A stretch of 64,000 bases of DNA from Pseudomonas poae (GTDB lineage Bacteria; Pseudomonadota; Gammaproteobacteria; Pseudomonadales; Pseudomonadaceae): contig CP034537.1 in the NCBI GenBank assembly GCA_004000515.1, positions 6,469,501 through 6,533,500 of the forward strand, given 5' to 3'. The translations under genes and the position numbers were made by a program. Shown piece by piece: positions 1-64,000 of this stretch; the stretch's first letter is position 1, and each line of letters begins with the position of its first letter. The notes under the pieces are model-generated. The model did not search any database, was not told the DNA's origin, and was given only the letters and a program-made list of their open reading frames with translations.

Positions 1-1098
1 CGTCGGTGGTTGCGATCAAGCCATACACACGGCTCAGATTTCCCGCCAGCAACGCCGGTAGGCAAAACGCCAGGTAGCTCAGCACATAGAACGCCGACAT
101 CAAGCCGGCCCGCTCATGGGGCAATGCCAGCCCGACAATACTGCGCACGCTGCCCATAAAGCCGCCGCCAAAGCCGAAGCCGGCGATTACACTGGCGATA
201 AAAAACAGCCCTAAGCTGGCGGTTTGAACCGCCACCAGCAGCAAGGCCACACCCACCGCCAGCAACACCGCCGACAGGCGCATGACCTTATCCGCCGGGC
301 GCTCCCGCAGGCTGTAGATCATCACCGCACCGCTCAAGGTTACGACTGCCACCAATCCTCCGCCGATCAGATGGGATGTGGAGCCGGTCGCAGCCCGCAC
401 CAGCGATGGCGCCAGCGAAGAAAAGAACCCGCCCAACGCCCACACCGCCACATTCAATGGCATGGCCAACCATAACGCCCGGCGTGCTTGTTCCGGCACA
501 TGCAGGGTCGGCGCCAGCGACTTCAAGGCACCCGGTATGCGGCTGACGGTTTCCGGCAGGCGCCATACGTACAGGGCTTGCAGCACCATCAAACCGAGCA
601 TCACGACATAAATCAGTTGGGTCGGCCGAGGCGCAAACTCCACCAGCAGGCCACTGCCCAGGCCACCGCTGGCCATGCCCAGCAGCGGCGCCAAGCTATT
701 GAGAATCGGGCCGCGCACACGGTCGGTGTCCAGCAGCGTCGCACTCAATACCGCCGTCGCCATGCCGGTGGCAAAACCTTGTAGCGCACGGGCGGCAATC
801 AGGTAAGCGGTGCTGTCGGCGTTGATAAACAGCAGCATCGCCACGATATTCAGTAGCAAGGCCACAAAATAACCGGCTTGCGCCCCAAGTAATCCGACAG
901 CGACCCCACGGTCAGCAACGCCGCCAGCAGGCTGACGGCGTATACGCCGAAGATGACTGTGAGCATGGCTGCGGAAAAGTGCAGGTTGTCCTGATACACC
1001 TGATACAGCGGCGTCGGCGCGCTGGAGGCGGCGAGAAAGGTCAACACCGTGACGACCAGAAACGTCAGGCTCGAACGGTTGGAAGAAGGTAGGGACAT
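1..1098 (-). CDS. MFS transporter, 3' end beyond the window, frame interrupted
   Basis: Drug- or sugar-type major facilitator superfamily exporter of the inner membrane. The first ~80 residues give helix 1 and the loop between helices 2 and 3 with the motif-A-like LSDYLGRKPVI. The frame then stops, but the next frame continues smoothly (ALLLNIVAMLLF, then further hydrophobic helices) to base 1. The break lies near 868-872: restoring one G in 'TTGTGG' gives PVILVALLLN. I chose the ATG at 1098, which has a GGAGCG ribosome site, over the GTG two codons upstream. It is transcribed divergently from the TetR gene at 1190, which probably represses it. The substrate cannot be told from sequence. Confidence 0.8.
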
Positions 1099-1155
1099 GG
1101 GCACGCTCCGCTAAAGCTAATATTTTGCTTTTGTGGAGTGTGCTACCAGCGTGCG

Positions 1156-1180
1156 CTTAAAGCAAATTCTTTGTGTTAAG
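1156..1180. promoter_or_regulatory. dyad between MFS and tetR genes, likely TetR operator
   Basis: In the 91-bp divergent intergenic region there is an interrupted dyad with arms CTTAA..CAAA and TTTG..TTAAG around a short centre. Position and symmetry fit an autoregulatory TetR operator controlling both genes. Binding is inferred only. Confidence 0.4.
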
Positions 1181-1189
1181 GTTTTACGC

Positions 1190-1729
1190 ATGGCAATTAA
1201 AGAAGGCCTTCGCCCGGGGGGCCGCAGTGCCCGGGTCCAAGAATCAGTGCACAACGCCACGCGCGAATTGCTGGAAGCCCATGAGCGTTCCAGCGTTACC
1301 GTGCCGATGATTGCTGCGCGCGCGGGTGTCACGCCCTCCACCATCTATCGGCGCTGGGGCGACCTCTCTGCCCTGCTCGCCGACGTGGCGCTGGAGCGCA
1401 TGCGCCCCGACAGCGATCCGGCCAACACCGGCAGCCTGCGCGGCGACCTGCAAGCCTGGGCCGAGCAGTACCTGGATGAGATGAGTTCGGAGCCGGGGCG
1501 CAACATGATGCGCGACGTGCAAAGCAGCCAGACACCGGGATATTGCGTGACTCTGATTGGCGGGCAATTGCAGACGATTGTCGACCGCTATCCCGATAGC
1601 ACAGCAGCCCACGTGGACCGTTTGATCAATCTGCTAGCAGCGCCGACAGTGTTCAGGATTTTGTTTGGGAGTGCGCCACTGCAGGTTGAAGAACTGCACG
1701 AACTGATCGAATTGGCGCTGAAAGGCTAA
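1190..1729 (+). CDS. TetR family transcriptional regulator
   Basis: A 179-residue TetR/AcrR-type repressor. The N-terminal helix-turn-helix region (about residues 20-65) contains VPMIAARAGVTPSTIYRRWGDLSALLADVA, the usual TetR DNA-binding signature. The C-terminal half is a ligand domain of the TetR_C type (GGQLQTIVDRY). The ATG at 1190 is used because the helix-turn-helix begins about 20 residues later and no upstream in-frame ATG precedes it closely. It is divergent from the MFS exporter, a common arrangement in which the regulator silences the pump until an effector binds. The frame is intact. Confidence 0.85.
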   Translation: MAIKEGLRPGGRSARVQESVHNATRELLEAHERSSVTVPMIAARAGVTPSTIYRRWGDLSALLADVALERMRPDSDPANTGSLRGDLQAWAEQYLDEMSSEPGRNMMRDVQSSQTPGYCVTLIGGQLQTIVDRYPDSTAAHVDRLINLLAAPTVFRILFGSAPLQVEELHELIELALKG

Positions 1730-1750
1730 AGCCCGAACACAAAACCCTGA

Positions 1751-1778
1751 TGTGGGAGCTGGCTTGCCAGCTCCCACA
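1751..1778. repeat. REP-type palindrome
   Basis: A perfect hairpin, TGTGGGAGCTGGC followed by its complement around a TTGC-like centre. The core GTGGGAGCTGGCTTGCC is the common extragenic palindrome of fluorescens-group Pseudomonas. The same unit recurs at 8112-8200. Confidence 0.8.
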
Positions 1779-1795
1779 TTGTCCTGAATACACTC

Positions 1796-1825
1796 AAAAA
1801 ACGGCCTCAATTGAGGCCGTTTTTT
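1796..1825. terminator. bidirectional rho-independent terminator
   Basis: A perfect inverted repeat (A-run, CGGCCTCAA, TTGAGGCCG, T-run) between the convergent tetR and ABC-transporter genes. It carries T-runs in both directions, so it can end both transcripts. Confidence 0.9.
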
Positions 1826-1840
1826 ATTGTGAACTGTCGC

Positions 1841-2619
1841 TTACGTACGCATCCCGCGCCCACTCACCAGCAGTTTTGCGCAGCCCACATACAGCACCAC
1901 CGTCGCCACCAGCATGAACGTGATCGCCACGCTGATCTTGATATCCGACACCCCCAGGATGCCGTAGCGGAAGGCGTTAACCATGTGCAGCACCGGGTTG
2001 GCCAGCGACACGGTCTGCCAGAACGGCGGCAACAGGGTGATGGAATAGAACACCCGCCCAGGTAGGTCAGCGGCGTCAGCACGAACGTTGGGATGATCGA
2101 AATATCATCGAAGTTGCGTGCAAACACGGCGTTGATAAACCCCAGCAGCGAGAAGATCGTTGCCGTCAGTACCACCACCAGAATGGTGACCCCCAGGTGA
2201 TGCACCTGCAGGTGGGTGAAGAACAGCGACAGCAACGTCACAATCACCCCTACCATCAGCCCGCGCAGTACGCCGCCCAGGGTGTAGCCGATCAGGATGG
2301 TGTGCGGCGACACCGGCGACACCATCAGTTCTTCGATGGAACGCTGGAACTTGCTGCCGAAGAAACTCGACACCACGTTGCCGTAGGAGTTGGTGATCAC
2401 CGACATCATGATCAGCCCCGGCACGATGTACTCCATGTAGGTGAAGCCACCCATGTCGCCGATCTGGCGACCGATCAGGTTACCGAAGATCACGAAGTAC
2501 AAGACCATGGTGATCGCCGGCGGCAGCAATGTCTGCGGCCAGATCCGGGTAAAGCGCTTCACTTCGCGATAGACGATGGTTTGCAGCGCGACGAGGTTGG
2601 GTTGCAGTTCGGAACTCAT
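1841..2619 (-). CDS. ABC-2 type transporter permease (YadH-like), frame interrupted
   Basis: Membrane subunit of an ABC-2 exporter, ~259 residues when restored, matching the usual YadH length. It has six hydrophobic segments, including LLPPAITMVLYFVIFGNLI and VTILVVVLTATIFSLLGFIN, and the family motif SIIPTFVLTPLTYLGG before the last helices. At about 2054 the frame breaks. Restoring a fourth G gives LTYLGGVFYSITLLPPFWQ and carries on to the stop at 1841. The start ATG overlaps the stop of the ATPase gene as ATGA, showing translational coupling. The cargo is unknown; E. coli YadGH is also uncharacterised. Confidence 0.85.
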
Positions 2620-3549
2620 ACCGCCACCTTCGCCAGATTTTTTCTCCACCAGGGACACGAACAACTCCTCGAGGCGATTGGTTTTGTTACGCAGGCTCAA
2701 CACTTCGATGTTCTGGGTCGCCAACTGCGTGAACAGCGCGGTAATACCCATGGCCTTGTCCACCTGCACTTCCAGCGTGTGGCTGTCTACCAGGCGGCTC
2801 GGGTAGCCGAGCAGCTGCGGCGCTACCGACAGGTTGTTTTTCAGGTCGAGCACGAAGGTTTCCACATGCAACTGGCCCAGCAGGTTACGCATGCTGGTGT
2901 TCTCGACGATGGTGCCGTGGTCGATGATGCCGATGTTGCGGCACAGCTGCTCAGCCTCTTCCAGGTAGTGGGTGGTGAGGATGATGGTGATGCCCTTCTC
3001 GTTCAGCTCGGTGAGGAAGGTCCACATCGAACGACGCAGCTCGATATCCACGCCAGCGGTGGGCTCATCGAGGATCAGCAGGCGCGGTTCGTGCACCAGT
3101 GCGCGGGCAATCATCAGGCGCCGCTTCATCCCGCCGGACAGCGAACGCGAAGGCACGTCGCGCTTGTCCCACAGGCCCAACTGGGTCAGGTACTGCTCGG
3201 CGCGTTCCTTGGCGATTTTCGCCGGGATGCCGTAGTAACCGGCCTGGGTCACGACGATGTCGAAGGTCTTTTCAAACTGGTTGAAGTTGAATTCCTGGGG
3301 CACCACGCCAATGGAGCGCTTGAGCGCCGCCGGGGATTTGTCCAGGTCATGGCCGAAGATATTCACCGTGCCGCTGGTTTTGTTGACCAGGGTCGAGAGG
3401 ATACCGATGGTGGTGGATTTGCCGGCGCCGTTAGGGCCAAGCAAGGCGAAGAAGTCACCTTCGGCAACGTCCAGATCGATACCACTCAGGGCCTGGAAAC
3501 CGTTGCCGTAGGTTTTGGTTAGCTGCCGGATGGACAGAGCGGAACTCAT
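2616..3549 (-). CDS. ABC transporter ATP-binding protein (YadG-like), frame interrupted at its end
   Basis: Nucleotide-binding subunit of the same exporter, ~311 residues. Walker A GPNGAGKST is at about residues 38-46, the signature is LSGGMKRR, Walker B is LLILDEPTAG and the switch is TTHYLEEAE. As read, the protein runs straight into the permease, giving an apparent 561-residue fusion. This comes from a run of six A at about 2636-2641: with five, the protein ends EKNLAKVAV at a TGA overlapping the permease ATG. I therefore treat them as two genes. Confidence 0.88.
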
Positions 3550-3683
3550 ATCGGATTACGCACCAAAGAAGGGAATAGAAAGAATAGATGAGGGCGCAGC
3601 CCACGTAGTTCAACGGCGGCGCATGACAAGCATGGTGCTTGCCCGCGCCGCACAAGTACAGTCACCTGTATTAATAGTCAGTA

Positions 3684-4301
3684 TTAAGTCAACGCAGTCA
3701 TGACCGCTTTGCGGTAGGCCGGACGCTGTTGCAGGCGTGCGTACCAGGCTTCTAGATGGGGCATCGCAGGCCGTTCTATCGGCATTTCAAACCAAGCGTA
3801 GGCAAAACAGCCCAGGGGGATATCGCCCATGCCGATCTCGTTGCCCGACAGATACGGCTGTTCGGCGAGGGCTTTTTCCACCGTACTCAGTGCTTCGATG
3901 CAGGCTTTGCGCCCGGCATGGATGTTGTCCCAGTTCTGCTTTTCCGCCGGGGTGCGCAAGATGCCCCAGAACACGATCTTGAACGGTTCGGCCAGGGTCG
4001 AGGTGGTCCAATCCATCCACTTCTCCGCACTGGCCCGGGCTTTCAGGTCTGTCGGGTACCACGTGGAGCCCTGCTTGGCGCACAGATAACGCACGATGGT
4101 GTTGGACTCCCACAGCACGAAGTCGCCGTCCTCGATCATCGGCACCCGACCGTTGGGGTTCAACGCTCGGTACTGCGGCGTGTCCACCACGCCAAACGCC
4201 CCGCCCGCATCAATTGCTTCATAGTCCAGGCCGAGTTCCTCGGCGCACCACAGTGCTTTCCTGACGTTTGATGAATTTTTACGACCCCAGATTTTCAGCA
4301 T
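3684..4301 (-). CDS. glutathione S-transferase family protein
   Basis: A 205-residue cytosolic GST. The N-terminal thioredoxin-like domain (residues 1-80) has the start MLKIWGRKNSSNVRKALWC, NPNGRVPMIEDGD (cis-proline region) and LWESNTIVRYL, the glutathione gamma-glutamyl site. The C-terminal helical domain (about 90-205) ends with a typical WYARLQQRPAYRKAV. It is alone between the ABC operon and the next minus-strand gene. The frame is intact. The substrate class is not identifiable. Confidence 0.88.
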   Translation of the reverse strand: MLKIWGRKNSSNVRKALWCAEELGLDYEAIDAGGAFGVVDTPQYRALNPNGRVPMIEDGDFVLWESNTIVRYLCAKQGSTWYPTDLKARASAEKWMDWTTSTLAEPFKIVFWGILRTPAEKQNWDNIHAGRKACIEALSTVEKALAEQPYLSGNEIGMGDIPLGCFAYAWFEMPIERPAMPHLEAWYARLQQRPAYRKAVMTALT

Positions 4302-4344
4302 GACCGTGCCTTATCGTTTGGTGAGCGCAGCAGCATACGCCGGA

Positions 4345-5004
4345 TCACGCGCGGCTTAAATCGGTCTGCATGTCCCCCAGCAACTCGGGCATGTCCTCGC
4401 CAAACAAATGCGGGTAACACTGGCGAATATGCGCGAAGAAAAACGCCTCGGGCACGTCATGGAACTGACCGTGGTCCACCACGTACTCCATCGAGCGCTG
4501 GCCCTGGCGGTTGAAGGCGTGGAAGACGCTGTCGTTGATCCCATCAAATTCCAACGGCGGAACATCAAACAGGTCGCACAGTTGCTGGTTGAACGCCGGC
4601 GTGGCCTTGACCCAACGCCCGTGCAGATACAGCTCGGTGTAACCATGCATGGCGAACACATCGCTTTTGAGCAACGCGATCAAGCGCGGCGTCGACAAAT
4701 GGTTACGCACATCTGCCAGGCCGATGCGCGCAGGGATGCCGCAATGGCGTGCACAAGCGGCGAGCAGCGTGGCCTTGGGCACGCAGTAGCTTTCGCGAAC
4801 GCTCAGGGCGTAGCTGGCGCTCAAGGTCTCTGGGTCGCGGCTAAAGGTGTAAGGGTTATAGCGAATCGCCTCACGCACCGCGTAATAAAGACTGACTGCC
4901 TGGTCACATAAATCTGCGCTGGGCCCGCGGTGTTTTTCGGCGAACTCCACCACCGCAGGGTGGTCACTATCGATGAAGCGGCTGGGACTCAAGTACGTAT
5001 CCAT
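4345..5004 (-). CDS. transglutaminase-like cysteine peptidase family protein
   Basis: A 219-residue protein of the transglutaminase-core fold. A likely catalytic triad can be seen: Cys in ESYCVPKATLLAACARHCGIPARIG, His in FAMHGYTELYLHGRWVKATPAFN, and an Asp/Asn downstream. The cysteine followed by KATLLAA and a GIPAR is the usual transglut_core signature. There is no signal peptide, so it is probably cytoplasmic. Its substrate is unknown. The frame is intact. Confidence 0.8.
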   Translation of the reverse strand: MDTYLSPSRFIDSDHPAVVEFAEKHRGPSADLCDQAVSLYYAVREAIRYNPYTFSRDPETLSASYALSVRESYCVPKATLLAACARHCGIPARIGLADVRNHLSTPRLIALLKSDVFAMHGYTELYLHGRWVKATPAFNQQLCDLFDVPPLEFDGINDSVFHAFNRQGQRSMEYVVDHGQFHDVPEAFFFAHIRQCYPHLFGEDMPELLGDMQTDLSRA

Positions 5005-5161
5005 GCGCGTTATCTCCGAAGGAAGCCTGGAGTCTAACCACAGGCCTGCCGGGGAGATAACGACGATTCGGCCAATTCTCGTTACACCCTGATCACCCGC
5101 TTGCTCGGATGCCGACTAAGCTCCTTGGTGGTTTCGCCCCTGGTTTCACGGAGGATTGAAT

Positions 5162-7608
5162 ATGCTGTTGTTGTGGATACTGGTTCTGGTGGTCGGCATT
5201 GCCTACCTGGCACACCGCCGTACTGCGCCCCTGCCCGCCCTGGGCGTGGTCGCCGTCTACCTCTTGGCGATGGGCGCGTGGAGTCATGCGCCAGGTTGGC
5301 TGCTGCTGATCTTCTGGTGCTGATCGCTGCTGTCGCCGCGCCTTTGCTGCTGCCTGACCTACGCCGCCAATACTTCACCAAACCGCTATTTAGCTGGTTC
5401 CAGAAAGTCCTGCCGCCGATGTCCGAAACCGAGCGCGATGCCATCGATGCCGGCACGGTATGGTGGGATGGCGAGCTGTTCAGCGGCCGCCCTGACTGGG
5501 ACAAGTTGCTGGCCTACCCCAAGGCCCAACTGACAGAAGAAGAACAGGCGTTTATCGACGGCCCCACCGAAGAACTCTGCGCCATGGTCAGTGATTGGGA
5601 AATCGGCCAGGCCATGGACCTGCCGCCCGCCGCCTGGGAACACATCAAGACCCACGGGTTCTTCGCCCTGATCATTCCCAAGGAATACGGTGGCAAGGGT
5701 TTCTCGGCCTACGCCCACTCCCAGGTGGCGATGAAGCTCGCTACCCGCAGCGGCGATCTGGCGTCTACCGTCATGGTGCCCAACTCCCTCGGCCCCGCCG
5801 AACTGCTGCTGCACTACGGCACAGACGAACAACGTAACCATTACCTGCCACGCCTGGCCCGTGGCGATGACATCCCCTGCTTTGCCCTCACCGGCCCACT
5901 GGCCGGCTCCGATGCCGGCGCCATGCCGGACACTGGGGTGATCTGCAAGGGTGAATGGGAAGGCAAGGAAACCCTCGGCCTGCGCCTGAACTGGGAAAAG
6001 CGCTACATCACCCTCGGCCCGGTTGCGACCTTGCTGGGCCTGGCCTTCAAGGCTCATGACCCGGACCACCTGCTGGGCGACGTGGAAGACCTAGGCATCA
6101 GCCTGGCATTGATCCCTACCGACACCCCCGGCGTGGAAATCGGCCGTCGCCACTTACCCCTCGGCGCTGCCTTCATGAACGGCCCCAATTCCGGCAAGGA
6201 CGTTTTCATCCCGCTGGAATTTCTCATCGGCGGCCAGGAAATGCTCGGCAAGGGCTGGATGATGTTGATGAACTGCCTGTCGGTCGGGCGTTCGATCTCC
6301 CTGCCTGCGGTGGGCACTGGCGCGGCCAAGTTCACCAGCCTGGTAACCGGCCAGTACGCCCAGGTGCGAGAGCAATTCAACGTGCCGCTGTCGGCCTTCG
6401 AAGGTATCCAGGAAGCCTTGGCACGTATCGGCGGAAACGCCTGGCTGATGGACAGTGCGCGCATGCTCACCGCCAACGCAGTCGACCTGGGGGAAAAACC
6501 CTCGGTGCTGTCGGCGATCCTCAAGTACCACCTCACCGAGCGCGGCCGTGAATGCATCAGCCACGCCATGGATGTGCACGGCGGCAAGGGCATCATCATG
6601 GGCCCGAACAACTACCTGGGTCGCAGCTGGCAGGGAGCGCCGATCTTCATCACCGTAGAAGGCGCGAATATCCTGTCGCGCAACCTGATGATCTTTGGCC
6701 AGGGCGCCATCCGTTGCCATCCGTTCGTGCTCAAGGAAATGGCCCTGGCCGGTCGTGAAGACCATGACCAGGCGTTGAAGGAGTTCGATGGCCTGCTGAT
6801 GCAACACATCGGTTTTGCCGTGAGCAACGCCGCCAGCACCCTGGTGCTGAACCTCGGGATCGGCCACTTCGAAAAAGCACCGGGCAACCGTTTGAGCCAA
6901 GGCTACTTCCGCGCACTCAACCGCCAAGCCGCAGCGTTCGCTCTGCTTGCCGACTTGAGCATGATGTTGCTGGGTGGCGAATTGAAGCGCCGCGAACGCC
7001 TGTCCGCCCGCCTAGGCGATGTGCTGAGCCACATGTACCTGGCCTCGGCGGCGCTCAAGCGCTATCACGACCTGGAGTCGCCAGACCATCTAGAGCCACT
7101 GTTCGCCTGGGCCATGGAAGAAAGCCTCGGCAAATCGGAGCAGGCGCTGGATGAGCTGCTGAGCAACTTCCCGAACAAAGTGCTGGGCTGCCTGCTGCGG
7201 GTGATCGTGTTCCCGTTCGGACGCCGCCATACCGGCCCGTCCGACGCACTGGATGCCGAAGTCGCGGCAGTGATTGGCCGTGCCAAAGGCGACCCGACCC
7301 TGGAAGAATTGCTGGCAGGCTGCTACCGCCCGCAATCGGCGGAAGACCCAGTGGGCGCACTGCAACACGCCTACGACCTGCTCGGCGCCAGCCATCCGTT
7401 GCAGAAAAAACTGCACACAGCGCTTAAAAGCGGCCAGGTCAAACCGAGGGCCGGCGAGCACGCCATCGACGCGGCACTGGAAGCTGGCGTGCTGCAACCG
7501 GGCGAAGCACAAACCCTGCGTGACGCCGAAGCGGCGCGACGCAAGGTGATCGACGTGGATGATTTCAGCAAGGAAGAGCTGACCCACACCGAGGGTAAAA
7601 TCCGCTGA
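5162..7608 (+). CDS. fadE: acyl-CoA dehydrogenase FadE type, frame interrupted near its start
   Basis: Long-chain acyl-CoA dehydrogenase, first step of fatty acid beta-oxidation, ~815 residues when restored, which matches FadE. Two N-terminal membrane helices (MLLLWILVLVVGIAYLAH and LLIFW..LIAAVAAPLLL) precede the acyl-CoA dehydrogenase domain (IIPKEYGGKGFSAYAHSQV, CFALTGPLAGSDAGAM, DVHGGKGIIMGPNNYLGRSWQG). The true start is the ATG at 5162 behind GGAGG. A missing G at about 5321 (IFW-VLIAAV) makes a longer ORF that seems to begin at 5101 in the wrong frame. A terminator follows at 7629. Confidence 0.92.
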
Positions 7609-7628
7609 GTCGAGCGGTCATATAAAAT

Positions 7629-7664
7629 CGGGCGCGTGAGCTATATACTCCCGCGCCCGTTTTT
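7629..7664 (+). terminator. rho-independent terminator after fadE
   Basis: The stem CGGGCGCG / CGCGCCCG with a 15-nt loop is followed by five T. It ends the fadE transcript. The next gene starts 20 bp beyond, so its promoter may overlap the hairpin. Confidence 0.8.
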
Positions 7665-7683
7665 GCTTTAGAGGACTTATCTC

Positions 7684-8091
7684 GTGTCCAACGTCGTTGC
7701 CGATCATCTCGTCTTGCTCGACCACCTGCGCAGCATCCTGGTAGCCGTCGGCGAAGCCGAACAGGTTCCCGAGGAAAGCCACTCGCTGTTCCTGGAGCGT
7801 TTCGACGAATTGCGCGCCCTGCTGCCGATCGACCCGATCGAAAGCCAGTACCTGGGCCAGGACCTGATGAGTCAGGTCATCCTGCGCTACCCACAAATTG
7901 CCCACCTGGTACCGCGCGACCTGCTGTGGTTCTTTGGCGGTGACTGCCTGCACTTCATGCCCGATGAAGAACTGGACCTGTACCAGGCCCTGGAAGAGCG
8001 TCGCTTCGAAGCCGAACAGAACGACGAACCGTTCGACTGGAACCAGGAAAAGCAGCTGCTGGCCATGCCAGACGACCAAAGCAAGCACTGA
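7684..8091 (+). CDS. PA2817-like conserved hypothetical protein
   Basis: An acidic 135-residue protein starting at GTG 7684. It is rich in DELxxLLPIDP, RDLLWFFGGDCLHFMPDEELDLYQALEERR and similar blocks. I recognise it as the Pseudomonas PA2817 family, of unknown function, commonly placed next to fadE. There are no membrane segments or signal. The frame is intact. Confidence 0.75.
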   Translation: MSNVVADHLVLLDHLRSILVAVGEAEQVPEESHSLFLERFDELRALLPIDPIESQYLGQDLMSQVILRYPQIAHLVPRDLLWFFGGDCLHFMPDEELDLYQALEERRFEAEQNDEPFDWNQEKQLLAMPDDQSKH

Positions 8092-8111
8092 TCCAGCGCA
8101 AATTGCTTTTC

Positions 8112-8200
8112 TGTGGGAGCTGGCTTGCCTGCGATGGCGGTGGGTCAGCTTGCACATTAGCGACTGGCAGGCCGCTATCGCAGGCAAGCCAGCTCCCACA
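8112..8200. repeat. inverted REP pair (BIME-like)
   Basis: Two REP units face each other. The 24-bp arm at 8112-8135 is perfectly complementary to 8177-8200, with a 41-bp spacer that carries a second imperfect stem. It sits between convergent genes, the usual place for such pairs in fluorescens-group genomes. Confidence 0.85.
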
Positions 8201-8214
8201 TTTAGAGCGTGTTT

Positions 8215-9147
8215 CTACCGGTGGCGAAGGGTCGGCTCCTTGGCCATGCACTCCACCAGATAATCTATAAACACCCGCAACTTGGGTGGCAGATACCGCG
8301 TCGGCGAATGCAACAACCACACTTCGCCGTGGTACGACGCAATAAAATCCCACTGCGCCAACACCTGCACCACCGTCCCCGCCTCCAGCGCATGCCGCGC
8401 CGTAAAGTACGGCAAGCTGCCTATCCCCACATGCTGTAACACCGCATCCAGGCGCACGCCGGTGTGGTTCGCCGCATAACGCCCGCGTACCCCCACCGTC
8501 ACCGTCTTGCCGGCCTGGCGAAATCTCCAACGGGCATCCGCTGGTGTTTCCCCCAAATAAATGCAGCTGTGTTCCTGCAAATCATGCGGGTGCTGCGGCG
8601 TACCGTGCTCGGCCAAGTACTGAGGCGTGGCACACAGCAAGTGCTCGATGGGGAACAATGGCCGCCCCACCAAACCCGGTGGTGGGCTTTCGGAAATGCG
8701 CAGGATCAGATCCAGGTTGTCATCGATCAAATCCACCGGCCGGTCTTCAAGAATCAACTGCACGTCCACCTTGGGATAGCGCTGCAGAAACGCCGGCATA
8801 TGCGGGTGAATCACAAACCGTCCCACCGCCTTGGGCACGCTGACGCGCACCAAACCTTCGGCTTCATGGGTGTATTGGCCACTGATCTCCATCACCGAAC
8901 GCGCCGCGTTGACCATCTCCTGGCAGCGCTTGAACACCTCTTCACCGCCCTCACTCAGGCGCAGCTTGCGCGTGGTGCGTTGCAATAACCGCGTCGCCAA
9001 GGCCTTTTCCAGGCGCGAAATACTGCGGCTCACCGATGAAGGCGAAGCGCCCATCTGCCGGGCGGCTTCGGAGAAACTGCCGGTTTCCACAACTTTGACG
9101 AAAATCGCCATTTCACCCAGCAGCGGCAAAGGAAGATTGATGCTCAT
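8215..9147 (-). CDS. LysR family transcriptional regulator
   Basis: About 310 residues. The N-terminal helix-turn-helix domain is GEMAIFVKVVETGSFSEAARQMGASPSSVSRSISRLEKALATRLLQRTTRKLRLSEGG. The C-terminal part is a periplasmic-binding-like effector domain with DLILRISESPPPGLVGRPLFPIEHLLCATPQYLAEHG, close to the CrgA/AaeR-like group. I prefer the ATG at 9147 (MSINLPLP) to 9162. It is divergent from the AlaX-type gene at 9234, which may be its target. The frame is intact. Confidence 0.88.
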   Translation of the reverse strand: MSINLPLPLLGEMAIFVKVVETGSFSEAARQMGASPSSVSRSISRLEKALATRLLQRTTRKLRLSEGGEEVFKRCQEMVNAARSVMEISGQYTHEAEGLVRVSVPKAVGRFVIHPHMPAFLQRYPKVDVQLILEDRPVDLIDDNLDLILRISESPPPGLVGRPLFPIEHLLCATPQYLAEHGTPQHPHDLQEHSCIYLGETPADARWRFRQAGKTVTVGVRGRYAANHTGVRLDAVLQHVGIGSLPYFTARHALEAGTVVQVLAQWDFIASYHGEVWLLHSPTRYLPPKLRVFIDYLVECMAKEPTLRHR

Positions 9148-9233
9148 GACGCACAGGTCCATTGATAATTGAGCGGATTATCACCTATCCGAGCACTATT
9201 TATACTGCCCACAGAACCCTGATGCGGATGTAA

Positions 9234-9864
9234 ATGATGACCGAGCGCCTGTTTTTCACCCATGACCACCTGACGGCCGAGTTGGAAGTGCTCAGTTGCA
9301 CAGCCCACGAGGGTCTTTTTGCAGTCGTCTTGCAATCGACGATCTTCCATCCCCAAGGTGGCGGGCAGCCCTTCGACACCGGCTGGCTGGGCGACAGCCA
9401 GGTCGTGCGGGTCACCCAGGAAGCCGACCGCGTGGTGCACTACGTCGACCAACCGGTGGCACCAGGCCCGATCACGGCGCGGGTCGATGAGCCGCGCCGC
9501 ACCCTGCACACACGGCTGCATTCGGCTGGGCACTTGATTGGCAACGCCGGCGAAACCCTGGGGTGGATGCCGATCAAGGCGCACCACTGGCCGGGTGAGG
9601 GCAAGATCACGTTTATTCGCGGTGAAGCGGCGCAAGCGATCGATGCCGAGGCGATCCAGCAGCAAATCAACCAGTGGATCGCTGCCGATCACCCTCGCCA
9701 CATGACCTTGGAAGACGGCACCCGCGAGGTAGGTTTCGGCGAGTTGCCCGCGTATGCGTGTGGCGGTACGCATGTGCAGGCGCTGAGCGAATTGGGCCAG
9801 GTGACGATCCTGGCCCTGTCGGAGAAAAAAAGGCGCACTGTCGGTGCGCTACGAAATCACTTGA
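9234..9864 (+). CDS. alanyl-tRNA editing protein (AlaX type), frame interrupted at the end
   Basis: A free-standing relative of the alanyl-tRNA synthetase editing domain that hydrolyses mischarged Ser- or Gly-tRNA(Ala). Hallmarks are FHPQGGGQPFDTG near residue 40, the zinc-binding HSAGH near residue 95 and CGGTH near residue 175. As read, the last 30 residues are out of frame because of a seven-A run at about 9826-9832. With six A the protein ends EKKGALSVRYEIT at 9864, the normal family end, 9 bp short of the convergent phoD stop. Confidence 0.85.
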
Positions 9865-9873
9865 GCCCGCTCA

Positions 9874-11448
9874 CTACATGGAAATTGCTCCGGGCCTTCC
9901 GGGCTCTACGGCAAATGACTTGAGGGTCGACACCGTGGCGGTAGGATCACGCGGATCGGTGATCACCCGAAAGTGCGTCAGCATCTTCTGCTCTGCGATC
10001 TCCACCGACACGTACCCACGCTTACGGCTGTCGAAAAACTGCACATGGGGGTTGAGCGGCAGCAGCGCCTTGAATGCCTCGAAGGGTGGACCATCGGACG
10101 TGACAGACGACCCTACAAACTCGGTAGCGACAATCGGCGAGTCCAGGTCATTGGCGTCAGCGTGCAAGTCCGTGGTCCAGAACGAATGGATATCGCCGCC
10201 CCAGAACACCGGATTCTTCAGCTGCCGGCGCTGAATGGACGCCAGCATCCGTTCACGGTTGGCCATGTAGCCATCCCAACCATCGGTCCAGCGCCCGGGC
10301 TTGTGATTGGTCAGGTCACGCTGGTTCAGCGGCGCCACCAACAAGTCCTGGGCAATCACGTTCCATTGCGCCTTTGACTCGGCAAACCCGCGATCCAGCC
10401 AGGCCTCCTGCTCCCAACCGAGCATGGTGCGGCGAGGGTCGCGCAAGTCGCTGCAGGTGTTGTCGGCGATATACCCCTGGTGGCTACCATTGGCCAGGAT
10501 GCACGGTTGTTCGGAGCGATATTGCCGACCGTCGAGCACATGAAAACGTGCGAGTCGGCCGTAGTCCAAACGCCGATAAATACGCATGTCCGGCCCCTTG
10601 GGCACGCTGCTGGCTCGCAGTGGCATGTGTTCGTAAAACGCCTGGTAGGCCGCCGCCCGCTGCTGGAGAAACTGTGCCACCGGAATCTTCGGATCCTGGG
10701 ACCACTGGTTGGCATAGTCGTTTTGCACCTCGTGATCGTCCCAGGTGGCCACACTGGGCGCAGCCGCGTGCAACGCCTGCAAATCCGGATCGGTTTTGTA
10801 CAGCGCGTAGCGGTTGCGGTAGTCCCTCAGGCTCACCGCATTACCACTGCCATGGGAACGAAACACCTTGCCAGACTCCGGCGCAAAGGAGCTGTCGTAG
10901 ATATAGTCACCGAGGAAAAACACCAGGTCGGGCTGCTCGGCCGCCAGGTGGCGATAGGCACTGAAGTAACCGCGCTCCCAGTGCGAGCACGACACAAACC
11001 CCACCCGCGCCGACACCATGGCCTGCACCGGCGGCGTCGTGCGCGCCTGGCCCACAGGGCTTTGCGCGCCAAGGCCGTCGAACTGATACCAGTACGGCCG
11101 ACCGGCATCCAGCCCCGCCACTTCGACATGCACGGAATGCGCAAAGCGCTCCGTCGCCATCACCTCGCCCTGCCTGACGATGCGCGTCATCGCTGCATCG
11201 CTGGCCACTCGCCAACGTACCGGCACCGCGCGACGCAAGCCGCCACGGCCATCGGCGTCATTGAACAATGGCGCCAGTCGGGTCCAGATCACAAAACCAT
11301 CGGGCAGTGGATCTCCGGAAGCCACGCCGAGCGTGAACGGATAATCCACCCCGGCACTGCGCGCAAACGGGCTGAGGATCGAGAACGCGCCAGCCACCGC
11401 CAGCCCCGTGAGGATCCGTCGGCGGTCATGGTCCACCGCGCCGCTCAT
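9874..11448 (-). CDS. phoD: alkaline phosphatase D family protein
   Basis: A 524-residue PhoD-like phosphodiesterase/phosphatase exported folded to the periplasm. The N-terminus DHDRRRILTGLAVAGAFSILSPFARSA is a twin-arginine signal. The N-terminal beta domain follows (FTLGVASGDPLPDGFVIWTRL). The catalytic PhoD domain then has GFVSCSHWERGYFSAYRHLA, FFLGDYIYDSS, WDDHEVQNDYAN and FWGGDIHSFW, which carry the Ca/Fe ligands. The start ATG overlaps the stop of the upstream GNAT gene as ATGA, so the two form one operon. The frame is intact. Confidence 0.92.
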   Translation of the reverse strand: MSGAVDHDRRRILTGLAVAGAFSILSPFARSAGVDYPFTLGVASGDPLPDGFVIWTRLAPLFNDADGRGGLRRAVPVRWRVASDAAMTRIVRQGEVMATERFAHSVHVEVAGLDAGRPYWYQFDGLGAQSPVGQARTTPPVQAMVSARVGFVSCSHWERGYFSAYRHLAAEQPDLVFFLGDYIYDSSFAPESGKVFRSHGSGNAVSLRDYRNRYALYKTDPDLQALHAAAPSVATWDDHEVQNDYANQWSQDPKIPVAQFLQQRAAAYQAFYEHMPLRASSVPKGPDMRIYRRLDYGRLARFHVLDGRQYRSEQPCILANGSHQGYIADNTCSDLRDPRRTMLGWEQEAWLDRGFAESKAQWNVIAQDLLVAPLNQRDLTNHKPGRWTDGWDGYMANRERMLASIQRRQLKNPVFWGGDIHSFWTTDLHADANDLDSPIVATEFVGSSVTSDGPPFEAFKALLPLNPHVQFFDSRKRGYVSVEIAEQKMLTHFRVITDPRDPTATVSTLKSFAVEPGRPGAISM

Positions 11449-11999
11449 ACGCGGCGTTCCCAGTCTTCACGTACCACGGCGAACCCCAACAGGTCTTCGA
11501 ATACCCCGTTCTTGAGAAACGCTTCGCGCATGCAGCCCTCAAAGCGCAGGCCGATTTTCTCCATCACCCGCGCCGACTCCTTGTTACGCCCGAAGCATTG
11601 GCTGCCGATGCGTTGCAGGCCCAACTCGGTGAAGCCGAAGTCCGTCACGGCACTGGCCGCCTCGGCAGCGTAGCCCTGGTTACGGCAGTGCGCTGCCACC
11701 CAGCCACCCAAGTGGCCATAGCGATGCCGAGGGTTGAGCCGCAGGCTGACGATGCCGACCAACTCGCCACTCGCATGCTCATGCATGCCCAGGCTGAGCA
11801 ATTCACCCGCACGATATTTCGCCTCCATCGCATCAATAAAAACCTGTGCGGTTTCCAGCGTGTAGGGCGATGGAATATTCGCCGTGTTGTCGGCGATTTT
11901 CGGCCCGTTGGCGAGGCCGGAAAGTGCCTCGGCCTGGCCCATTTCCAGCGCGCGCAATAGTAGTCGCGCAGTCGATAAATGCGGCAGTGAATGACTCAT
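11445..11999 (-). CDS. GNAT family N-acetyltransferase (RimJ/RimL type)
   Basis: A 184-residue acetyl-CoA-dependent N-acetyltransferase. It starts TARLLLRAL. The acetyl-CoA pocket region is GGWVAAHCRNQGYAAEAASAVTDFGFTELGLQRIGSQCFGRNKESARVMEKIGLRFEGCMREAF, the classic Acetyltransf_3 layout. It is coupled to phoD by a 4-bp overlap. The substrate is unknown. The frame is intact. Confidence 0.88.
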   Translation of the reverse strand: MSHSLPHLSTARLLLRALEMGQAEALSGLANGPKIADNTANIPSPYTLETAQVFIDAMEAKYRAGELLSLGMHEHASGELVGIVSLRLNPRHRYGHLGGWVAAHCRNQGYAAEAASAVTDFGFTELGLQRIGSQCFGRNKESARVMEKIGLRFEGCMREAFLKNGVFEDLLGFAVVREDWERRV

Positions 12000-12125
12000 T
12001 CCCGGGGGCCCTCGATGTAAAGTTTTCGAGAATGTACCGTGGGTGTTTCAATTTCATTACGTCATAAAACTGCAAGGTAAATCTCCTGAAAGACGCGTCC
12101 TAGAGCCCTCAAAACGTCAATTATT

Positions 12126-12154
12126 GTTAACCAATCGGTCATTTTTGGTTGTTA
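12126..12154. promoter_or_regulatory. dyad upstream of the exbD-tonB operon
   Basis: The arms TTAACCAA (12127-12134) and TTGGTTGTTA (12145-12154) form an inverted repeat 36 bp before the exbD start. It is a candidate operator. I see no recognisable Fur box. Confidence 0.3.
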
Positions 12155-12189
12155 GCGTGTCGCCCCTAATTCAACGACGGGGTAGCGGA

Positions 12190-12597
12190 ATGAGAACCTG
12201 GGATGAACCCAAGAAACGCAAGGCACACATCGAACTGATCCCAATGATCGACGTGATGATGTTCCTCCTGGTGTTTTTCGTACTCGTGAGCCTGAACGTG
12301 ATTCCCGCGCTCGGCATGAAGACCCAATTGCCTAGCGCCAGCAGCTCGCAACAACTCAAGCCGCAGAACAAATTCATCCTGACCCTGGGCCTGGAAGGCC
12401 AACTGCAACTGGATGGCAAAGACCTTACGGTCGACGCCCTGGTACCGGCGCTGAAGGCAGCAGAGAAGCCCGATACCAAGTCGACGATCATCGTCAACAG
12501 CGACAAGGGCGTAGAAGTTTCGCGCCTGGTGGAAGTGATGGACACCCTGCGCCTGGGTGGCTTCACCTCCGTGTCCATTGCCACGCGTAAGTCCTGA
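12190..12597 (+). CDS. exbD: ExbD/TolR family biopolymer transport protein
   Basis: 135 residues. One N-terminal membrane helix (IELIPMIDVMMFLLVFFVLVSLNVI) carries the proton-path Asp of the ExbD family (PMIDVM), followed by a periplasmic domain ending VMDTLRLGGFTSVSIATRKS. With ExbB it forms the proton-driven motor energising TonB. It is the first gene of a four-gene operon. The ATG at 12190 places the membrane helix normally; the open frame upstream has no good start. The frame is intact. Confidence 0.9.
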   Translation: MRTWDEPKKRKAHIELIPMIDVMMFLLVFFVLVSLNVIPALGMKTQLPSASSSQQLKPQNKFILTLGLEGQLQLDGKDLTVDALVPALKAAEKPDTKSTIIVNSDKGVEVSRLVEVMDTLRLGGFTSVSIATRKS

Positions 12598-12599
12598 TC

Positions 12600-13328
12600 A
12601 TGTATGTCCTGTTTCGTGCGCGTCGGCTGCTGGGCAGTGTCCCGGCCCTGATCGCCCTGGTGCTGATTGCACTGGGTATCCATTCCCAAACCCTCAAAGT
12701 CGAGCCGGTGTATGACGAGTCGGCGGTCGAGTTGGCGTTGGTCGAACCCGAGCCGGAAGTGATCCCGGAGCCGGTGGTTGAACAAGAGCCGCCACCGCCG
12801 GTGATCGAGGATGAAGAGGCCGAGCCAGCCCCGCCTCCGCCGCCGCCCAAGCCACTGCCAAAACCCAAACCCGAGCCCAAGCCAAAACCTGTGCCCAAGC
12901 CGGTGGTGGCCAAGCCGACACCGACGCCGACACCGCCACCTGTGGCTGCCAAACCGGCACCTGCCGCCGTGGCCCAGACCGCCCCGACACCTGCACCGCC
13001 CGCGCCGCCAAAGGTCGACGGCCAGGCGCTGGAAGGCGGTTACCTCAAGGGTTTGCGCAACGAGTTGGACACCTACAAGCAATACCCCACCGGACGCCAA
13101 GCCTCCCTCGAACGCCCAAGCGGCGAGGTCGTGGTCTGGTTACTGGTAGACCGCCAGGGTCGCGTTCTGGACTCCGGCTTACAAACCCAGGCGTCAAGCA
13201 TGTTGCTCAACCGGGCAGCCACCAACAGCTTGCGTCGTATCAAGCAAGTCAAGCCGTTCCCCGAGCAAGCCTTCGGGGGGCGCAATGAGCAGCGCTTCAC
13301 CGCCACCTTCAACTACAGCGTGCAATAA
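12600..13328 (+). CDS. tonB: energy transducer TonB
   Basis: A 242-residue TonB-family protein. A single N-terminal helix (LLGSVPALIALVLIALGIHS) is followed by a long Pro/Glu/Lys-rich spacer of EPEPE and PKPKP repeats (about residues 50-135) that spans the periplasm. The C-terminal TonB domain contains YPTGRQASLERPSGEVVVWLLVDRQGRVLDSGLQTQASSMLLNRAA. It starts 2 bp after exbD stops. It couples ExbBD energy to the receptor encoded next. Confidence 0.92.
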   Translation: MYVLFRARRLLGSVPALIALVLIALGIHSQTLKVEPVYDESAVELALVEPEPEVIPEPVVEQEPPPPVIEDEEAEPAPPPPPPKPLPKPKPEPKPKPVPKPVVAKPTPTPTPPPVAAKPAPAAVAQTAPTPAPPAPPKVDGQALEGGYLKGLRNELDTYKQYPTGRQASLERPSGEVVVWLLVDRQGRVLDSGLQTQASSMLLNRAATNSLRRIKQVKPFPEQAFGGRNEQRFTATFNYSVQ

Positions 13329-13349
13329 GCACCCGACACCAGGACGACA

Positions 13350-15632
13350 GTGATGAGGTTCACACGGATTCATCTGGCACTCGTTGCCGCAAGCATGGGC
13401 CATGGAATGGTCATGGCAGACACCAGCGACAGCGACGTCGGCACGATTGGGGTTCAGGGCAAGGCCACGGCAGGTGGCGGCTACATGGTGCAAGAAGAAA
13501 GCATCAAGGGCCGCTCCACCGTGACCAAGGAAGCGCTGGATAAACAAACCGCCACCGGTAACGCGATCGACAAGCTCAAGTACACCCCGGGCCTGAACAT
13601 CTCCAGCGAAGACAACACCGGTCTGTCGGGCTTCCGTTTCACCATGCGCGGCCTCAACTCCGACCAAGTGGGCATGTCGGTAGACGGTATGCCGATCAAC
13701 GACTCCGGCAACTACGCGTTGTATTCAAACCTGCTGGGCGACCCGGAAAACATCGACCAGATCTTCGTCACCCAGGGCTCATCCGAAGCCGACGGCCCGC
13801 ACATCGGTTCCAGCGGCGGCAACATCGGTATCGTGACGATCCGCCCCACCAAAGAAACCGGTGCGTTCGTCAAACAGGTGATGGGCAGCAACGCCACCCG
13901 CAAGACCTTTGCGCGCCTGAACACCGGTGAAGTCAACGGCCTGAGCAACTGGCTGTCGGTGTCCCATACCGAAGGTGACATGTGGCGCGGCTCGGGTGCC
14001 GTGCGTGCAGACAAGGTGGAGTGGAACAGCTTCTTCGATGCCGGCAACGGCAACACTGCCAACCTGATCCTCAAGTACCACGAGCAGGACAACAACAGTT
14101 ACAGCCAGTTGACCAAGGCCCAGTACCAGCAGAATGGCCGCAAGTACGACCCCTACCCAGCCACCCCGACCGTGGGCAGCAACGGCAAGGTCAACAGCTA
14201 CTACGCCCTGGCGCAGAACCCGTTCCAAACCTTTACCGGCGTACTCAACACCCAGTTCAAGCTGGCCGATAACCTGGCCCTCTCCGTCATCCCGTATTAC
14301 TACTGGGGCAACGGCAGCGGCGTAGGCTCCTCCAGCTACGCACTCAACCGCGGCTCGAACGCGGGCGGTGTATTCGACCTGAGCAACCTGCCGACCGCCG
14401 CGCAGTACAACGCCGACGGTTCTTCCACGACCGGCGTGTACTACCGCCCTTCCCGTACCCAGACCTGGCGCCCGGGTATCACCACCAAGCTGAACTGGGA
14501 CCTGGACGAACACAGCCTGCAATTCGGCTACTGGTATGAGCGCGCACGCCAAAGCCAGACCCAACCGTTCATTGCGCTCAAGAACAGCGGCAAGCCTAGC
14601 GACACCTGGCCGGATGGCAACGCCGTGGTCGACGCCAACGGCAACACCGTACAAGGTCGCGACCGCTTCACCGTGACCCCGGCGCAAAAAGTCTGGGCCC
14701 AGGACACTTGGTACATCAACCCGGACTGGACCCTGGTGGCGGGCCTCGCCTACATGAACGTCGAGCGTGACGGCACCAACCACGGCAGCCTCACCGAGCA
14801 AGCCGAAAAACGTAACCAGACCTACAACAAGCTGCTGCCCAACGTCGGCCTCAAGTACCAACTGGATGAGCGTGACCAGTTGTTCTACAGCCTGTCGCGC
14901 AACATGCGTATCCCGCAGAACTACGTGCTGTACGACAAGGGCCTGGACTCGATCAACTCCAAGCCCGAAACCAGCTGGAACCACGAGTTGGGCTGGCGCT
15001 TCACCGGTGACGACATGACCGTCGCCGCAACCTTGTTCTACATGCAGTTCAAGGATCGCCAGGTCTCGTCAAAGGATATCAACGGCGACTTCGCCGACAT
15101 CAACGCCGGCTCCGTCAACAACAGCGGTCTGGAACTGGAGTGGAGCGGCCTGCTGCCCAATCACTTCAACTACTACACCTCCTACACCTACACCAAGGCC
15201 GAGCAGCAAGACGACCTGACCGTCTACAACGCAGGAAAAGCGATCCTGTTGCCGACCAGTGGCAAGCAGTTCGCCAACGTGCCGAAAAACATGCTGGCGG
15301 CCAACATCGGGTATGACGACGGGCGCTTCTACGGCACCTTCGGCGGCAAGTACACCAGCAAGCTCTACGGCGACCTGACCAACGACGAAGCGATCTCCGG
15401 GCGCACCGTCTTCAACGCCGGCGCCGGTATCTACCTGCCGGTGGACAAGAAAGTCGTGAAAGACGCGACCCTGCGCCTGAACGTCGACAACCTGTTCGAC
15501 AAGAAGTACCTGGATGGCGTGTACACCACCAAGACCAACTCGGCCACCTACAGCGGTTTCCGCGACGGCGACCCGGCGTACATCGTTGGCCTGGAACGCA
15601 CCGTGACGGTTTCCCTGGAAGCCAATTTCTAA
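13350..15632 (+). CDS. TonB-dependent outer-membrane receptor
   Basis: A 760-residue receptor. Its N-terminal signal peptide ends near MVMADT. The plug domain (about 45-170) has STVTKEALDKQTATGNAIDKLKYTPGLN and FRFTMRGLNSDQVGMSVDGMPIND. A 22-strand barrel ends in the usual aromatic residue (TVSLEANF), with the late motif RLNVDNLFDKKYLDG. It lacks an N-terminal signalling domain, so it is not a FecA-type transducer. The ligand (siderophore, haem, sugar or other) cannot be inferred. It lies between tonB and exbB, implying a dedicated energising system. The frame is intact. Confidence 0.92.
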   Translation: MMRFTRIHLALVAASMGHGMVMADTSDSDVGTIGVQGKATAGGGYMVQEESIKGRSTVTKEALDKQTATGNAIDKLKYTPGLNISSEDNTGLSGFRFTMRGLNSDQVGMSVDGMPINDSGNYALYSNLLGDPENIDQIFVTQGSSEADGPHIGSSGGNIGIVTIRPTKETGAFVKQVMGSNATRKTFARLNTGEVNGLSNWLSVSHTEGDMWRGSGAVRADKVEWNSFFDAGNGNTANLILKYHEQDNNSYSQLTKAQYQQNGRKYDPYPATPTVGSNGKVNSYYALAQNPFQTFTGVLNTQFKLADNLALSVIPYYYWGNGSGVGSSSYALNRGSNAGGVFDLSNLPTAAQYNADGSSTTGVYYRPSRTQTWRPGITTKLNWDLDEHSLQFGYWYERARQSQTQPFIALKNSGKPSDTWPDGNAVVDANGNTVQGRDRFTVTPAQKVWAQDTWYINPDWTLVAGLAYMNVERDGTNHGSLTEQAEKRNQTYNKLLPNVGLKYQLDERDQLFYSLSRNMRIPQNYVLYDKGLDSINSKPETSWNHELGWRFTGDDMTVAATLFYMQFKDRQVSSKDINGDFADINAGSVNNSGLELEWSGLLPNHFNYYTSYTYTKAEQQDDLTVYNAGKAILLPTSGKQFANVPKNMLAANIGYDDGRFYGTFGGKYTSKLYGDLTNDEAISGRTVFNAGAGIYLPVDKKVVKDATLRLNVDNLFDKKYLDGVYTTKTNSATYSGFRDGDPAYIVGLERTVTVSLEANF

Positions 15633-15649
15633 CTGCGAGGTAAGTGAAC

Positions 15650-16297
15650 ATGGACATGAATGTGCTCCACGACATCACCTTCTATGTGATGTACGCCGCG
15701 ATGGCCATCGCCATCTTTATCACCATCGAACGTGGGATCTTCTTCGCCTATGTGCGCCGCCAAGCGCGCGCCCTGACCGAAGTGCTGGGCGCCAATGTGC
15801 ACAGCGAGCGTGACCTGCCAGAAAGCCTGACCCGTCGCGACAGCCTGCCGTTGAGCATGGTGCTGCCGGTATTGGCACAGAAAGCCACCCACGGTTCGCG
15901 CAAGGACCTGGATGACGTGATCGAAACCCAGTACCTGACCACCCGTGCCCCACTGGCCCGCAGCCTGTGGATCATCGAAACCATCACCACTGCAGCGCCA
16001 TTGCTGGGCTTGCTGGGGACCATCCTCGGCATCATCGACACCTTCAAGGCGCTGGCCTCGGCCGGTGTGTCCGACCCAGGCCAGATTTCCGGTGGTATCG
16101 GTACGGCCTTGTTCGCAACCGGCCTGGGGATCGCCATCGCGCTGTTCTGCGTGGTGTTCCACAACTTCTTCCAGGACAGCCTGGAGCGCATCAACGATCA
16201 GTTGAAGATCCTGCTGATCCGCGCTGCCACCGGCGCCCGCGTACAAAGCGAAGTGCCACACCTGGTACCGACACCGCTGCACAGCCGCACCGCGTAA
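15650..16297 (+). CDS. exbB: ExbB/TolQ/MotA proton channel family protein
   Basis: About 215 residues. It has three membrane segments: an N-terminal one (YVMYAAMAIAIFITIERGIFF) and two C-terminal ones (ITTAAPLLGLLGTILGIIDTFKAL and IGTALFATGLGIAIALFCVVFHNFF). The GLLGT and ATGLGIA signatures of ExbB are present. The start is ATG 15650 behind GAGGT. It completes the ExbB-ExbD-TonB complex for the receptor encoded just upstream. A strong terminator follows at 16305. Confidence 0.9.
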   Translation: MDMNVLHDITFYVMYAAMAIAIFITIERGIFFAYVRRQARALTEVLGANVHSERDLPESLTRRDSLPLSMVLPVLAQKATHGSRKDLDDVIETQYLTTRAPLARSLWIIETITTAAPLLGLLGTILGIIDTFKALASAGVSDPGQISGGIGTALFATGLGIAIALFCVVFHNFFQDSLERINDQLKILLIRAATGARVQSEVPHLVPTPLHSRTA

Positions 16298-16304
16298 TCG
16301 TTCA

Positions 16305-16333
16305 GGCGGGCGCGCAATGCGCCCGCCTTTTTT
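16305..16333 (+). terminator. rho-independent terminator of the exbD-exbB operon
   Basis: A GC-rich stem GGCGGGCGC...GCGCCCGCC with a tiny loop and six T lies 8 bp after the exbB stop. Confidence 0.9.
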
Positions 16334-16350
16334 CTCACAAAGAGATCCCT

Positions 16351-17568
16351 ATGCCCATCTCCTTGAAGTTGCGTATCGCAGGCCTCGCCGGCTTGCTCCT
16401 CAGTCCGCTTGCCCAGGCGGACTTTTCAATTGCGGGGTTTGAACTGGTACACACCGTGCCGGTCGACACCGCCCTGGGTACCTCCGATCTGCGCCAGCCA
16501 GGCCCGGTATGGATCGAACTGTTTGACGCGGCCAAAAGCAGTATTGATATCGGCCAGTTCTACGCGGCCGATCACCCCGGCTCGGTGATGGACACCGTGA
16601 TTGAGCACCTTGAAGCCGCCGGTAAACGCGGTGTGAAGATTCGCTTTTGCTCGAAGAAAAAGGCATCAAGCTGTCGGAAGCGTCCACCCTGGAACGCTTG
16701 CGTGCGATCCCCAACCTCACCTTCCGTGTGCTCGCGTATGGGCAACTGAGTGGTGGGATCATCCATGCCAAATACATGGTGGTCGACGGCAAGCAGGCGT
16801 TTGTCGGCAGCCAGAATTTTGATTGGCGTTCGCTGGAACACATCCACGAAACCGGGCTGCGCATCAGCGACCCAACCGTGGTTGGCCAGGTGCAGGCCAT
16901 CTTCAATCAAGACTGGCAAGCCCAGGCCGCCCTTGCCGAGAACAAACCCGTGCCGCTGCCCGTCGCTGGCACGGAACCGCCACGCACCGGCAATTACCTG
17001 GTCGCCAGCCCGCAACGCTACAACCCGCCGGGCGTCGGTGATTCACAGCTGGAACTGCCACGCCTTCTCGGCGAGGCGAAAAAGGAAGTGCGCGTGCAAT
17101 TGCTGGACTATGCACCGCTGTCCTACGGGCCAGACCGAACGCGTCCGTACTACGCGGTGATCGATAATGCCGTGCGCGCAGCCGCAGCGCGTGGCGTGTC
17201 GATCAAGCTGATGGTGTCCAACTGGAACACTGACAAACTCGAACTGCCCTACCTCAAGAGCTTGGCCGTACTGCCCAACGTGCAGGTCAAAATTGTCACG
17301 CTGCCCGAAGCCAAGCAAGGGTTTATCCCTTATGCGCGGGTGATCCACAGCAAGACAATGGAAGTTGATGGGCAAGTGGCCTGGATCGGCACCAGCAACT
17401 GGCTGGGCGGTTACCTGGATAACTCACGCAACCTTGAGGTGGTGATGCACAACGAACCGATGGCCAAACGTGTGGGGGGAATTGCACGAGCAACTGTGGG
17501 ATGGGCCTTACGCCAAAGCCTTGAATGCCATAGATGAATACCCCGCACCTCACCCCGGACAGCCTTGA
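16351..17568 (+). CDS. phospholipase D-like protein, two frame breaks
   Basis: A secreted PLD-superfamily phosphodiesterase, ~405 residues when restored. The signal peptide ends at LLSPLAQA. The two HKD motifs are IHAKYMVVDGKQAFVGSQNFDW and IHSKTMEVDGQVAWIGTSNW, the paired active site. A missing T near 16645 and an extra G near 17473 break the frame; restoring both gives KIRFLLEEKGIKLS and KRVGELHEQLWDGPYAKALNAID, ending at 17568. It follows the exbB terminator, so it has its own promoter. The substrate may be lipid or nucleic acid. Confidence 0.82.
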
Positions 17569-17663
17569 CGCTTTGCACCTGAGTAATGGTGGTGTGTGGA
17601 AATGTTTCTGACGTTTCGGTCAGAAACTTCTTACTCACCACCTGCAAAGGAATGCCTCTAGCA

Positions 17664-19403
17664 ATGCACTTTCCACTCAAGCAACTGGCTGCGGCCACCC
17701 TGTTCGCCGTCGGCCTTTCGGCTGTCACCATGCCCGCCTTCGCCACTATCACCCCAGATCAAAGTGCGGCGATTCTCAAGAGCTTCAACGAAACTTCTGT
17801 CACGGATTTCCGGGGTTTCCTAGGTACCCTGGCCAAGGGCGACCTGGGCAAAACCAGCGACGTGGGCCCGGCGATCAGCGCCTTTCTCGACAACAAAACC
17901 TTGAGCGCCGACCAGCAAAACGAAATCAATCGACTGCTGGGCATTTACACACGGGTGAAGTACGGCAAGGCCGCCACCGAAACCCTGCGCGAGCTGGTGG
18001 AAATCCCGACGTTCAACGTCGACGGCCTGCCCCAGTACAAGAACCCGGAATTCCTCAAGATCGCCGGCAAGATCCAGGACCTGGCCAAAGCCTTCAACCT
18101 GAACTTCCGCAATATCGATAACCGCGTGTACGAAATCTCCCTGGAAGGCAACGGCGATGAAGTCGTCGGCATCCACGCCCACGCCGACGTGGTGCCGGTG
18201 ACACCGGAAAACTGGGTGCTGAAGGATGGCACCAAACTCGACCCGTTCAAGGTCACGCTGATTGGCGACCGCATGTACGGCCGTGGCACTGAGGATGACA
18301 AGAACGGCATCGTCGTGGCGATGTATGCCATGAAGGTCATCAAGGAAGAGAAGCTGCCGCTGGCGCGCACGTTCAAGTTGCTGGTGGACACCACCGAGGA
18401 AACCTCCGGCGACGCGATCCCTTACTACTTCGAACACAACCCGACGCCGCAGTACAACCTGGCGCTGGATGGCGGCTACCCGGTGGTGATTGCCGAAAAA
18501 GGCTACGGCACCGTCATGGCCACCTTCCCGCGCCGCAAAGGTGAAGGCAAAGGCGCAGAAATCATTTCGATGACCGGCGGCATGGCGACCAACCAGATTC
18601 CGTCGGCGTCGGTGGCGACGTTCGTGAGCGACAAGCCTGCAGAATTGGCCGCCAGCCTGCAAAATGCCGGCGCGGAATACGTCAAGGCCAACGGCGCTGA
18701 TTTCGAAGTGGCGGCCAAGGTGGTCGGCAAAGAGGTCAAGCTGACGGTGACCGGTGTTTCAGCGCACTCCTCCGAACCGGAGTCCGGGGTGAACCCGGTC
18801 TCGCGCATGCTGGAGTTGATCCACAGCGTTGATGGCAAGATCGCCCTCAAGCACAACCACATCACCGATGCGGCACGTTACGCCTCCGACAACTGGGGCC
18901 TGGATTACCTGGGCGGCAAATTGGGCGTGGGCTTCTCCGATGCGTTCATGGGGCCGCTGACCACGTCGCTGACGTTTGTCGGGCTGGATGACAAGGCCTT
19001 CAAGCTGGCCGTGAACCTGCGGGTGCCGAAGGGCAAGTCCCCGGAAAAACTCAAAGCCGAGATTGCCGAGAAACTGAGCGCCTGGGACAAGAAATCCAAG
19101 GTCAAGGTGGACTTCACGTACTCGGTCGCAGAACCGATGTACCGCAATCCGGAAGGCGAATGGGTGAAGGCGCTGTTGGCAGTGGCCAGTGAAAACCTGG
19201 GCATGGAACATAAGTTCGGTACTTCAGCCGGCGCAACCTCGGTGCATGAACTGCCCAATGGCGTGCAGTTCGGCCTGGCGCGCCCGGAAGTAAAATATAC
19301 CGGGCACACCGACAATGAGTTCAAGACGGTGGACCAGTTCCTGCTGGACTTGCAGATCGTCACTGAAATGATGGGCCGTGTGGGGCAGTTGCCAAAGCTC
19401 TGA
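17664..19403 (+). CDS. M20 family metallopeptidase (dipeptidase, PepV-like)
   Basis: About 579 residues with an N-terminal signal peptide (LAAATLFAVGLSAVTMPAFA), so it is periplasmic. Zinc-ligand motifs of clan MH are all present: GIHAHADVVPV (His, Asp), GRGTEDDKNG (bridging Asp), DTTEETSG (catalytic Glu and ligand Glu) and TGHTDNEF (last His). The ATG at 17664 has AAAGGA at a normal distance; the ATG at 17652 is too close to that site. The frame is intact. A terminator hairpin follows. Confidence 0.87.
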   Translation: MHFPLKQLAAATLFAVGLSAVTMPAFATITPDQSAAILKSFNETSVTDFRGFLGTLAKGDLGKTSDVGPAISAFLDNKTLSADQQNEINRLLGIYTRVKYGKAATETLRELVEIPTFNVDGLPQYKNPEFLKIAGKIQDLAKAFNLNFRNIDNRVYEISLEGNGDEVVGIHAHADVVPVTPENWVLKDGTKLDPFKVTLIGDRMYGRGTEDDKNGIVVAMYAMKVIKEEKLPLARTFKLLVDTTEETSGDAIPYYFEHNPTPQYNLALDGGYPVVIAEKGYGTVMATFPRRKGEGKGAEIISMTGGMATNQIPSASVATFVSDKPAELAASLQNAGAEYVKANGADFEVAAKVVGKEVKLTVTGVSAHSSEPESGVNPVSRMLELIHSVDGKIALKHNHITDAARYASDNWGLDYLGGKLGVGFSDAFMGPLTTSLTFVGLDDKAFKLAVNLRVPKGKSPEKLKAEIAEKLSAWDKKSKVKVDFTYSVAEPMYRNPEGEWVKALLAVASENLGMEHKFGTSAGATSVHELPNGVQFGLARPEVKYTGHTDNEFKTVDQFLLDLQIVTEMMGRVGQLPKL

Positions 19404-19423
19404 TCCACGCCGTGATGTAAAGG

Positions 19424-19444
19424 AGCCCGCCGCAATGGCGGGCT
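19424..19444. terminator. hairpin between convergent genes
   Basis: The stem AGCCCGCC / GGCGGGCT with a 5-nt loop, followed by CTTC, separates the M20 peptidase gene from the convergent reductase gene. The T-run is poor, so termination is probable but not certain. Confidence 0.6.
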
Positions 19445-19446
19445 CT

Positions 19447-21108
19447 TCAGGCGTGCAGCATCAACATATCCTCAAAAAATCCACCGACAGGTTCCGTGGG
19501 ATGGCACAGCTGGATCTCCAGGACCCAGGCCATTTCACTCGGGGGAATTTCCAGGTCCGCCAGCTCTTTGTTTTCGAACAACGCGTGAGGGAAATCCGCA
19601 AGGCGATGGCCCGCAAGGTTGCGCGCCAGCCTCCAGCCTTTTGACACGGCGCTCTGCTCGGCAAAGTCATAGAGTTCGCGGCCGGTGAGGCCACGCAACC
19701 AGGCGTCGCGGGTTTCATCGAACACCTCGTGCAGTGCGGTTTTGCACGCCAGGTGCAGCGGCGAATCTCCGAACACAAAGGTATCGCCGTAGTCGCCCTC
19801 GTAGCCGTCCCACACCGGTCCCAAGTCAACCACGACAATGTCGCTGGCGCGCAGCCTGCGCTGGGGGTCAATCCCTTCGCGAGATGGGCGGATCGTGTCG
19901 TCGCCAAAGCGGATATAGGTCGGGTGCCAGGTGTGGGACGCGCCCATGGACTGCAACTGTTCAGCGGCCATATCGAGGGCCTCGCCGGTCGTCATGCCAA
20001 CCCTCAATTGACTGGCGATTGCCGCCAGGGCGCGAATGGACTGCGCGCGCGCCGCTAGCATGCCGTCCAGGGAGTAGCGCGGGCCGACCTTTTCCCAAAT
20101 CGGATGCAGTGACATTGGCGCGTTGCCAGCACTCGACTGGCCGCTGGGCACAAAGGCTTCCGCGACAAACCGGTGGCTGGGCAAACCCGCGTCAAGGCAG
20201 TGCGTACGCACCTGACTGATCATCGAACTATTTCCGCACGCGTACACGTGGGCCGTTTCCCAGGGATGCCCATGGCTCAGCGCAACCTCCTGCACCCGAC
20301 CTTGCGAAGCCAGCACCGGGTGCCAGTGAAAACGCGGGTGGTCGATGACGGCTCTATCCAGGAACACGCCGTCGTAAAAATCTGTCGGCTGCGTGCCACC
20401 CCAGTACAACGTCACGTCGACATCACGCGCCAACGCGGTCAGAAGAATCGGTTTGATACCCGCGTAACCGGTGCCCGTGGCGAACAGGACCACAGGTGCA
20501 TCGTCATTGTCCTGCCAGGTACAGGCACCAAAAGGCCCTTCCAACTGCAACAGATCGCCGGCATCAAGGTCGCCCAGGATGACCTCGGAAAAAAGCCCGC
20601 CGCTCACTTGGCGAATCTGGAAAACGAGGCGCCCATCGTCCTCGCCCGGGAGGTTGGCGATCGAGAAACACCGCGAATCGCCGTCGACCAGGCGGAACTT
20701 GAGGTACTGCCCCGTTCGCACCGCCAACGGCCTGTCCGGCATCACGACCAGTTCAACGATGTCGGGGCTCAATGCGCGCTTGCTCACAACCTGCGCCTCA
20801 ACCATCAATACCGGCGTGTCTAGGGACCAACCGGGAATTTCCAGGCGCATGTCGCCGCATGCGTGGCTTTGGCACAGCAGCATTTCATTGGCCGCGAGGG
20901 GGTAGCATGGCGCGGGAGCGTCCGGCGCCAAGTGCTTGGCCCGGTACTCGCCTTGCGCCACCAGCACCTTGCATGACCCGCACGCGCCGCGTCGGCACGA
21001 GAACGGCACGGACAGGCCATTGGCGAGCATCGCGTCGAGCAACAACTCGTCACCGGTTTCAAAGGTCTTCCCCGAGGGGGACAGTTCGATGACATGACGT
21101 GTATTCAT
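19447..21108 (-). CDS. 2Fe-2S ferredoxin / FAD-NAD(P) reductase fused to an M24 peptidase-like domain
   Basis: 553 residues in one intact frame. Residues 1-95 form a plant-type ferredoxin with cluster ligands Cys38, Cys43, Cys46 and Cys79 (CRRGACGSC and LLC). Residues ~100-325 form a flavin reductase domain with RCFSIANLP (FAD) and LFATGTGYAGIKP (NAD(P)H). Residues ~333-553 resemble creatinase/aminopeptidase P: VVVDLGPVWDGYEGDYGDTF (two Asp), AGHRLADFPH (His), VLEIQLCHP (Glu) and VGGFFEDML (Glu), so all five metal ligands are kept. The junction is NAPMSLHPIWEKV. I found no hidden stop or start in another frame there. Divergent from a MocR regulator. Confidence 0.8.
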   Translation of the reverse strand: MNTRHVIELSPSGKTFETGDELLLDAMLANGLSVPFSCRRGACGSCKVLVAQGEYRAKHLAPDAPAPCYPLAANEMLLCQSHACGDMRLEIPGWSLDTPVLMVEAQVVSKRALSPDIVELVVMPDRPLAVRTGQYLKFRLVDGDSRCFSIANLPGEDDGRLVFQIRQVSGGLFSEVILGDLDAGDLLQLEGPFGACTWQDNDDAPVVLFATGTGYAGIKPILLTALARDVDVTLYWGGTQPTDFYDGVFLDRAVIDHPRFHWHPVLASQGRVQEVALSHGHPWETAHVYACGNSSMISQVRTHCLDAGLPSHRFVAEAFVPSGQSSAGNAPMSLHPIWEKVGPRYSLDGMLAARAQSIRALAAIASQLRVGMTTGEALDMAAEQLQSMGASHTWHPTYIRFGDDTIRPSREGIDPQRRLRASDIVVVDLGPVWDGYEGDYGDTFVFGDSPLHLACKTALHEVFDETRDAWLRGLTGRELYDFAEQSAVSKGWRLARNLAGHRLADFPHALFENKELADLEIPPSEMAWVLEIQLCHPTEPVGGFFEDMLMLHA

Positions 21109-21185
21109 AACAACCTCGGGGTGAGTGAGGCCTGATTGTTGCGCTAGACTAGGCCCATTAAAACCTCCAGTTTTGGATACTTCAG

Positions 21186-22696
21186 ATGGTCCAGATGCGA
21201 AAATGGCGGCCGCTGCTCAAGCTGGACGAACGTGCCGGCCAAGCGTCCTATCGCACGATTGCCGAAGGCCTCGTGACCGCCATCGTCGAGGGCGATTGCC
21301 GCCCGGTACGTTGTTGCCGGGCACGCGGGAAATGGCGCAATTACTCGACGTCAACCGCAAGACCGTGATCCTGGCCTACGAAGAGGCCATGACCAAGGGT
21401 TGGCTGGTCAGCGAGCCGCGACGCGGGACCTTCGTCAATGCGCAACTGGCGCCCAAGCACCTGCCGAGTCGCGTGCAGCAGTCCTTTGCACCGCCTATCC
21501 TGGCCCAGCCGGTCGTGCCGTATTTCACCCAGAACGCCCAGGTGACGGCGCTGCAACACCAGCAAAACGCACTGTTTTTCGATAACGGCACCAGCGACCA
21601 CCGCTTGCTGCCCCAAGCCGTGCTGCATCGCTATTACCGCAATGCCCTGCGCAACAGCTTTACATCCAACACCGTGCGCTACGGCAGCGAGGGCACTGGT
21701 TACCATCTACGCTGCGCACTGGCCGAAATGTTGCGCAATAACCGCGGGCTGACGGTAGGCGCCGAGAACATCTGCCTGACCCAAGGCACCCAAATGTCGC
21801 TGTACCTGACCGCCAGCCTCTTGCTGAAACCCGGCGACGTGGTGCTGGTGGAGCGCCTGAGTTACCCGCCGGCCTGGGAGATTTTCCGAAAGCTGGGCGC
21901 GCAGCTGGTCACGGTGGACGTAGACGAAGAAGGCTGTCGCACCGACCAGATCGATCGCCTGTGCCGCACGCATAAAGTGCGCATGATCTATCTCACGCCA
22001 CACCACCAGTTCCCCACCACCGTGAGCCTGCACGCGGCGCGACGGCAACAACTGTTGGCATTGGCGGCGCTGCATGACTTCTGCATCATCGAAGAAGATT
22101 ACGACCACGAATATCACTTCAACGGGCGGCCCTACCTGCCCCTGGCCAGCGACCGCGCGCAGCGCCATGTGATCTATGTGGGTTCATTATCCAAGGCGCT
22201 CGGCTCAACGTTTCGCTGCAGTTATGTGGTTGCCCCCGCGCAGGTGGTTGAGGCCCTGCACAGCAACGCCGCGCTGATGCTGGGCGATGCCGATGCAGTG
22301 GCGCAGAAGATGCTCGCCGACCTGATCAACGACGGCGAACTCAAGAAACATCTGCGCCGAGTCTCGAAGGAATACCGCGCCCGTCGCGAAACCTTGCAGG
22401 GTTGCTTGCATGAGGCATTTGGCGATCGGATCAAGGTGCGGGAACCGGAAGGCGGCCTGGCGCTGTGGGTACGCTTCGACGACGAAATCAATGTTGATTC
22501 AATGGTGAGCGCGGCCGTTGGGCACGGGTTGGTCGTGCGCAGCGGTCGGCAATTCTCACCGATGGATCAGCCGGAAAATGCGCTGCGCCTGGGATTCGCC
22601 TCACTCAACCAGGATGAAATCCGCGAGGCGACGTTGCGTCTGGCCCGAGCATGTGGGGAGGAAAACGAAACGCCCGCCGAAGACAGTCAAAACTGA
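21186..22696 (+). CDS. MocR/PdxR-type regulator (GntR HTH plus aminotransferase domain), frame interrupted
   Basis: About 500 residues when restored. The N-terminal GntR winged helix (SYRTIAEGLVTAIVEG, then RLPPGTLLPGTREMAQLLDVNRKTVILAYEEAMTKGWL) is split by a missing G near 21290. After this comes a fold-type I aminotransferase-like domain with IYLTPHHQFPTTVS, CIIEEDYDHEYHF and GSLSKALGSTFRCSYVV, where the Lys binds PLP. Such regulators sense amino acids or PLP. It is divergent from the fused reductase/M24 gene, which is its likely target. Confidence 0.85.
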
Positions 22697-22831
22697 CAGC
22701 CTATTGCACCAGCAATTGTAGGACGACTCTTGATCACCCACCCTCTATTGAAGTGCCAAATCTTGTTTGCCTAGAGTGACGCCAGCAGCGAATTTCCCTG
22801 CAGGACAGGCATAAACAGATGAGTGCACGCG

Positions 22832-23649
22832 ATGAGTGACGCCCTATCGAACGGAACCACCCACACACAACCAACACCTGCCGCTTTACCCGACAACACC
22901 CCTGAACCGACATCTACTGACACCAAGCCTGAACTGCTGCTCGCAGATCCCGAGTTCGTCATGCGCGGTGTGGCGTGGAACCCGCTGTGCGATGCCGCCA
23001 CGCCCTTGATCGGCCTGGTGATCCGAATACGGCGCCTGGACCAGCATGCGGACGTGCCTGCGTTGTACCGCAGCGTCAGCAACCAGATCACCACAATCAT
23101 GGAAGAAGTCAGCCTACTCGACTACGACGACGGCATGCTCAAGGCCTATTCCTACAGCCTGTGCCTGTTATTGGATGAAGTTGTCATGAACACCGCCTGG
23201 GGCAAGTCCTCCACGTGGAGTGCACGCTCACTGCTCAGTCAGTTTCATGCAGAGACGTGGGGTGGCGAAAAATTCTTTACCGTCATGAACAACATGATCC
23301 CCGAAGCGGCCCGGTACCAGCATGTACTGGAGTTCATGTACCAGTGCCTGGTCTCCGGTCTCAAGGGCAAATATGGCGCCCATACCAACGGCGACGACGA
23401 AGTACAAAAATCATCACCCAACTGCACGGCCTGCTGCGTCCCCTGCGCGGCGAAACACCAAATCGCCTGACCAACCCACTGGCCAACGTCGCCCCGCGCA
23501 ATTACCGCATCAAACGCACGTGGCCGCTGTGGACGCCGTGGGCCCTGGCCGCCGTCGTACTGGCCACGGCTTACACGATCTACACCCTGCGCCTGAACGC
23601 TATCACCCAAGAGGTGCTTGCCTCGCTGGACAAAATTCTAAAGCTCTGA
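22832..23649 (+). CDS. tssL: T6SS protein TssL/DotU family, frame interrupted
   Basis: Inner-membrane T6SS protein of the DotU (type IVB-like) family, ~272 residues when restored. The cytoplasmic domain is RGVAWNPLCDAATPLIGLVIRIRRLDQHADVPALYRSV...EVVMNTAWGKSSTWSARSLLSQFHAETWGGEKFF, the usual DotU signature. A missing A near 23408 separates it from the C-terminal part PLRGETPNRLTNPLANVAPRNY and a membrane helix (LWTPWALAAVVLATAYTIYTL). No OmpA domain is present. It is the first gene of a VgrG cassette with no other structural T6SS genes in view. Confidence 0.82.
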
Positions 23650-23680
23650 CCCCTACGTAAAAAAACTATCAGGAGGCCAT

Positions 23681-23938
23681 ATGCCTGCCGTCGTATTGGT
23701 CGGTCACGACCATGCTTGTCCATCGTGTGGACCGGTCACTGTCACCAGTGGATCAGGAAGTTTCACTGTCAACGGACGAGCCGTCGCCCGTATTGGCGAC
23801 ACGCTCGGTTGCGGAGCCGTAATTTCCAGCGGTTCAGCGTTGATGATTATCGAAGGCCAACCTGTAGCAAGGATCGGGGACACCACCGATCACGGCGGCG
23901 TCCTGGAAAACGGCGACGCCAGCTGGCTGATCAACTGA
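23681..23938 (+). CDS. PAAR domain-containing protein
   Basis: 85 residues forming one short PAAR repeat domain (GHDHACPSCGPVTVTSGSGSFTVNGRAVARIGDTLGCGAVISSGSALMIIEGQPVARIGDTTDHGG). It is the zinc-bound cone that caps the VgrG spike of the type VI secretion system. A good AGGAGG site precedes it. There is no toxin extension, so the effector function is in the downstream genes. Confidence 0.92.
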   Translation: MPAVVLVGHDHACPSCGPVTVTSGSGSFTVNGRAVARIGDTLGCGAVISSGSALMIIEGQPVARIGDTTDHGGVLENGDASWLIN

Positions 23939-23963
23939 GCCGAACTCACCACAAGGAGGTTTC

Positions 23964-26330
23964 ATGCCCCGTCAAAGCGACCTGCGTTACACCTTCGAAC
24001 CGCTACGGGGCGATCCCTTCGAAGTGGTCTCATTTACCCTTCAGGAAGGCCTATCCCAACCGTTCAAACTGGAACTCGAACTCGTCAGCCATCACCAGGC
24101 CATCGACTTCTACCGCATGCTCGACCTGGCGGCAGTGTTCACGATCTGGCGCGATGACACCCCGGTTCGCTACGTCCACGGTTTGGTCAGCCTGTTCCAG
24201 CAAGGTGACACCGGCTTTCGCCGCACTCGCTACACCGCCATAGTTGAACCGACTCTGAAACGTTTCGACCTGCGCTCCAACTGGCGCATCTTCCAGGGCC
24301 AGACCGTGCCCGACATCATCACCAGCATGCTGGCCGAGCAAAAGCTGACTGACATCCGCAGCGAGATCTGCTTCGAGCATCAGCCTCGCGAATACTGCGT
24401 ACAGGCCGGCGAAACCGACCTCGACTTCATCGCCCGCCTCGCCGCCGAGGAAGGCCTGCTCTACACCTTCGAACACCGCGTCGACGGCCACACCCTCATC
24501 CTCACCGACCGCGTCGGCGGCCTCGGCACCATCGGCACCCACACCGATTGCCCGGTGATCTACCAGCCCATGGGTGGCGGCGACTCCAAGGAACCGGCGC
24601 TGAACCGCTTCCACTACACCGAACAAGTGCGCACCGCCGTGCAGGTGCAGCGCGACTACACCTTCACCCATCCGCGCTATAGCCAGCAGCACACTGCCAC
24701 TGGCGATCAGGACCTGAACAACCAGCACAAAGACTACGAACGCTACGACTACCCAGGCCGTTACAAGCGCGATATCGCCGGCAAGCCCTTCACCAAAACC
24801 CGCCTGGCCGCGCTGCGCAACGACGCCAAGTTGGCGCACCTGGAAGGCGACGATGAGCGCCTGCAACCCGGGTTGGCGTTCGACCTCAACGAGCATCCGC
24901 GTGAAGACTTCAATGACCGCTGGCGAACCATCGCCATCAGACACGAAGGCAAGCAGCACACCAGCTTGCAGGAAGAGTCGTTCGGCAGTGGCCTTGGTAC
25001 GTCTTACTCGTTGAAAGCCAGCGCCATCCGCTGGACCTCGGATTGGAAAGCGCCACTGCGTGACAAACCGTGCATCGACGGCCCGCAAATGGCCACGGTG
25101 GTCGGGCCTCCCGGCGAGGAGATTTATTGCGATGAATGGGGCCGGGTCAAGGTGCAGTTTCCGTGGGACCGTTCGGACAAAAACAACGACCAGAGTTCGT
25201 GCTGGATCCGTGTCGCTCAAGGCTGGGCAGGCGCGACGTGGGGGGCCATGGCCGTGCCGCGCGTGAATCAGGAACTGATCATCAGCTTTTTGGATGGCGA
25301 CCCTGACCAGCCTATCGCCACGGGCCGCACCTACCGCCAGACCAATCTGCCGCCGTATGAGCTGCCCAAGCACAAGACACGGATGACCATCAAAAGCCGC
25401 ACTCATAAGGGTGATGGCTTCAATGAACTGCGTTTTGAGGATGAGTTGGGCCACCAGGAGGTGTTTATCCATGCCGAGAAAGACAAGAACGTTCATATCA
25501 AGAACAACAACACTCACTACGTGGGTAACGACCGAAGCGAGAAGGTCGAACACGACGAGCAGGTAGAAATCGGCCGCAACCGCAGCAAGCGAGTAGGTAA
25601 CGATGAGCACATTGCTATTGTGCAGGATCAGCATCTGCAACTGGGCCGTGACCGAATTGAGACGCTGGGACGTAATCATCGCACCAGCATCGGCGGGGAC
25701 CGCGTCGAGGAAATTGCCAACAACCGGCATGATAAAATTGCCGCTGACCATAATATCCAGATTGGAGGCAGTGCCGAGCAATCAGTCCAAAACCGCTACT
25801 CCCTGTGCGCAGGGCAACGCATTGAGCAAAAAACGACAGTGTTCGATGTTTCATCGGGCGAACGCATTGTCCTGAGGGCCCCCGGTGGCAGCATCACGAT
25901 TGATAGCGATGGCATTACCCTTGATGGGCTGACCATCAAGATCAAAGGCCCCGTCACCACAGATGCAATCGGTATGGGCAACCCGCTCGGCAGCCCACCA
26001 TCCCCCGCCGCACCACTTGGAGCATTCCTGGGACGTTACACGTTGCTGAAGAACGATCAACGTGCTTTCGCGGGCTATCGATATCGCATCACTGATGGCG
26101 CCACCCTACTCAGCGAAGGCCTCACCTGCCCCCAAGGGGCAACTGACTGGACTGTTACCGAGGCATCCAGACCCGTGCAGGCCCACAAGGCAATCATGCG
26201 CGACGATCAGCGAATCACCGAAACCTGGCAGCCCTATCTGATGGCTTTCGATGATGAGACCCCACCTGTAGAGACCAAGGTCATTTTTCCTGATGACTTT
26301 CTTGCCCATTACAGCGAAGGCCTCGACTGA
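23964..26330 (+). CDS. vgrG: type VI secretion system tip protein VgrG
   Basis: 788 residues, intact. The N-terminal gp27/gp5-like region (about 1-480) has REYCVQAGETDLDFIARLAAEEGLLYTFEH and the OB-fold block ATVVGPPGEEIYCDEWGRVKVQFPWDR...SCWIRVAQGWAGATWGAMAVPRVNQE. A beta-helix spike (about 490-670) is built of short repeats (VGNDRSEKVEHDEQVEIGRN). The end (about 690-788, GRYTLLKNDQRAFAGYRYRI) resembles the transthyretin-like adaptor that docks effectors. Its stop overlaps the effector start by one base. Confidence 0.95.
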   Translation: MPRQSDLRYTFEPLRGDPFEVVSFTLQEGLSQPFKLELELVSHHQAIDFYRMLDLAAVFTIWRDDTPVRYVHGLVSLFQQGDTGFRRTRYTAIVEPTLKRFDLRSNWRIFQGQTVPDIITSMLAEQKLTDIRSEICFEHQPREYCVQAGETDLDFIARLAAEEGLLYTFEHRVDGHTLILTDRVGGLGTIGTHTDCPVIYQPMGGGDSKEPALNRFHYTEQVRTAVQVQRDYTFTHPRYSQQHTATGDQDLNNQHKDYERYDYPGRYKRDIAGKPFTKTRLAALRNDAKLAHLEGDDERLQPGLAFDLNEHPREDFNDRWRTIAIRHEGKQHTSLQEESFGSGLGTSYSLKASAIRWTSDWKAPLRDKPCIDGPQMATVVGPPGEEIYCDEWGRVKVQFPWDRSDKNNDQSSCWIRVAQGWAGATWGAMAVPRVNQELIISFLDGDPDQPIATGRTYRQTNLPPYELPKHKTRMTIKSRTHKGDGFNELRFEDELGHQEVFIHAEKDKNVHIKNNNTHYVGNDRSEKVEHDEQVEIGRNRSKRVGNDEHIAIVQDQHLQLGRDRIETLGRNHRTSIGGDRVEEIANNRHDKIAADHNIQIGGSAEQSVQNRYSLCAGQRIEQKTTVFDVSSGERIVLRAPGGSITIDSDGITLDGLTIKIKGPVTTDAIGMGNPLGSPPSPAAPLGAFLGRYTLLKNDQRAFAGYRYRITDGATLLSEGLTCPQGATDWTVTEASRPVQAHKAIMRDDQRITETWQPYLMAFDDETPPVETKVIFPDDFLAHYSEGLD

Positions 26331-27208
26331 TGCCAGTAATCCCCATTGCCCGAACTCTCGCTCACGTTATCGACAAAGCCTATCGGGCCTACCGAGCAAA
26401 CCAGGCTTATGAAAACGCCAAAACTGCCGCCGAACTGGCCCAGCTTGCCGTAGAGATTAACGAGCGAAGAAAGCAGATTAAAAAAGTTCTTCAAGACACC
26501 ATCGAAGCAATGACGCGTGAAATCGACCGCAAAAGTTCCACGTTTGCCGCAGTAGACCGGGGTGGCAACAGCACGGTTTCTCGAAGAGGGAAGGAGAACG
26601 TGAATTTCAAGGAATACATCGAACGTAAAGTACCTTTTCGCCCAGCTATCAGCCAAGTCTGCACAGTCGCCCTGCAGGTGCCGATCAAGGTGCCACGCCG
26701 CATTCGCAAGAAGATCGCGGGCGACAGAGTGGAAACCACGATTGAGGTTGCACTCAAGCAGTTCACGGCCTCGTTGTTCTTTGAGTCCGTGGACGAGGCG
26801 CTGGAATGGAGAAGCCCACTCAAGGCCGAGCCGAACTACAACCGCAGCAGCCAAAAAGCGTTGCTTGGCGATCCAACAACTCGCCCCAAACGGTTTGGCA
26901 GCGCGATACAGCCATTCTGGCCTCGCCCGAGCTCTCTGGCACCGGATTTGGTGGTAGTGGAATACCGTCAGGAGCCCTTTGAGATCGAAAACGTATTTGC
27001 GGCGGTCGAGATCAAGTTTCCAGGGGATTGGGTAAAACAAACACAAATAGACCAATACGCTGAGCTTATGACGCCGAGAACTGGAATCAGCCGAAAAAAG
27101 ATTGGGAGGGAGAAAGTGGCCTTGCTACGCGTTCCGGAAGATTGCACTGGCTTTGAAACGGATGACAAACAGCCCCCTACATCCAAGGGCACCAAAAACA
27201 GGAGGTGA
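26330..27208 (+). CDS. T6SS effector, VRR-NUC nuclease (TseV-like)
   Basis: 292 residues, read from an ATG overlapping the vgrG stop. The N-terminal ~65 residues are helical and probably coiled (AAELAQLAVEINERRKQIKKVLQDTIEAM). The C-terminal half has the PD-(D/E)xK pattern of VRR-NUC domains: PDLVVVEY with Asp206, AVEIKFPGDW with Glu227 and Lys229, then Asp233, Gln239 and Tyr243. This matches TseV-type DNase effectors of the T6SS. The adjacent downstream gene is the expected immunity gene. Base composition is AT-richer than vgrG, suggesting exchange of the effector module. Confidence 0.8.
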   Translation: MPVIPIARTLAHVIDKAYRAYRANQAYENAKTAAELAQLAVEINERRKQIKKVLQDTIEAMTREIDRKSSTFAAVDRGGNSTVSRRGKENVNFKEYIERKVPFRPAISQVCTVALQVPIKVPRRIRKKIAGDRVETTIEVALKQFTASLFFESVDEALEWRSPLKAEPNYNRSSQKALLGDPTTRPKRFGSAIQPFWPRPSSLAPDLVVVEYRQEPFEIENVFAAVEIKFPGDWVKQTQIDQYAELMTPRTGISRKKIGREKVALLRVPEDCTGFETDDKQPPTSKGTKNRR

Positions 27209-27210
27209 AC

Positions 27211-28210
27211 GTGAGTACTACCCATAATTTGTTTGATGAAGATGAGCGTGATGAATTTATTGCAGAGCTCAAGGAATGGCCAAACACTGATTGGGGTACG
27301 GACGATGCCCGACACAGCGTCAGCCCTTTCATCAATTTCTATTTCCCCCCTGGCCCGGATAACCACAAAGAGGCAGCTCTGCTGATGGTGGATATCCATG
27401 AAGCCTTCGAACAACTTCTTGGCAAACCTTACACCGTTGGCACCCATCCAATTTCGGAGCGTCCACACCCGTATGGCTCTACACGCCTGCCAGATCTTCG
27501 TGAAAAGGCCAGAAAGAGTTCCGACGAGGAATCCTTTGTTTTTAATTTTACCGACGAAAAAATCATGCCTCGTCACCGACGACAGCAGGATATTTCTGGC
27601 GCACATGGTTCAAAAGATACGAAGGAAGAGACACCGCGTACTCCTCAATTACGTTCTATTACCGCTGGCAATGGTGGCTGGACAACCGCGAAGCGTGGCG
27701 CCGTTTTGTGCTCAAGACCATCGATCTGCTCAAGGCGCATCAGGTCTACAGCGGCTTCGCCATGGCCAACCCACTCGAATTTGGTACGCGATCAGCCGTC
27801 ACCACTTGGGAGCGAGCATTAGCCCCCAGCTTCTACGGCCTGGATATCGACTACGCCTTTAGCATGCGCGGCGAACTGATCAGCGGCATCCGCCCCCCAC
27901 CTGGGCCTTCCTGCTCGCCGACCACTGGCGCGAAAAACTTGACCTGACCCGCGAGCAAATACGTACGGCGCTGTCTCACCCACGCATCAGCATCACCGAA
28001 TTACAGAGCGGCCAATGGATCGAACTGGGCGATCAGCCAGAGTTGTATCCGGTCGAACAAGGCGTGCCCGAACTGCCCATGCTCTTGAACAAACTGCTCA
28101 AGCCGATCCGCAACGACGACTTGGGATTGCTGGGCTTCGGCCAATGGGACGGCGACCCCAACGAGCGTTTTACCGACGCTGACAGCCGGCGCTGGATGGC
28201 CCGCTTTGAC
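27211..28210 (+). CDS. T6SS immunity protein, DUF3396/TsiV family, at least two frame breaks
   Basis: It starts at GTG 27211 behind GGAGG, 2 bp after the effector stop. Joined across frames it reads as a DUF3396 (type VI immunity, TsiV) protein of ~330 residues: INFYFPPGPDNHKEAALLMVDIHEAF, then YRWQWWLDNREAWRRFVLKTIDLLKAHQVYSGFAMANPLEFG, ERALAPSFYGLDIDYAF, ISGIRPPTWAFLLADHW and GFGQWDGDPNERFTDADSRRWMARF. The breaks are a lost A near 27560 and a lost C in a C-run near 27893. It should protect the cell from the neighbouring nuclease. Cytoplasmic, as no signal is seen. Confidence 0.72.
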
Positions 28211-28774
28211 ACTGACAGCGATTGGCCTACGCCAGCAACGCGCTTCATCGCTCCATTGCCCATGCCTTCTGCAAAAGCCTCTACACCGATGCCTATACGC
28301 ATGGCGGCGGGAACCGCTTGCATTCAAGCCGGATGGTGGCTGGTTCCAGGGCAGGCGCAAACCCGGCGAGCCTTCAAACAGGGCGAGATCATGCCAGGCC
28401 TCGATGCGGCGTCCACAGACGATCTGGTGACATGGCAGCGTGATCTTGATCAAACAGCACCAGCGCCGGCCCGCTATGCCAATACCCATGAACCGGCGCC
28501 TCGCGCGGGACGCTGGGAAGTTGAAAACAACCGATTCGTCGCACGCGATGTTCAGTTGAACGAACGGCTCCCCGCCCATGAAGGCCGGGTTGTGCGCTGG
28601 CACTGGACGGTCAGCGGCATGCGCGCGAACAGCGGTCAACCCTGCCCGTATCCGGGTACCTGGGTGTGTGAATATAAGTTGGAGAGTAAGCAAGTCATTG
28701 AGCACGGCGTTTTGATGCCGACTGTGGATGGCGAGAGCGTCGTCTGGCTTTGGATGGGACTGCAGCCATCGTGA
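28211..28774 (+). pseudogene. C-terminal half of a second immunity-like protein (Imm71/Imm72-like), decayed
   Basis: Immediately after the DUF3396 end, translation gives LAYASNALHRSIAHAFCKSLYTDAYTHGGGNR in one frame. A second frame then gives AFKQGEIMPGLDAASTDDLVTWQRDLDQTAPAPARY, GRWEVENNRFVARDVQL and RVVRWHWTVSGM...CPYPGTWVCEYK...GVLMPTVDGESVVWLW. The AYTHGGGNR, CPYPGTW and GVxMP blocks are those I recall from Imm71/Imm72 immunity proteins. About half of the usual N-terminus is missing and the frame shifts at least once near 28,310-28,330. It looks like the remnant of a second immunity gene joined by deletion. Confidence 0.5.
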
Positions 28775-28808
28775 TAGCGACGGATAAGCATGGATTTTCG
28801 CGCACAAA

Positions 28809-28842
28809 CAAAAACGCCGATCATCTCTGATCGGCGTTTTTG
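28809..28842. terminator. strong bidirectional terminator
   Basis: A 15-bp perfect stem (CAAAAACGCCGATCA and its complement) with a 4-nt loop and T-runs on both sides. It ends the immunity transcript. On the other strand it would have ended the tRNA-Gly transcript before the island was inserted. Confidence 0.92.
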
Positions 28843-28849
28843 TTGAATA

Positions 28850-28867
28850 TGGAGCGGGAAACGAGAC
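28850..28867 (-). other. ICE attachment site: 18-bp 3' end of tRNA-Gly(GCC)
   Basis: TGGAGCGGGAAACGAGAC is the reverse complement of the last 18 bases of tRNA-Gly(GCC): part of the T arm, the acceptor stem and CCA. This is the core sequence I know for integration of ICEclc-type elements. To its right the tRNA sequence stops matching after two or three more bases, so no tRNA gene is present here. This is the distal att copy. The intact tRNA-Gly and the integrase gene should be at the other end of the element. Confidence 0.88.
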
Positions 28868-29304
28868 TCTAATCTAGCCTCTAACCGTTTGATTAACAAA
28901 GGGTTTTCCGCTTTCCTATCTCAGGAATGGACGCAATTCTGGACTTGTTCGACCATCCTGTCAACAACCAGGGGAAAATAATTCCATGCTGAGCTGTGCT
29001 GGGCCTGGTACAGCGAGTCAAACAGACTTCCAGTGAGCATAAGCAGCCGCTGATCTGGCGAGGGTCCATGGGTGTAGCAGCACCTCTCACCGTTCACCGG
29101 ACACCTCTCAATTACTTAGTTTTTCACAAACACATGAAAACCACCCCCATTTATCGGAATTGATGGCCCTTCTTATATGAGCCATGCACTGCTATCGCGT
29201 GCGACTCCATACACAGTCGAAGCACTCCTTTCCCGCCGCTCTTGATGATTGGTGGTGGCTTTAGCGGCAGCTATTGCACGCATTTCAACCGACATGGAAT
29301 TTTT
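28868..29304. other. ICE terminal region without a recognisable gene
   Basis: AT-richer sequence just inside the att site. Only short open frames without convincing starts or family features are visible. Confidence 0.6.
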
Positions 29305-29630
29305 ATGAACATCCAGCACAGCCAACGGTTTGCAGGGAAAGTGGCGTTTGTCACTGGCGCCACGAGCGGTATCGGGCGGTCCACCGCTGTCGTCTTTGCG
29401 CAAGAAGGCGCAATCGTCTTCCTGGTGGACATCTCTGAACAAGGCACGCAGGAGATTGGTGGCCAATCTCTCGTTTTCGCTTGCGATGTACGCAGCAATG
29501 AACAGGTCAAGAATGCAGTAGAACTCGCGGTAGCAAAGTTCGGTCGAATCGACCTCGCGTTCAACAACGCCAGTATCGAGCAACCGGTGGGGCCGATCGG
29601 CGAAGTCACCGAAGAAGACTGGGCGGTCAA
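29305..29630 (+). pseudogene. truncated short-chain dehydrogenase (SDR), N-terminal part
   Basis: It starts at ATG 29305 and reads RFAGKVAFVTGATSGIGRSTAVVFAQEGAIVFLVDIS (the TGxxxGIG cofactor site) and FGRIDLAFNNASIEQPVGPIGEVTEEDW (NNAS motif). After ~110 residues it passes without a break into alpha/beta-hydrolase sequence. The catalytic YxxxK half is missing, so it cannot be an active SDR. A deletion has joined two unrelated genes. Confidence 0.75.
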
Positions 29631-30272
29631 AGAGCAAAGCTCCATGTTCTATGCCCAGAAACTGGCGGAATAGGGTTTTGCCACGCTGGCAATCGACCTG
29701 CCGTATTGGGGTGAAAGCGAAGGACAAGCTCGCAATCTCGTGGCACCGGAAATGTATTCGGAAGCATTCAGCGCCCCCGTCGATTATCTCGGTGCGCGGG
29801 AATTTATCGGCCGCAATCGCATTGGCGTGTTGGGCATTTGTGGTAGCGGCGGCTTTGCCATCAGTGCCGCAAAAATGAACCCGCGCCTGAAAGCCATTGC
29901 CACTGTACAGCATGTATGACATGGGGCGCGTTCACCCGCGATGGGCTGAACCATTCGTTGACGCTGCAGCAGCGCAAAGACATGCTCGCCAAATCGGCGG
30001 AGCAACGCTATGAAGAGTTTTCCACCGGCAAGGAGATCTTCCTCAGCTATTTGCCTGCACAGCCGGAGCAGGCACCGATCCTGTGACACGCGAGTTCTGG
30101 GACTTCTACCGTACACTGTGCGAGATCGCCATCCCCGAAGGCCGCACGCTGGAGCAGACGCAGAACCGCATGCTGACCAGCGAAGTCCGGTTCGTGAATT
30201 TCTATCCCCTCAACGACATCGAGACGATCTCCCCGCGTCCGCAGCTGTCCATCACAGGCGACCAGGCGCAGC
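29631..30272 (+). pseudogene. decayed alpha/beta-hydrolase fragment
   Basis: Continuing from the SDR piece: EQSSMFYAQKLAE, an in-frame TAG where Gln is expected, GFATLAIDLPYWGESEG, FIGRNRIGVLGICGSGGFAISAAKMNPRLKAIATV (nucleophile-elbow GICGSGG, Cys rather than Ser). Frameshifts follow near 29,920 and 30,080, then TREFWDFYRT and FYPLNDIETISPRPQLSITGDQAQ. The C-terminal catalytic His region is absent because the IS3 element begins there. It resembles dienelactone-hydrolase-like proteins of the YcjY type. Confidence 0.7.
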
Positions 30273-30335
30273 TGAATCGCCCCTGGTTTCGTAGACACCT
30301 CCAAGCCTCATAATGAGGCCCAAATAGGAGGTGCC

Positions 30336-30614
30336 ATGAGTCGTCAGCGTTACCCCGAAGAATTCAAGATCGAAGCGGTCAAGCAAGTGACCGAGAAAGG
30401 CAAACCTGTCGCCGATGTCGCCCAGCGCCTGGGCATGTCCGTGCACAGTCTTTACGCCTGGATCAAGGTCTACAGCAAGCCCCAAGAGCAGCGTCAGCAA
30501 GACGACGATCAGCAGGCCGAACTGCGCAAGCTACGCGCTGAACTCAAGCGCGTGACGGAAGAGCGAGACATCTTAAAAAAGGCCGCCGCGTACTTTGCCA
30601 AGGAGTGCGGCTGA
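30336..30614 (+). CDS. IS3 family transposase OrfA
   Basis: 92 residues: an HTH_Tnp_1 helix-turn-helix (QRYPEEFKIEAVKQVTEKGKPVADVAQRLGMSVHSLYAWIKVY) followed by a leucine-zipper-like coiled coil (ELRKLRAELKRVTEERDILKKAAAYFAKECG). A slippery AAAAAAG at 30575-30581 within the last codons allows programmed -1 frameshifting into orfB to make the active OrfAB transposase. RBS GGAGG precedes it. Confidence 0.93.
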   Translation: MSRQRYPEEFKIEAVKQVTEKGKPVADVAQRLGMSVHSLYAWIKVYSKPQEQRQQDDDQQAELRKLRAELKRVTEERDILKKAAAYFAKECG

Positions 30615-31486
30615 AGTACGCCTTCATCAAGAAGCACTCGACTGATTACCCGGTGCGGCGCCTTTGCCAAACCCTCAAGGTGCACCCCAGCGGCTATTAC
30701 GCCTGGCTGGCCGAGCCTCAATCTGCCCGAGCAAAAGAAGATCAACGTCTGCTTGGCTTGATCAAACACGCTTGGCTGGAAAGCGGAGGTGTATACGGCT
30801 ACCGCAAAATTCACGATGACCTGCGTGAGCTGGGAGAGGAATGCGGCCGAAATCGAGTCAGGCGCTTGATGCAGGCGGAGGGGCTGCGTTCTCAAACGGG
30901 CTATCGGCGGCGTCCAGGGTTCTATGGTGGAAAACCAACAGTGGCCTCGCCCAACCACCTCGCGCGGCAGTTCAAGGTAAGTGAGCCGAACAAGGTCTGG
31001 GTGACAGATATCACTTACATCCGCACCTATGAAGGGTGGCTCTACCTCGCGGTAGTGCTGGATCTGTTCTCACGCCAAGTAATTGGTTGGTCAATGAAGC
31101 CAAGGATGTGCAGCGACCTGGCTATCGACGCGATGTTGATGGCTGTTTGGCGACGCAAGCCTCAGCAGCAAGTTATGATTCACTCAGATCAAGGCAGTCA
31201 GTTCAGTAGCTCGGATTGGAAAAGCTTTTTGAAGGCCAACAATGTAATCAGCAGCATGAGCCGGCGGGGAAACTGCCACGACAATGCTGTAGCCGAGAGC
31301 TTTTTCCAGCTTTTGAAGCGAGAGCGAATCCGACGAAAGATCTACACAACCCGTGAAGAAGCCCGAAGTGATATTTTCGATTACATCGAGATGTTCTATA
31401 ACCCTAAACGCCGACACAGCAGTGCTATGCAGCTGTCTCCAGTAGAGTATGAGAAACGCTATTTCCTGAGCTTGGAGAGTGTCTAG
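30605..31486 (+). CDS. IS3 family transposase OrfB (DDE integrase domain)
   Basis: 293 residues overlapping orfA by 10 bp in the -1 frame. An HTH_21 region (GVYGYRKIHDDLREL..CGRNRVRRLMQAEGL) is followed by the rve DDE core: VTDITYI (first Asp), IHSDQGSQFSS (second Asp) and NAVAESFFQLLKRE (Glu), ending PKRRHSSAMQLSPVEYE. All catalytic residues are intact and the frame is unbroken, so this copy may still be functional. Confidence 0.93.
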   Translation: MRLKYAFIKKHSTDYPVRRLCQTLKVHPSGYYAWLAEPQSARAKEDQRLLGLIKHAWLESGGVYGYRKIHDDLRELGEECGRNRVRRLMQAEGLRSQTGYRRRPGFYGGKPTVASPNHLARQFKVSEPNKVWVTDITYIRTYEGWLYLAVVLDLFSRQVIGWSMKPRMCSDLAIDAMLMAVWRRKPQQQVMIHSDQGSQFSSSDWKSFLKANNVISSMSRRGNCHDNAVAESFFQLLKRERIRRKIYTTREEARSDIFDYIEMFYNPKRRHSSAMQLSPVEYEKRYFLSLESV

Positions 31487-31504
31487 AAAACCAGGGGCGA
31501 TTCA

Positions 31505-32502
31505 GACATCTCGAGACCGGAGAGGCAATAGGGAGGCCTCTTCAATGGATATGGCGGGCTCTTCTCCAGCGCGCCAAACAGCTGCCTTCATAGATTTCTC
31601 CTCTCAATTTATTTTTATTTTCGCTACCAAAAGCATGCGACTGACCAGAAATATAAACAACTGTCTAGACATTCGTCAATCTCGATGTGCAACATTCTTG
31701 CTGCGCGTCGCGATAGGGGCAAGATCAGGAAACTGGACGCACGCGAGCCATCACTTAGCCCGCGGGACGTGCGCACAGTGAAGCGGGGGAACTACCCCGC
31801 AGCCAGGCGAATCTCTTTCGGAATCGCGAGATCGCGATCTTTCGTACAAAAGCGGAAGTTTTCGCCAAAATCCGGAGTCCAGATGGCGTTGTCGAGATCA
31901 TTGCCGCGGGCCCCGATGAGGAGAATTTGCGTGGAGGGGCCGGTATCACTTCCAGAACTCGCGAGGTGGCGTCATACCGCAGCAAGCGCCCACAGTGGCA
32001 CTCCAGGAATCCAGAACAGAATGCTGTCGGTGTTCACTGTGTTTACCAAGGAATACATCATTGAGGTGCCGATGATCCGGCATAGGAGGAAGCCGGCACC
32101 TTGGGCTGCGGGAGCACCGCGTGATACAGGCTGCACGCCGACAACCTACCGGTGTCGGGTGAGACGATACGGATATGGAGTTCCGCTCACGTCGGTCCTT
32201 CCCCGATTCACCTCAAACCTCTCATACTTAAGAGCACCGCCGAGGCGACGAACCGCTCGATCGTGCAGGATAGAATTGCCGCCTGTCATCAGCCCGACGT
32301 TTTCTTTCTAGGAAGCTAGGGCCGTTTAGATACACCTGCCGACTAAGCCATTTTGGCAAGGCAGCCATGGCAGGCCTGTGATGTTTGAATGCTTTACCGT
32401 GCGATTCTACAGCTGGCTTGCCAGATATCTATGCTTCGACAAAATTATCGACTGAGTGCATCACTTCATAGACGTAAACCAACATACAGCTACGGGAAAT
32501 TT
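31505..32502. other. cargo segment with no intact gene, possible minus-strand remnant
   Basis: No ORF with a convincing family signature. On the minus strand, 32,000-31,790 can be read across frames as GRLLRYDATSRVLEVI... and ...ILLIGARGNDLDNAIWTPDFGENFRFC...IPKEIRLAAG, which looks like the end of a former enzyme gene I cannot name. The rest appears non-coding. Confidence 0.35.
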
Positions 32503-33200
32503 ATGGATCACGAAGAGGCCTACTGCAGCGTTGACCAAGATGAGCTTGATAGATGTGGCCTGGCCGCATTGATCGCGGCTCAGGATAGGCGGCTGGCATT
32601 CACCAACGTCGATTTCAGTGGGCAAGATCTATCGCGTCTAGATTTGCGTGGTGCGCGCTTCGAGCGATGCCTTTTTGCCAACAGCGACCTCACTGCCGCG
32701 AAGCTGGATGCCACCCAGTGGCTCAACTGCCGTGGAGCTCAGGTAATTTTCGCCTCGGCTACGTTGACCGATGCAAAATTCCAACGCTGCGACCTCAACA
32801 ACAGCAAATGGCAGCGTAGCAAGCTGGCACATGTCAGCTTCGAGGCGTGTAAGCTCACCGGTGCCAACTTTATCGATGTGTCCTCGCTGGGGCTTCAATT
32901 CAACGATTGCGTACTCCGCAGCGCCTGCTTGCCGGGCATTTCGTTTTATAAGAGCGAGTTAAACAACCTGGACTTCGCTGAGGCTGACCTAAGCCACTGC
33001 GATTTTCGCAAGGCCGTATTTGTCAATGGAGGCAGTCTTTCACTGGCACGGGTTAATGACGCCCGCTTCGATCAGGCCGATCTGCGGGAAGCCAGCCTTG
33101 ATGGGCTTCGCTTAGTCGATGCTAAACTGTTCAAGGGGCGATCATTTCCCGCACGCAAGCATCCATGCTGCTCGGCGGGTTGGGGTTGACAGTGCTCTAA
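32503..33200 (+). CDS. pentapeptide-repeat protein, frame interrupted near its end
   Basis: About 232 residues made largely of A(D/N)LxX-type five-residue repeats: FTNVDFSGQDLSRLDLRGARFERCLFANSDLTAAKLDATQ, and later LNNLDFAEADLSHCDFRKAVFV and ARFDQADLREASLDGLRLVDAKLFKG. This predicts a right-handed quadrilateral beta-helix. A missing G near 33137 shifts the last residues; restored, it ends AIISRTQASMLLGGLGLTVL at 33200, a usual C-terminus of single-domain family members. Some relatives (Qnr, McbG) protect DNA gyrase, but nothing here shows the target. Start ATG 32503. Confidence 0.8.
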
Positions 33201-33461
33201 ACAAGCGTGGGCTACGGCAAGTAGTCCATCGGTGACGGATAGCATTGTAGATGGGCAGGTCGCTGTCATAGAAATAACGACTCAGTGCTGTCCCCAAAAC
33301 CCGCGCCAATGATTCTCGGTCGAGGTGCTTGGCTGATTCGGATGTGGTGGTGTCGTGGAGCTTTAGTGGCGCTCAGTCCCTGCGTCATCCCCGTCAAAAT
33401 CCTCATAGGCCAGCTCGAATCACTGTTTGAACATCGGCCTGCAGCATTTATCTGTCAGCCA

Positions 33462-33706
33462 TCATTTGAGCCCGCCCCCCCAGGCCATAGCTGCAGTCAT
33501 CGACTCATTTGGGCGAGCAACAAAAGCTTCTTCATACAACGGACTCCCCTGACGGCCATACACACTGATAAACATCTGGCATCCCCTGTACGGGAAAGCC
33601 GCACTTGAACATCGATGTGCTTTCCATCGTGAAGGATCTCTTCATGGATCCTATGATGGAGATTTGGATCAGCCCACCTCCAGAAAAAATCACTGCGAAT
33701 TGCCAT
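33462..33706 (-). CDS. small conserved-looking hypothetical protein, frame interrupted
   Basis: An ~80-residue protein on the minus strand: MAIRSDFFWRWADPNLHHRIHEEILHDGKHIDVQVRLSRTGDAR, then in the next frame MFISVYGRQGSPLYEEAFVARPNESMTAAMAWGGGLK. The second half fits so naturally that I take one lost base near 33567 as a break in a real gene. The start ATG 33706 has a G-rich site upstream. No domain recognised. Confidence 0.5.
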
Positions 33707-34021
33707 AACGCCCCCCATGACTGCCAATTCTGGACCTCGCCCCGTGTGCGATAGCGAAACCCGCCGGTATGAACCCCAAAGATCAGGACAGCCTTACTCA
33801 TATTATCTGCAGCATTGCATCTATGGATGCTTCGCGGCGTCACGCCCGCTGCTCAATCGCTCTCGGATCTCTTTGCTTAGCCTACTCGCTCACACCTGCT
33901 CCTCCTGCGGAAGGTGAGCCTACCGAGGCAATCATAGGGCTTCGTCGCACACTGAGCAGGGAAGCTTTGCCAGCAATCAGGGCAATTAATAACAACCAAT
34001 GGAGTAAAAGGAGCAAGTCGA
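33707..34021. other. intergenic region, nothing recognised
   Basis: About 315 bp between the small minus-strand gene and the LysR gene. It should contain the LysR promoter, but I see no clear operator or hairpin. Confidence 0.5.
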
Positions 34022-34916
34022 ATGAGAGTCCGACATTTGAATTACTTTCTGGTGGTCGCAGAGGAACAGAGCTTCGCACGCGCGTCTGCCAGAGTCCACA
34101 TCGAACCATCACCTCTGTCTCGCACCATCAAAGAGCTGGAGCATCATCTGGGAGTTCAGTTATTCCATCGTACCAAAGGGCGTATTCGTCTTACTTGGGC
34201 AGGGGGAAGTGTTTCGCGAGGAAGCTCGCCGAATCCTTGATTTCATAGATAGCGCCAAGAGCCGGGTACAGTCAGCATCGCGGGGATTTCACGGCCGGCT
34301 GCGCATCGGTCTGTCGGACAGCTTGGCTCAACCGCGCTTGACACGGTTGCTCGCGCGCTGCCGTGAGGAGGAGCCAAGTACGGAAATCAGAATCAGTGAA
34401 ATGACAGTCAACGAGATGCACAAAGCGCTCTTACACGACGAGATAGATGCGGGTTTCACTGTCGACAGCACAGTCGCCACCAATGGCTTCACAAAGTTAA
34501 GGGTTTGGGCCGAACGCCCTGCCATTGCTATTCCCACTCACCATCCGCTGCTTTCCCTGGATAAAGTGCCTCTTGGGGAAGCACTCCGGCACCCCCTGAT
34601 TCTTTGCCATCCTGAACGTTGCGCCGGAGGACGCAATGTCATTAATCATTGGTTTGAGGACGACTCGCTGCCCTCTCCCACCATTGCTGAACAGGTTTCT
34701 GGTCATGAGCCCATGATGATGCTGGTGGCCGCTGGCTATGGCATTGGTATCGGGTTGAAATCGCAGCTTTCCATTTACAACCACCCTGACGTCATTGTTC
34801 GGCAGGTGATCGACGATATCCCCGACACGGCAACATTCATCGTTGTACCGGAGAGGCCAATTTCAGCAGAGCTGGAGCGCTTCATGAAAAGAGCTCAACA
34901 AATCGGGGAAGCATGA
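34022..34916 (+). CDS. LysR family regulator, ICE-borne, frame interrupted
   Basis: About 298 residues when restored. The helix-turn-helix is MRVRHLNYFLVVAEEQSFARASARVHIEPSPLSRTIKELEHHLGVQLFHRTKGRIRLTWAGE; an extra G near 34203 splits it from FREEARRILDFIDSAKSRVQSASRGFHGRLRIGLSDSLAQPRL and the effector domain (HDEIDAGFTV, LILCHPERCAGGRNVINHWFEDD, GYGIGIGLKSQL). It is the regulator nearest the alpA-parA operon. ICEclc keeps a LysR activator of transfer (TciR) at this end, so a similar role is possible but unproven. Confidence 0.8.
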
Positions 34917-35073
34917 CCGATGCGTGAGCAAGAATGATCACCCCATCCTCAGTTCAGGACTCTCACATTAAGTTCCATACGTTTTTGTCTGGAGCACGAC
35001 CCAAATATCCCCTTCATCGTCGCGAGATAAAGGGGATAGCCATTGAGTTCAGTTGGTGTGCACCGGCTCATGC

Positions 35074-35138
35074 ACAAGCGCGCTAGCGTGTAGCGCTTGT
35101 CAATCGCAACCTACCGTTACTGACGGACATTTTCTGTC
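35074..35138. promoter_or_regulatory. two inverted repeats upstream of the alpA operon
   Basis: ACAAGCGC (35074-35081) is perfectly repeated in inverse as GCGCTTGT (35093-35100) with 11 bp between. A second imperfect dyad GACGGA...TCTGTC lies at 35122-35138. They sit just before the first open frame of the maintenance module and are good candidates for binding sites of an ICE regulator. Confidence 0.45.
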
Positions 35139-35143
35139 GCCCG

Positions 35144-35398
35144 CATGACAAAAAATGCCGCGTTCACTCGCGTATGATTTGAACAGCGAGCCTCCGCCAG
35201 ACAGACTATTTATCAAGACGCCGAACCTTTTAACAGTGTCAGCTCCACGGATAGCGTTGGCCGCAGTGCTTTGCCTCGCAGCCTTAGTTTGGATGACGGA
35301 GCATCAATACGGTGGTCAGCACAGTCCTATTGTTTGATGTGCTTCAGGGGTGGCAGCGATTCAATACAGGTCAACCCGAGAAGTGCCACTGAGCATTA
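35144..35398 (+). pseudogene. 84-codon ORF with an in-frame TGA, upstream of alpA
   Basis: ATG 35144 reads MTKNAAFTRV, then TGA, then continues in the same frame for 73 codons (FEQRASARQTIYQDAEPFNSVSS, SLSLDDGASIRWSAQSYCLMCFRGG) to TAA at 35398. The downstream text is protein-like and the frame is never shifted, so a point mutation or error at codon 11 is the simplest reading. A competing 60-codon ORF with one hydrophobic stretch starts at 35155 in another frame. No family recognised. Confidence 0.35.
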
Positions 35399-35411
35399 AG
35401 GAGTGACTGCT

Positions 35412-35621
35412 ATGTCTGAACAGAACTCGGCTCCAGCGGAGCGACGCATTCTCCGCCGGCCTGAAGTTGAGGCCAAGACAGGCTTCAAGCGCGCCTATCT
35501 TTACAGCCTCATGAAAGCGGGCCAATTCCCCAAAGCCATAAAACTTGGCGTCCGTGCCGTTGGCTGGGACTCCGCTGAGATCGACCAGTGGATCACTGAC
35601 CGTCTTAAAGAACGCGTCTGA
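35412..35621 (+). CDS. alpA: AlpA family phage-type transcriptional regulator
   Basis: 69 residues forming one AlpA/excisionase-like winged helix: RRILRRPEVEAKTGFKRAYLYSLMKAGQFPKAIKLGVRAVGWDSAEIDQWITDRLKERV. The GWxxxEIxxWI ending is diagnostic. In this ICE family it heads the alpA-parA-shi-parB maintenance operon. RBS AAGGAGTG upstream. The frame is intact. Confidence 0.92.
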   Translation: MSEQNSAPAERRILRRPEVEAKTGFKRAYLYSLMKAGQFPKAIKLGVRAVGWDSAEIDQWITDRLKERV

Positions 35622-35657
35622 CTGAGCTCCCCATTCCTTGCCAAAGAGGAGCAAGCC

Positions 35658-36520
35658 ATGCAGGTGATCTCTGTTATCTCGACCAAAGGCGGCGTAGGAA
35701 AAACCACCGTAGCCGCGAACCTCGGCGGCTTTATCGCCGATGCCGGCCTAAGGGTTCTGTTGCTTGATCTTGATATGCAGCCGACGCTGTCATCCTACTA
35801 CGAGCTTGCAAGTCGGGCTCCATACGGGATCTATGAGCTGCTGGCATTCAACGAACGCGACATTGCGCGCCTGGTATCGCGCACCGTCATAGACCGGCTG
35901 GACGTCATTCTGTCCAATGACGAGCATCGGCAGTTGAATACCCTCTTGCTTCATGCACCGGATGGGCGACTTCGACTGCGGCACCTGCTACCGGTGTTTC
36001 GGCCGCACTACGACCTAGTGCTACTCGATACTCAAGGCGCTCGCAGTGTGCTGCTGGAGATGGCCGTGCTGGCCTCCGAGCAGGCGGTCTCGCCCGTAAC
36101 CCCCGAAATCCTCGCCGCGCGTGAAATGCGCCGAGGCACTTTGCAGCTCATCGAAGACATCGCCCCTATAGGCATCTGGGCATTAACCCTCCGCACCTTA
36201 ATCTCCTGCTCAACCGCGTACCTGCTGTGTCTGCCAATGCAAAGCTGATCCAGCAGACACTGCGTTTGATCTTCCGAGATCAGGAAGGGGTTCACGTCCT
36301 GCGTACCGAGATCCCCGCAATCGAGGCATTTCCCCGAGCGGCAACGCGTGGTTTGCCGGTCCATCGGGTTGAGCACCGACGGCCCACTGGCCGAGTCGCG
36401 GCAGCCGCGCTGGACATTGTGCGCGGGTTGGCCAGCGAACTGTGCCCGCAATGGCAGGAACAGTTCGCCCTGGTCACCGGGAAGTGTGAGGGAAGACATT
36501 CTCATGTCGAACGCCCATGA
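35658..36520 (+). CDS. parA: ParA/Soj family partition ATPase, frame interrupted
   Basis: About 288 residues when restored. Deviant Walker A STKGGVGKTTVAANLGG at residues 8-24, Walker A' LLLDLDMQPTLSSYYE, and VLLDTQGARSVLLEMAVLASEQAVSPVTPE. A lost C near 36167 hides the C-terminal third; restored it reads APYRHLGINPPHLNLLLNRVPAVSANAKLIQQTLRLIFRDQEGVHVLRTEIPAIEAFPRAA. It works with ParB to stabilise the excised ICE. It overlaps shi at 36504. Confidence 0.9.
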
Positions 36521-36764
36521 ATTAGCCCGTGGTCACAAGCGACTACTTCCGCTGATTGAACATGCCCTGAGCGAGGGTTGGAATGTCTCCCGAACACCTG
36601 GCGGGCACCTCAAATTCGTCAAGCCGGGCTTACCGCCGATTTATACCCGCGCGACAGCCAGCGATCACCGGGCAGAACGCAATGCGCGCGCCATGTTGCG
36701 TCGTGCACAACGTCACGCCATGACGGCGGAGCACCCTGCTCAGGAGGGGGCCGACTATGACTGA
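36504..36764 (+). CDS. small ICE protein Shi-like (HicA-like fold)
   Basis: 86 residues starting at ATG 36504 inside the end of parA and overlapping parB. The middle (EGWNVSRTPGGHLKFVKPGLPPIYTRATASDHRAERNARAMLRRAQR) resembles HicA-type double-stranded-RNA-binding folds, including the GGHxKF signature. In ICEclc the gene between parA and parB is called shi and is required for entry into the transfer-competent state; equivalence is from position and size. Confidence 0.65.
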   Translation: MSNAHELARGHKRLLPLIEHALSEGWNVSRTPGGHLKFVKPGLPPIYTRATASDHRAERNARAMLRRAQRHAMTAEHPAQEGADYD

Positions 36765-38463
36765 TGCCTCCCCTCAAGAGATAGCCAATAAACTGATGAG
36801 CGACGGTTTTGGACGCTCCGGACCCGTTGCGGATACCCTGACGGAGCCGATCGCCGATACTCCAATGATGGTGACGCTGGACCAGTTGCGCCCCTATGAG
36901 CTCGATCCGAGGCTGACGCGCAATCCGCTGTACGAGGAGATCAAAGCGTCCATCCGCCAGCGTGGGCTGGATGCCCCGCCGCCGATCACCCGTCGCCCCG
37001 GTGCCGATCACTACATCATTCGTAACGGCGGCAACACGCGCCTGGCGATACTGCGCGATCTGTGGAGTGAGAGCAAAGACGAACGATTCTTCCGTATCGG
37101 CTGCCTGTTCCGCCCATGGCCGGAGCGCGGTGAGATCGTCGCCCTGACGGGACATCTCGCAGAAAACGAACTTCACGGTGGCCTGTCGTTTATCGAACGT
37201 GCCCTGGGTGTTGAAAAAGTCCGTGAGCTCTATAAACAGGAGGATGGTAAATCGCTGTCGCAGTCAGAGCTTGCCCGACGTCTCAAGGCTGACGGCTACC
37301 CCGTGCCTCAGCCCCACATCAGCCGCATGCAGGAGGCCATCCAGTTCCTGCTGCCAGCGATACCGAACGTGCTCTATGCCGGCCTGGGACGCCCCCAAGT
37401 CGAGCAACTGACCAGCCTGCGTAGAGCCGGTTCCCGGATCTGGGATGCGCGCGTGACCACGAACAGTTTAAGCATTGATTTTGCGACGCTGTTCCAGGAC
37501 GTGCTGATGGTATTTGACTCCCCTGGGAGCTTTGCGGCGCAGCGAGTACAGGATGAGCTGATCGGTCAAATGGCCGACTTGCTCGGGGTGGACTATGACA
37601 CGTTGGCATTCGAAATCACCGATTCCGAGAAGCGCTGGCAACTGCTAAATAGTGACCCCAACAACACGTCCAGCACGGCGACGACCGGACAGGCACCCAC
37701 GCGCCAGCCTACATTGCCATCGACGACCGCACCGCCGCCGTCAGCATCCACACCGCGGACGACGGAGACACCCCGAACATCTGCAAGCGAGCCCCATACG
37801 CTACCAGGTGGATCGGCAACACGCCCTCCGGCCGACGCGAATGAGGATCAACAGAAAAAGGACGATCGCTCGGTCTTGATTGAGGAACATATCGTTTCGC
37901 CTGCCGAGACCACCGAGCGCCTACAGTCGATCCAACGATTGGTGACCGACCATGTCGGCGAGACACCACCCGATTTCGGAAATAACGTACTACAGGCCAT
38001 CCCTGTTCAGGCTGGAGGTCTCTATCCCATCTCGGATGTCTGGTACATCGACCCCAGCCTCGACACGCCCGATCGACTGCGCATCCACATCGCTCAATTC
38101 GCGCATGAGATCGCCACCGAAGCGGGTCTGAAAGATGCCATTGTCGCTTGCGACGAGGGCATAGGCTTCACATGCGCGGGAACATCTGGCGATGCGGACA
38201 CGCCCCCAAATCTCCGTGGTGCATTACTACTGCTGCATAGCCTGAGCGCTCCCTACCAGCCGGACGGGACTCCGCCTTTACGAATGCCTGGAGATTTGGG
38301 CGCTCTTCTGCTGGGGTTGGAACGCACCCCGTCATCACAACATGCCGCTCGATTGAGCGATACGAGTCTGGTGAAGCTTTTCCGCTTATTGAGACTTGCC
38401 CGGCGGTTGCTGGACATCAAGGCCGACATCACTGATGGCGATACCGCCATGAACGGATCATGA
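36757..38463 (+). CDS. parB: ParB family protein of the ICE
   Basis: 568 residues, intact. The N-terminal ParB/Srx domain is MVTLDQLRPYELDPRLTRNPLYEEIKASIRQRGLDAPPPITRRPGADHYIIRNGGNTRLAILRDLW. A KorB-like helix-turn-helix follows (SLSQSELARRLKADGYPVPQPHISRMQEAIQFLLPAIP). A low-complexity Pro/Thr/Ser linker (about residues 305-365) leads to a C-terminal domain, and a long C-terminus is normal for ICE ParB. It overlaps the next gene by 4 bp (ATGA). Confidence 0.9.
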   Translation: MTDASPQEIANKLMSDGFGRSGPVADTLTEPIADTPMMVTLDQLRPYELDPRLTRNPLYEEIKASIRQRGLDAPPPITRRPGADHYIIRNGGNTRLAILRDLWSESKDERFFRIGCLFRPWPERGEIVALTGHLAENELHGGLSFIERALGVEKVRELYKQEDGKSLSQSELARRLKADGYPVPQPHISRMQEAIQFLLPAIPNVLYAGLGRPQVEQLTSLRRAGSRIWDARVTTNSLSIDFATLFQDVLMVFDSPGSFAAQRVQDELIGQMADLLGVDYDTLAFEITDSEKRWQLLNSDPNNTSSTATTGQAPTRQPTLPSTTAPPPSASTPRTTETPRTSASEPHTLPGGSATRPPADANEDQQKKDDRSVLIEEHIVSPAETTERLQSIQRLVTDHVGETPPDFGNNVLQAIPVQAGGLYPISDVWYIDPSLDTPDRLRIHIAQFAHEIATEAGLKDAIVACDEGIGFTCAGTSGDADTPPNLRGALLLLHSLSAPYQPDGTPPLRMPGDLGALLLGLERTPSSQHAARLSDTSLVKLFRLLRLARRLLDIKADITDGDTAMNGS

Positions 38464-39035
38464 GGGCGGCCGCCATGCCCGAACCGCATCCGCTCAATCA
38501 GGCCGTCATCGCGCAAGCGCTCCACGATTTGCGCAATGGCCAGTTGCGCCGGGCCAAGTCCATGGGATTCGACGATGCTGCTCTGGATGCACTCAAGCAT
38601 CCGGCCATGGCCAGCCTCCTGGCCAACGCCACCGTCTCATGGTGCTCCGTGAGCGTGAACCCGGAAGTGCTTCGACGTCTCCTGAGCCAGGTGGAGGATC
38701 TCGCACGGGAAATCGAGGAGATCGACCGACTCCTGCGACTGGGCGCGAGCACAGAACTCATCAGCAAGTTCTACGGTTTGACCCACCAGGAGATCGCCCT
38801 CAGGCGCGACGTCATCGGACTCCCAAAACGTAAGGGTCGGCATCCGGTCCTGACAGAGGCTCAGGATTCCGATCTGTGGTATCGCTGGTCTAAAACCATA
38901 AAAGAGCGTGGCACTGCACTGACCGACGACATGGCAATGCTTGCGATTACAGCCGATCTTGCAGAACCCACGGGCCTGCCCATCTCAGTGATCTGGAGCG
39001 CTATCCAAGGGTGGATTGATGCAGGGCTGGTTTGA
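38460..39035 (+). CDS. DUF2857 domain-containing protein
   Basis: 191 residues, intact, coupled to parB by an ATGA overlap; an internal ATG at 38475 is an alternative start. Features are LNQAVIAQALHDLRNGQLRRAKSMGFDDAALDALKHPAMASLLANATVSWCSVSVNPEVLRRLL and a sigma-like helix-turn-helix (RLGASTELISKFYGLTHQEIALRRDVIGLPKRKGR). DUF2857 proteins sit at this place in ICEclc/SPI-7-type elements. FlhC-like regulators with a similar fold are known from ICEclc (BisC), but I cannot assign that role. Confidence 0.82.
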   Translation: MRAAAMPEPHPLNQAVIAQALHDLRNGQLRRAKSMGFDDAALDALKHPAMASLLANATVSWCSVSVNPEVLRRLLSQVEDLAREIEEIDRLLRLGASTELISKFYGLTHQEIALRRDVIGLPKRKGRHPVLTEAQDSDLWYRWSKTIKERGTALTDDMAMLAITADLAEPTGLPISVIWSAIQGWIDAGLV

Positions 39036-40213
39036 TGGACAGTCCACGTCATTCACACGGTCCCATATCGCTGGGAGAACTGTTCGACCGGGCACTGCAG
39101 CACATGCAACCGCCCCCGGACGCGACACCGGTACCCACTCACTCTGATGGATTCATCTTCAGCGGCAATCGTCATGCCAGCGTGCCCCGTGCCTTGCTAT
39201 TGGATTACCGTCTGACTCCGCTTGAACGAAACGCCTGGCAGGTCTTTCGTCTGCTGCTCAACGACGACGGGATCACTGCTTTTCCCTCCTACGACCAGCT
39301 CTGCCCCTATCTGGCTTCAATGCCGTGTACGGCGCGCGCATCCCATGAGACCGTCGCCCGCGCGCTAACGCTGCTGCGCCTGACGCGCTGGATCAGTCTG
39401 GTGAGACGCCGTCGTGATCCGAAAACAGGACGAATACAGGGCAACCTCTATGTGCTGCACGACGAGCCTCTGACGCCCTATGAAGCCATTCAGCTGGACC
39501 CGGACTATCTGGGTCTGGTCAGCCAGTCATTGAATCACGCCAGCAAATCTGTCCAGCGCGTCGGTGTGCACACCCTCAAAGAAATGGGCGACGACCCCCT
39601 GCTCAGGGCGCGGGTACTGCCGAGCAGGCTCCAGGTGTTATCACAACGGCTGGCGGCACAAGGCTGGACCGAGGAGAAAAGTTATCCACAACCTGGGGAT
39701 GACCACGAATCCGAAGAAGGCCTCAAAGACTTACTTCGGAATCCTGCCCCCGATTTCGGAATCCGAAGCAGGCGCAAAACCCAATAAAACCGGCTCGCTT
39801 CGGATTCCGAAGACCGATAGTACTGTACGTAAAGAAAAAGAACTAAAAGAAGTACGTACAGTACCGCGCGAGCGGGGAAAACTTCGCCTACCCGAACGCT
39901 TCATGACACTCAAAGCAGAGCAGCAATCAGGCGCGCTGACCGCACTGCAGCCCGTGGATGCCGAGTTGCACCAGGCCATCATCGACGAATGGGATGCACG
40001 TTGTCGGGCAAGCTCGGTGCGTAACCCTGCGGGCTACCTGTTTGGCATCATTCAGAACGCCATGAAGGGTGAATTTCGCGCATGGACCGGCCAGGAAAAA
40101 TCCAGCCCCCGGTAAGCCCGCCCCCACAGCCGCAGCCGCAGCCAATGCAGGCTGTCGGCCCAGAAGTCGCCCGAGAGAACCTCGCACGGCTACGCTCACT
40201 GCTCGGCAGGTGA
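39035..40213 (+). CDS. STY4528 family pathogenicity-island replication protein, two frame breaks
   Basis: About 393 residues when restored; ATG 39035 overlaps the preceding stop. The N-terminus is a Rep-like winged helix (RLTPLERNAWQVFRLLLNDDGITAFPSYDQLCPYLAS..ASHETVARALTLLRLTRWISLVRRRRD). An extra C near 39741 and a missing A near 40095 break the frame. Restored, it reads SESEAGAKPNKTGSLRIPK, LRLPERFMTLK, RNPAGYLFGIIQNAMKGEFRAWTGQEK and ends VGPEVARENLARLRSLLGR. The repeat array 90 bp downstream may be its site of action. Confidence 0.83.
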
Positions 40214-40303
40214 AAGCAGCGCTCACGTGCTATCAATGGCGTTTTGCAATGCTCAACATCAGGGTTTGTCCCATATCTCCGCAAGCAAGTCCAACGATGT
40301 CCA

Positions 40304-40560
40304 TGGTCGCCTATACCACTGGTATAGTTGAACACACTGCCTTCCTTGCAATGCATCACCTCCAGTCCCGGGGTCATCCGCCTGAAGAGTCCACCGAAGG
40401 CCACCGTCGCCTATACCACTGGTATAGTTGAACAGACTGCCTTCCGGCAACGCATCACCTCCAGCCCCAGGTCATCCGCCTGAAGAGTCCACCGAAGGCC
40501 ACTGTCGCCTATACCACTGGTATAGTTGAACACACTGCCTTCCGGCAACGGTGGCGGGCA
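40304..40560. repeat. 2.6 tandem copies of a ~98-bp repeat with palindromic cores
   Basis: Direct repeats with unit ends near 40,400 and 40,500. Each copy carries CTATACCACTGGTATAG (40311-40327, 40411-40427, 40509-40525), a perfect 8-bp palindrome around one C, followed by TTGAACA(C/G)ACTGCCTTCC. Copies 1 and 2 also share GGTCATCCGCCTGAAGAGTC. They lie between the replication-protein gene and the inrR-like operon, suggesting operator or iteron function. Confidence 0.85.
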
Positions 40561-40728
40561 ACAAACGTAGAACGCCTCACGCAACCCTCTCATCCGCAGC
40601 GAGGTGCAAGATTTCACTGCGGCAGTGTGAATTCACAAACAGGCGTTCAGGCGGTGCGGTTTGATGACTGACACCCTTCCGGCCAATGCCGATGCTGGCG
40701 ACTCGTTTCCTCAGCGAGAGTCGTCACG

Positions 40729-41556
40729 ATGGCCACCGAACTCGAATCTTCCCTGCAGTTGAACCTTGGCTCGCTGCGCAGCGCGATGTCGCTGACGCTG
40801 CACACCCATCATGCGTCCCGTATCTGGCACGGACGTACGCCCTCCGAGGGCAAGCCCGGCATTGTCGGGCTCAACGGCTTTGTCGCCATCATGACCAAGC
40901 TCAAGCGAGGTTCTGAGCAAGACGACCCCTACTCCGACTGGTGGATGCTGCGCATCGAAGACAAGCTCAGCACCACCAAGGCACAACTCCAGACCCTGCG
41001 CGAACAGGTTGATCAGGCGCTGGCCGATGTACCGGCCGCACTCAGCCTGGGCGAGAACCTCAACGTCCAGCCAGTAAAGCTGCCGCTGTTCGTGGCCTCG
41101 CAGCTCGGCTTCATGGCGGTCTATCTGCTGGCCGACTACGACGACCTAGCCCGGCGTCTGATCTTGGCGCACCACACCGCCCTAATCGACCGCAGCACCC
41201 TAGAACGCTGGCTCAATGAAGGCGCGCATGCGCTGCGCAGCCTTTTCAGCCTGGCGCAGCAGTACCGCTACTCCGGTACCCAGCGCGACGACTTCGCTGC
41301 CAACAATGCCGCGGCGCGTGCCGCCTTGGAGAAATACGGTGAACTACCGCAGGACGTGCTCGATGGCACACGCCGTTCACGCTTTGCGCCACCGCTCATC
41401 CGTCGCGCCCCTTTGGCATCGGCGCCAACCCGGTCAACTACCTCCGACGTTGCGCCAGCCGGTGAACCCGACGCGGCTGAGCCAGCCGTATCTGACGGGG
41501 TGCCTCTGGGCGACGACTCTTCCGTGTCGTTGGACGGCGAGGACCACCCAGAATGA
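40729..41556 (+). CDS. inrR: TIGR03761 (PFL_4669) family ICE protein, InrR-like
   Basis: 275 residues, intact. The core LRSAMSLTLHTHHASRIWHGRTPSEGKPGIVGLNGFVAIMTKLKRGSEQDDPYSDWWMLRIEDKL is the PFL_4669 family signature; in ICEclc the family member InrR controls integrase expression. ATG 40729 has no good ribosome site. An upstream ATG at 40664 (MTDTLPANADAGDSF) lies in another frame and might be the real start if a base is missing. The tail (residues 230-275) is low-complexity and acidic. It overlaps the next gene by 4 bp. Confidence 0.82.
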   Translation: MATELESSLQLNLGSLRSAMSLTLHTHHASRIWHGRTPSEGKPGIVGLNGFVAIMTKLKRGSEQDDPYSDWWMLRIEDKLSTTKAQLQTLREQVDQALADVPAALSLGENLNVQPVKLPLFVASQLGFMAVYLLADYDDLARRLILAHHTALIDRSTLERWLNEGAHALRSLFSLAQQYRYSGTQRDDFAANNAAARAALEKYGELPQDVLDGTRRSRFAPPLIRRAPLASAPTRSTTSDVAPAGEPDAAEPAVSDGVPLGDDSSVSLDGEDHPE

Positions 41557-42086
41557 CCGCATCCAACCGCTTCTTGGCACTGGAACAGGCTGACTTCCAG
41601 AGGCTGGAACACGCAGGCTACCTAAAAGGCCTTTTAAAGCCTTTTAAAGGTAATGGGGAGCTTGCGACCTGGGCCAGCCAGTGCCAAGCACTGCGGGACG
41701 ATCTGATCGGACTGGCGCAGCGCAAGGTGCTGTCGCAGGCCCGCAGCCACCCCTTCAACCTGCTTGCCGTGCAACTGGCCCAGCAAACCACTGGCGCGGG
41801 CACGACCTTTCTGCGTTGGCGCAACCTCGATCGTTCGCGCATGGGTACTGCTTTGTGGGAGGAGCTGCTTGCCAGCCCCGGCACACCGGCATCGCTGATC
41901 GACGACCTCTTCGCCATCGAGGTGCAGCGCATCGTGCTGAACCTGCAGATCAGCCTCACTCACAGTATCGCCCGCCAAACCTCGGAGTGTGCCAGCAAGT
42001 TGGCCCATGCCGAGGGGCTTACCAACGGCGTGTCCACGCCACCAACCCCAAGGAGTCACACTCATGAGCACGCATTTCTACGGTGA
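41553..42086 (+). CDS. DUF3158 family ICE protein
   Basis: 177 residues, intact, from ATG 41553 (ATGA overlap). It reads LEQADFQRLEHAGYLKGLLKPFKGNGELATWASQCQALRDDLIGLAQRKVLSQARSHPFNLLAVQLAQQTTGAGTTFLRWRNLDRSRMGTALWEELL, which I recognise as DUF3158, always found between the PFL_4669-type gene and ssb in these ICEs. Function unknown. Its end overlaps ssb by 23 bp. Confidence 0.82.
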   Translation: MTASNRFLALEQADFQRLEHAGYLKGLLKPFKGNGELATWASQCQALRDDLIGLAQRKVLSQARSHPFNLLAVQLAQQTTGAGTTFLRWRNLDRSRMGTALWEELLASPGTPASLIDDLFAIEVQRIVLNLQISLTHSIARQTSECASKLAHAEGLTNGVSTPPTPRSHTHEHAFLR

Positions 42087-42459
42087 GGGCAACATCGGTT
42101 CGGCGCCAGAATTCCGCGAGTTTCCGAACGGCAACAATGAGCCGCGCAGGCTGTTGCGCCTGAATGTCTACTTCGACAATCCCGTGCCTACCAAGGAGGG
42201 CTTTGAAGATCGCGGTGGGTTCTGGGCGCCGGTCGAAATCTGGCATCGCGACGCCGAACGCTGGGCCGCGCTGTACCAAAAGGGCATGCGCGTCTTGGTC
42301 GAAGGTCGGGCGGTGAAAGACGATTGGGAGGATGCGGACGAAAACGAGCGTGTGACCTTCAAGATCGAAGCCCGCCGCGCTGGCATCCTGCCTTATCGCA
42401 TTGAGTCTGTCGTGCTCGGGGCCAAGCCCGCTGCGGCGGAGCCAGCCGAGAACGAGTGA
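42064..42459 (+). CDS. ssb: single-stranded DNA-binding protein, ICE type
   Basis: 131 residues, intact, starting at ATG 42064 within the end of the DUF3158 gene. It has an OB-fold with FYGEGNIGSAPEFREFPNGNNEPRRLLRLNVYFDNPVPTKEGFEDRGGFWAPVEIWHRDAERWAALYQKGMRVLVEGRAVKDDW. It lacks the acidic DDIPF tip of chromosomal SSB, as usual for the divergent ICE proteins. It protects single-stranded ICE DNA during replication and transfer. Confidence 0.85.
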   Translation: MSTHFYGEGNIGSAPEFREFPNGNNEPRRLLRLNVYFDNPVPTKEGFEDRGGFWAPVEIWHRDAERWAALYQKGMRVLVEGRAVKDDWEDADENERVTFKIEARRAGILPYRIESVVLGAKPAAAEPAENE

Positions 42460-42660
42460 TCATCCCCGCCCTGCGTGCACCTTTCCCGCTGAGCGATTGC
42501 GCCAACCACCAGTCGCTCACCGGACAACAGCCAGCGTCCATGGAGTTCCCCTGAGATCCACAGTTCGCGGCACATGGAGAAGCTCCCGGAGAACCAACCT
42601 ACGGCCTCCATTCGCGGCCTCATGGCTTCCTACTCTTGCAGACTCTCCTCGCTTGCTACA

Positions 42661-42900
42661 TCAGTCCAGATTCTCCGCGATGTGGAACACAAGCCTGAGC
42701 GGCTCCTTGCTGTCCACTATCTGGTACATCACATGCCGCTTGCTTCTCGGCAGCGTTTTGGCACAGCGCTTCGCTGTATCACGCACGGCGGCATCCGTAC
42801 CGTGGATGGTCGCCGCTAACAGCAGCACTAGGTATGCATCGGTCAGCGTCTTCGCCATCACCTCACTCTCGTTGCAAATCGCCACTAACACTTGACCCAT
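42661..42900 (-). CDS. 79-codon hypothetical ORF, minus strand
   Basis: The only protein-like frame in the 742-bp ssb to 43,202 interval: EVMAKTLTDAYLVLLLAATIHGTDAAVRDTAKRCAKTLPRSKRHVMYQIVDSKEPLRLVFHIAENLD. The start at 42900 has a weak site. It runs against all neighbours and has no recognised domain, so it may be chance. The rest of the interval holds nothing I can name. Confidence 0.25.
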   Translation of the reverse strand: MGQVLVAICNESEVMAKTLTDAYLVLLLAATIHGTDAAVRDTAKRCAKTLPRSKRHVMYQIVDSKEPLRLVFHIAENLD

Positions 42901-43201
42901 TGCATAGTGTCTTTCTTCGGCTTATCAGGGGGGCAGCTTAATGGCCATCACTCGCTGTCTCGCCACTTTGCACCCACCCGCTTGGGTCTGGATCATGTCA
43001 AATAGCTCCACTGACGTCCACTGAGGTCGCAGTCCGCGGTACATGACAGTGCTCCCGACGTGCCATCTCACGACACGTTTGAACCTCCTGAGAACTCCAT
43101 CACACGCCGCTTACTCCGGTCTAATCACACCCGCTCACGCTGAATACGGATGAGCAGTGGCACGGTTAGGTTTTCGACAAACCCGGTAATCGCCGGCATC
43201 A

Positions 43202-43636
43202 ATGATCGCGTATTGGACCGAGATCGATGCCTATGAGAAAGCCCAGACCGAGGCCGAAGAGGCTGCACGGCAGCGATTTGCCACGCTGTTCCATGTACAG
43301 GTCGAAGAGGTCGATCCTGACGCACTGTGCTACTTGCTGCGCGAGGATCTGAGCGATGACCAGCTTCATGCCCTGTGGACCGCAAAGCCCTGGGAGGCTG
43401 ACGACCAGGAGTACTCTGGTGATGATAAATTTGAAGACGGCGACCTCAAAGACGCCGACCAGCCCGACGGTCGTCAAGGGGGCTCTCGTGCCGACTCGAC
43501 GGCGCACTTCTCCGAAGACCTACAGGTGCTGATCCGTGCCGGCGAGACTGCGTGGACACTTGAGCGCAATGCGACCGCTGCTGGCTTCTTTCGTGTGGGT
43601 GACTATCTGAAGTGGCGTGAAGAACCGGATGTCTGA
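43202..43636 (+). CDS. hypothetical ICE protein
   Basis: 144 residues, acidic (WTEIDAYEKAQTEAEEAARQRFATLFHVQVEEVDPDALCYLLREDLSDDQLHALWTAKPWEADDQEY), ending FFRVGDYLKWREEPDV. Helical with no known domain. The in-frame ATG at 43202 has no strong ribosome site. It lies between ssb and topB. Confidence 0.55.
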   Translation: MIAYWTEIDAYEKAQTEAEEAARQRFATLFHVQVEEVDPDALCYLLREDLSDDQLHALWTAKPWEADDQEYSGDDKFEDGDLKDADQPDGRQGGSRADSTAHFSEDLQVLIRAGETAWTLERNATAAGFFRVGDYLKWREEPDV

Positions 43637-43722
43637 TCCGAGGGCGGCTGTAGCAGTCGATGATCGCCCTCAATGCGCCAGAGCCTGCCGACCTGCAAAG
43701 CACCGACCTCTGTCAAACACCT

Positions 43723-43737
43723 CTATACTTGGTATAG
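43723..43737. promoter_or_regulatory. palindrome CTATACTTGGTATAG upstream of topB
   Basis: Six-base arms CTATAC and GTATAG around TTG. It shares both outer arms with the palindrome repeated three times before the inrR-like gene and lies about 210 bp before topB, so both operons may answer to the same protein. Confidence 0.45.
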
Positions 43738-43949
43738 CGCCATGGACCTCCACTGCGCTCCACGCGCGCGCCCAAAACGAAGCGCCTGCTCTGATCTCCT
43801 GAACTACCCGAGACTCAACTGGCGCAATATTGCCTCCCAGCGACAACAAGCCGGTCATTATCGGATCCACCTTGTTTGCTGTCTCGCGCGGTCTCCCCGG
43901 ACATGCTGGTGCTCATTCAATGAACACCACGCCAACTCCGGGAGGCTGC

Positions 43950-45973
43950 ATGCGCGTATATCTGTGCGAGAAGCCTTCGCAAGGCAAAGACATTGCACGT
44001 GTGATGGGTGCGAAACAACGCGGAGCTGGCTGCTACAACGGACCAGGAATTGTCGTGACCTGGTGCATCGGTCACCTGATCGAAGCCGCACCACCGGAAG
44101 CCTACGGTGAGCAGTACAAGCGCTGGTCCATTGAACAGCTTCCCATTATTCCCGAGCGCTGGCGCAGCGAGGTCAAGGCCTCCACTGCTGCGCAATTCAA
44201 GGTCGTCAAACAGTTGCTCGGCCAGGCCACCGAGCTGGTGATTGCCACCGATGCCGATCGCGAAGGCGAGATGATCGCTCGCGAGATGATCGAGCTGTGC
44301 GGCTACCGTGGGTCCATTCAACGGCTGTGGCTGTCGGCACTGAATGATGCCTCCATTCGCAAGGCACTGGACGCGCTCAAGCCTTCAAATGAGACCCTGC
44401 CGCTGTATTACTCGGCACTCGCCCGCTCTCGCGCCGATTGGTTGATCGGCATGAACCTCAGCCGGTTGTTCACTCTGCTTGGCCGCCAAGCTGGCTACCA
44501 GGGCGTCCTCTCAGTCGGTCGTGTGCAGACGCCCACGCTGCGTCTTGTGGTCGACCGTGACCGCGAGATCGCCCGGTTCGTATCTGTTCCGTTTTGGTCC
44601 GTCGAATTGCAGCTATCGCACGCCAGCAATTCTTTCGCCGCGAACTGGATTCCGCCCGATGCCACCACCGATGCTGCAGGTCGGTGCCTGGACCAACGAA
44701 CTGCCCAGCAGGCAGCAGGCCGGATCGGCAGCACTCGCGAGGCGCAGGTATTGTCCGTTGAAACCGAGCGAGTTCGTGAAGCCGCGCCTCTCCCGTTCGA
44801 CCTCGGCACGCTGCAGGAGGTCTGCTCGCGCCAGTTTGGTCTTGACGTTCAGGAGACACTGGACATCGCGCAATCGCTGTACGAGACGTACAAGGCGACC
44901 ACCTACCCCCGTTCGGATTCAGGCTACCTGCCGGAGAGCATGTTGGCCGAAGTGCCGACAGTGCTCGACGCCATGCTTGCCAGCGATCCCGGCCTGCACC
45001 CATTGTTCGACCAACTCGACCGCACCCAACGCTCACGCGCCTGGAACGATGCGAAAGTCACTGCTCACCATGGCATCATTCCCACGCTGGAACCGACCAA
45101 CCTTTCTGCCATGTCGGAGAAGCAGCGGGCCGTTTATGGGCTCATCCGTTCGCATTACCTGGCGCAATTTCTACCTCACCATGAATTCGACAGAACAGTC
45201 GCCACGTTGTCAGCCGGCGGCCAGACACTGCAGGCGACGGGTAAGCAGGTTGCCGTCCTGGGATGGCAACGGGCGCTAATCAACAGCGGGCCGGACATAC
45301 CCGACGGTGCGGACGATGAGCCCGCCCAACGCAGCCAGATCCTGCCGCCGCTATCCGAGGGTACACATTGCCAAGTCAGCTCTGTCGATCTGAAAGCGCT
45401 GAAAACACTGCCGCCCAAGCCGTTCACGCAGGGTGAGTTGATCAAAGCCATGAAGGGTGTCGCCAAACTGGTGACAGACCCACGCCTGAAGCAAAAGTTG
45501 AAGGAAACCACGGGCATCGGCACCGAGGCCACCCGCGCAAACATCATCAACGGCCTGCTGGGCCGAAGCTACCTGATCAAAAAGGTCGATCCGTCCGCGC
45601 CTCCGAGGCGGCTTTCACCCTGATCGACGCTGTTCCCGCGGCCATCGCCGACCCGGGCACGACCGCTATCTGGGAACAGGCACTGGACATGATTGAATCC
45701 GGGCAGTTGACCCTGGACATCTTCATTGCGAAACAGTCGGCCTGGATCACTCAACTGATCCAGCAGTACAGCGGAACCACCCTGTCTATACGGATCCCGG
45801 AAGGCCCTGTCTGCCCTCTGTGCGGCGGAGCTACACGCCAGCGAACCGGCAAAACCGGTCCCTTTTGGTCGTGCAACCGTTATCCCGACTGTAAAGGCAC
45901 CGTAGCGATCGAATCGTCCGGTGGCAAGCGAGCCGCTCCGCGCAAGCGGCGGACCGCTCCCAGGGCTTCCTGA
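43950..45973 (+). CDS. topB: DNA topoisomerase III of the ICE, frame interrupted
   Basis: About 675 residues when restored. The Toprim domain has LCEKPSQGKDIARVMG and IATDADREGEMIAREMIE. The type IA core has GVLSVGRVQTPTLRLV and the active-site YKATTYPRSDSGYLPESM. A missing A near 45581 cuts off the end; restored it reads LIKKGRSVRASEAAFTLIDAVPAAIADPGTTAIWEQAL and includes a zinc ribbon CPLCGG...CNRYPDC. The start ATG 43950 has GGAGG; the longer start at 43830 is unlikely. It decatenates ICE DNA. Confidence 0.92.
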
Positions 45974-46518
45974 CGCCTGCCAGACACGTCCTGCCCCAGC
46001 CGCGTTTTCCAGCGGTTGCCAGGCATGGCCTCGCTACCCGCGGGGCGTCCCAAGCATGTCCCCGCCTTCTGCAATGGCATGTACCTCCCCTGCAATTCGT
46101 GTAGCCGGGAGGATGAAGGTGCTTTGCTGCCCGGCCGGATACACGGTCTGCTGATCGGCACTCTCTACGTCCGGCCCGAAGGGTCTCCTGGCGCCTTGCC
46201 CGCGAGATGCCAGGAGACCCTTCGGGGACGACGGTGTTCGCCCCGGTACCCACCGGTGAAAAAAAAGGGTTCCTTTTGTGTACGGATGTACGCCGAAAAA
46301 TTCCGGCCCCAACCACGAAACAGGTCGGGTGCGATCTGCTCCAGCGACAGGCTTTGACGACGGCCACGTCCCTGCGACAGCCACAGGTGGTTTCCCTGTC
46401 CCCCGCTGGAGGCGTACTGCCTCCAGCGCCTTGTTCCTCTCCGCACCTTGAACGCCGTCTGCCCCGTGGGTCACTCGGCCCCGGCGTCTTCGCGTCAACC
46501 AGAAAAGGAGATGACCCA
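45974..46518. other. non-coding region after topB with leader-like end
   Basis: No plus-strand gene. It contains the hairpin at 46175-46226. Near the right end, AAGGAG is followed by ATGACCGCTTATACCTGATAA, an ICE-like start that meets a stop after five codons exactly where the left inverted repeat begins. An ICE gene may have been interrupted here. Confidence 0.45.
46175..46226. repeat. perfect 18-bp inverted repeat
   Basis: CCCGAAGGGTCTCCTGGC (46175-46192) is exactly complementary to 46209-46226, with a 16-nt loop and no T-run. It is not a simple terminator; possible roles are an RNA structure or a nicking/recombination site. Confidence 0.75.
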
Positions 46519-46554
46519 TGACCGCTTATACCTGATAAGTAGGCGTTGTGGGAT
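46519..46554. repeat. left inverted repeat bracketing the Gabija-like genes
   Basis: A 36-bp sequence inversely repeated at 51464-51499 with 31 matches; the five differences are all transitions. The inner end is GGCGTTGTGGGAT. Confidence 0.75.
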
Positions 46555-46816
46555 ACCAACATGGGCTTCGCGCTCAGAAGGAGTGAGTTGTGCGGACAGG
46601 GCGAGCACAGCCGTCGGCTGCGCTCCAAGCGCAGCCGAAATGGTTGTGCCCTGTGGGCGCCGGTCTATGGTCATCCGTTGAAGGTGGAAACGTAGATGGT
46701 CAGCGAGGTTTTCTCCCAGTATGCTCATTTTTCTGAGCTCTCGTTTTCAATGCTAAGGGCCTAGTCACGACAACAAAATTCGCCGTCGACTAACAAGGCT
46801 GCCGCACGGAGGCACT

Positions 46817-49217
46817 ATGGCTACGCAAGGGTTTTCTGTTCCGTCCCCCCACGTCAATTCAACCGCCAGTCCCACACCAAGCGCGACCGCGGTACCATCC
46901 AACAAAGCCGTTGTACCTCCCAGCACCGCACCGATTCGACTAGCTTGCGTCGAGGCTTCCAACTTCCGCCGACTCGCAAAAACCCGTCTCGAGCTTGATG
47001 AGACCACCACAATTCTGGTTGGCGCCAACAACAGCGGCAAAACCTCCCTTCTCACTGTCCTTCGTAACTTTCTGGGCGAGTCGCCTGGCATTCGCGCCTT
47101 CGACATCAGTCTCTCGCAGTGGGCGAAGTTGCGCGAATTGGGCCAACTCTGGGAGGCGCTCGAAGACGACCCAACAACGGACTCTAGCGATGCCGAGAAA
47201 TGGCAGGAACAGTATCGACAGCTCCAGGCTTGCATGCCATTCATCGACCTTTGGTTCGATGCAAAGGAAGGTGCGTACAACCACGTTGCTCCCTTCATCA
47301 CTTCACTGAAGTGGTCGGGTGGCGCGGTTGGAGTAAGGGTTCGGCTCGAACCCGCAGCAGATGCCAACGAGCTTCGCAAGCTGGCTTGGCGCTACCGCGA
47401 GGCACGCTCTCCCGTACGAGACCTTCCAAAGGATGGTCACGCCTGGCCGATGGACTTAATTGACTACTGGCTCAGACACTCAACGGACCTGCGTCGTATC
47501 GCTGCTTATCGCCTGGATCCTTTGAAGGGTCCTCTATCAGACAATAAACGCCGCGACTTGCAGGAGTTGCCGCCAAACCCGCAACCTGTCGAGTTGCAAT
47601 TCTTACGAAAGCTCATTCGAGTGGACTTCGTCCCAGCTCAACGAGGACTTGGCACCGAGGAGGATGAGGTACGATCCGAGTCCGCAAACACCCGCCCTGG
47701 CTTATTCTCCAGCCAACTATTGAAATTCGCTCGACAGCACCTGAATGTTGCGCCATCCGGGCACGGACATAGAGAAGACTTGGTGAAGGCTATCGCAAAT
47801 GCGCAAGCCGACCTCGACAAATCGATTTACAAGGCGCTCAAACCAGCGATGGAAGATGTAGAGATTTTGGGGTATCCAGGCCTACATGATCCGCAACAGT
47901 TTCACTTTCGTACCAGAATTCAGACAGCCGATCTCCTTGCCCATAGCACGGCCGTTCAGTACAGCCTGGACGAAACTTCCGTCGACGAGTCCCTTCCTGA
48001 GCACTCTATCGGCCTTGGCTATCAAAACTTGCAATCGCTGAGCTTCATGCTCGTGTCTTTTCGTACCGCACGCCTCACCCCTCCTCAAGGCACCCCGGCA
48101 GCAGTTCATCTTGTGATGATTGAGGAGCCCGAGGCCCATTTACACGTTCAGGTTCAACGCAACTTCTCATCAAACGCTCACGACCTCATTCGTCCAAAGG
48201 AAGCGGTACATAGCAACCTCCGTAGCCAGTTGCTGATCAGCACGCACTCCAGCCATATGGCCCATGGGGACAGCTTTACCCGCCTGAGATATGTGAAGCG
48301 GGTAGCAGGACTGGTGCTGGTACAAAACCCAGCACCGAGGTAGTCAATCTTGGAGATGCCTTTGGTGAAGACACTCAAACCAGGACATTCGCCGAGCGTT
48401 ACTTTCAGGTCCAACACACAGACCTTCTTTTTGCTGATGCGGCCATTTTCGTAGAGGGCACTGCTGAGCGGATGCTGGTACCGCTTTTTATTGAACGAGA
48501 CTTCCCCAAACTTGCCAAGAAATACGTGTCCTTTCTTGACATTGGAGGCAGTCACGCACACCGCCTGAGACCATTGGTGGAAAGGTTGGGGATACCAGCT
48601 ATCGTTATCACCGACTTGGACCCCGTGGTGCCAACCAAGAATGCAAAGGGCCGCATAGTGCGAGCGGCGGTGCACATTGCAGGGCAAGCAGAACTTGAAT
48701 GTGGGAACGACACATTGAGTTCCTGGCACCCGAAGCTGACCAATTTCCAAGCGTACGGTAAACCCACCCCAGCCGACCTGGAATGGACCGCCGACTCGGG
48801 CGCCAAAGTACGATTCGCTTGGCAGCTTCCCATTGCAGCCGTAAGCGAACAATGGCCCAGCTCGTTTGAGGATTCCCTCGTTCTCTCCAACACCGATTGG
48901 TTCAAAGCGTTAGATAAAGAGACGGATCCTGTCACAGGCAAAAAGAGGTTCATCGCGGAACACTGGCGAAAGTGATTGGTATTGTACTCGACAACCCTGA
49001 CCATACCGATCTGCTCAAGGAACTCCATACGATGCTGCGCGGGAACTTCAGCAAGGGTGACTTTGCAGCAACCTTGTTCGAACGACTGAACGCCGGTCAA
49101 GATTTGCAATGTCCCGCCTACATCAATGACGCACTAACTTGGCTAGGCAGCCAGCTAAACGTCACGGCAGGAGAGACCCTTGAGCTCAGAACTGCAATCA
49201 CTGGGAAACGAGCGTGA
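46817..49217 (+). CDS. gajA: OLD family ATP-dependent nuclease (GajA-like), two frame breaks
   Basis: About 800 residues when restored, longer than the ~580 of GajA, with an unusual Thr/Pro/Ser-rich N-terminus (~38 residues). ABC-type ATPase: FRRLAKTRLELDETTTILVGANNSGKTSLL (Walker A) and the late block LVMIEEPEAHLHVQVQ (Walker B) with LISTHSSHM. The Toprim nuclease domain has AIFVEGTAERMLVPLFIE (Glu) and VITDLDP (Asp). Breaks are a lost A near 48330 and a lost G near 48958. RBS GGAGG before ATG 46817. It overlaps the helicase gene, the class 2 OLD tandem of Gabija systems. Confidence 0.85.
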
Positions 49218-51136
49218 TGCTCATATCGTAGAAGACATCTGCGGCTACATCACTGCGGTCCCTCCCCGCAGCTTCTTCCTCTTTGCTGGCGCGGGTTCGG
49301 GGAAAACTCGAACGTTGGTTGAAGTCTTGCGCAGAATTACCGGCGTGGTTCAGCACGAAGCAGGAAGCCAATATGCGCAGCAACTTCGCTCTCGGGGCCA
49401 GTCTGTTCGTGTCATTACCTACACCAAAAACGCAACAGCAGTTGTCACTAGTCGATTAGGTGAGAACTATCTGACGGCGGTTTCAACCATTCACTCTTTC
49501 TGCTGGGAACTCATCAAAGGCTTCGACGAAGACATCAAAGATGCGTTGCTGGCACGCTGTGCCGAGAAACTCGAAGAGGCCAAGGCCTATGCAGCTGGCA
49601 AGGTAAGGGGAGAGTCGGACACCGACCGGAGGAAGTACGCCGAAATTGAGACGCAAGCTGATGAAATCCGCGGCACCAATGCGTTCATCTACCATCCGGA
49701 CCGCAACACCTACGGACCAGGTGCGTTGTCACACGCAGAGGTTTTGGAAGCGACCGCGTGGCTAATTCGTGAGCGCCCAACGCTACAGCGCATTCTGGAG
49801 GATAGGCACCCTCTGATTCTCATAGATGAGTCACAAGACACGATGAAGAAAGTGCTGGACGCACTGTTCGAGCTCACACAGAACCGCCCCAGTCAGATTA
49901 CGCTCGGACTATTGGGCGATCATCGACAGCGCATCTATCCTGATGGTCACGACGACCTCCCCCTCACATGTACCCGAGGGCTGGGCCCGCCCCGCACTGC
50001 AGATGAACCATCGTAGTCAGCAGCGCATCGTTGACCTCATCAACAAGATTTGGGATGCAGACATTGAAGGTCGAACTCAGCCCAAAACCGGCGTTCCCCA
50101 ACATTCACGTACGGAGAAGAACGGCGGTACCGTTCGTATCTTTATCGGCGATACCAAAGTCAGTACCGCAGAGAAAATCCGAAAGGAAGCGGAGTGCGCA
50201 CTGGTAATGGCTGCACAATCATCCTACGCGGCCTGGAGAGATGACGCGCGCGGATACAAAACGCTCGCGCTTGAGCACAAGCTGGCTGCCAAGCGAGGCG
50301 CCTTCTTCGAGGCATATTACGCAATGGATTTGCTGGACAAGGATGCCGCGACGCCCAAGAGCAACGGTGAGCGGACGGGGCCGTCGATGGTTAGACCCCT
50401 CCTCGGCCCGATGCTTGAGCTAGCCGAGTGCTTACAACCGGATGGGTCGGTAAACGAATTTTCCACTATGGAGGTTCTACGTCGTAATAGTGCACTTGCA
50501 AACTTGCCACTGACCAATGCCGAGCGTCAGTCTGTGCTGGGTAACATTCATGCCGCAGTGACGAAGTTCGCCGCTGCCACCTCCAAACCTGACGCGACTG
50601 TTCGGCACGTTTTGGAACCGATCCTTGAGGCAGAGCTTTTTGAAGCAGATTTCCGCCTGGTACAAGCATACGAGGATGCTTCGCCACCTCCGCCCGATCC
50701 GAAACCTAGGGCCAAGGAAGCCAAAGAGGACCGACGCAAGCGCGGATGGCACGCGCTCTTCAATACACCCTGGCAACAGATTGCTCGATATCGTGCGTAC
50801 CTTGGCGGAGAAACGGAACTCGCAACGCACCAGGTCGTCAAGGGATCTGAGTTCAAGCACGTCTTGGTTGTCATGGATGATGAAGAAGCCGGCGGCACGC
50901 TCTTCTCCTATGACAAGCTCTTCGGTGCCGAACGCTTGAGCCCGGCTGACCTGGAGAATGTTAGCGAAGGCAATGAGACCGCTATTGACCGAACCTTACG
51001 ACTGCTCTACGTCACTTGCAGTCGAGCGGAGGAAAGCCTCGCTTTGGTTCTTTGGGCTAAGGACCCCAATGCAGCACTTGTTGCAATCAAGCGCAGCGAA
51101 TGGTTTACCACGGATGAGGTGACTGCTTTGAGTTAG
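49180..51136 (+). CDS. gajB: UvrD/PcrA-like helicase (GajB-like), frame interrupted
   Basis: About 652 residues when restored, from TTG 49180 behind AGGAG, overlapping the nuclease gene by 38 bp. SF1 motifs in order: FFLFAGAGSGKTRTL (I), VRVITYTKNATAVV (Ia), LILIDESQDTMKK (II), GLLGDHRQRIYPDG (III), NHRSQQRIVDLIN (IV), HQVVKGSEFKHVLVVMDDEE (V) and LLYVTCSRAEESLALVLW (VI). An extra C near 49962 splits it; restored it reads GHDDLPSHVPEGWARPALQ. In Gabija the helicase senses or processes DNA for the GajA nuclease. No GajB gene neighbour beyond this pair. Confidence 0.87.
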
Positions 51137-51463
51137 TCTCTGACCGGATATTTCGGCGACCGAACGGAATGTGCCAACGTTGGCCATCGCTGCAGATCAC
51201 TCATCTGGTCTCATGGAACACCTGACTAGTCACCATCCTGCACTCCACTGGTCTAAGCACGACAATGCTTTCAAGCTGGGGAGTAGTACGGTAGGTAGCA
51301 CTCCGGAAGAGACACGCCAGCCTTATCAGGACTTGGCCCCGAAACCTGTTTTGAGTGGTCCACTGTTTTGCGGGGACAAAAACTTTCTCAAGTCATATGG
51401 CTGCTGATGATGAATGTGCGTATTGGTCAGTCAAGCATTCAGAACAGACGAGCGTCATTACAG

Positions 51464-51499
51464 ATCCCACAACGTCTGCTTATCAGGCACAAACGGTCA
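51464..51499. repeat. right inverted repeat bracketing the Gabija-like genes
   Basis: The inverse partner of 46519-46554. Its outer end directly abuts the broken edge of an IS5-type transposase reading frame. Confidence 0.75.
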
Positions 51500-51749
51500 C
51501 TCCCACGTTCAGTACCTTCATCGAAGAAACCGAAACACTGCTGCACGACATACATGCGCATACCCCAATTGCAGGGCGCCCGCGCTTGTCTGTAGTGTCG
51601 TTATAGAACGGAGCCACTTGCGCTTCCAGTTGTGCCCAGGACAGCAGCTGTTCAAAATCAGCCAGGAAGCGATCTCGGCGGGTCTGCTTTTTCTTGCCGG
51701 TGTATTCGAGTTCGGAGAAGGTCTTCTGCACGCGCGTAACAAGGCTCAC
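51500..51749 (-). pseudogene. IS5-family transposase, N-terminal fragment
   Basis: Minus strand from 51749: MSLVTRVQKTFSELEYTGKKKQTRRDRFLADFEQLLSWAQLEAQVAPFYNDTTDKRGRPAIG, then in a shifted frame MRMYVVQQCFGFFDEGTE. This is the start of an IS5-group transposase. Homology ends at about base 51,500, the edge of the inverted repeat, so the element was cut by whatever formed that junction. No catalytic DDE residues remain. Confidence 0.8.
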
Positions 51750-52335
51750 GGAGAGGGGGCTGGTTGAAGATGCTCAGTGTGCCAAAGGTGGGGCGGCTGG
51801 TTATTTTTGCAGCGTCTCCCTAACTATGTATTCGCCGGTGGGGGAAAACCTTCGGAGGCTTTTTTCTTTGCCGGCGCACCGCGCAGTAGCAGGTCATTCC
51901 GATTGCGCGAAGGGCATTGCCTCCGCTCGGCGTATATCCACCGAATGCGAGCCGCAGATGAAGCCATAAACTCAGTAATGAATCCCCCTTCGGGTCGGCG
52001 TAAGCTGCAGCGACTGACGAAAATAGGGCTTCGACTGAATCCCTATTTTCCGTCGCCTGTATCCCATCACCATGCCACGCTGCAGCCATGTTCCGCTGAC
52101 GTTGTCAGCAACATGCCCAGGTGGTCACGATCTTCAAGACCACGGCGCGGTTCCGTCCGCGCGACCGATCCAGTTCGCACCCGGCATCCCAGCGCGAACG
52201 CCCATCGAGTCATCGATGGTGATGCCAATCTAGTTGTACCGGATCTCAGGATCCATCAACCCGCGCGGGGTTACACACCTCCCGTCCGGGTCGGTGTGTC
52301 TCCGCACTCTTGTCCTTCAAGTCTGGAGATTCACC
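51750..52335. other. leader region upstream of DUF3577 gene, no gene seen
   Basis: It holds a strong hairpin at 52016-52054 and, just before the gene, a stem ACACACC/GGTGTGT of the kind found in front of several ICE genes. A long plus-strand frame through here is open only by chance and enters the DUF3577 gene because of a frame break. Confidence 0.5.
52016..52054. repeat. hairpin in the DUF3577 leader
   Basis: GACGAAAATAGGG pairs with CCCTATTTTCCGTC (one bulged C) around a 12-nt loop. Without a clean T-run, it may be an attenuator or an old element end. Confidence 0.6.
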
Positions 52336-52887
52336 ATGACCACTTCATCCGAAAAAACCTTTTTGATCTTCACATCACCGGCCTCGGTTATCTCAATCGC
52401 GTTCGCGAAGTGAAGCCAAAGAAAGGTGATCCGTTCCTGGCCTGCGATATCGCTGCACTCAATGGTCCGAGTGACGACGTCTCGTACGTGCGTTTTGATA
52501 CGCGCGTTTCGGGCTCGGAAGCACAACACCTGGTTCGTCGCTGCATCAAGGCCGTCGAGGCGGAGAAGAAAGTGATGATCGGGTTCCGACTCAGCGACCT
52601 GTGGGCTGATACGTTCACCTACACCAAAGGTAAACGTGCAGGCGAACAGGGCGTGAGCCTCAAGGCCCGTCTGCTGCTCATCAGTTGGATCAAGGTCGAC
52701 AGTGCTTTTGGTTTACAAGGCCGAGCCGAAATCGACCAAGGCCGATGAAAGCGAATCGCAAGCCCCAGCGGCTTCCGAAACGCCTGTCAGCCAGGAAGCA
52801 CCCGCTTCGGAAACCTCCGAGCCTGTTGCAGAACCTGTCGACGAAGCCACCGATGCACAAACACCGGCACTGGCCGAGTCGTTCTGA
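52336..52887 (+). CDS. DUF3577 (STY4534) family ICE protein, two frame breaks
   Basis: About 183 residues when restored; ATG 52336 behind GGAG. Family core: FFDLHITGLGYLNRVREVKPKKGDPFLACDIAALNGPSDDVSYVRFDTRVSGSEAQHLVRRCIKAVEAEKKVMIGFRLSDLWADTFTYTKGKRAGEQGVSLKARLLLISWIKVDS. A missing T near 52363 and a second shift near 52704 break it; the tail VYKAEPKSTKADESE and a low-complexity Ala/Glu/Pro end follow in the next frame. Implicated by family name in ICE replication; mechanism unknown. Confidence 0.82.
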
Positions 52888-53134
52888 TCCGTAACGCCGG
52901 GGTGGTCCTTCGATTCGACCCTCGTGGGGTTGACATCGGGCCGAAATAAGCCCCGGCCTTCCTTCATTGACTAATGGCGTATCCATCCGCATCGGTACGA
53001 CCGACATGCAGATGGGCTTCTTCCTGCCAATTTTCCTCCAGCCCCTGCATCGCGGGGCTTTTTGTCCTATGCACTCGTACTCGCCTGGCTCCTAGCCAGT
53101 CGTTGTCGGCTGCTCAACTTTCAAGGAGTTTGTC

Positions 53135-53962
53135 ATGCAACTTGCCTCTCGTTTTGCATCACGTTCCCCAGTGCTACGTGCTGATCATCCGCTGTCGGAT
53201 GACCAGATCCACGCAGTCGCCCCGTCCATCTTCGCGGAAAACCCGCATGAAAGCCGTTCCGAGCGGTACAGCTACATACCGACCTGCGCTGTACTGGCGA
53301 AACTACGCGATGAAGGGTTCGAGCCCTTCATGGTATGCCAGACCCGCGTGCGTCACGAAGACCGTCGTGAATTCACCAAGCACATGCTCCGGCTTCGTCA
53401 TGCGAGCCAGATCAATGGCAAAGAGGCCAATGAAATTATCTTGCTCAATAGTCACGACGGTACGAGCAGCTATCAGATGCTGGCTGGCATGTTCCGCTTC
53501 GTCTGCCAAAACGGTCTGGTGTGCGGCAACATCGTCGGCGACGTCCGTGTGCCTCACAAGGGTAACGTGGCGGAGCATGTCATCGAGGGCGCCTACGAAG
53601 TCCTGCGTGGCTTCGACCAGGTACAGGACTCCCGCGAAGCCATGCGAGCTATTACGCTCGACGATGGCGAAGCAGAAGTCTTTGCGCGCTCGGCACTGAT
53701 GCTCAAGTACGACAGCCTGGACAAGGTGCTGCCGATCACTGAACGCCAGGTGTTGGCGACACGCCGGTTCGATGACCAACGCACGGATCTGTGGTCGGTG
53801 TTTAACCGAGTACAGGAAAATCTGGTCAAAGGAGGTCTGTCTAGTCGGACCGCCAACGGTCGCCATCAACGCACACGACCTGTGCAAGGCATCGATCAGA
53901 ACGTGCGCCTCAATCAGGCCTTGTGGTTGCTGGCCGAAGGTCTGCGGCAACTCAAAGCTTGA
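53135..53962 (+). CDS. DUF932 (YfjQ/YubP-like) family protein
   Basis: 275 residues, intact. SPVLRADHPLSDDQIHAVAPSIFAENPHESRSERYSYIPTCAVLAKLRDEGFEPFMVCQTRVR and later LNSHDGTSSYQMLAGMFRFVCQNGLVCGN are the DUF932 signatures. It is common on conjugative elements and often near anti-restriction genes; function unknown. ATG 53135 has AAGGAG. Confidence 0.88.
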   Translation: MQLASRFASRSPVLRADHPLSDDQIHAVAPSIFAENPHESRSERYSYIPTCAVLAKLRDEGFEPFMVCQTRVRHEDRREFTKHMLRLRHASQINGKEANEIILLNSHDGTSSYQMLAGMFRFVCQNGLVCGNIVGDVRVPHKGNVAEHVIEGAYEVLRGFDQVQDSREAMRAITLDDGEAEVFARSALMLKYDSLDKVLPITERQVLATRRFDDQRTDLWSVFNRVQENLVKGGLSSRTANGRHQRTRPVQGIDQNVRLNQALWLLAEGLRQLKA

Positions 53963-54101
53963 CCGCACGCTGACTGCGCCCACTCCGGGCAGAGTCCGCG
54001 GTTCTCACACATCGTTCCTGCCAGAGCGTTCTTCAATCCCCAAGGGGCTGTACTGGCCTCGCGGGCTGGTACCGTCCCTGCTTCTTCGAAAGGACATCAC
54101 C

Positions 54102-54368
54102 ATGCCTCATGCATCCGCCATCCAACCGCTACTGCGCATCGACGAATACCCCGACCTGATGGCCGACGGCTGTGTCAGTGAGGTTTTGTCTGCTGGCAGC
54201 CCTCGTGTCGCCTCAATCCACAATCGGAAGCAACCGCCTGTTCAAGGGCAGGCGACCGACTGCTTCATCCCAAAGGAGCTTTACCATGAACCTTCGATAC
54301 CTCCCACGTCTGCGCTCCGCGCAGCCCTCCTCCGCCCCCAGGAGCGCCGTGCCACCAGTGGCGCTTGA
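54102..54368 (+). CDS. small hypothetical ORF
   Basis: ATG 54102 behind AAAGGA gives MPHASAIQPLLRIDEYPDLMADGCVSEVLSAGSPRVASIHNRKQ, then a less natural tail that overlaps the next small gene. The first 45 residues look real; the true end may be nearer if a base is missing. No family. Confidence 0.35.
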   Translation: MPHASAIQPLLRIDEYPDLMADGCVSEVLSAGSPRVASIHNRKQPPVQGQATDCFIPKELYHEPSIPPTSALRAALLRPQERRATSGA

Positions 54369-54432
54369 ATACGGGGGCATTGGCCTCTCGCTATCAAGTG
54401 ACGCCACGATTGGCGTTGGTGGTTATCACTGA
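54286..54432 (+). CDS. 48-residue hypothetical ICE protein
   Basis: ATG 54286 with AAAGGAG at a good distance: MNLRYLPRLRSAQPSSAPRS, then AVPPVALEYGGIGLSLSSDATIGVGGYH. Too short for most ORF filters but with a strong start site and a glycine-rich tail. Function unknown. Confidence 0.5.
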   Translation: MNLRYLPRLRSAQPSSAPRSAVPPVALEYGGIGLSLSSDATIGVGGYH

Positions 54433-54565
54433 CGAGCAACGCAGTCTCACGATCATTCAATTACTCGTCGAGGCAGTTGCACCCTGAAGGCCGAGATTGT
54501 CGGTTTATCCACCTGTTGGGGCCCATCACCCCAAGGGTGCTGTGGTCCTCAACAAGGAGACTTCC

Positions 54566-54874
54566 ATGGCACATTCATCCAGATACCACCGCCGCCACTC
54601 CAAGCTGCTGTTTCCGGTTGGCGCGTTGATCTTCAGCAAGGGCGTCGATCGCCTGATGCGTGAAGGTCGCCTTGATCCAATGCCGTTCTTTCAACGTCAT
54701 GCGCATGGCGACTGGAACCAGGTTTCCGACGAGACCTGGTACGCCAACAACGCCGCGCTGAAGATCGACGGGCAGCTCAATTCATTCTACGTGGTCACCC
54801 GCGAAATTAGCCTTAGCATCATGTCCGAGGCCGACCGCAGTGCCACCATGATCCGGCTACCGTCGGAACGCTGA
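54566..54874 (+). CDS. conserved hypothetical ICE protein
   Basis: 102 residues from ATG 54566 behind AAGGAGA. It reads KLLFPVGALIFSKGVDRLMREGRLDPMPFFQRHAHGDWNQVSDETWYANNAALKIDGQLNSFYVVTREISLSIMSEADRSATMIRLPSER, a plasmid- and ICE-associated small protein of unknown function. The frame is intact. Confidence 0.7.
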   Translation: MAHSSRYHRRHSKLLFPVGALIFSKGVDRLMREGRLDPMPFFQRHAHGDWNQVSDETWYANNAALKIDGQLNSFYVVTREISLSIMSEADRSATMIRLPSER

Positions 54875-55100
54875 GGCCGCTCTTGCCATTGTCTACCGAC
54901 TTCCGGTCGCCAGTACCGGTCAGTCACTTTTTTCACCGCCCCGGGGCCTAACTCGGCCCCTGCCACCCTTGGCCTAAGGCAGAGTTTCCGAGCGAGGCCA
55001 AAGGCATGATCAATCTGGTGACTCGGCGAATCCTATTGTTTGCTGATACACCGGCCTTGTGAGGCGATGGTGTCGGTTCCACGCTCCAGAGAACCGACCG

Positions 55101-55649
55101 ATGCCAGCATTCAGCCAAAATCACCCCAGCAAGGTTTTACTCTGCCTGCTGATGACCGCCGCTCTGGCCAGTTGCACGACGGCATCCGCTCCGACTCCAC
55201 CCACTCTGGTTGAACCCGCAGAGAAAGGTCCCAGCGCTTCCGCGCGCGGGGTGCCGGAGTTCATCCCGGTGGTGCGTTATGGCCGGTACACCCTGGTCGA
55301 GTTGGCTCCGGTATCAGCGCAACAGGTCCTGCTGCTTCAGGTCGTCGACGTGACCGTTCCCGGCACACGCACAGCCACCGTTGGGGACGCCCTGCGTCAT
55401 GTCCTGCTCCGTTCTGGCTACCAGTTGTGTTCCAGCAGTGATATCGCAGCGCTGAATGCGCTCCCGCTACCGGCTTCGAACTACCGACTGGGCCCGCTGT
55501 TATTGCGTGATGCCCTGCTCACGCTGGCCGGTCCTGCCTGGGATCTGGAGGTCGACGACGGCGCACGCCGGATCTGCTTCACACGCGCAGTGCAGCCCAC
55601 CACCGGTGGTGCACTTCCCAATCCGGACCGGTCTCCCCTGTCGACATAG
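55101..55649 (+). CDS. pilL: ICE PilL-family lipoprotein, PFGI-1 class
   Basis: 182 residues. The signal peptide ends in a lipobox (LLMTAALASC), so the protein is an outer- or inner-membrane lipoprotein. The conserved part is FIPVVRYGRYTLVELAPVSAQQVLLLQVVDVTVPGTRTATVGDALRHVLLRSGYQLC, the N-terminal domain of PilL proteins that opens the mating-pore cluster in PFGI-1-type ICEs. ATG 55101 is used because it gives the signal peptide. The frame is intact. Confidence 0.8.
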   Translation: MPAFSQNHPSKVLLCLLMTAALASCTTASAPTPPTLVEPAEKGPSASARGVPEFIPVVRYGRYTLVELAPVSAQQVLLLQVVDVTVPGTRTATVGDALRHVLLRSGYQLCSSSDIAALNALPLPASNYRLGPLLLRDALLTLAGPAWDLEVDDGARRICFTRAVQPTTGGALPNPDRSPLST

Positions 55650-55680
55650 CGCGGCCTCCATTGAAAACGGAGGCCAGGCC

Positions 55681-56337
55681 ATGAGGGGATTTCAATCCAC
55701 CCCAGCCGACTCCCGCAGCATGCTGTTGCGTGCGGCCAGCATCGCATGGCTGATCCTGATTAGCGCAGCAACGATCATCAACCACGTCTCGCTGTCGAGT
55801 CTGGCCACCCAGACCAGCGCCAGCGCTCAGGCCAGCCAGGTTGTTACCTTGGAAGCCCGGCTGACTGAGCTGAGCCAGCGCCTCGACTCATTGCAGAAAC
55901 AGCCTGTCGCCTTGACCCAAGCCCGTTATGCGGCTGATAGCAAAGCTCTTGCCCAACGAATGACCACCATCGAAAGCGGCCTTGAGCAGCGTCTGACAGC
56001 AGCCAGCCTGTCTTCCCTGGAAACACGCATCGACCAGTTGACCACCCGTCTGGATAAACCCAACCAGACGACTCCAGTACCGGTGCGCACCCGTGTGACA
56101 CACCCGACAAAACCGACCCAAGCAGCGAGCCTACCGTTCACGGTTATGGGGACCGAGCTTCGCGGCGGCGAACGATTTCTGTCGATCCTGCCAACCGGCA
56201 CTGCCGCCTTTTCCGAGATGCGCATCCTGCGTCCCGGTGAGACCGACAGCGGCTGGCACCTGCAAGCCATCGATGGCCAGACCGCCGTGTTCCAGCGCGA
56301 GGCCGATGGTCAGACGCATCGATTGACGCTGCCATAG
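55681..56337 (+). CDS. ICE membrane-anchored coiled-coil protein
   Basis: 218 residues from ATG 55681 behind GGAGG, 31 bp after pilL. One N-terminal helix (LLRAASIAWLILISAATIINHVSL), then a coiled coil (SQVVTLEARLTELSQRLDSLQKQ, ALAQRMTTIESGLEQRL) and a C-terminal beta domain (FTVMGTELRGGERFLSILP...ILRPGETDSGWHLQAIDGQTAVFQ). By position it belongs to the conserved block between pilL and PFL_4693. Function unknown. Confidence 0.75.
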   Translation: MRGFQSTPADSRSMLLRAASIAWLILISAATIINHVSLSSLATQTSASAQASQVVTLEARLTELSQRLDSLQKQPVALTQARYAADSKALAQRMTTIESGLEQRLTAASLSSLETRIDQLTTRLDKPNQTTPVPVRTRVTHPTKPTQAASLPFTVMGTELRGGERFLSILPTGTAAFSEMRILRPGETDSGWHLQAIDGQTAVFQREADGQTHRLTLP

Positions 56338-56346
56338 GGACTCCGG

Positions 56347-57084
56347 ATGAACAGCACTCTTGTTTTCCGCGCGTTAACGCTGAGCCTGATCGCCTTCTTT
56401 AACTCTCCGGTGATCGCACAGAACGCTCGCACGATTGCCTCCACCGTCGCGCCCAGCGAGGAACAAACAGCGACCTCACGCGTCAGCGACGAACAACAGG
56501 CCCGTGACTGGGGATTGCGCACGGAGGAATGGGCTCGCTATCGCCAATTAATGCAGGGACCGCTGGGCATCTTTTCGCCCAACCTCGACCCATTAACCGC
56601 ACTCGGCATCGAAGCGCGCTCCGAGGAAGAACGCGACCGCTATGCCGAGTTGCAGGTTCAGGTTGAAGCCCGCCGCGTCGAAAAGACGCTGGCATACCAG
56701 CGGGCCTACGACGCCGCCTGGCAACGTCTGCACCCGAGCATGCAGCGCGTCACCCTGCCCGGCCATACTCCAGGCAATTCCTCTGCCATCGCCGCCAGCA
56801 CCAACCGCATCGCCGTGTTCATCAAGGACGGCTGCGCGCCATGTGGCCTGGCGGTTCAGCAGTTGCAGGCATCTGATGTCGGCTTCGACCTCTACATGGT
56901 CGGCAGCCGCGCCAACGACACGCTCATTCGCGACTGGGCGAAGCGAGCCAGCATCAATCCAGATCGCGTACGCACCGGTTCAATCACGCTCAACCACGAT
57001 GCCGGTCGCTGGCTGTCTTTGGGCCTGTCGGGGGACCTGCCCGCCGTTGTGCGGCAGGTCAATGGCCAATGGCAACGGCAGTGA
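56347..57084 (+). CDS. TIGR03759 (PFL_4693) family ICE protein
   Basis: 245 residues with a signal peptide (LIAFFNSPVIAQ). The family core is ARDWGLRTEEWARYRQLMQGPLGIFSPNLDPLTALGIEARSEEERDRYAELQVQVEARRVEKTLAYQRAYDAAWQRLHP. The C-terminal half contains IAVFIKDGCAPCGLAVQQLQ, a CxxC as in thioredoxin-like folds, so it may act on disulfides of the periplasmic mating apparatus. It overlaps the next gene by 16 bp. Confidence 0.85.
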   Translation: MNSTLVFRALTLSLIAFFNSPVIAQNARTIASTVAPSEEQTATSRVSDEQQARDWGLRTEEWARYRQLMQGPLGIFSPNLDPLTALGIEARSEEERDRYAELQVQVEARRVEKTLAYQRAYDAAWQRLHPSMQRVTLPGHTPGNSSAIAASTNRIAVFIKDGCAPCGLAVQQLQASDVGFDLYMVGSRANDTLIRDWAKRASINPDRVRTGSITLNHDAGRWLSLGLSGDLPAVVRQVNGQWQRQ

Positions 57085-57649
57085 CCAGCTGGCGTCATCG
57101 GCTCGTGGTACTGGGGTGGATGGCCATCATCGCCCCCGCCGGCGCGCAGGAAGTGCCGCCTCCGGCGTACCAGATCGCCGCGCACCGGGCTGGCATTCCT
57201 TCTGCAGTGCTGTATGCAGTGGCGTTGCAGGAGAGCGGGCTGCAACGCGATGGCCGGCTGGTGCCGTGGCCCTGGACCCTGAATGTGGCGGGCGCGCCGC
57301 ACCGTTTCAGTTCCCGCGCCAAAGCCTGTGCGGGTCTGCAAAAGGCGCTGCGGGAGGTTCCCCCACACGGGTCGACGCCGGCCTCGGCCAGGTCAATCTA
57401 GGTTATCAGAAGCACCGCTACCCGCAGCCCTGCGATCTGCTCGACCCGTATCGCAACCTCACTATCGCAGCGGAAATTCTGCGCGAACAACACACCGACG
57501 GCGAGGACTGGCTGCTCGCCATTGGACGCTACCACCGCCCGGCAGGTGGGGCACCGGCTGCCCGCTACCGCATAAGTGTGCACAAGCACCTGCAGCGCGT
57601 GCTCGGCGGCGCCCTCGCTCAAAACGCCCTCAGGAGAAAACCACTATGA
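57069..57649 (+). CDS. lytic transglycosylase of the mating apparatus, frame interrupted
   Basis: About 193 residues when restored, with an N-terminal export signal (VVLGWMAIIAPAGAQ). The SLT domain has YQIAAHRAGIPSAVLYAVALQESGLQRDG with the catalytic Glu in QESG. A missing C near 57362 hides the second half, restored as VDAGLGQVNLGYQKHRYPQPCDLLDPYRNLTIAAEILREQ and AIGRYHRPAGGAPAARYR. It locally opens peptidoglycan for the conjugation channel. Confidence 0.85.
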
Positions 57650-58196
57650 AGCTCCATCCTCCTTTGCGAATCGCCGCCCCATCGCTGTTCGGCCTGCTAT
57701 GCCTGGCCACCGGGGGAGCGCTCGCAGACGCCCCTCGTTGATTGTGGTCGAAGACCGTGGCGGTGTTTCGGCAATGCCCTACTACCAATCACTGAATCTA
57801 CGACCACGCCAGGACCAGCCGTTAGCCCCTTCCCTCGCCGTACCTCATCCGTCACAGCAACGTTTCAGCGAAACAGACATGCTGCCGGTTCGTTCCGGAC
57901 GCCTGTCGCCGGGGGAGGAGCCGCGCAGGGTCATCCAGGCCCCCGGGCTGCGGCCAATGTTTCTGATCGGCGATGACGACCGCTCGCGCCAATGGTTACG
58001 CGAGCGTGCAGCAATCCTGGGCGAATTGAATGCGGTCGGCCTGGTCGTCAACGTGGCATCTGCCGACGCCCTTGCCACCTTGCGCGGGCTGGCCCCGGGC
58101 CTGACACTGTCGCCGGTATCGGGCGACGATCTCGCAGAACGTCTGGGGTTGCGCCATTACCCCGTGCTGGTCACTGCCACCGGCATTGAGCAGTGA
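57646..58196 (+). CDS. TIGR03765 (PFL_4695) family ICE protein, frame interrupted
   Basis: About 184 residues when restored, from ATG 57646 behind AGGAG. The signal peptide (LFGLLCLATGGALA) is followed at once by a lost C near 57732; after it the frame reads SLIVVEDRGGVSAMPYYQSLNL, DMLPVRSGRLSPGEEPRRVIQAPGLRPMFLIGDDDRSRQWLRERAAILGELNAVGLVVNV and ERLGLRHYPVLVTATGIEQ, the PFL_4695 family. Periplasmic part of the T4SS cluster, exact role unknown. Confidence 0.85.
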
Positions 58197-58206
58197 GCCG
58201 CTCGCC

Positions 58207-60339
58207 ATGGCCCAGCCTCATGCGGTGGAAGTCCTGCTACGGCCAGCGGTGGAGTTGTACACCGTGGCCGTCTGCGCCGCCGCCGCGCTTCTGTGCCTGG
58301 TGGCGCCATGGTCGCTCGCGTTAAATCCACTGCTGGGCCTGGGATCAGCCCTGGCGTTCCTGGTGTTTGGCATTATTCGGCTCCGTGAGGCACGGTTCAT
58401 CCTGCACTATCAGCGCAATGTCCGCCGTCTACCGAAGTACGTGATGACCAGCCGCGCTGTGCCGGTCAGTCAGCAGCGCCTGTTCATCGGCCGAGGGTTT
58501 CGCTGGGATCAGCGGCACACGCATCGGCTGATGCAAACGTACCGCCCCGAGTTTCGTCGTTATGTGGAACCCACGGCTGCCTACCGCATCGCCCGCTGCC
58601 TGGAAGTGCGGCTGGAATTCGCACCCTTTCCACTCTCAAAGCTTGCCCGACTGACGGCCTGGGACAGCCCATTTAATCCGGCGCGGCCGCTACCTCCAGT
58701 CGGTGGCATGCCGCGCCTGCATGGCATTGAACCGCATGAGGTGGACGTCACGCTGCCGCTGGGGAACGGGTTGGGCATTCACTCGTCCTGGGCACCACGC
58801 GGGTGGGCAAAACAAGACTCGCCGAGCTGTTCATCACTCAGGACATCCGGCGGCGTAACGTAGTTGGCGAGCACGAAGTGGTCATCGTCTTCGACCCCAA
58901 GGGCGATGCGGACCTGCTCAAGCGCATGTATGTCGAGGCCAAACGCGCCGGACGCGAAGGCGAGTTCTATGTTTTTCACCTCGGCTGGCCAGATATTTCT
59001 GTCCGTTACAACGCCGTGGGCCGGTTTGGTCGCATCAGCGAGGTGGCCACGCGCATTGCCGGCCAACTCTCCGGCGAGGGCAATTCCGCGGCGTTTCGCG
59101 AGTTCGCCTGGCGCTTCGTCAACATCATCGCCCGTGCACTCGTCGAGCTGGGGCAGCGGCCCGACTACCTGCTGATCCAGCGGCATGTGGTGAACATCGA
59201 TGCCTTGTTCATCGAGTACGCCCAGCACTACTTCGCGAGCAACGAGCCGAAGGCGTGGGAAGTCATCGTGCAGATCGAGGCCAGGCTCAACGACAAGAAC
59301 ATTCCCCGCAACATGATCGGCCGCGAGAAGCGCGTCATTGCGCTCGAACAATACCTGTCACAGGTCAGGGTCTACGATCCGGTGCTGGACGGGCTCAGGT
59401 CTGCGGTACGCTATGACCGCACCTACTTCGACAAGATCGTCGCCTCGTTGCTGCCCCTGCTGGAAAAAACTCACGACCGGCAAGATTTCTCAGTTGCTGG
59501 CCCCGGACTATGCCGATCTGGCCGACCCGCGGCCCATTTTCGACTGGATGCAGATTATCCGGAAGAAGGCCGTGGTGTATGTGGGCCTGGATGCGCTCTC
59601 GGATGCCGAGGTTTCAGCCGCCGTGGGCAACAGCATGTTCAGCGACTTGGTGTCGGTCGCTGGACACATCTACAAGTTCGGTATTGACGATGGTCTACCC
59701 GGCACGGCGTCTGGGGTCAAAGTACCGATCAACGTGCACGCCGACGAGTTCAACGAACTGATGGGTGATGAGTTCATCCCCATGGTCAACAAAGGCGGCG
59801 GTGCCGGTCTCCAGGTCACCGCCTACACGCAAACGCTCAGTGACATTGAAGCGCGTATTGGCAACCGCGCCAAAGCCGGTCAGGTGGTCGGTAACTTCAA
59901 CAATCTGTTTATGTTGAGGGTGCGGGAAACTGCGACCGCCGAGTTACTCACGAAACAATTGCCCAAGGTCGAGGTGTACACCACCTCGCTGATGAGCGGC
60001 GCCACCGACAGCTCCGACATTCACGGCAAGACCGATTTTACCAGCAACACCCAGGACCGCATCACGACGACAAGTGTACCCCTGATCGAACCCGCCCATG
60101 TCGTCGGTCTGCCCAAGGGCCAGTGCTTTGCACTGATCGAAGGCGGCAACCTCTGGAAGGTCCGCATGCCGCTGCCGGCACCCGACCCTGACGAGGTGAT
60201 GCCCAGGGATCTGCAACAACTTGCTGGGTACATGCGCCAACACTACGTCGAGGCGGGTGACTGGTGGGACAGCAAGGCATTGCCGGGCCTGCAGGATGCC
60301 CCCTACCTGATGACCTGCTTGACGGGTTCCGGCATATGA
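58207..60339 (+). CDS. traD: conjugative coupling factor TraD, PFGI-1 class, two frame breaks
   Basis: About 711 residues when restored. The N-terminus has two membrane helices (VELYTVAVCAAAALLCLVAPW, LLGLGSALAFLVFGIIRL). The ATPase has Walker A LGTTRVGKTR, FDPKGDADLLKRM, INVHADEFNEL (Walker B) and the long conserved GGGAGLQVTAYTQTLSDIEARIGNRAKAGQVVGNFNNLFMLRVRE. Breaks are a lost G near 58775 and an extra A near 59466. It is the type IV coupling protein that docks the relaxosome to the mating channel. Confidence 0.92.
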
Positions 60340-60373
60340 CGACCGCCGAAATGGGTGCTGAAGAGGCGCAACC

Positions 60374-61122
60374 GTGAGTGACCCGGCCAACACCGCGCAG
60401 CGCCAGCAGACCAACAGCAGGGTTTGATCACCGGCATCATCACGCTGCCATTCCGGTTTGTGGGCGTGCTGTTGGGGTCTTTGTTTCTGTCCATCGTGAT
60501 CGAATGTGTGGGTATGCACCTGTTCTGGGCCGATCAAGGCTGGCGGCACGCGCAAGGCATGCTGGACTACGAACTGACGCAACTCTCACAACACTTCACA
60601 CGCAGCGCCGTGGTGCAGGAACCGGGACAAACGGCGTCCTGGTTGGTAGAAACGGCTTACCAATGGGTGTTCGTCAAAAGCGGGCTCATCGACTGGATGC
60701 GCGACGCATCGGCCAAAGCCAGTTCACCCAGCCAGGGAGCGGGTCGGGATTTCCGTTTTTATCTGAGTCAGGTTTATGTGTACCTGGAGAACTACCTGAT
60801 CGCCAGTGCGTACACGCTACTGGTGTTCCTCGTCCGGCTGCTGGTGCTGGTACTGACCATCCCACTATTCCTGATGGCAGCTTTCGTCGGACTGGTCGAT
60901 GGCCTGGTGCGGCGGGACATCAGGCGCTTTGGTGCGGGCCGTGAGTCAGGCTTTGTCTACCACCGGGCAAAGGCCAGTCTGATGCCTCTCGCCGTCATGC
61001 CTTGGGTCCTTTACCTGACCCTGCCCGTCAGCGCACACCCGCTTCTTATCTTGCTTCCCTGCGCAATTCTGTTAGGTGCCGCAACAGACCTCGCAGCAGG
61101 CAGCTTCAAAAAATACCTATAA
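60374..61122 (+). CDS. TIGR03747 (PFL_4697) family ICE membrane protein, frame interrupted
   Basis: About 250 residues when restored, starting at GTG 60374 (MSDPANTAQRQQTNSR); a lost G near 60420 leads into GLITGIITLPFRFVGVLLGSLFLSIVIECVGMHLFWADQGWRHAQGMLDYELTQLSQHF. Four or so membrane segments (LLVFLVRLLVLVLTIPLFLMAAFVGL, MPLAVMPWVLYLTLPV, LLILLPCAILLGAATDL) follow. Conserved after traD in these ICEs. Confidence 0.87.
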
Positions 61123-61137
61123 GTGCTGACCGGTATT

Positions 61138-62425
61138 TCAGGCCAGTAATGCCTGCGCCGCCTCCATTTGTTCGTGCTCAAACGCTGGAGCAAAATCGTC
61201 CAACTCGCTCGCTTGCAACCCCACCACTGCACTGAGCGCAATCTGCCGCCAGTCCAACACGGCGTCATACACTTCTGCCAGCACGGCCAACGCATCCTCC
61301 CGACTCAACGAAAAATAGGTGCTCCGCGCCAGCAGCATCTCAAGATCGGTGATCGGTCCATCCTCCTCCGACAGCCAGGTCTTCGACTCTCGCTCTTTGT
61401 CCGGGAAGGGATTGACGTCGAATGCCGGTGCCAGCCGCCAGAGCCCCTTTCCACATGAAGAAAGCCATGGTTCTGCAGGTGGTCATCCACATTGGTGATC
61501 AGTAGGTTAAAAACCAGTCGCCGCCACAGCTGCTGCACATCTGCGGTCGGTGCATGCCCCACGGAACGGATAGCATCGGCAATTTCGGTATAGCTTCGAT
61601 CCTCTTCGCGCGACGCCTGCAGCAAAGACGCGGCGGACTGGTATGGAATACGCCCATCAGCACCATCGCGATCGAAACGGCGGATGATAGCGACCGGTAT
61701 GCCATCCAGCTCTATGATACGGGCCGGCGCGGCATTGATACCTGCTTGTTTTGCCAAGCATAAGGCCAGCACTTCGCCGCGCGTCACGCTACGGGTGTCG
61801 CCCACGCTTGGGAATTTTCCAATGGCGAGTGCGCCATCCTCATCGACCACCGTGCTCTTGGGGCGCATCCCGCCGAGCGATGTGCCTTTGCCCTGAAGGT
61901 AACGCAAATCTTCAGTGCTTTCCTGACCTTTCTCAACTGCCCGGCTGGCCTGGTAGATGCGCTGCAATTCCAGCAGTGGCGGTGTAGCGCGCCGTCCATC
62001 TTCAATCGTCCGGCAATATTGTCCATTCTGATCGCGCAGTCTCAGCGCGCCGATCCGGCTGAAATCGTCAACCGCCAGCAGGTAGTCCATCTCTGTCAGC
62101 GACGCGAGCGATGGATTACCCTTACGACGCTTGGCATGGTCACGTGCGATGACCCGGCGTCCCCAAGCGTCCGGTGTCGTATCGGCAATGGCGAAATGAA
62201 AGACCGAATCGTGAGCTGAGGGAGCTCTACGTGGCTGATAACCCGAGATCAGGCTGAGATCGGCAGAAACATTGAACCCCTCCTGATTCCCCAACCATCC
62301 CTGCTCATAGGCAAGGTGGTGTTCTCGCGGCGCCCCTGCTTGACGTAAATAAGAGTGCCAACAGGTATTCCCGCCTTACCAAGACAGACCTGGACTTGCT
62401 GGCGAACTGAAGTAACCGATTTCAT
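61138..62425 (-). CDS. hipA: HipA domain-containing toxin kinase, two frame breaks
   Basis: About 429 residues when restored, minus strand. The N-terminal HipA_N part (VGTLIYVKQGRRENTT, AYEQGWLGNQEGFNVSADLSL, FHFAIADTTPDAWGRRVIARDH) is followed by the kinase core: SLGGMRPKSTVVDEDGALAIGKFPSV (ATP-binding), ALCLAKQAGINAAPARIIELDGIPVAIIRRFDRDG and LLITNVDDHLQNHGFLH (catalytic loop with Asp and Asn). Lost bases near 62325 and 61447 break the frame; the C-terminus reads APAFDVNPFPDKERESKTWLSEEDG. Coupled to the upstream hipB by ATGA. Confidence 0.87.
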
Positions 62426-62745
62426 AATGCCCCCGATGCCGGCGGTTTACTGCGTACACGTTTAGGCAATTGTTCATCCATCAGCGTCAGCCCGATGTCG
62501 TCGTGCGCCGTATCCAGCAGGTTGGCCAGCGCCTGTACCTCACCGAACACGTGCAAGGCACGGGCGAAGAAATGAATAGGCACCCGCATATCCCCTTTCT
62601 CCATGCGCCGAACAGTGGATACAGAAGCCCCCATTCGCTCTGCAAGCGAGGCCTGTGAAATCCGTCGACGCCTGCGTGCAAGCTCAATGTCGCTGCCGAG
62701 CTTGCGGAGCGCCCGCTCGACGGGTAACGGCAGTGGTGTACTCAA
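62422..62745 (-). CDS. hipB: XRE family antitoxin, HipB-like
   Basis: 107 residues from TTG 62745, since in-frame stops lie just upstream and no ATG is available. The Cro/C1-type helix-turn-helix is LGSDIELARRRRRISQASLAERMGASVSTVRRMEKGDMRVPIHFFARALHVFG. It should neutralise HipA and repress the operon through the palindromes found just upstream. Both genes run against the conjugation operon. Confidence 0.85.
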   Translation of the reverse strand: MSTPLPLPVERALRKLGSDIELARRRRRISQASLAERMGASVSTVRRMEKGDMRVPIHFFARALHVFGEVQALANLLDTAHDDIGLTLMDEQLPKRVRSKPPASGAL

Positions 62746-62751
62746 TTATCA

Positions 62752-62841
62752 TCCTCATAGGAACGCTTAAGGCTATTATCAGTTCCCATAAGAACAATTA
62801 CCTCACGCCTCGTTACTGTTGTCAATAAACATCCCATGGGA
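62752..62841. promoter_or_regulatory. operator-like palindromes upstream of hipBA
   Basis: Three related dyads: TCCTCATAGGA (62752-62762), GTTCCCATAAGAAC (62782-62795) and TCCCATGGGA (62832-62841). A further dyad TTAGCA/TGCTAA lies at 62856-62879. All share a TCC..CAT..GGA-like core and flank the hipBA start, fitting cooperative HipB binding. Confidence 0.5.
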
Positions 62842-63122
62842 GCGCTAATAAGCGATTAGCACTCCAATCAGAATGCTAAAGTGAAATCTGACAATATATC
62901 AGCCCTTAGCGTCCACGATTTCGATACGCAGAGACACAGATGAAGAGATAGCTGTTCTGCGATGAAACAGTCGCCCCTGCCACTCTCTTCAGAATGCACA
63001 ACGCAACACCACCGAAAAAATGTATGTAAGGAAAGTGGTGAGGAGTAACTCCCCATTGTTTGCGGCTTTCCACCAGCCATCCCCGCAGCATCGAGCCATT
63101 CGAGTCCATCGGAAATGGCGCA

Positions 63123-63479
63123 ATGGCAAGGTTTCACAATTCGGCTTACGCATGGCGACGTCCTGTCGTAGCGTTGCTGCTCACCAGTATCTTCATCACT
63201 CAGCTCGTCGCCGCAGCTGACGATGGGTATGAGCGTGAACACCTGGCGGCCGTCGCCCGCCAGCTCGACCTGGTTGACCGTCTGGCCAAACAATCCGCCA
63301 GCACCGCTCCCGAGTCACGATCCCGCTATCACTTCGACTATCGGCGTCTGGACGCTGACCTGCAGCGCATGCAGTCGGGCATCAACGACTACCTGACGCC
63401 CCAGCGTGCACAGCCACGCGATCCCTCTGCACTGCTTGGCGATTACCGCCAGGACGCCGAACAGGAGGATGACCGATGA
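63123..63479 (+). CDS. RAQPRD family ICE protein
   Basis: 118 residues from ATG 63123. The signal peptide (VVALLLTSIFITQLVAAA) is followed by a helical domain (EREHLAAVARQLDLVDRLAKQSASTAPESRSRYHFDYRRLDADLQRMQSGINDYLTPQRAQPRDPSALLGDYR) that contains the literal RAQPRD motif naming the family (TIGR01690). It overlaps the next gene by 4 bp. The frame is intact. Confidence 0.9.
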   Translation: MARFHNSAYAWRRPVVALLLTSIFITQLVAAADDGYEREHLAAVARQLDLVDRLAKQSASTAPESRSRYHFDYRRLDADLQRMQSGINDYLTPQRAQPRDPSALLGDYRQDAEQEDDR

Positions 63480-63707
63480 ACGCCAACCAGCTTGCCGCCT
63501 TTCAGGCCAATGGAGGCTTCACCCCTCTGCTGTCGCCGGCGTACTGCTCGGCACCGTGTTCGCAACTCTGCTGCTGTGGGGCGTATGGGCCCTGCGCACA
63601 GCCTATGTCGGCTGGTCGGAACAGCGGATTTCCCAGCGTCAGTTCGTCGGCGTTGCGGTGAGGTTTATCGCGATGTACGTGGTGCTGACTTTTTCCTGCT
63701 CTCCTAA
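63476..63707 (+). CDS. TIGR03758 (PFL_4701) family ICE membrane protein, two frame breaks
   Basis: About 77 residues when restored: MNANQLAAFQANGGFTP, a lost C near 63524, then SAVAGVLLGTVFATLLLWGVWALRTAYVGWSEQRISQRQFVGVAVRFIAMYVVLTF and a lost T near 63693 before the end FFLLS. Two membrane helices. A small inner-membrane part of the MPF-G channel. Confidence 0.85.
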
Positions 63708-63723
63708 CGCAAAGTCTCACATC

Positions 63724-64000
63724 ATGAACCTGCTCTCGTATCGCTTGCATTCGGCACGTATGGCCGTCCTGGCCTCGGCATCCACACTCACCATGCTGCC
63801 GACGTTTGCCCGAGCCGACCTCCCAACCCTGGAAGATCCGTCGAGGGGCACCGGCTCCGGCATCATGGAGACGCTGCGCAATTACGGTTACGACATCGTG
63901 ATGCTCGTTGCCTTGCTGGTGGTCGCCTCGATGTTTGTCGGTGTCTGCTACCACGCCTACGGTACCTATGCGGAAATCCACACGGGCCGCAAAACCTGGG
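63724..64000 (+). CDS. TIGR03745 (PFL_4702) family ICE membrane protein, cut by the window end
   Basis: The first 92 residues only. The signal peptide (MAVLASASTLTMLPTFARA) is followed by a short periplasmic stretch (DLPTLEDPSRGTGSGIMETLRNYGYDI) and a membrane helix (VMLVALLVVASMFVGVCYHAYGTYAEIHTG). A VirB2/TrbC-like small membrane protein in the order expected after PFL_4701. Confidence 0.85.
   Translation, partial: MNLLSYRLHSARMAVLASASTLTMLPTFARADLPTLEDPSRGTGSGIMETLRNYGYDIVMLVALLVVASMFVGVCYHAYGTYAEIHTGRKTW

Follow-up and report, generated by a model that had tools for sequence, protein, structure and literature searches.

The described systems closest to the locus reported here are the Gabija systems of Bacillus cereus VD045 (PMC10781630; 8sm3, 8jqb) and of Pseudomonas aeruginosa PA14, the latter carried on the conjugative island PAPI-1 (PMC12407980). 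The GajA of B. cereus assembles as a tetramer onto which GajB docks, and mutations in the GajA-GajA or GajA-GajB interfaces abolish or lower the defence (PMC10781630). The PA14 system was reported to restrict phages at DNA ends and to spare DNA on which RecBCD has acted (PMC12407980). Also related are the class 2 OLD nucleases of Burkholderia pseudomallei and Xanthomonas campestris, which are 594-595 aa long and have a UvrD-like helicase gene downstream that often overlaps the nuclease gene (PMC6755086).

We analyzed a 64,000-nucleotide stretch of a Pseudomonas poae contig (CP034537.1, positions 6,469,501 to 6,533,500), referred to below as the window, from a 7.5-Mb genome in two contigs. Among full-length single RecA chains, 8s7g and 8s70 of P. 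aeruginosa ranked highest against the RecA of this genome, in keeping with the genus Pseudomonas. At window positions 46817-51136 (+), an OLD-type ATPase/Toprim nuclease gene is followed in tandem by a UvrD-like helicase gene. The closest named relative compared was that of Pseudomonas viridiflava ICMP 2848 (L002), where both genes are open and encode 789 aa (GajA) and 674 aa (GajB) from their first listed starts. In tblastn searches with these two ORFs, GajA covered window positions 46793-49178 and GajB 49177-51133, with 93-97% amino acid identity. The coordinates and the nuclease-helicase order of the original prediction were thus borne out by tblastn, PADLOC, and Pfam, its estimate of about 800 residues for the nuclease agrees with the 789 aa of the relative, and both predicted flanking genes, topB and the DUF3577 gene, were found in place (Table 1). 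Because most GajB relatives among the 120 matches listed are 650-651 aa long, gajB probably starts at a TTG codon overlapping the gajA stop.

Table 1. Features of the gaj locus and its flanks, in window coordinates.
Feature	Position	Strand	Basis
topB, left ICE flank, in two frames, split near 45.58 kb	43941..45970	+	
Slot with variable cargo, flanked by ICE backbone	46521..52072	.	Alignment to ICE relatives
gajA piece 1: N-terminal tail and ABC ATPase with both Walker motifs (A and B)	46817..48307	+	PADLOC GajA PDLC00093, 500 bits; Pfam AAA_15; 96% to L002
gajA piece 2 (other frame): Toprim, VEGTAER and TDLDP motifs	48310..48945	+	GajA PDLC00093, 152.6 bits (48472-48972); Pfam OLD-like_TOPRIM; tblastn with L002
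gajA piece 3 (third frame): helical C-terminus, SKGDFA lysine	48939..49178	+	GajA PDLC00095, 46.5 bits (48972-49214); tblastn with L002; weak motif alignment
gajB piece 1: GAGSGKT (Walker A), DESQD box; TTG at gajA end as likely start	49180..49962	+	GajB PDLC00111, 332.8 bits (49180-50013); Pfam UvrD-helicase
gajB piece 2 (other frame): remainder of helicase	49961..51136	+	GajB PDLC00111, 389.5 bits (49943-51133); tblastn with L002
DUF3577 gene on the right ICE flank; frame changes twice	52294..52884	+	

Judging from its sequence, the element carrying the pair is a PFGI-1-class ICE; five NCBIfam models of this class scored over their cut-offs (parB, PFL_4669, PilL2, TIGR03759, and PFL_4695), and TraD is split, the two tested pieces scoring under the cut-off. 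Two ICE relatives (L083 and L084) align with the window up to position 46520 and again from 52073, with 89.7-95.2% identity beside the slot, but the DNA that they have between these sharp junctions is different. The ORFs in the slot of L083 include an IS4-type transposase, and the one ORF tested from the slot of L084 had no match. In three more distant ICEs (L080-L082), the alignment stops at 46400-46438 and resumes at 52074, i.e., no more than 120 bases from these positions. Since the relatives hold other DNA at these junctions, the pair replaces other cargo, with no backbone gene broken. The original prediction holds in that the pair is carried by an ICE.

The locus is an unambiguous example of Gabija carried by a PFGI-1-class ICE as cargo, in the topB-DUF3577 slot. 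On PAPI-1-type islands, in contrast, Gabija was most common in a hotspot with TraG and a helicase at its borders; in the main text of this 2025 survey of P. aeruginosa island hotspots, neither "topoisomerase" nor "DUF3577" occurs (PMC12629846). Among 20 stretches around DUF3577 genes in the genus, topB was also present in 10, at a spacing of 0.8-6.6 kb. None of these 10 relatives with both flanks had a Gabija match, which argues against the slot being a defence hotspot. A PADLOC search with 10 proteins (six slot ORFs of L080-L084 and four neighbors of the pair in L002 and in the Variovorax relative L004) gave no match other than an HNH nuclease of Variovorax.

When searched singly, all five open pieces of the window had a PADLOC GajA or GajB model as their best match, with scores from 500 down to 46 bits. 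The intact P. viridiflava proteins fit these models nearly end to end. Its GajA scored 809 bits with PDLC00093 (736 positions) and 773 bits with PDLC00095 (752 positions), the fit spanning residues 40-785, and the best listed non-Gabija models were AriA with 124 bits and then Old with 76. Its GajB scored 732 bits (PDLC00111 and PDLC00143 have 625 and 632 positions), compared with 69 bits for RTasHel, the best listed non-Gabija model. In line with the original prediction, we assign the locus to Gabija as a GajA-GajB pair carried by the ICE as cargo. Structural comparison was less discriminating. In the second structural alignment of the long GajA, the B. cereus VD045 GajA ranked first, but the GajA chains at the top were tied with a MukB head and class 1 OLD; class 1 OLD ranked first in the other run. 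For GajB, a general UvrD fold was recovered, with the solved GajB further down the list. Sequence similarity to the solved GajA was weak, and none to the solved GajB was detected in the PDB sequence comparison. Taken together, the structural and PDB sequence comparisons place GajA among OLD/GajA proteins and leave these two unseparated.

The pair resembles the PA14 system in being a gajA-gajB operon in a Pseudomonas conjugative island, with ATPase and Toprim domains in GajA and a DESQ box in GajB (PMC12407980). It is like that of B. cereus in gene order, domains, and Toprim acids (PMC10781630), and like the class 2 OLD nucleases in the Toprim acids and the downstream helicase (PMC6755086). The four Toprim acids, E547, E551, D600, and D602 in the P. 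viridiflava GajA, are invariant in an alignment of 62 sequences that leaves out distant GajA clades, and they align to those of the B. pseudomallei OLD chain 6nk8 (profile, E 8.9e-13). In the helical domain, K747 aligned to 6nk8 solely within a weak stretch (7.7 bits), and S683 and E685 were assigned by spacing alone. The Walker A and DESQD motifs of GajB are invariant in 58 sequences.

The proteins differ from those of B. cereus in length, with 578 aa in GajA versus 789 aa in the present clade and about 494 aa in GajB versus 651-674 aa, and identity in structural alignments is 11-19%. The excess in GajA, approximately 210 residues, is spread over four places. By alignment ranges, the variable tail accounts for approximately 39 of these residues, the part preceding Walker B for 110, the middle for 20, and the part following the Toprim DxD for 43. 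The class 2 OLD nucleases are likewise shorter, by about 40 residues, in the stretch from the DxD to the helical-domain lysine (PMC6755086). The extra sequence that had been placed between the ATPase halves is thus there only in part. The predicted Ser/Thr/Pro-rich N-terminal tail is real, with 46% S/T/P in the first 39 residues of the P. viridiflava GajA. Its length, however, is not conserved (0-80 residues, median 35, in the 62 sequences), and it falls outside the PADLOC GajA models.

A GajA match at E <= 1e-30 was found in 26 of the 298 genomes of the genus, including the own genome. In the protein search, 7998 candidates were scored, 5798 were kept at E <= 1e-5, and 120 were listed; by these matches, the long GajA clade is common, with thousands of relatives. 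Plasmid records gave a match in 101 of 72,556 cases. Five of these, Pseudomonas plasmids of 417-589 kb, showed 85% identity and had the helicase annotated alongside. A near DNA search of plasmids gave no match to the locus. One weak place was matched in E. coli, and one unannotated phage record matched at 37%. A different GajA, with 35-40% identity, lies approximately 7-8 kb beyond DUF3577 in G270:C59 (34544, 41961) and G078:C1 (1455257, 1463539), where Gabija is predicted at another place of related ICEs. In the Paraburkholderia ultramafica copy (L003, 6687-11170), the match to gajA begins only at about residue 350, and immediately before this copy lies an ORF resembling the IS3-type transposase (rve, HTH_21) at window 30605-31486, so this gajA looks truncated. 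Directly downstream of the P. viridiflava pair is a 1214-aa ORF (L002, 11448-15092) with no Pfam or PADLOC match at E <= 0.001.

That the nuclease belongs to a non-Gabija OLD system, namely, PARIS AriA, a stand-alone OLD, or a retron effector, is highly improbable. The 809-bit score with the GajA model is far above that of AriA, and the gene adjacent to the nuclease is a helicase gene. A UvrD-like partner adjoins GajA in all 11 same-genus loci examined, which were picked by their GajA and represent 11 of the 25 other genomes with a GajA match. When neighbors within 6 kb were compared against each other (blastp, E <= 1e-8, with a single ORF set chosen for each locus), one family was shared, by 2 of the 14 loci, and none by more, so an obligatory third gene was rejected. 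A different question is whether the long form amounts to a subtype of its own, as had been proposed. The additional residues at four places, the numerous residues invariant from Walker A to Walker B (e.g., W129, W146, W166, G168, and R174), and the weak or undetected similarity to the solved GajA and GajB, respectively, would all suit a functionally distinct subtype in which the extra sequence before Walker B and after the DxD confers another trigger or target. However, the core Toprim acids are kept and the PADLOC Gabija models already cover the clade, so we consider this doubtful. Equally doubtful is the broader idea that the long GajA clade is a mechanistically separate Gabija, in which the enlargement of about 110 residues before Walker B, the additional Toprim-helical residues, and the larger GajB form a different assembly with its own trigger, spread as a cassette among Pseudomonas ICEs, megaplasmids, and burkholderias. 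Because the PADLOC GajA models of 736 and 752 positions fit, we place the long GajA, on its profile matches, within the already described range of Gabija. The clade is also large and found on plasmids, and a distinct subtype in the sense of something new is not supported. A limited literature search found no functional study of the long GajA clade.

The gaj genes are not intact in the deposited sequence. In tblastn against the P. viridiflava proteins, gajA is read in three frames, with changes near 48.31 and 48.94 kb, and gajB in two, with a change near 49.96 kb. The DNA at 46672-51131 is 94.9% identical to that of P. viridiflava, with seven gaps, all of a single base. Three of them lie upstream of gajA, three coincide with the frame changes, and the last is at the very end of gajA near 49.17 kb. 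There are no in-frame stops inside the gaj pieces, and dN/dS against this relative is 0.09 over 769 codons of GajA and 0.21 over 634 codons of GajB. The same kind of break is present in the ICE genes topB (one), DUF3577 (two), and TraD. Outside the ICE, it affects the chromosomal genes hsdR, a fimbrial usher gene, recC (over three frames), and recB (over two), the last two at positions 8002-15147 of L020 (G000:C1:2400001-2420000). A second DUF3577 gene over two frames (G000:C1:6088090-6088475) lies approximately 0.43 Mb from the ICE of the window and points to another such ICE there. Ten 20-kb stretches of this genome contained 41 candidate frame overlaps, compared with 21 in ten of G100, and the mean length of kept ORFs in the sampled stretches was 300 aa versus 368 aa, although G100, a single complete genome of the same genus, is a thin control. 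When 15 chromosomal ORF pairs were tested for a split family, five were confirmed (usher, recC at two junctions, recB, and hsdR) and no shared family was seen in the remaining 10, so some of the candidate overlaps are not breaks.

The pair could instead consist of genuine pseudogenes, broken recently, on an ICE that is decaying. Three frame changes fall within 4.3 kb, the gaj region is richer in breaks than the genome average, topB, DUF3577, and TraD of the same ICE are broken too, and low dN/dS values are compatible with recent decay as well. However, the breaks extend to recB, recC, and hsdR and to the DUF3577 gene of the second element, ORFs are shorter than in G100, and the gaps are all single-base. 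Since breaks of this kind also occur in unrelated core genes and the gaj pieces lack in-frame stops and show low dN/dS, we regard an assembly error as the probable cause and decay as unlikely, if worth bearing in mind. Programmed frameshifting in gajA and gajB was rejected, since the genes are open in one frame in the P. viridiflava and Variovorax relatives and the other ICE and chromosomal genes break alike. Read literally, the split recB and recC would indicate a host without RecBCD, and high expression of Gabija was not viable in recB- PAO1 (PMC12407980). A coupled loss of RecBCD and Gabija is nevertheless less likely than an assembly error, as hsdR, the usher gene, and ICE genes are split too. 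Gene loss should not be concluded from the frame breaks of this assembly, including those of recB and recC.

By its family, the pair most likely functions as the PA14 Gabija does. The tandem genes encode a long-form class 2 OLD nuclease with ATPase and Toprim domains and a UvrD-like helicase, and, as family membership would predict, these proteins may assemble into a GajA-GajB complex as in B. cereus, which in Gabija is 4:4. GajA would then nick and degrade linear ends free of RecBCD, by analogy with the system on PAPI-1. The junctions are visible in the alignments, and the cassette would have moved between them into the slot of the ICE. The deposited sequence yields no full-length proteins, likely through assembly error. 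Altogether, we consider this reading very probable, with the pair predicted to defend the host and the ICE by cutting phage DNA ends free of RecBCD and its frame breaks a likely artefact.

Two other genes of the window may be mentioned. A pentapeptide-repeat protein encoded at 32389-33189 is weakly Qnr-like and was not called a resistance gene because it scored 63 bits against a cut-off of 240. The gene at 23964-26330 encodes a VgrG-like protein (Phage_GPD, Gp5 C-terminal domain) and probably belongs to a type VI secretion locus.
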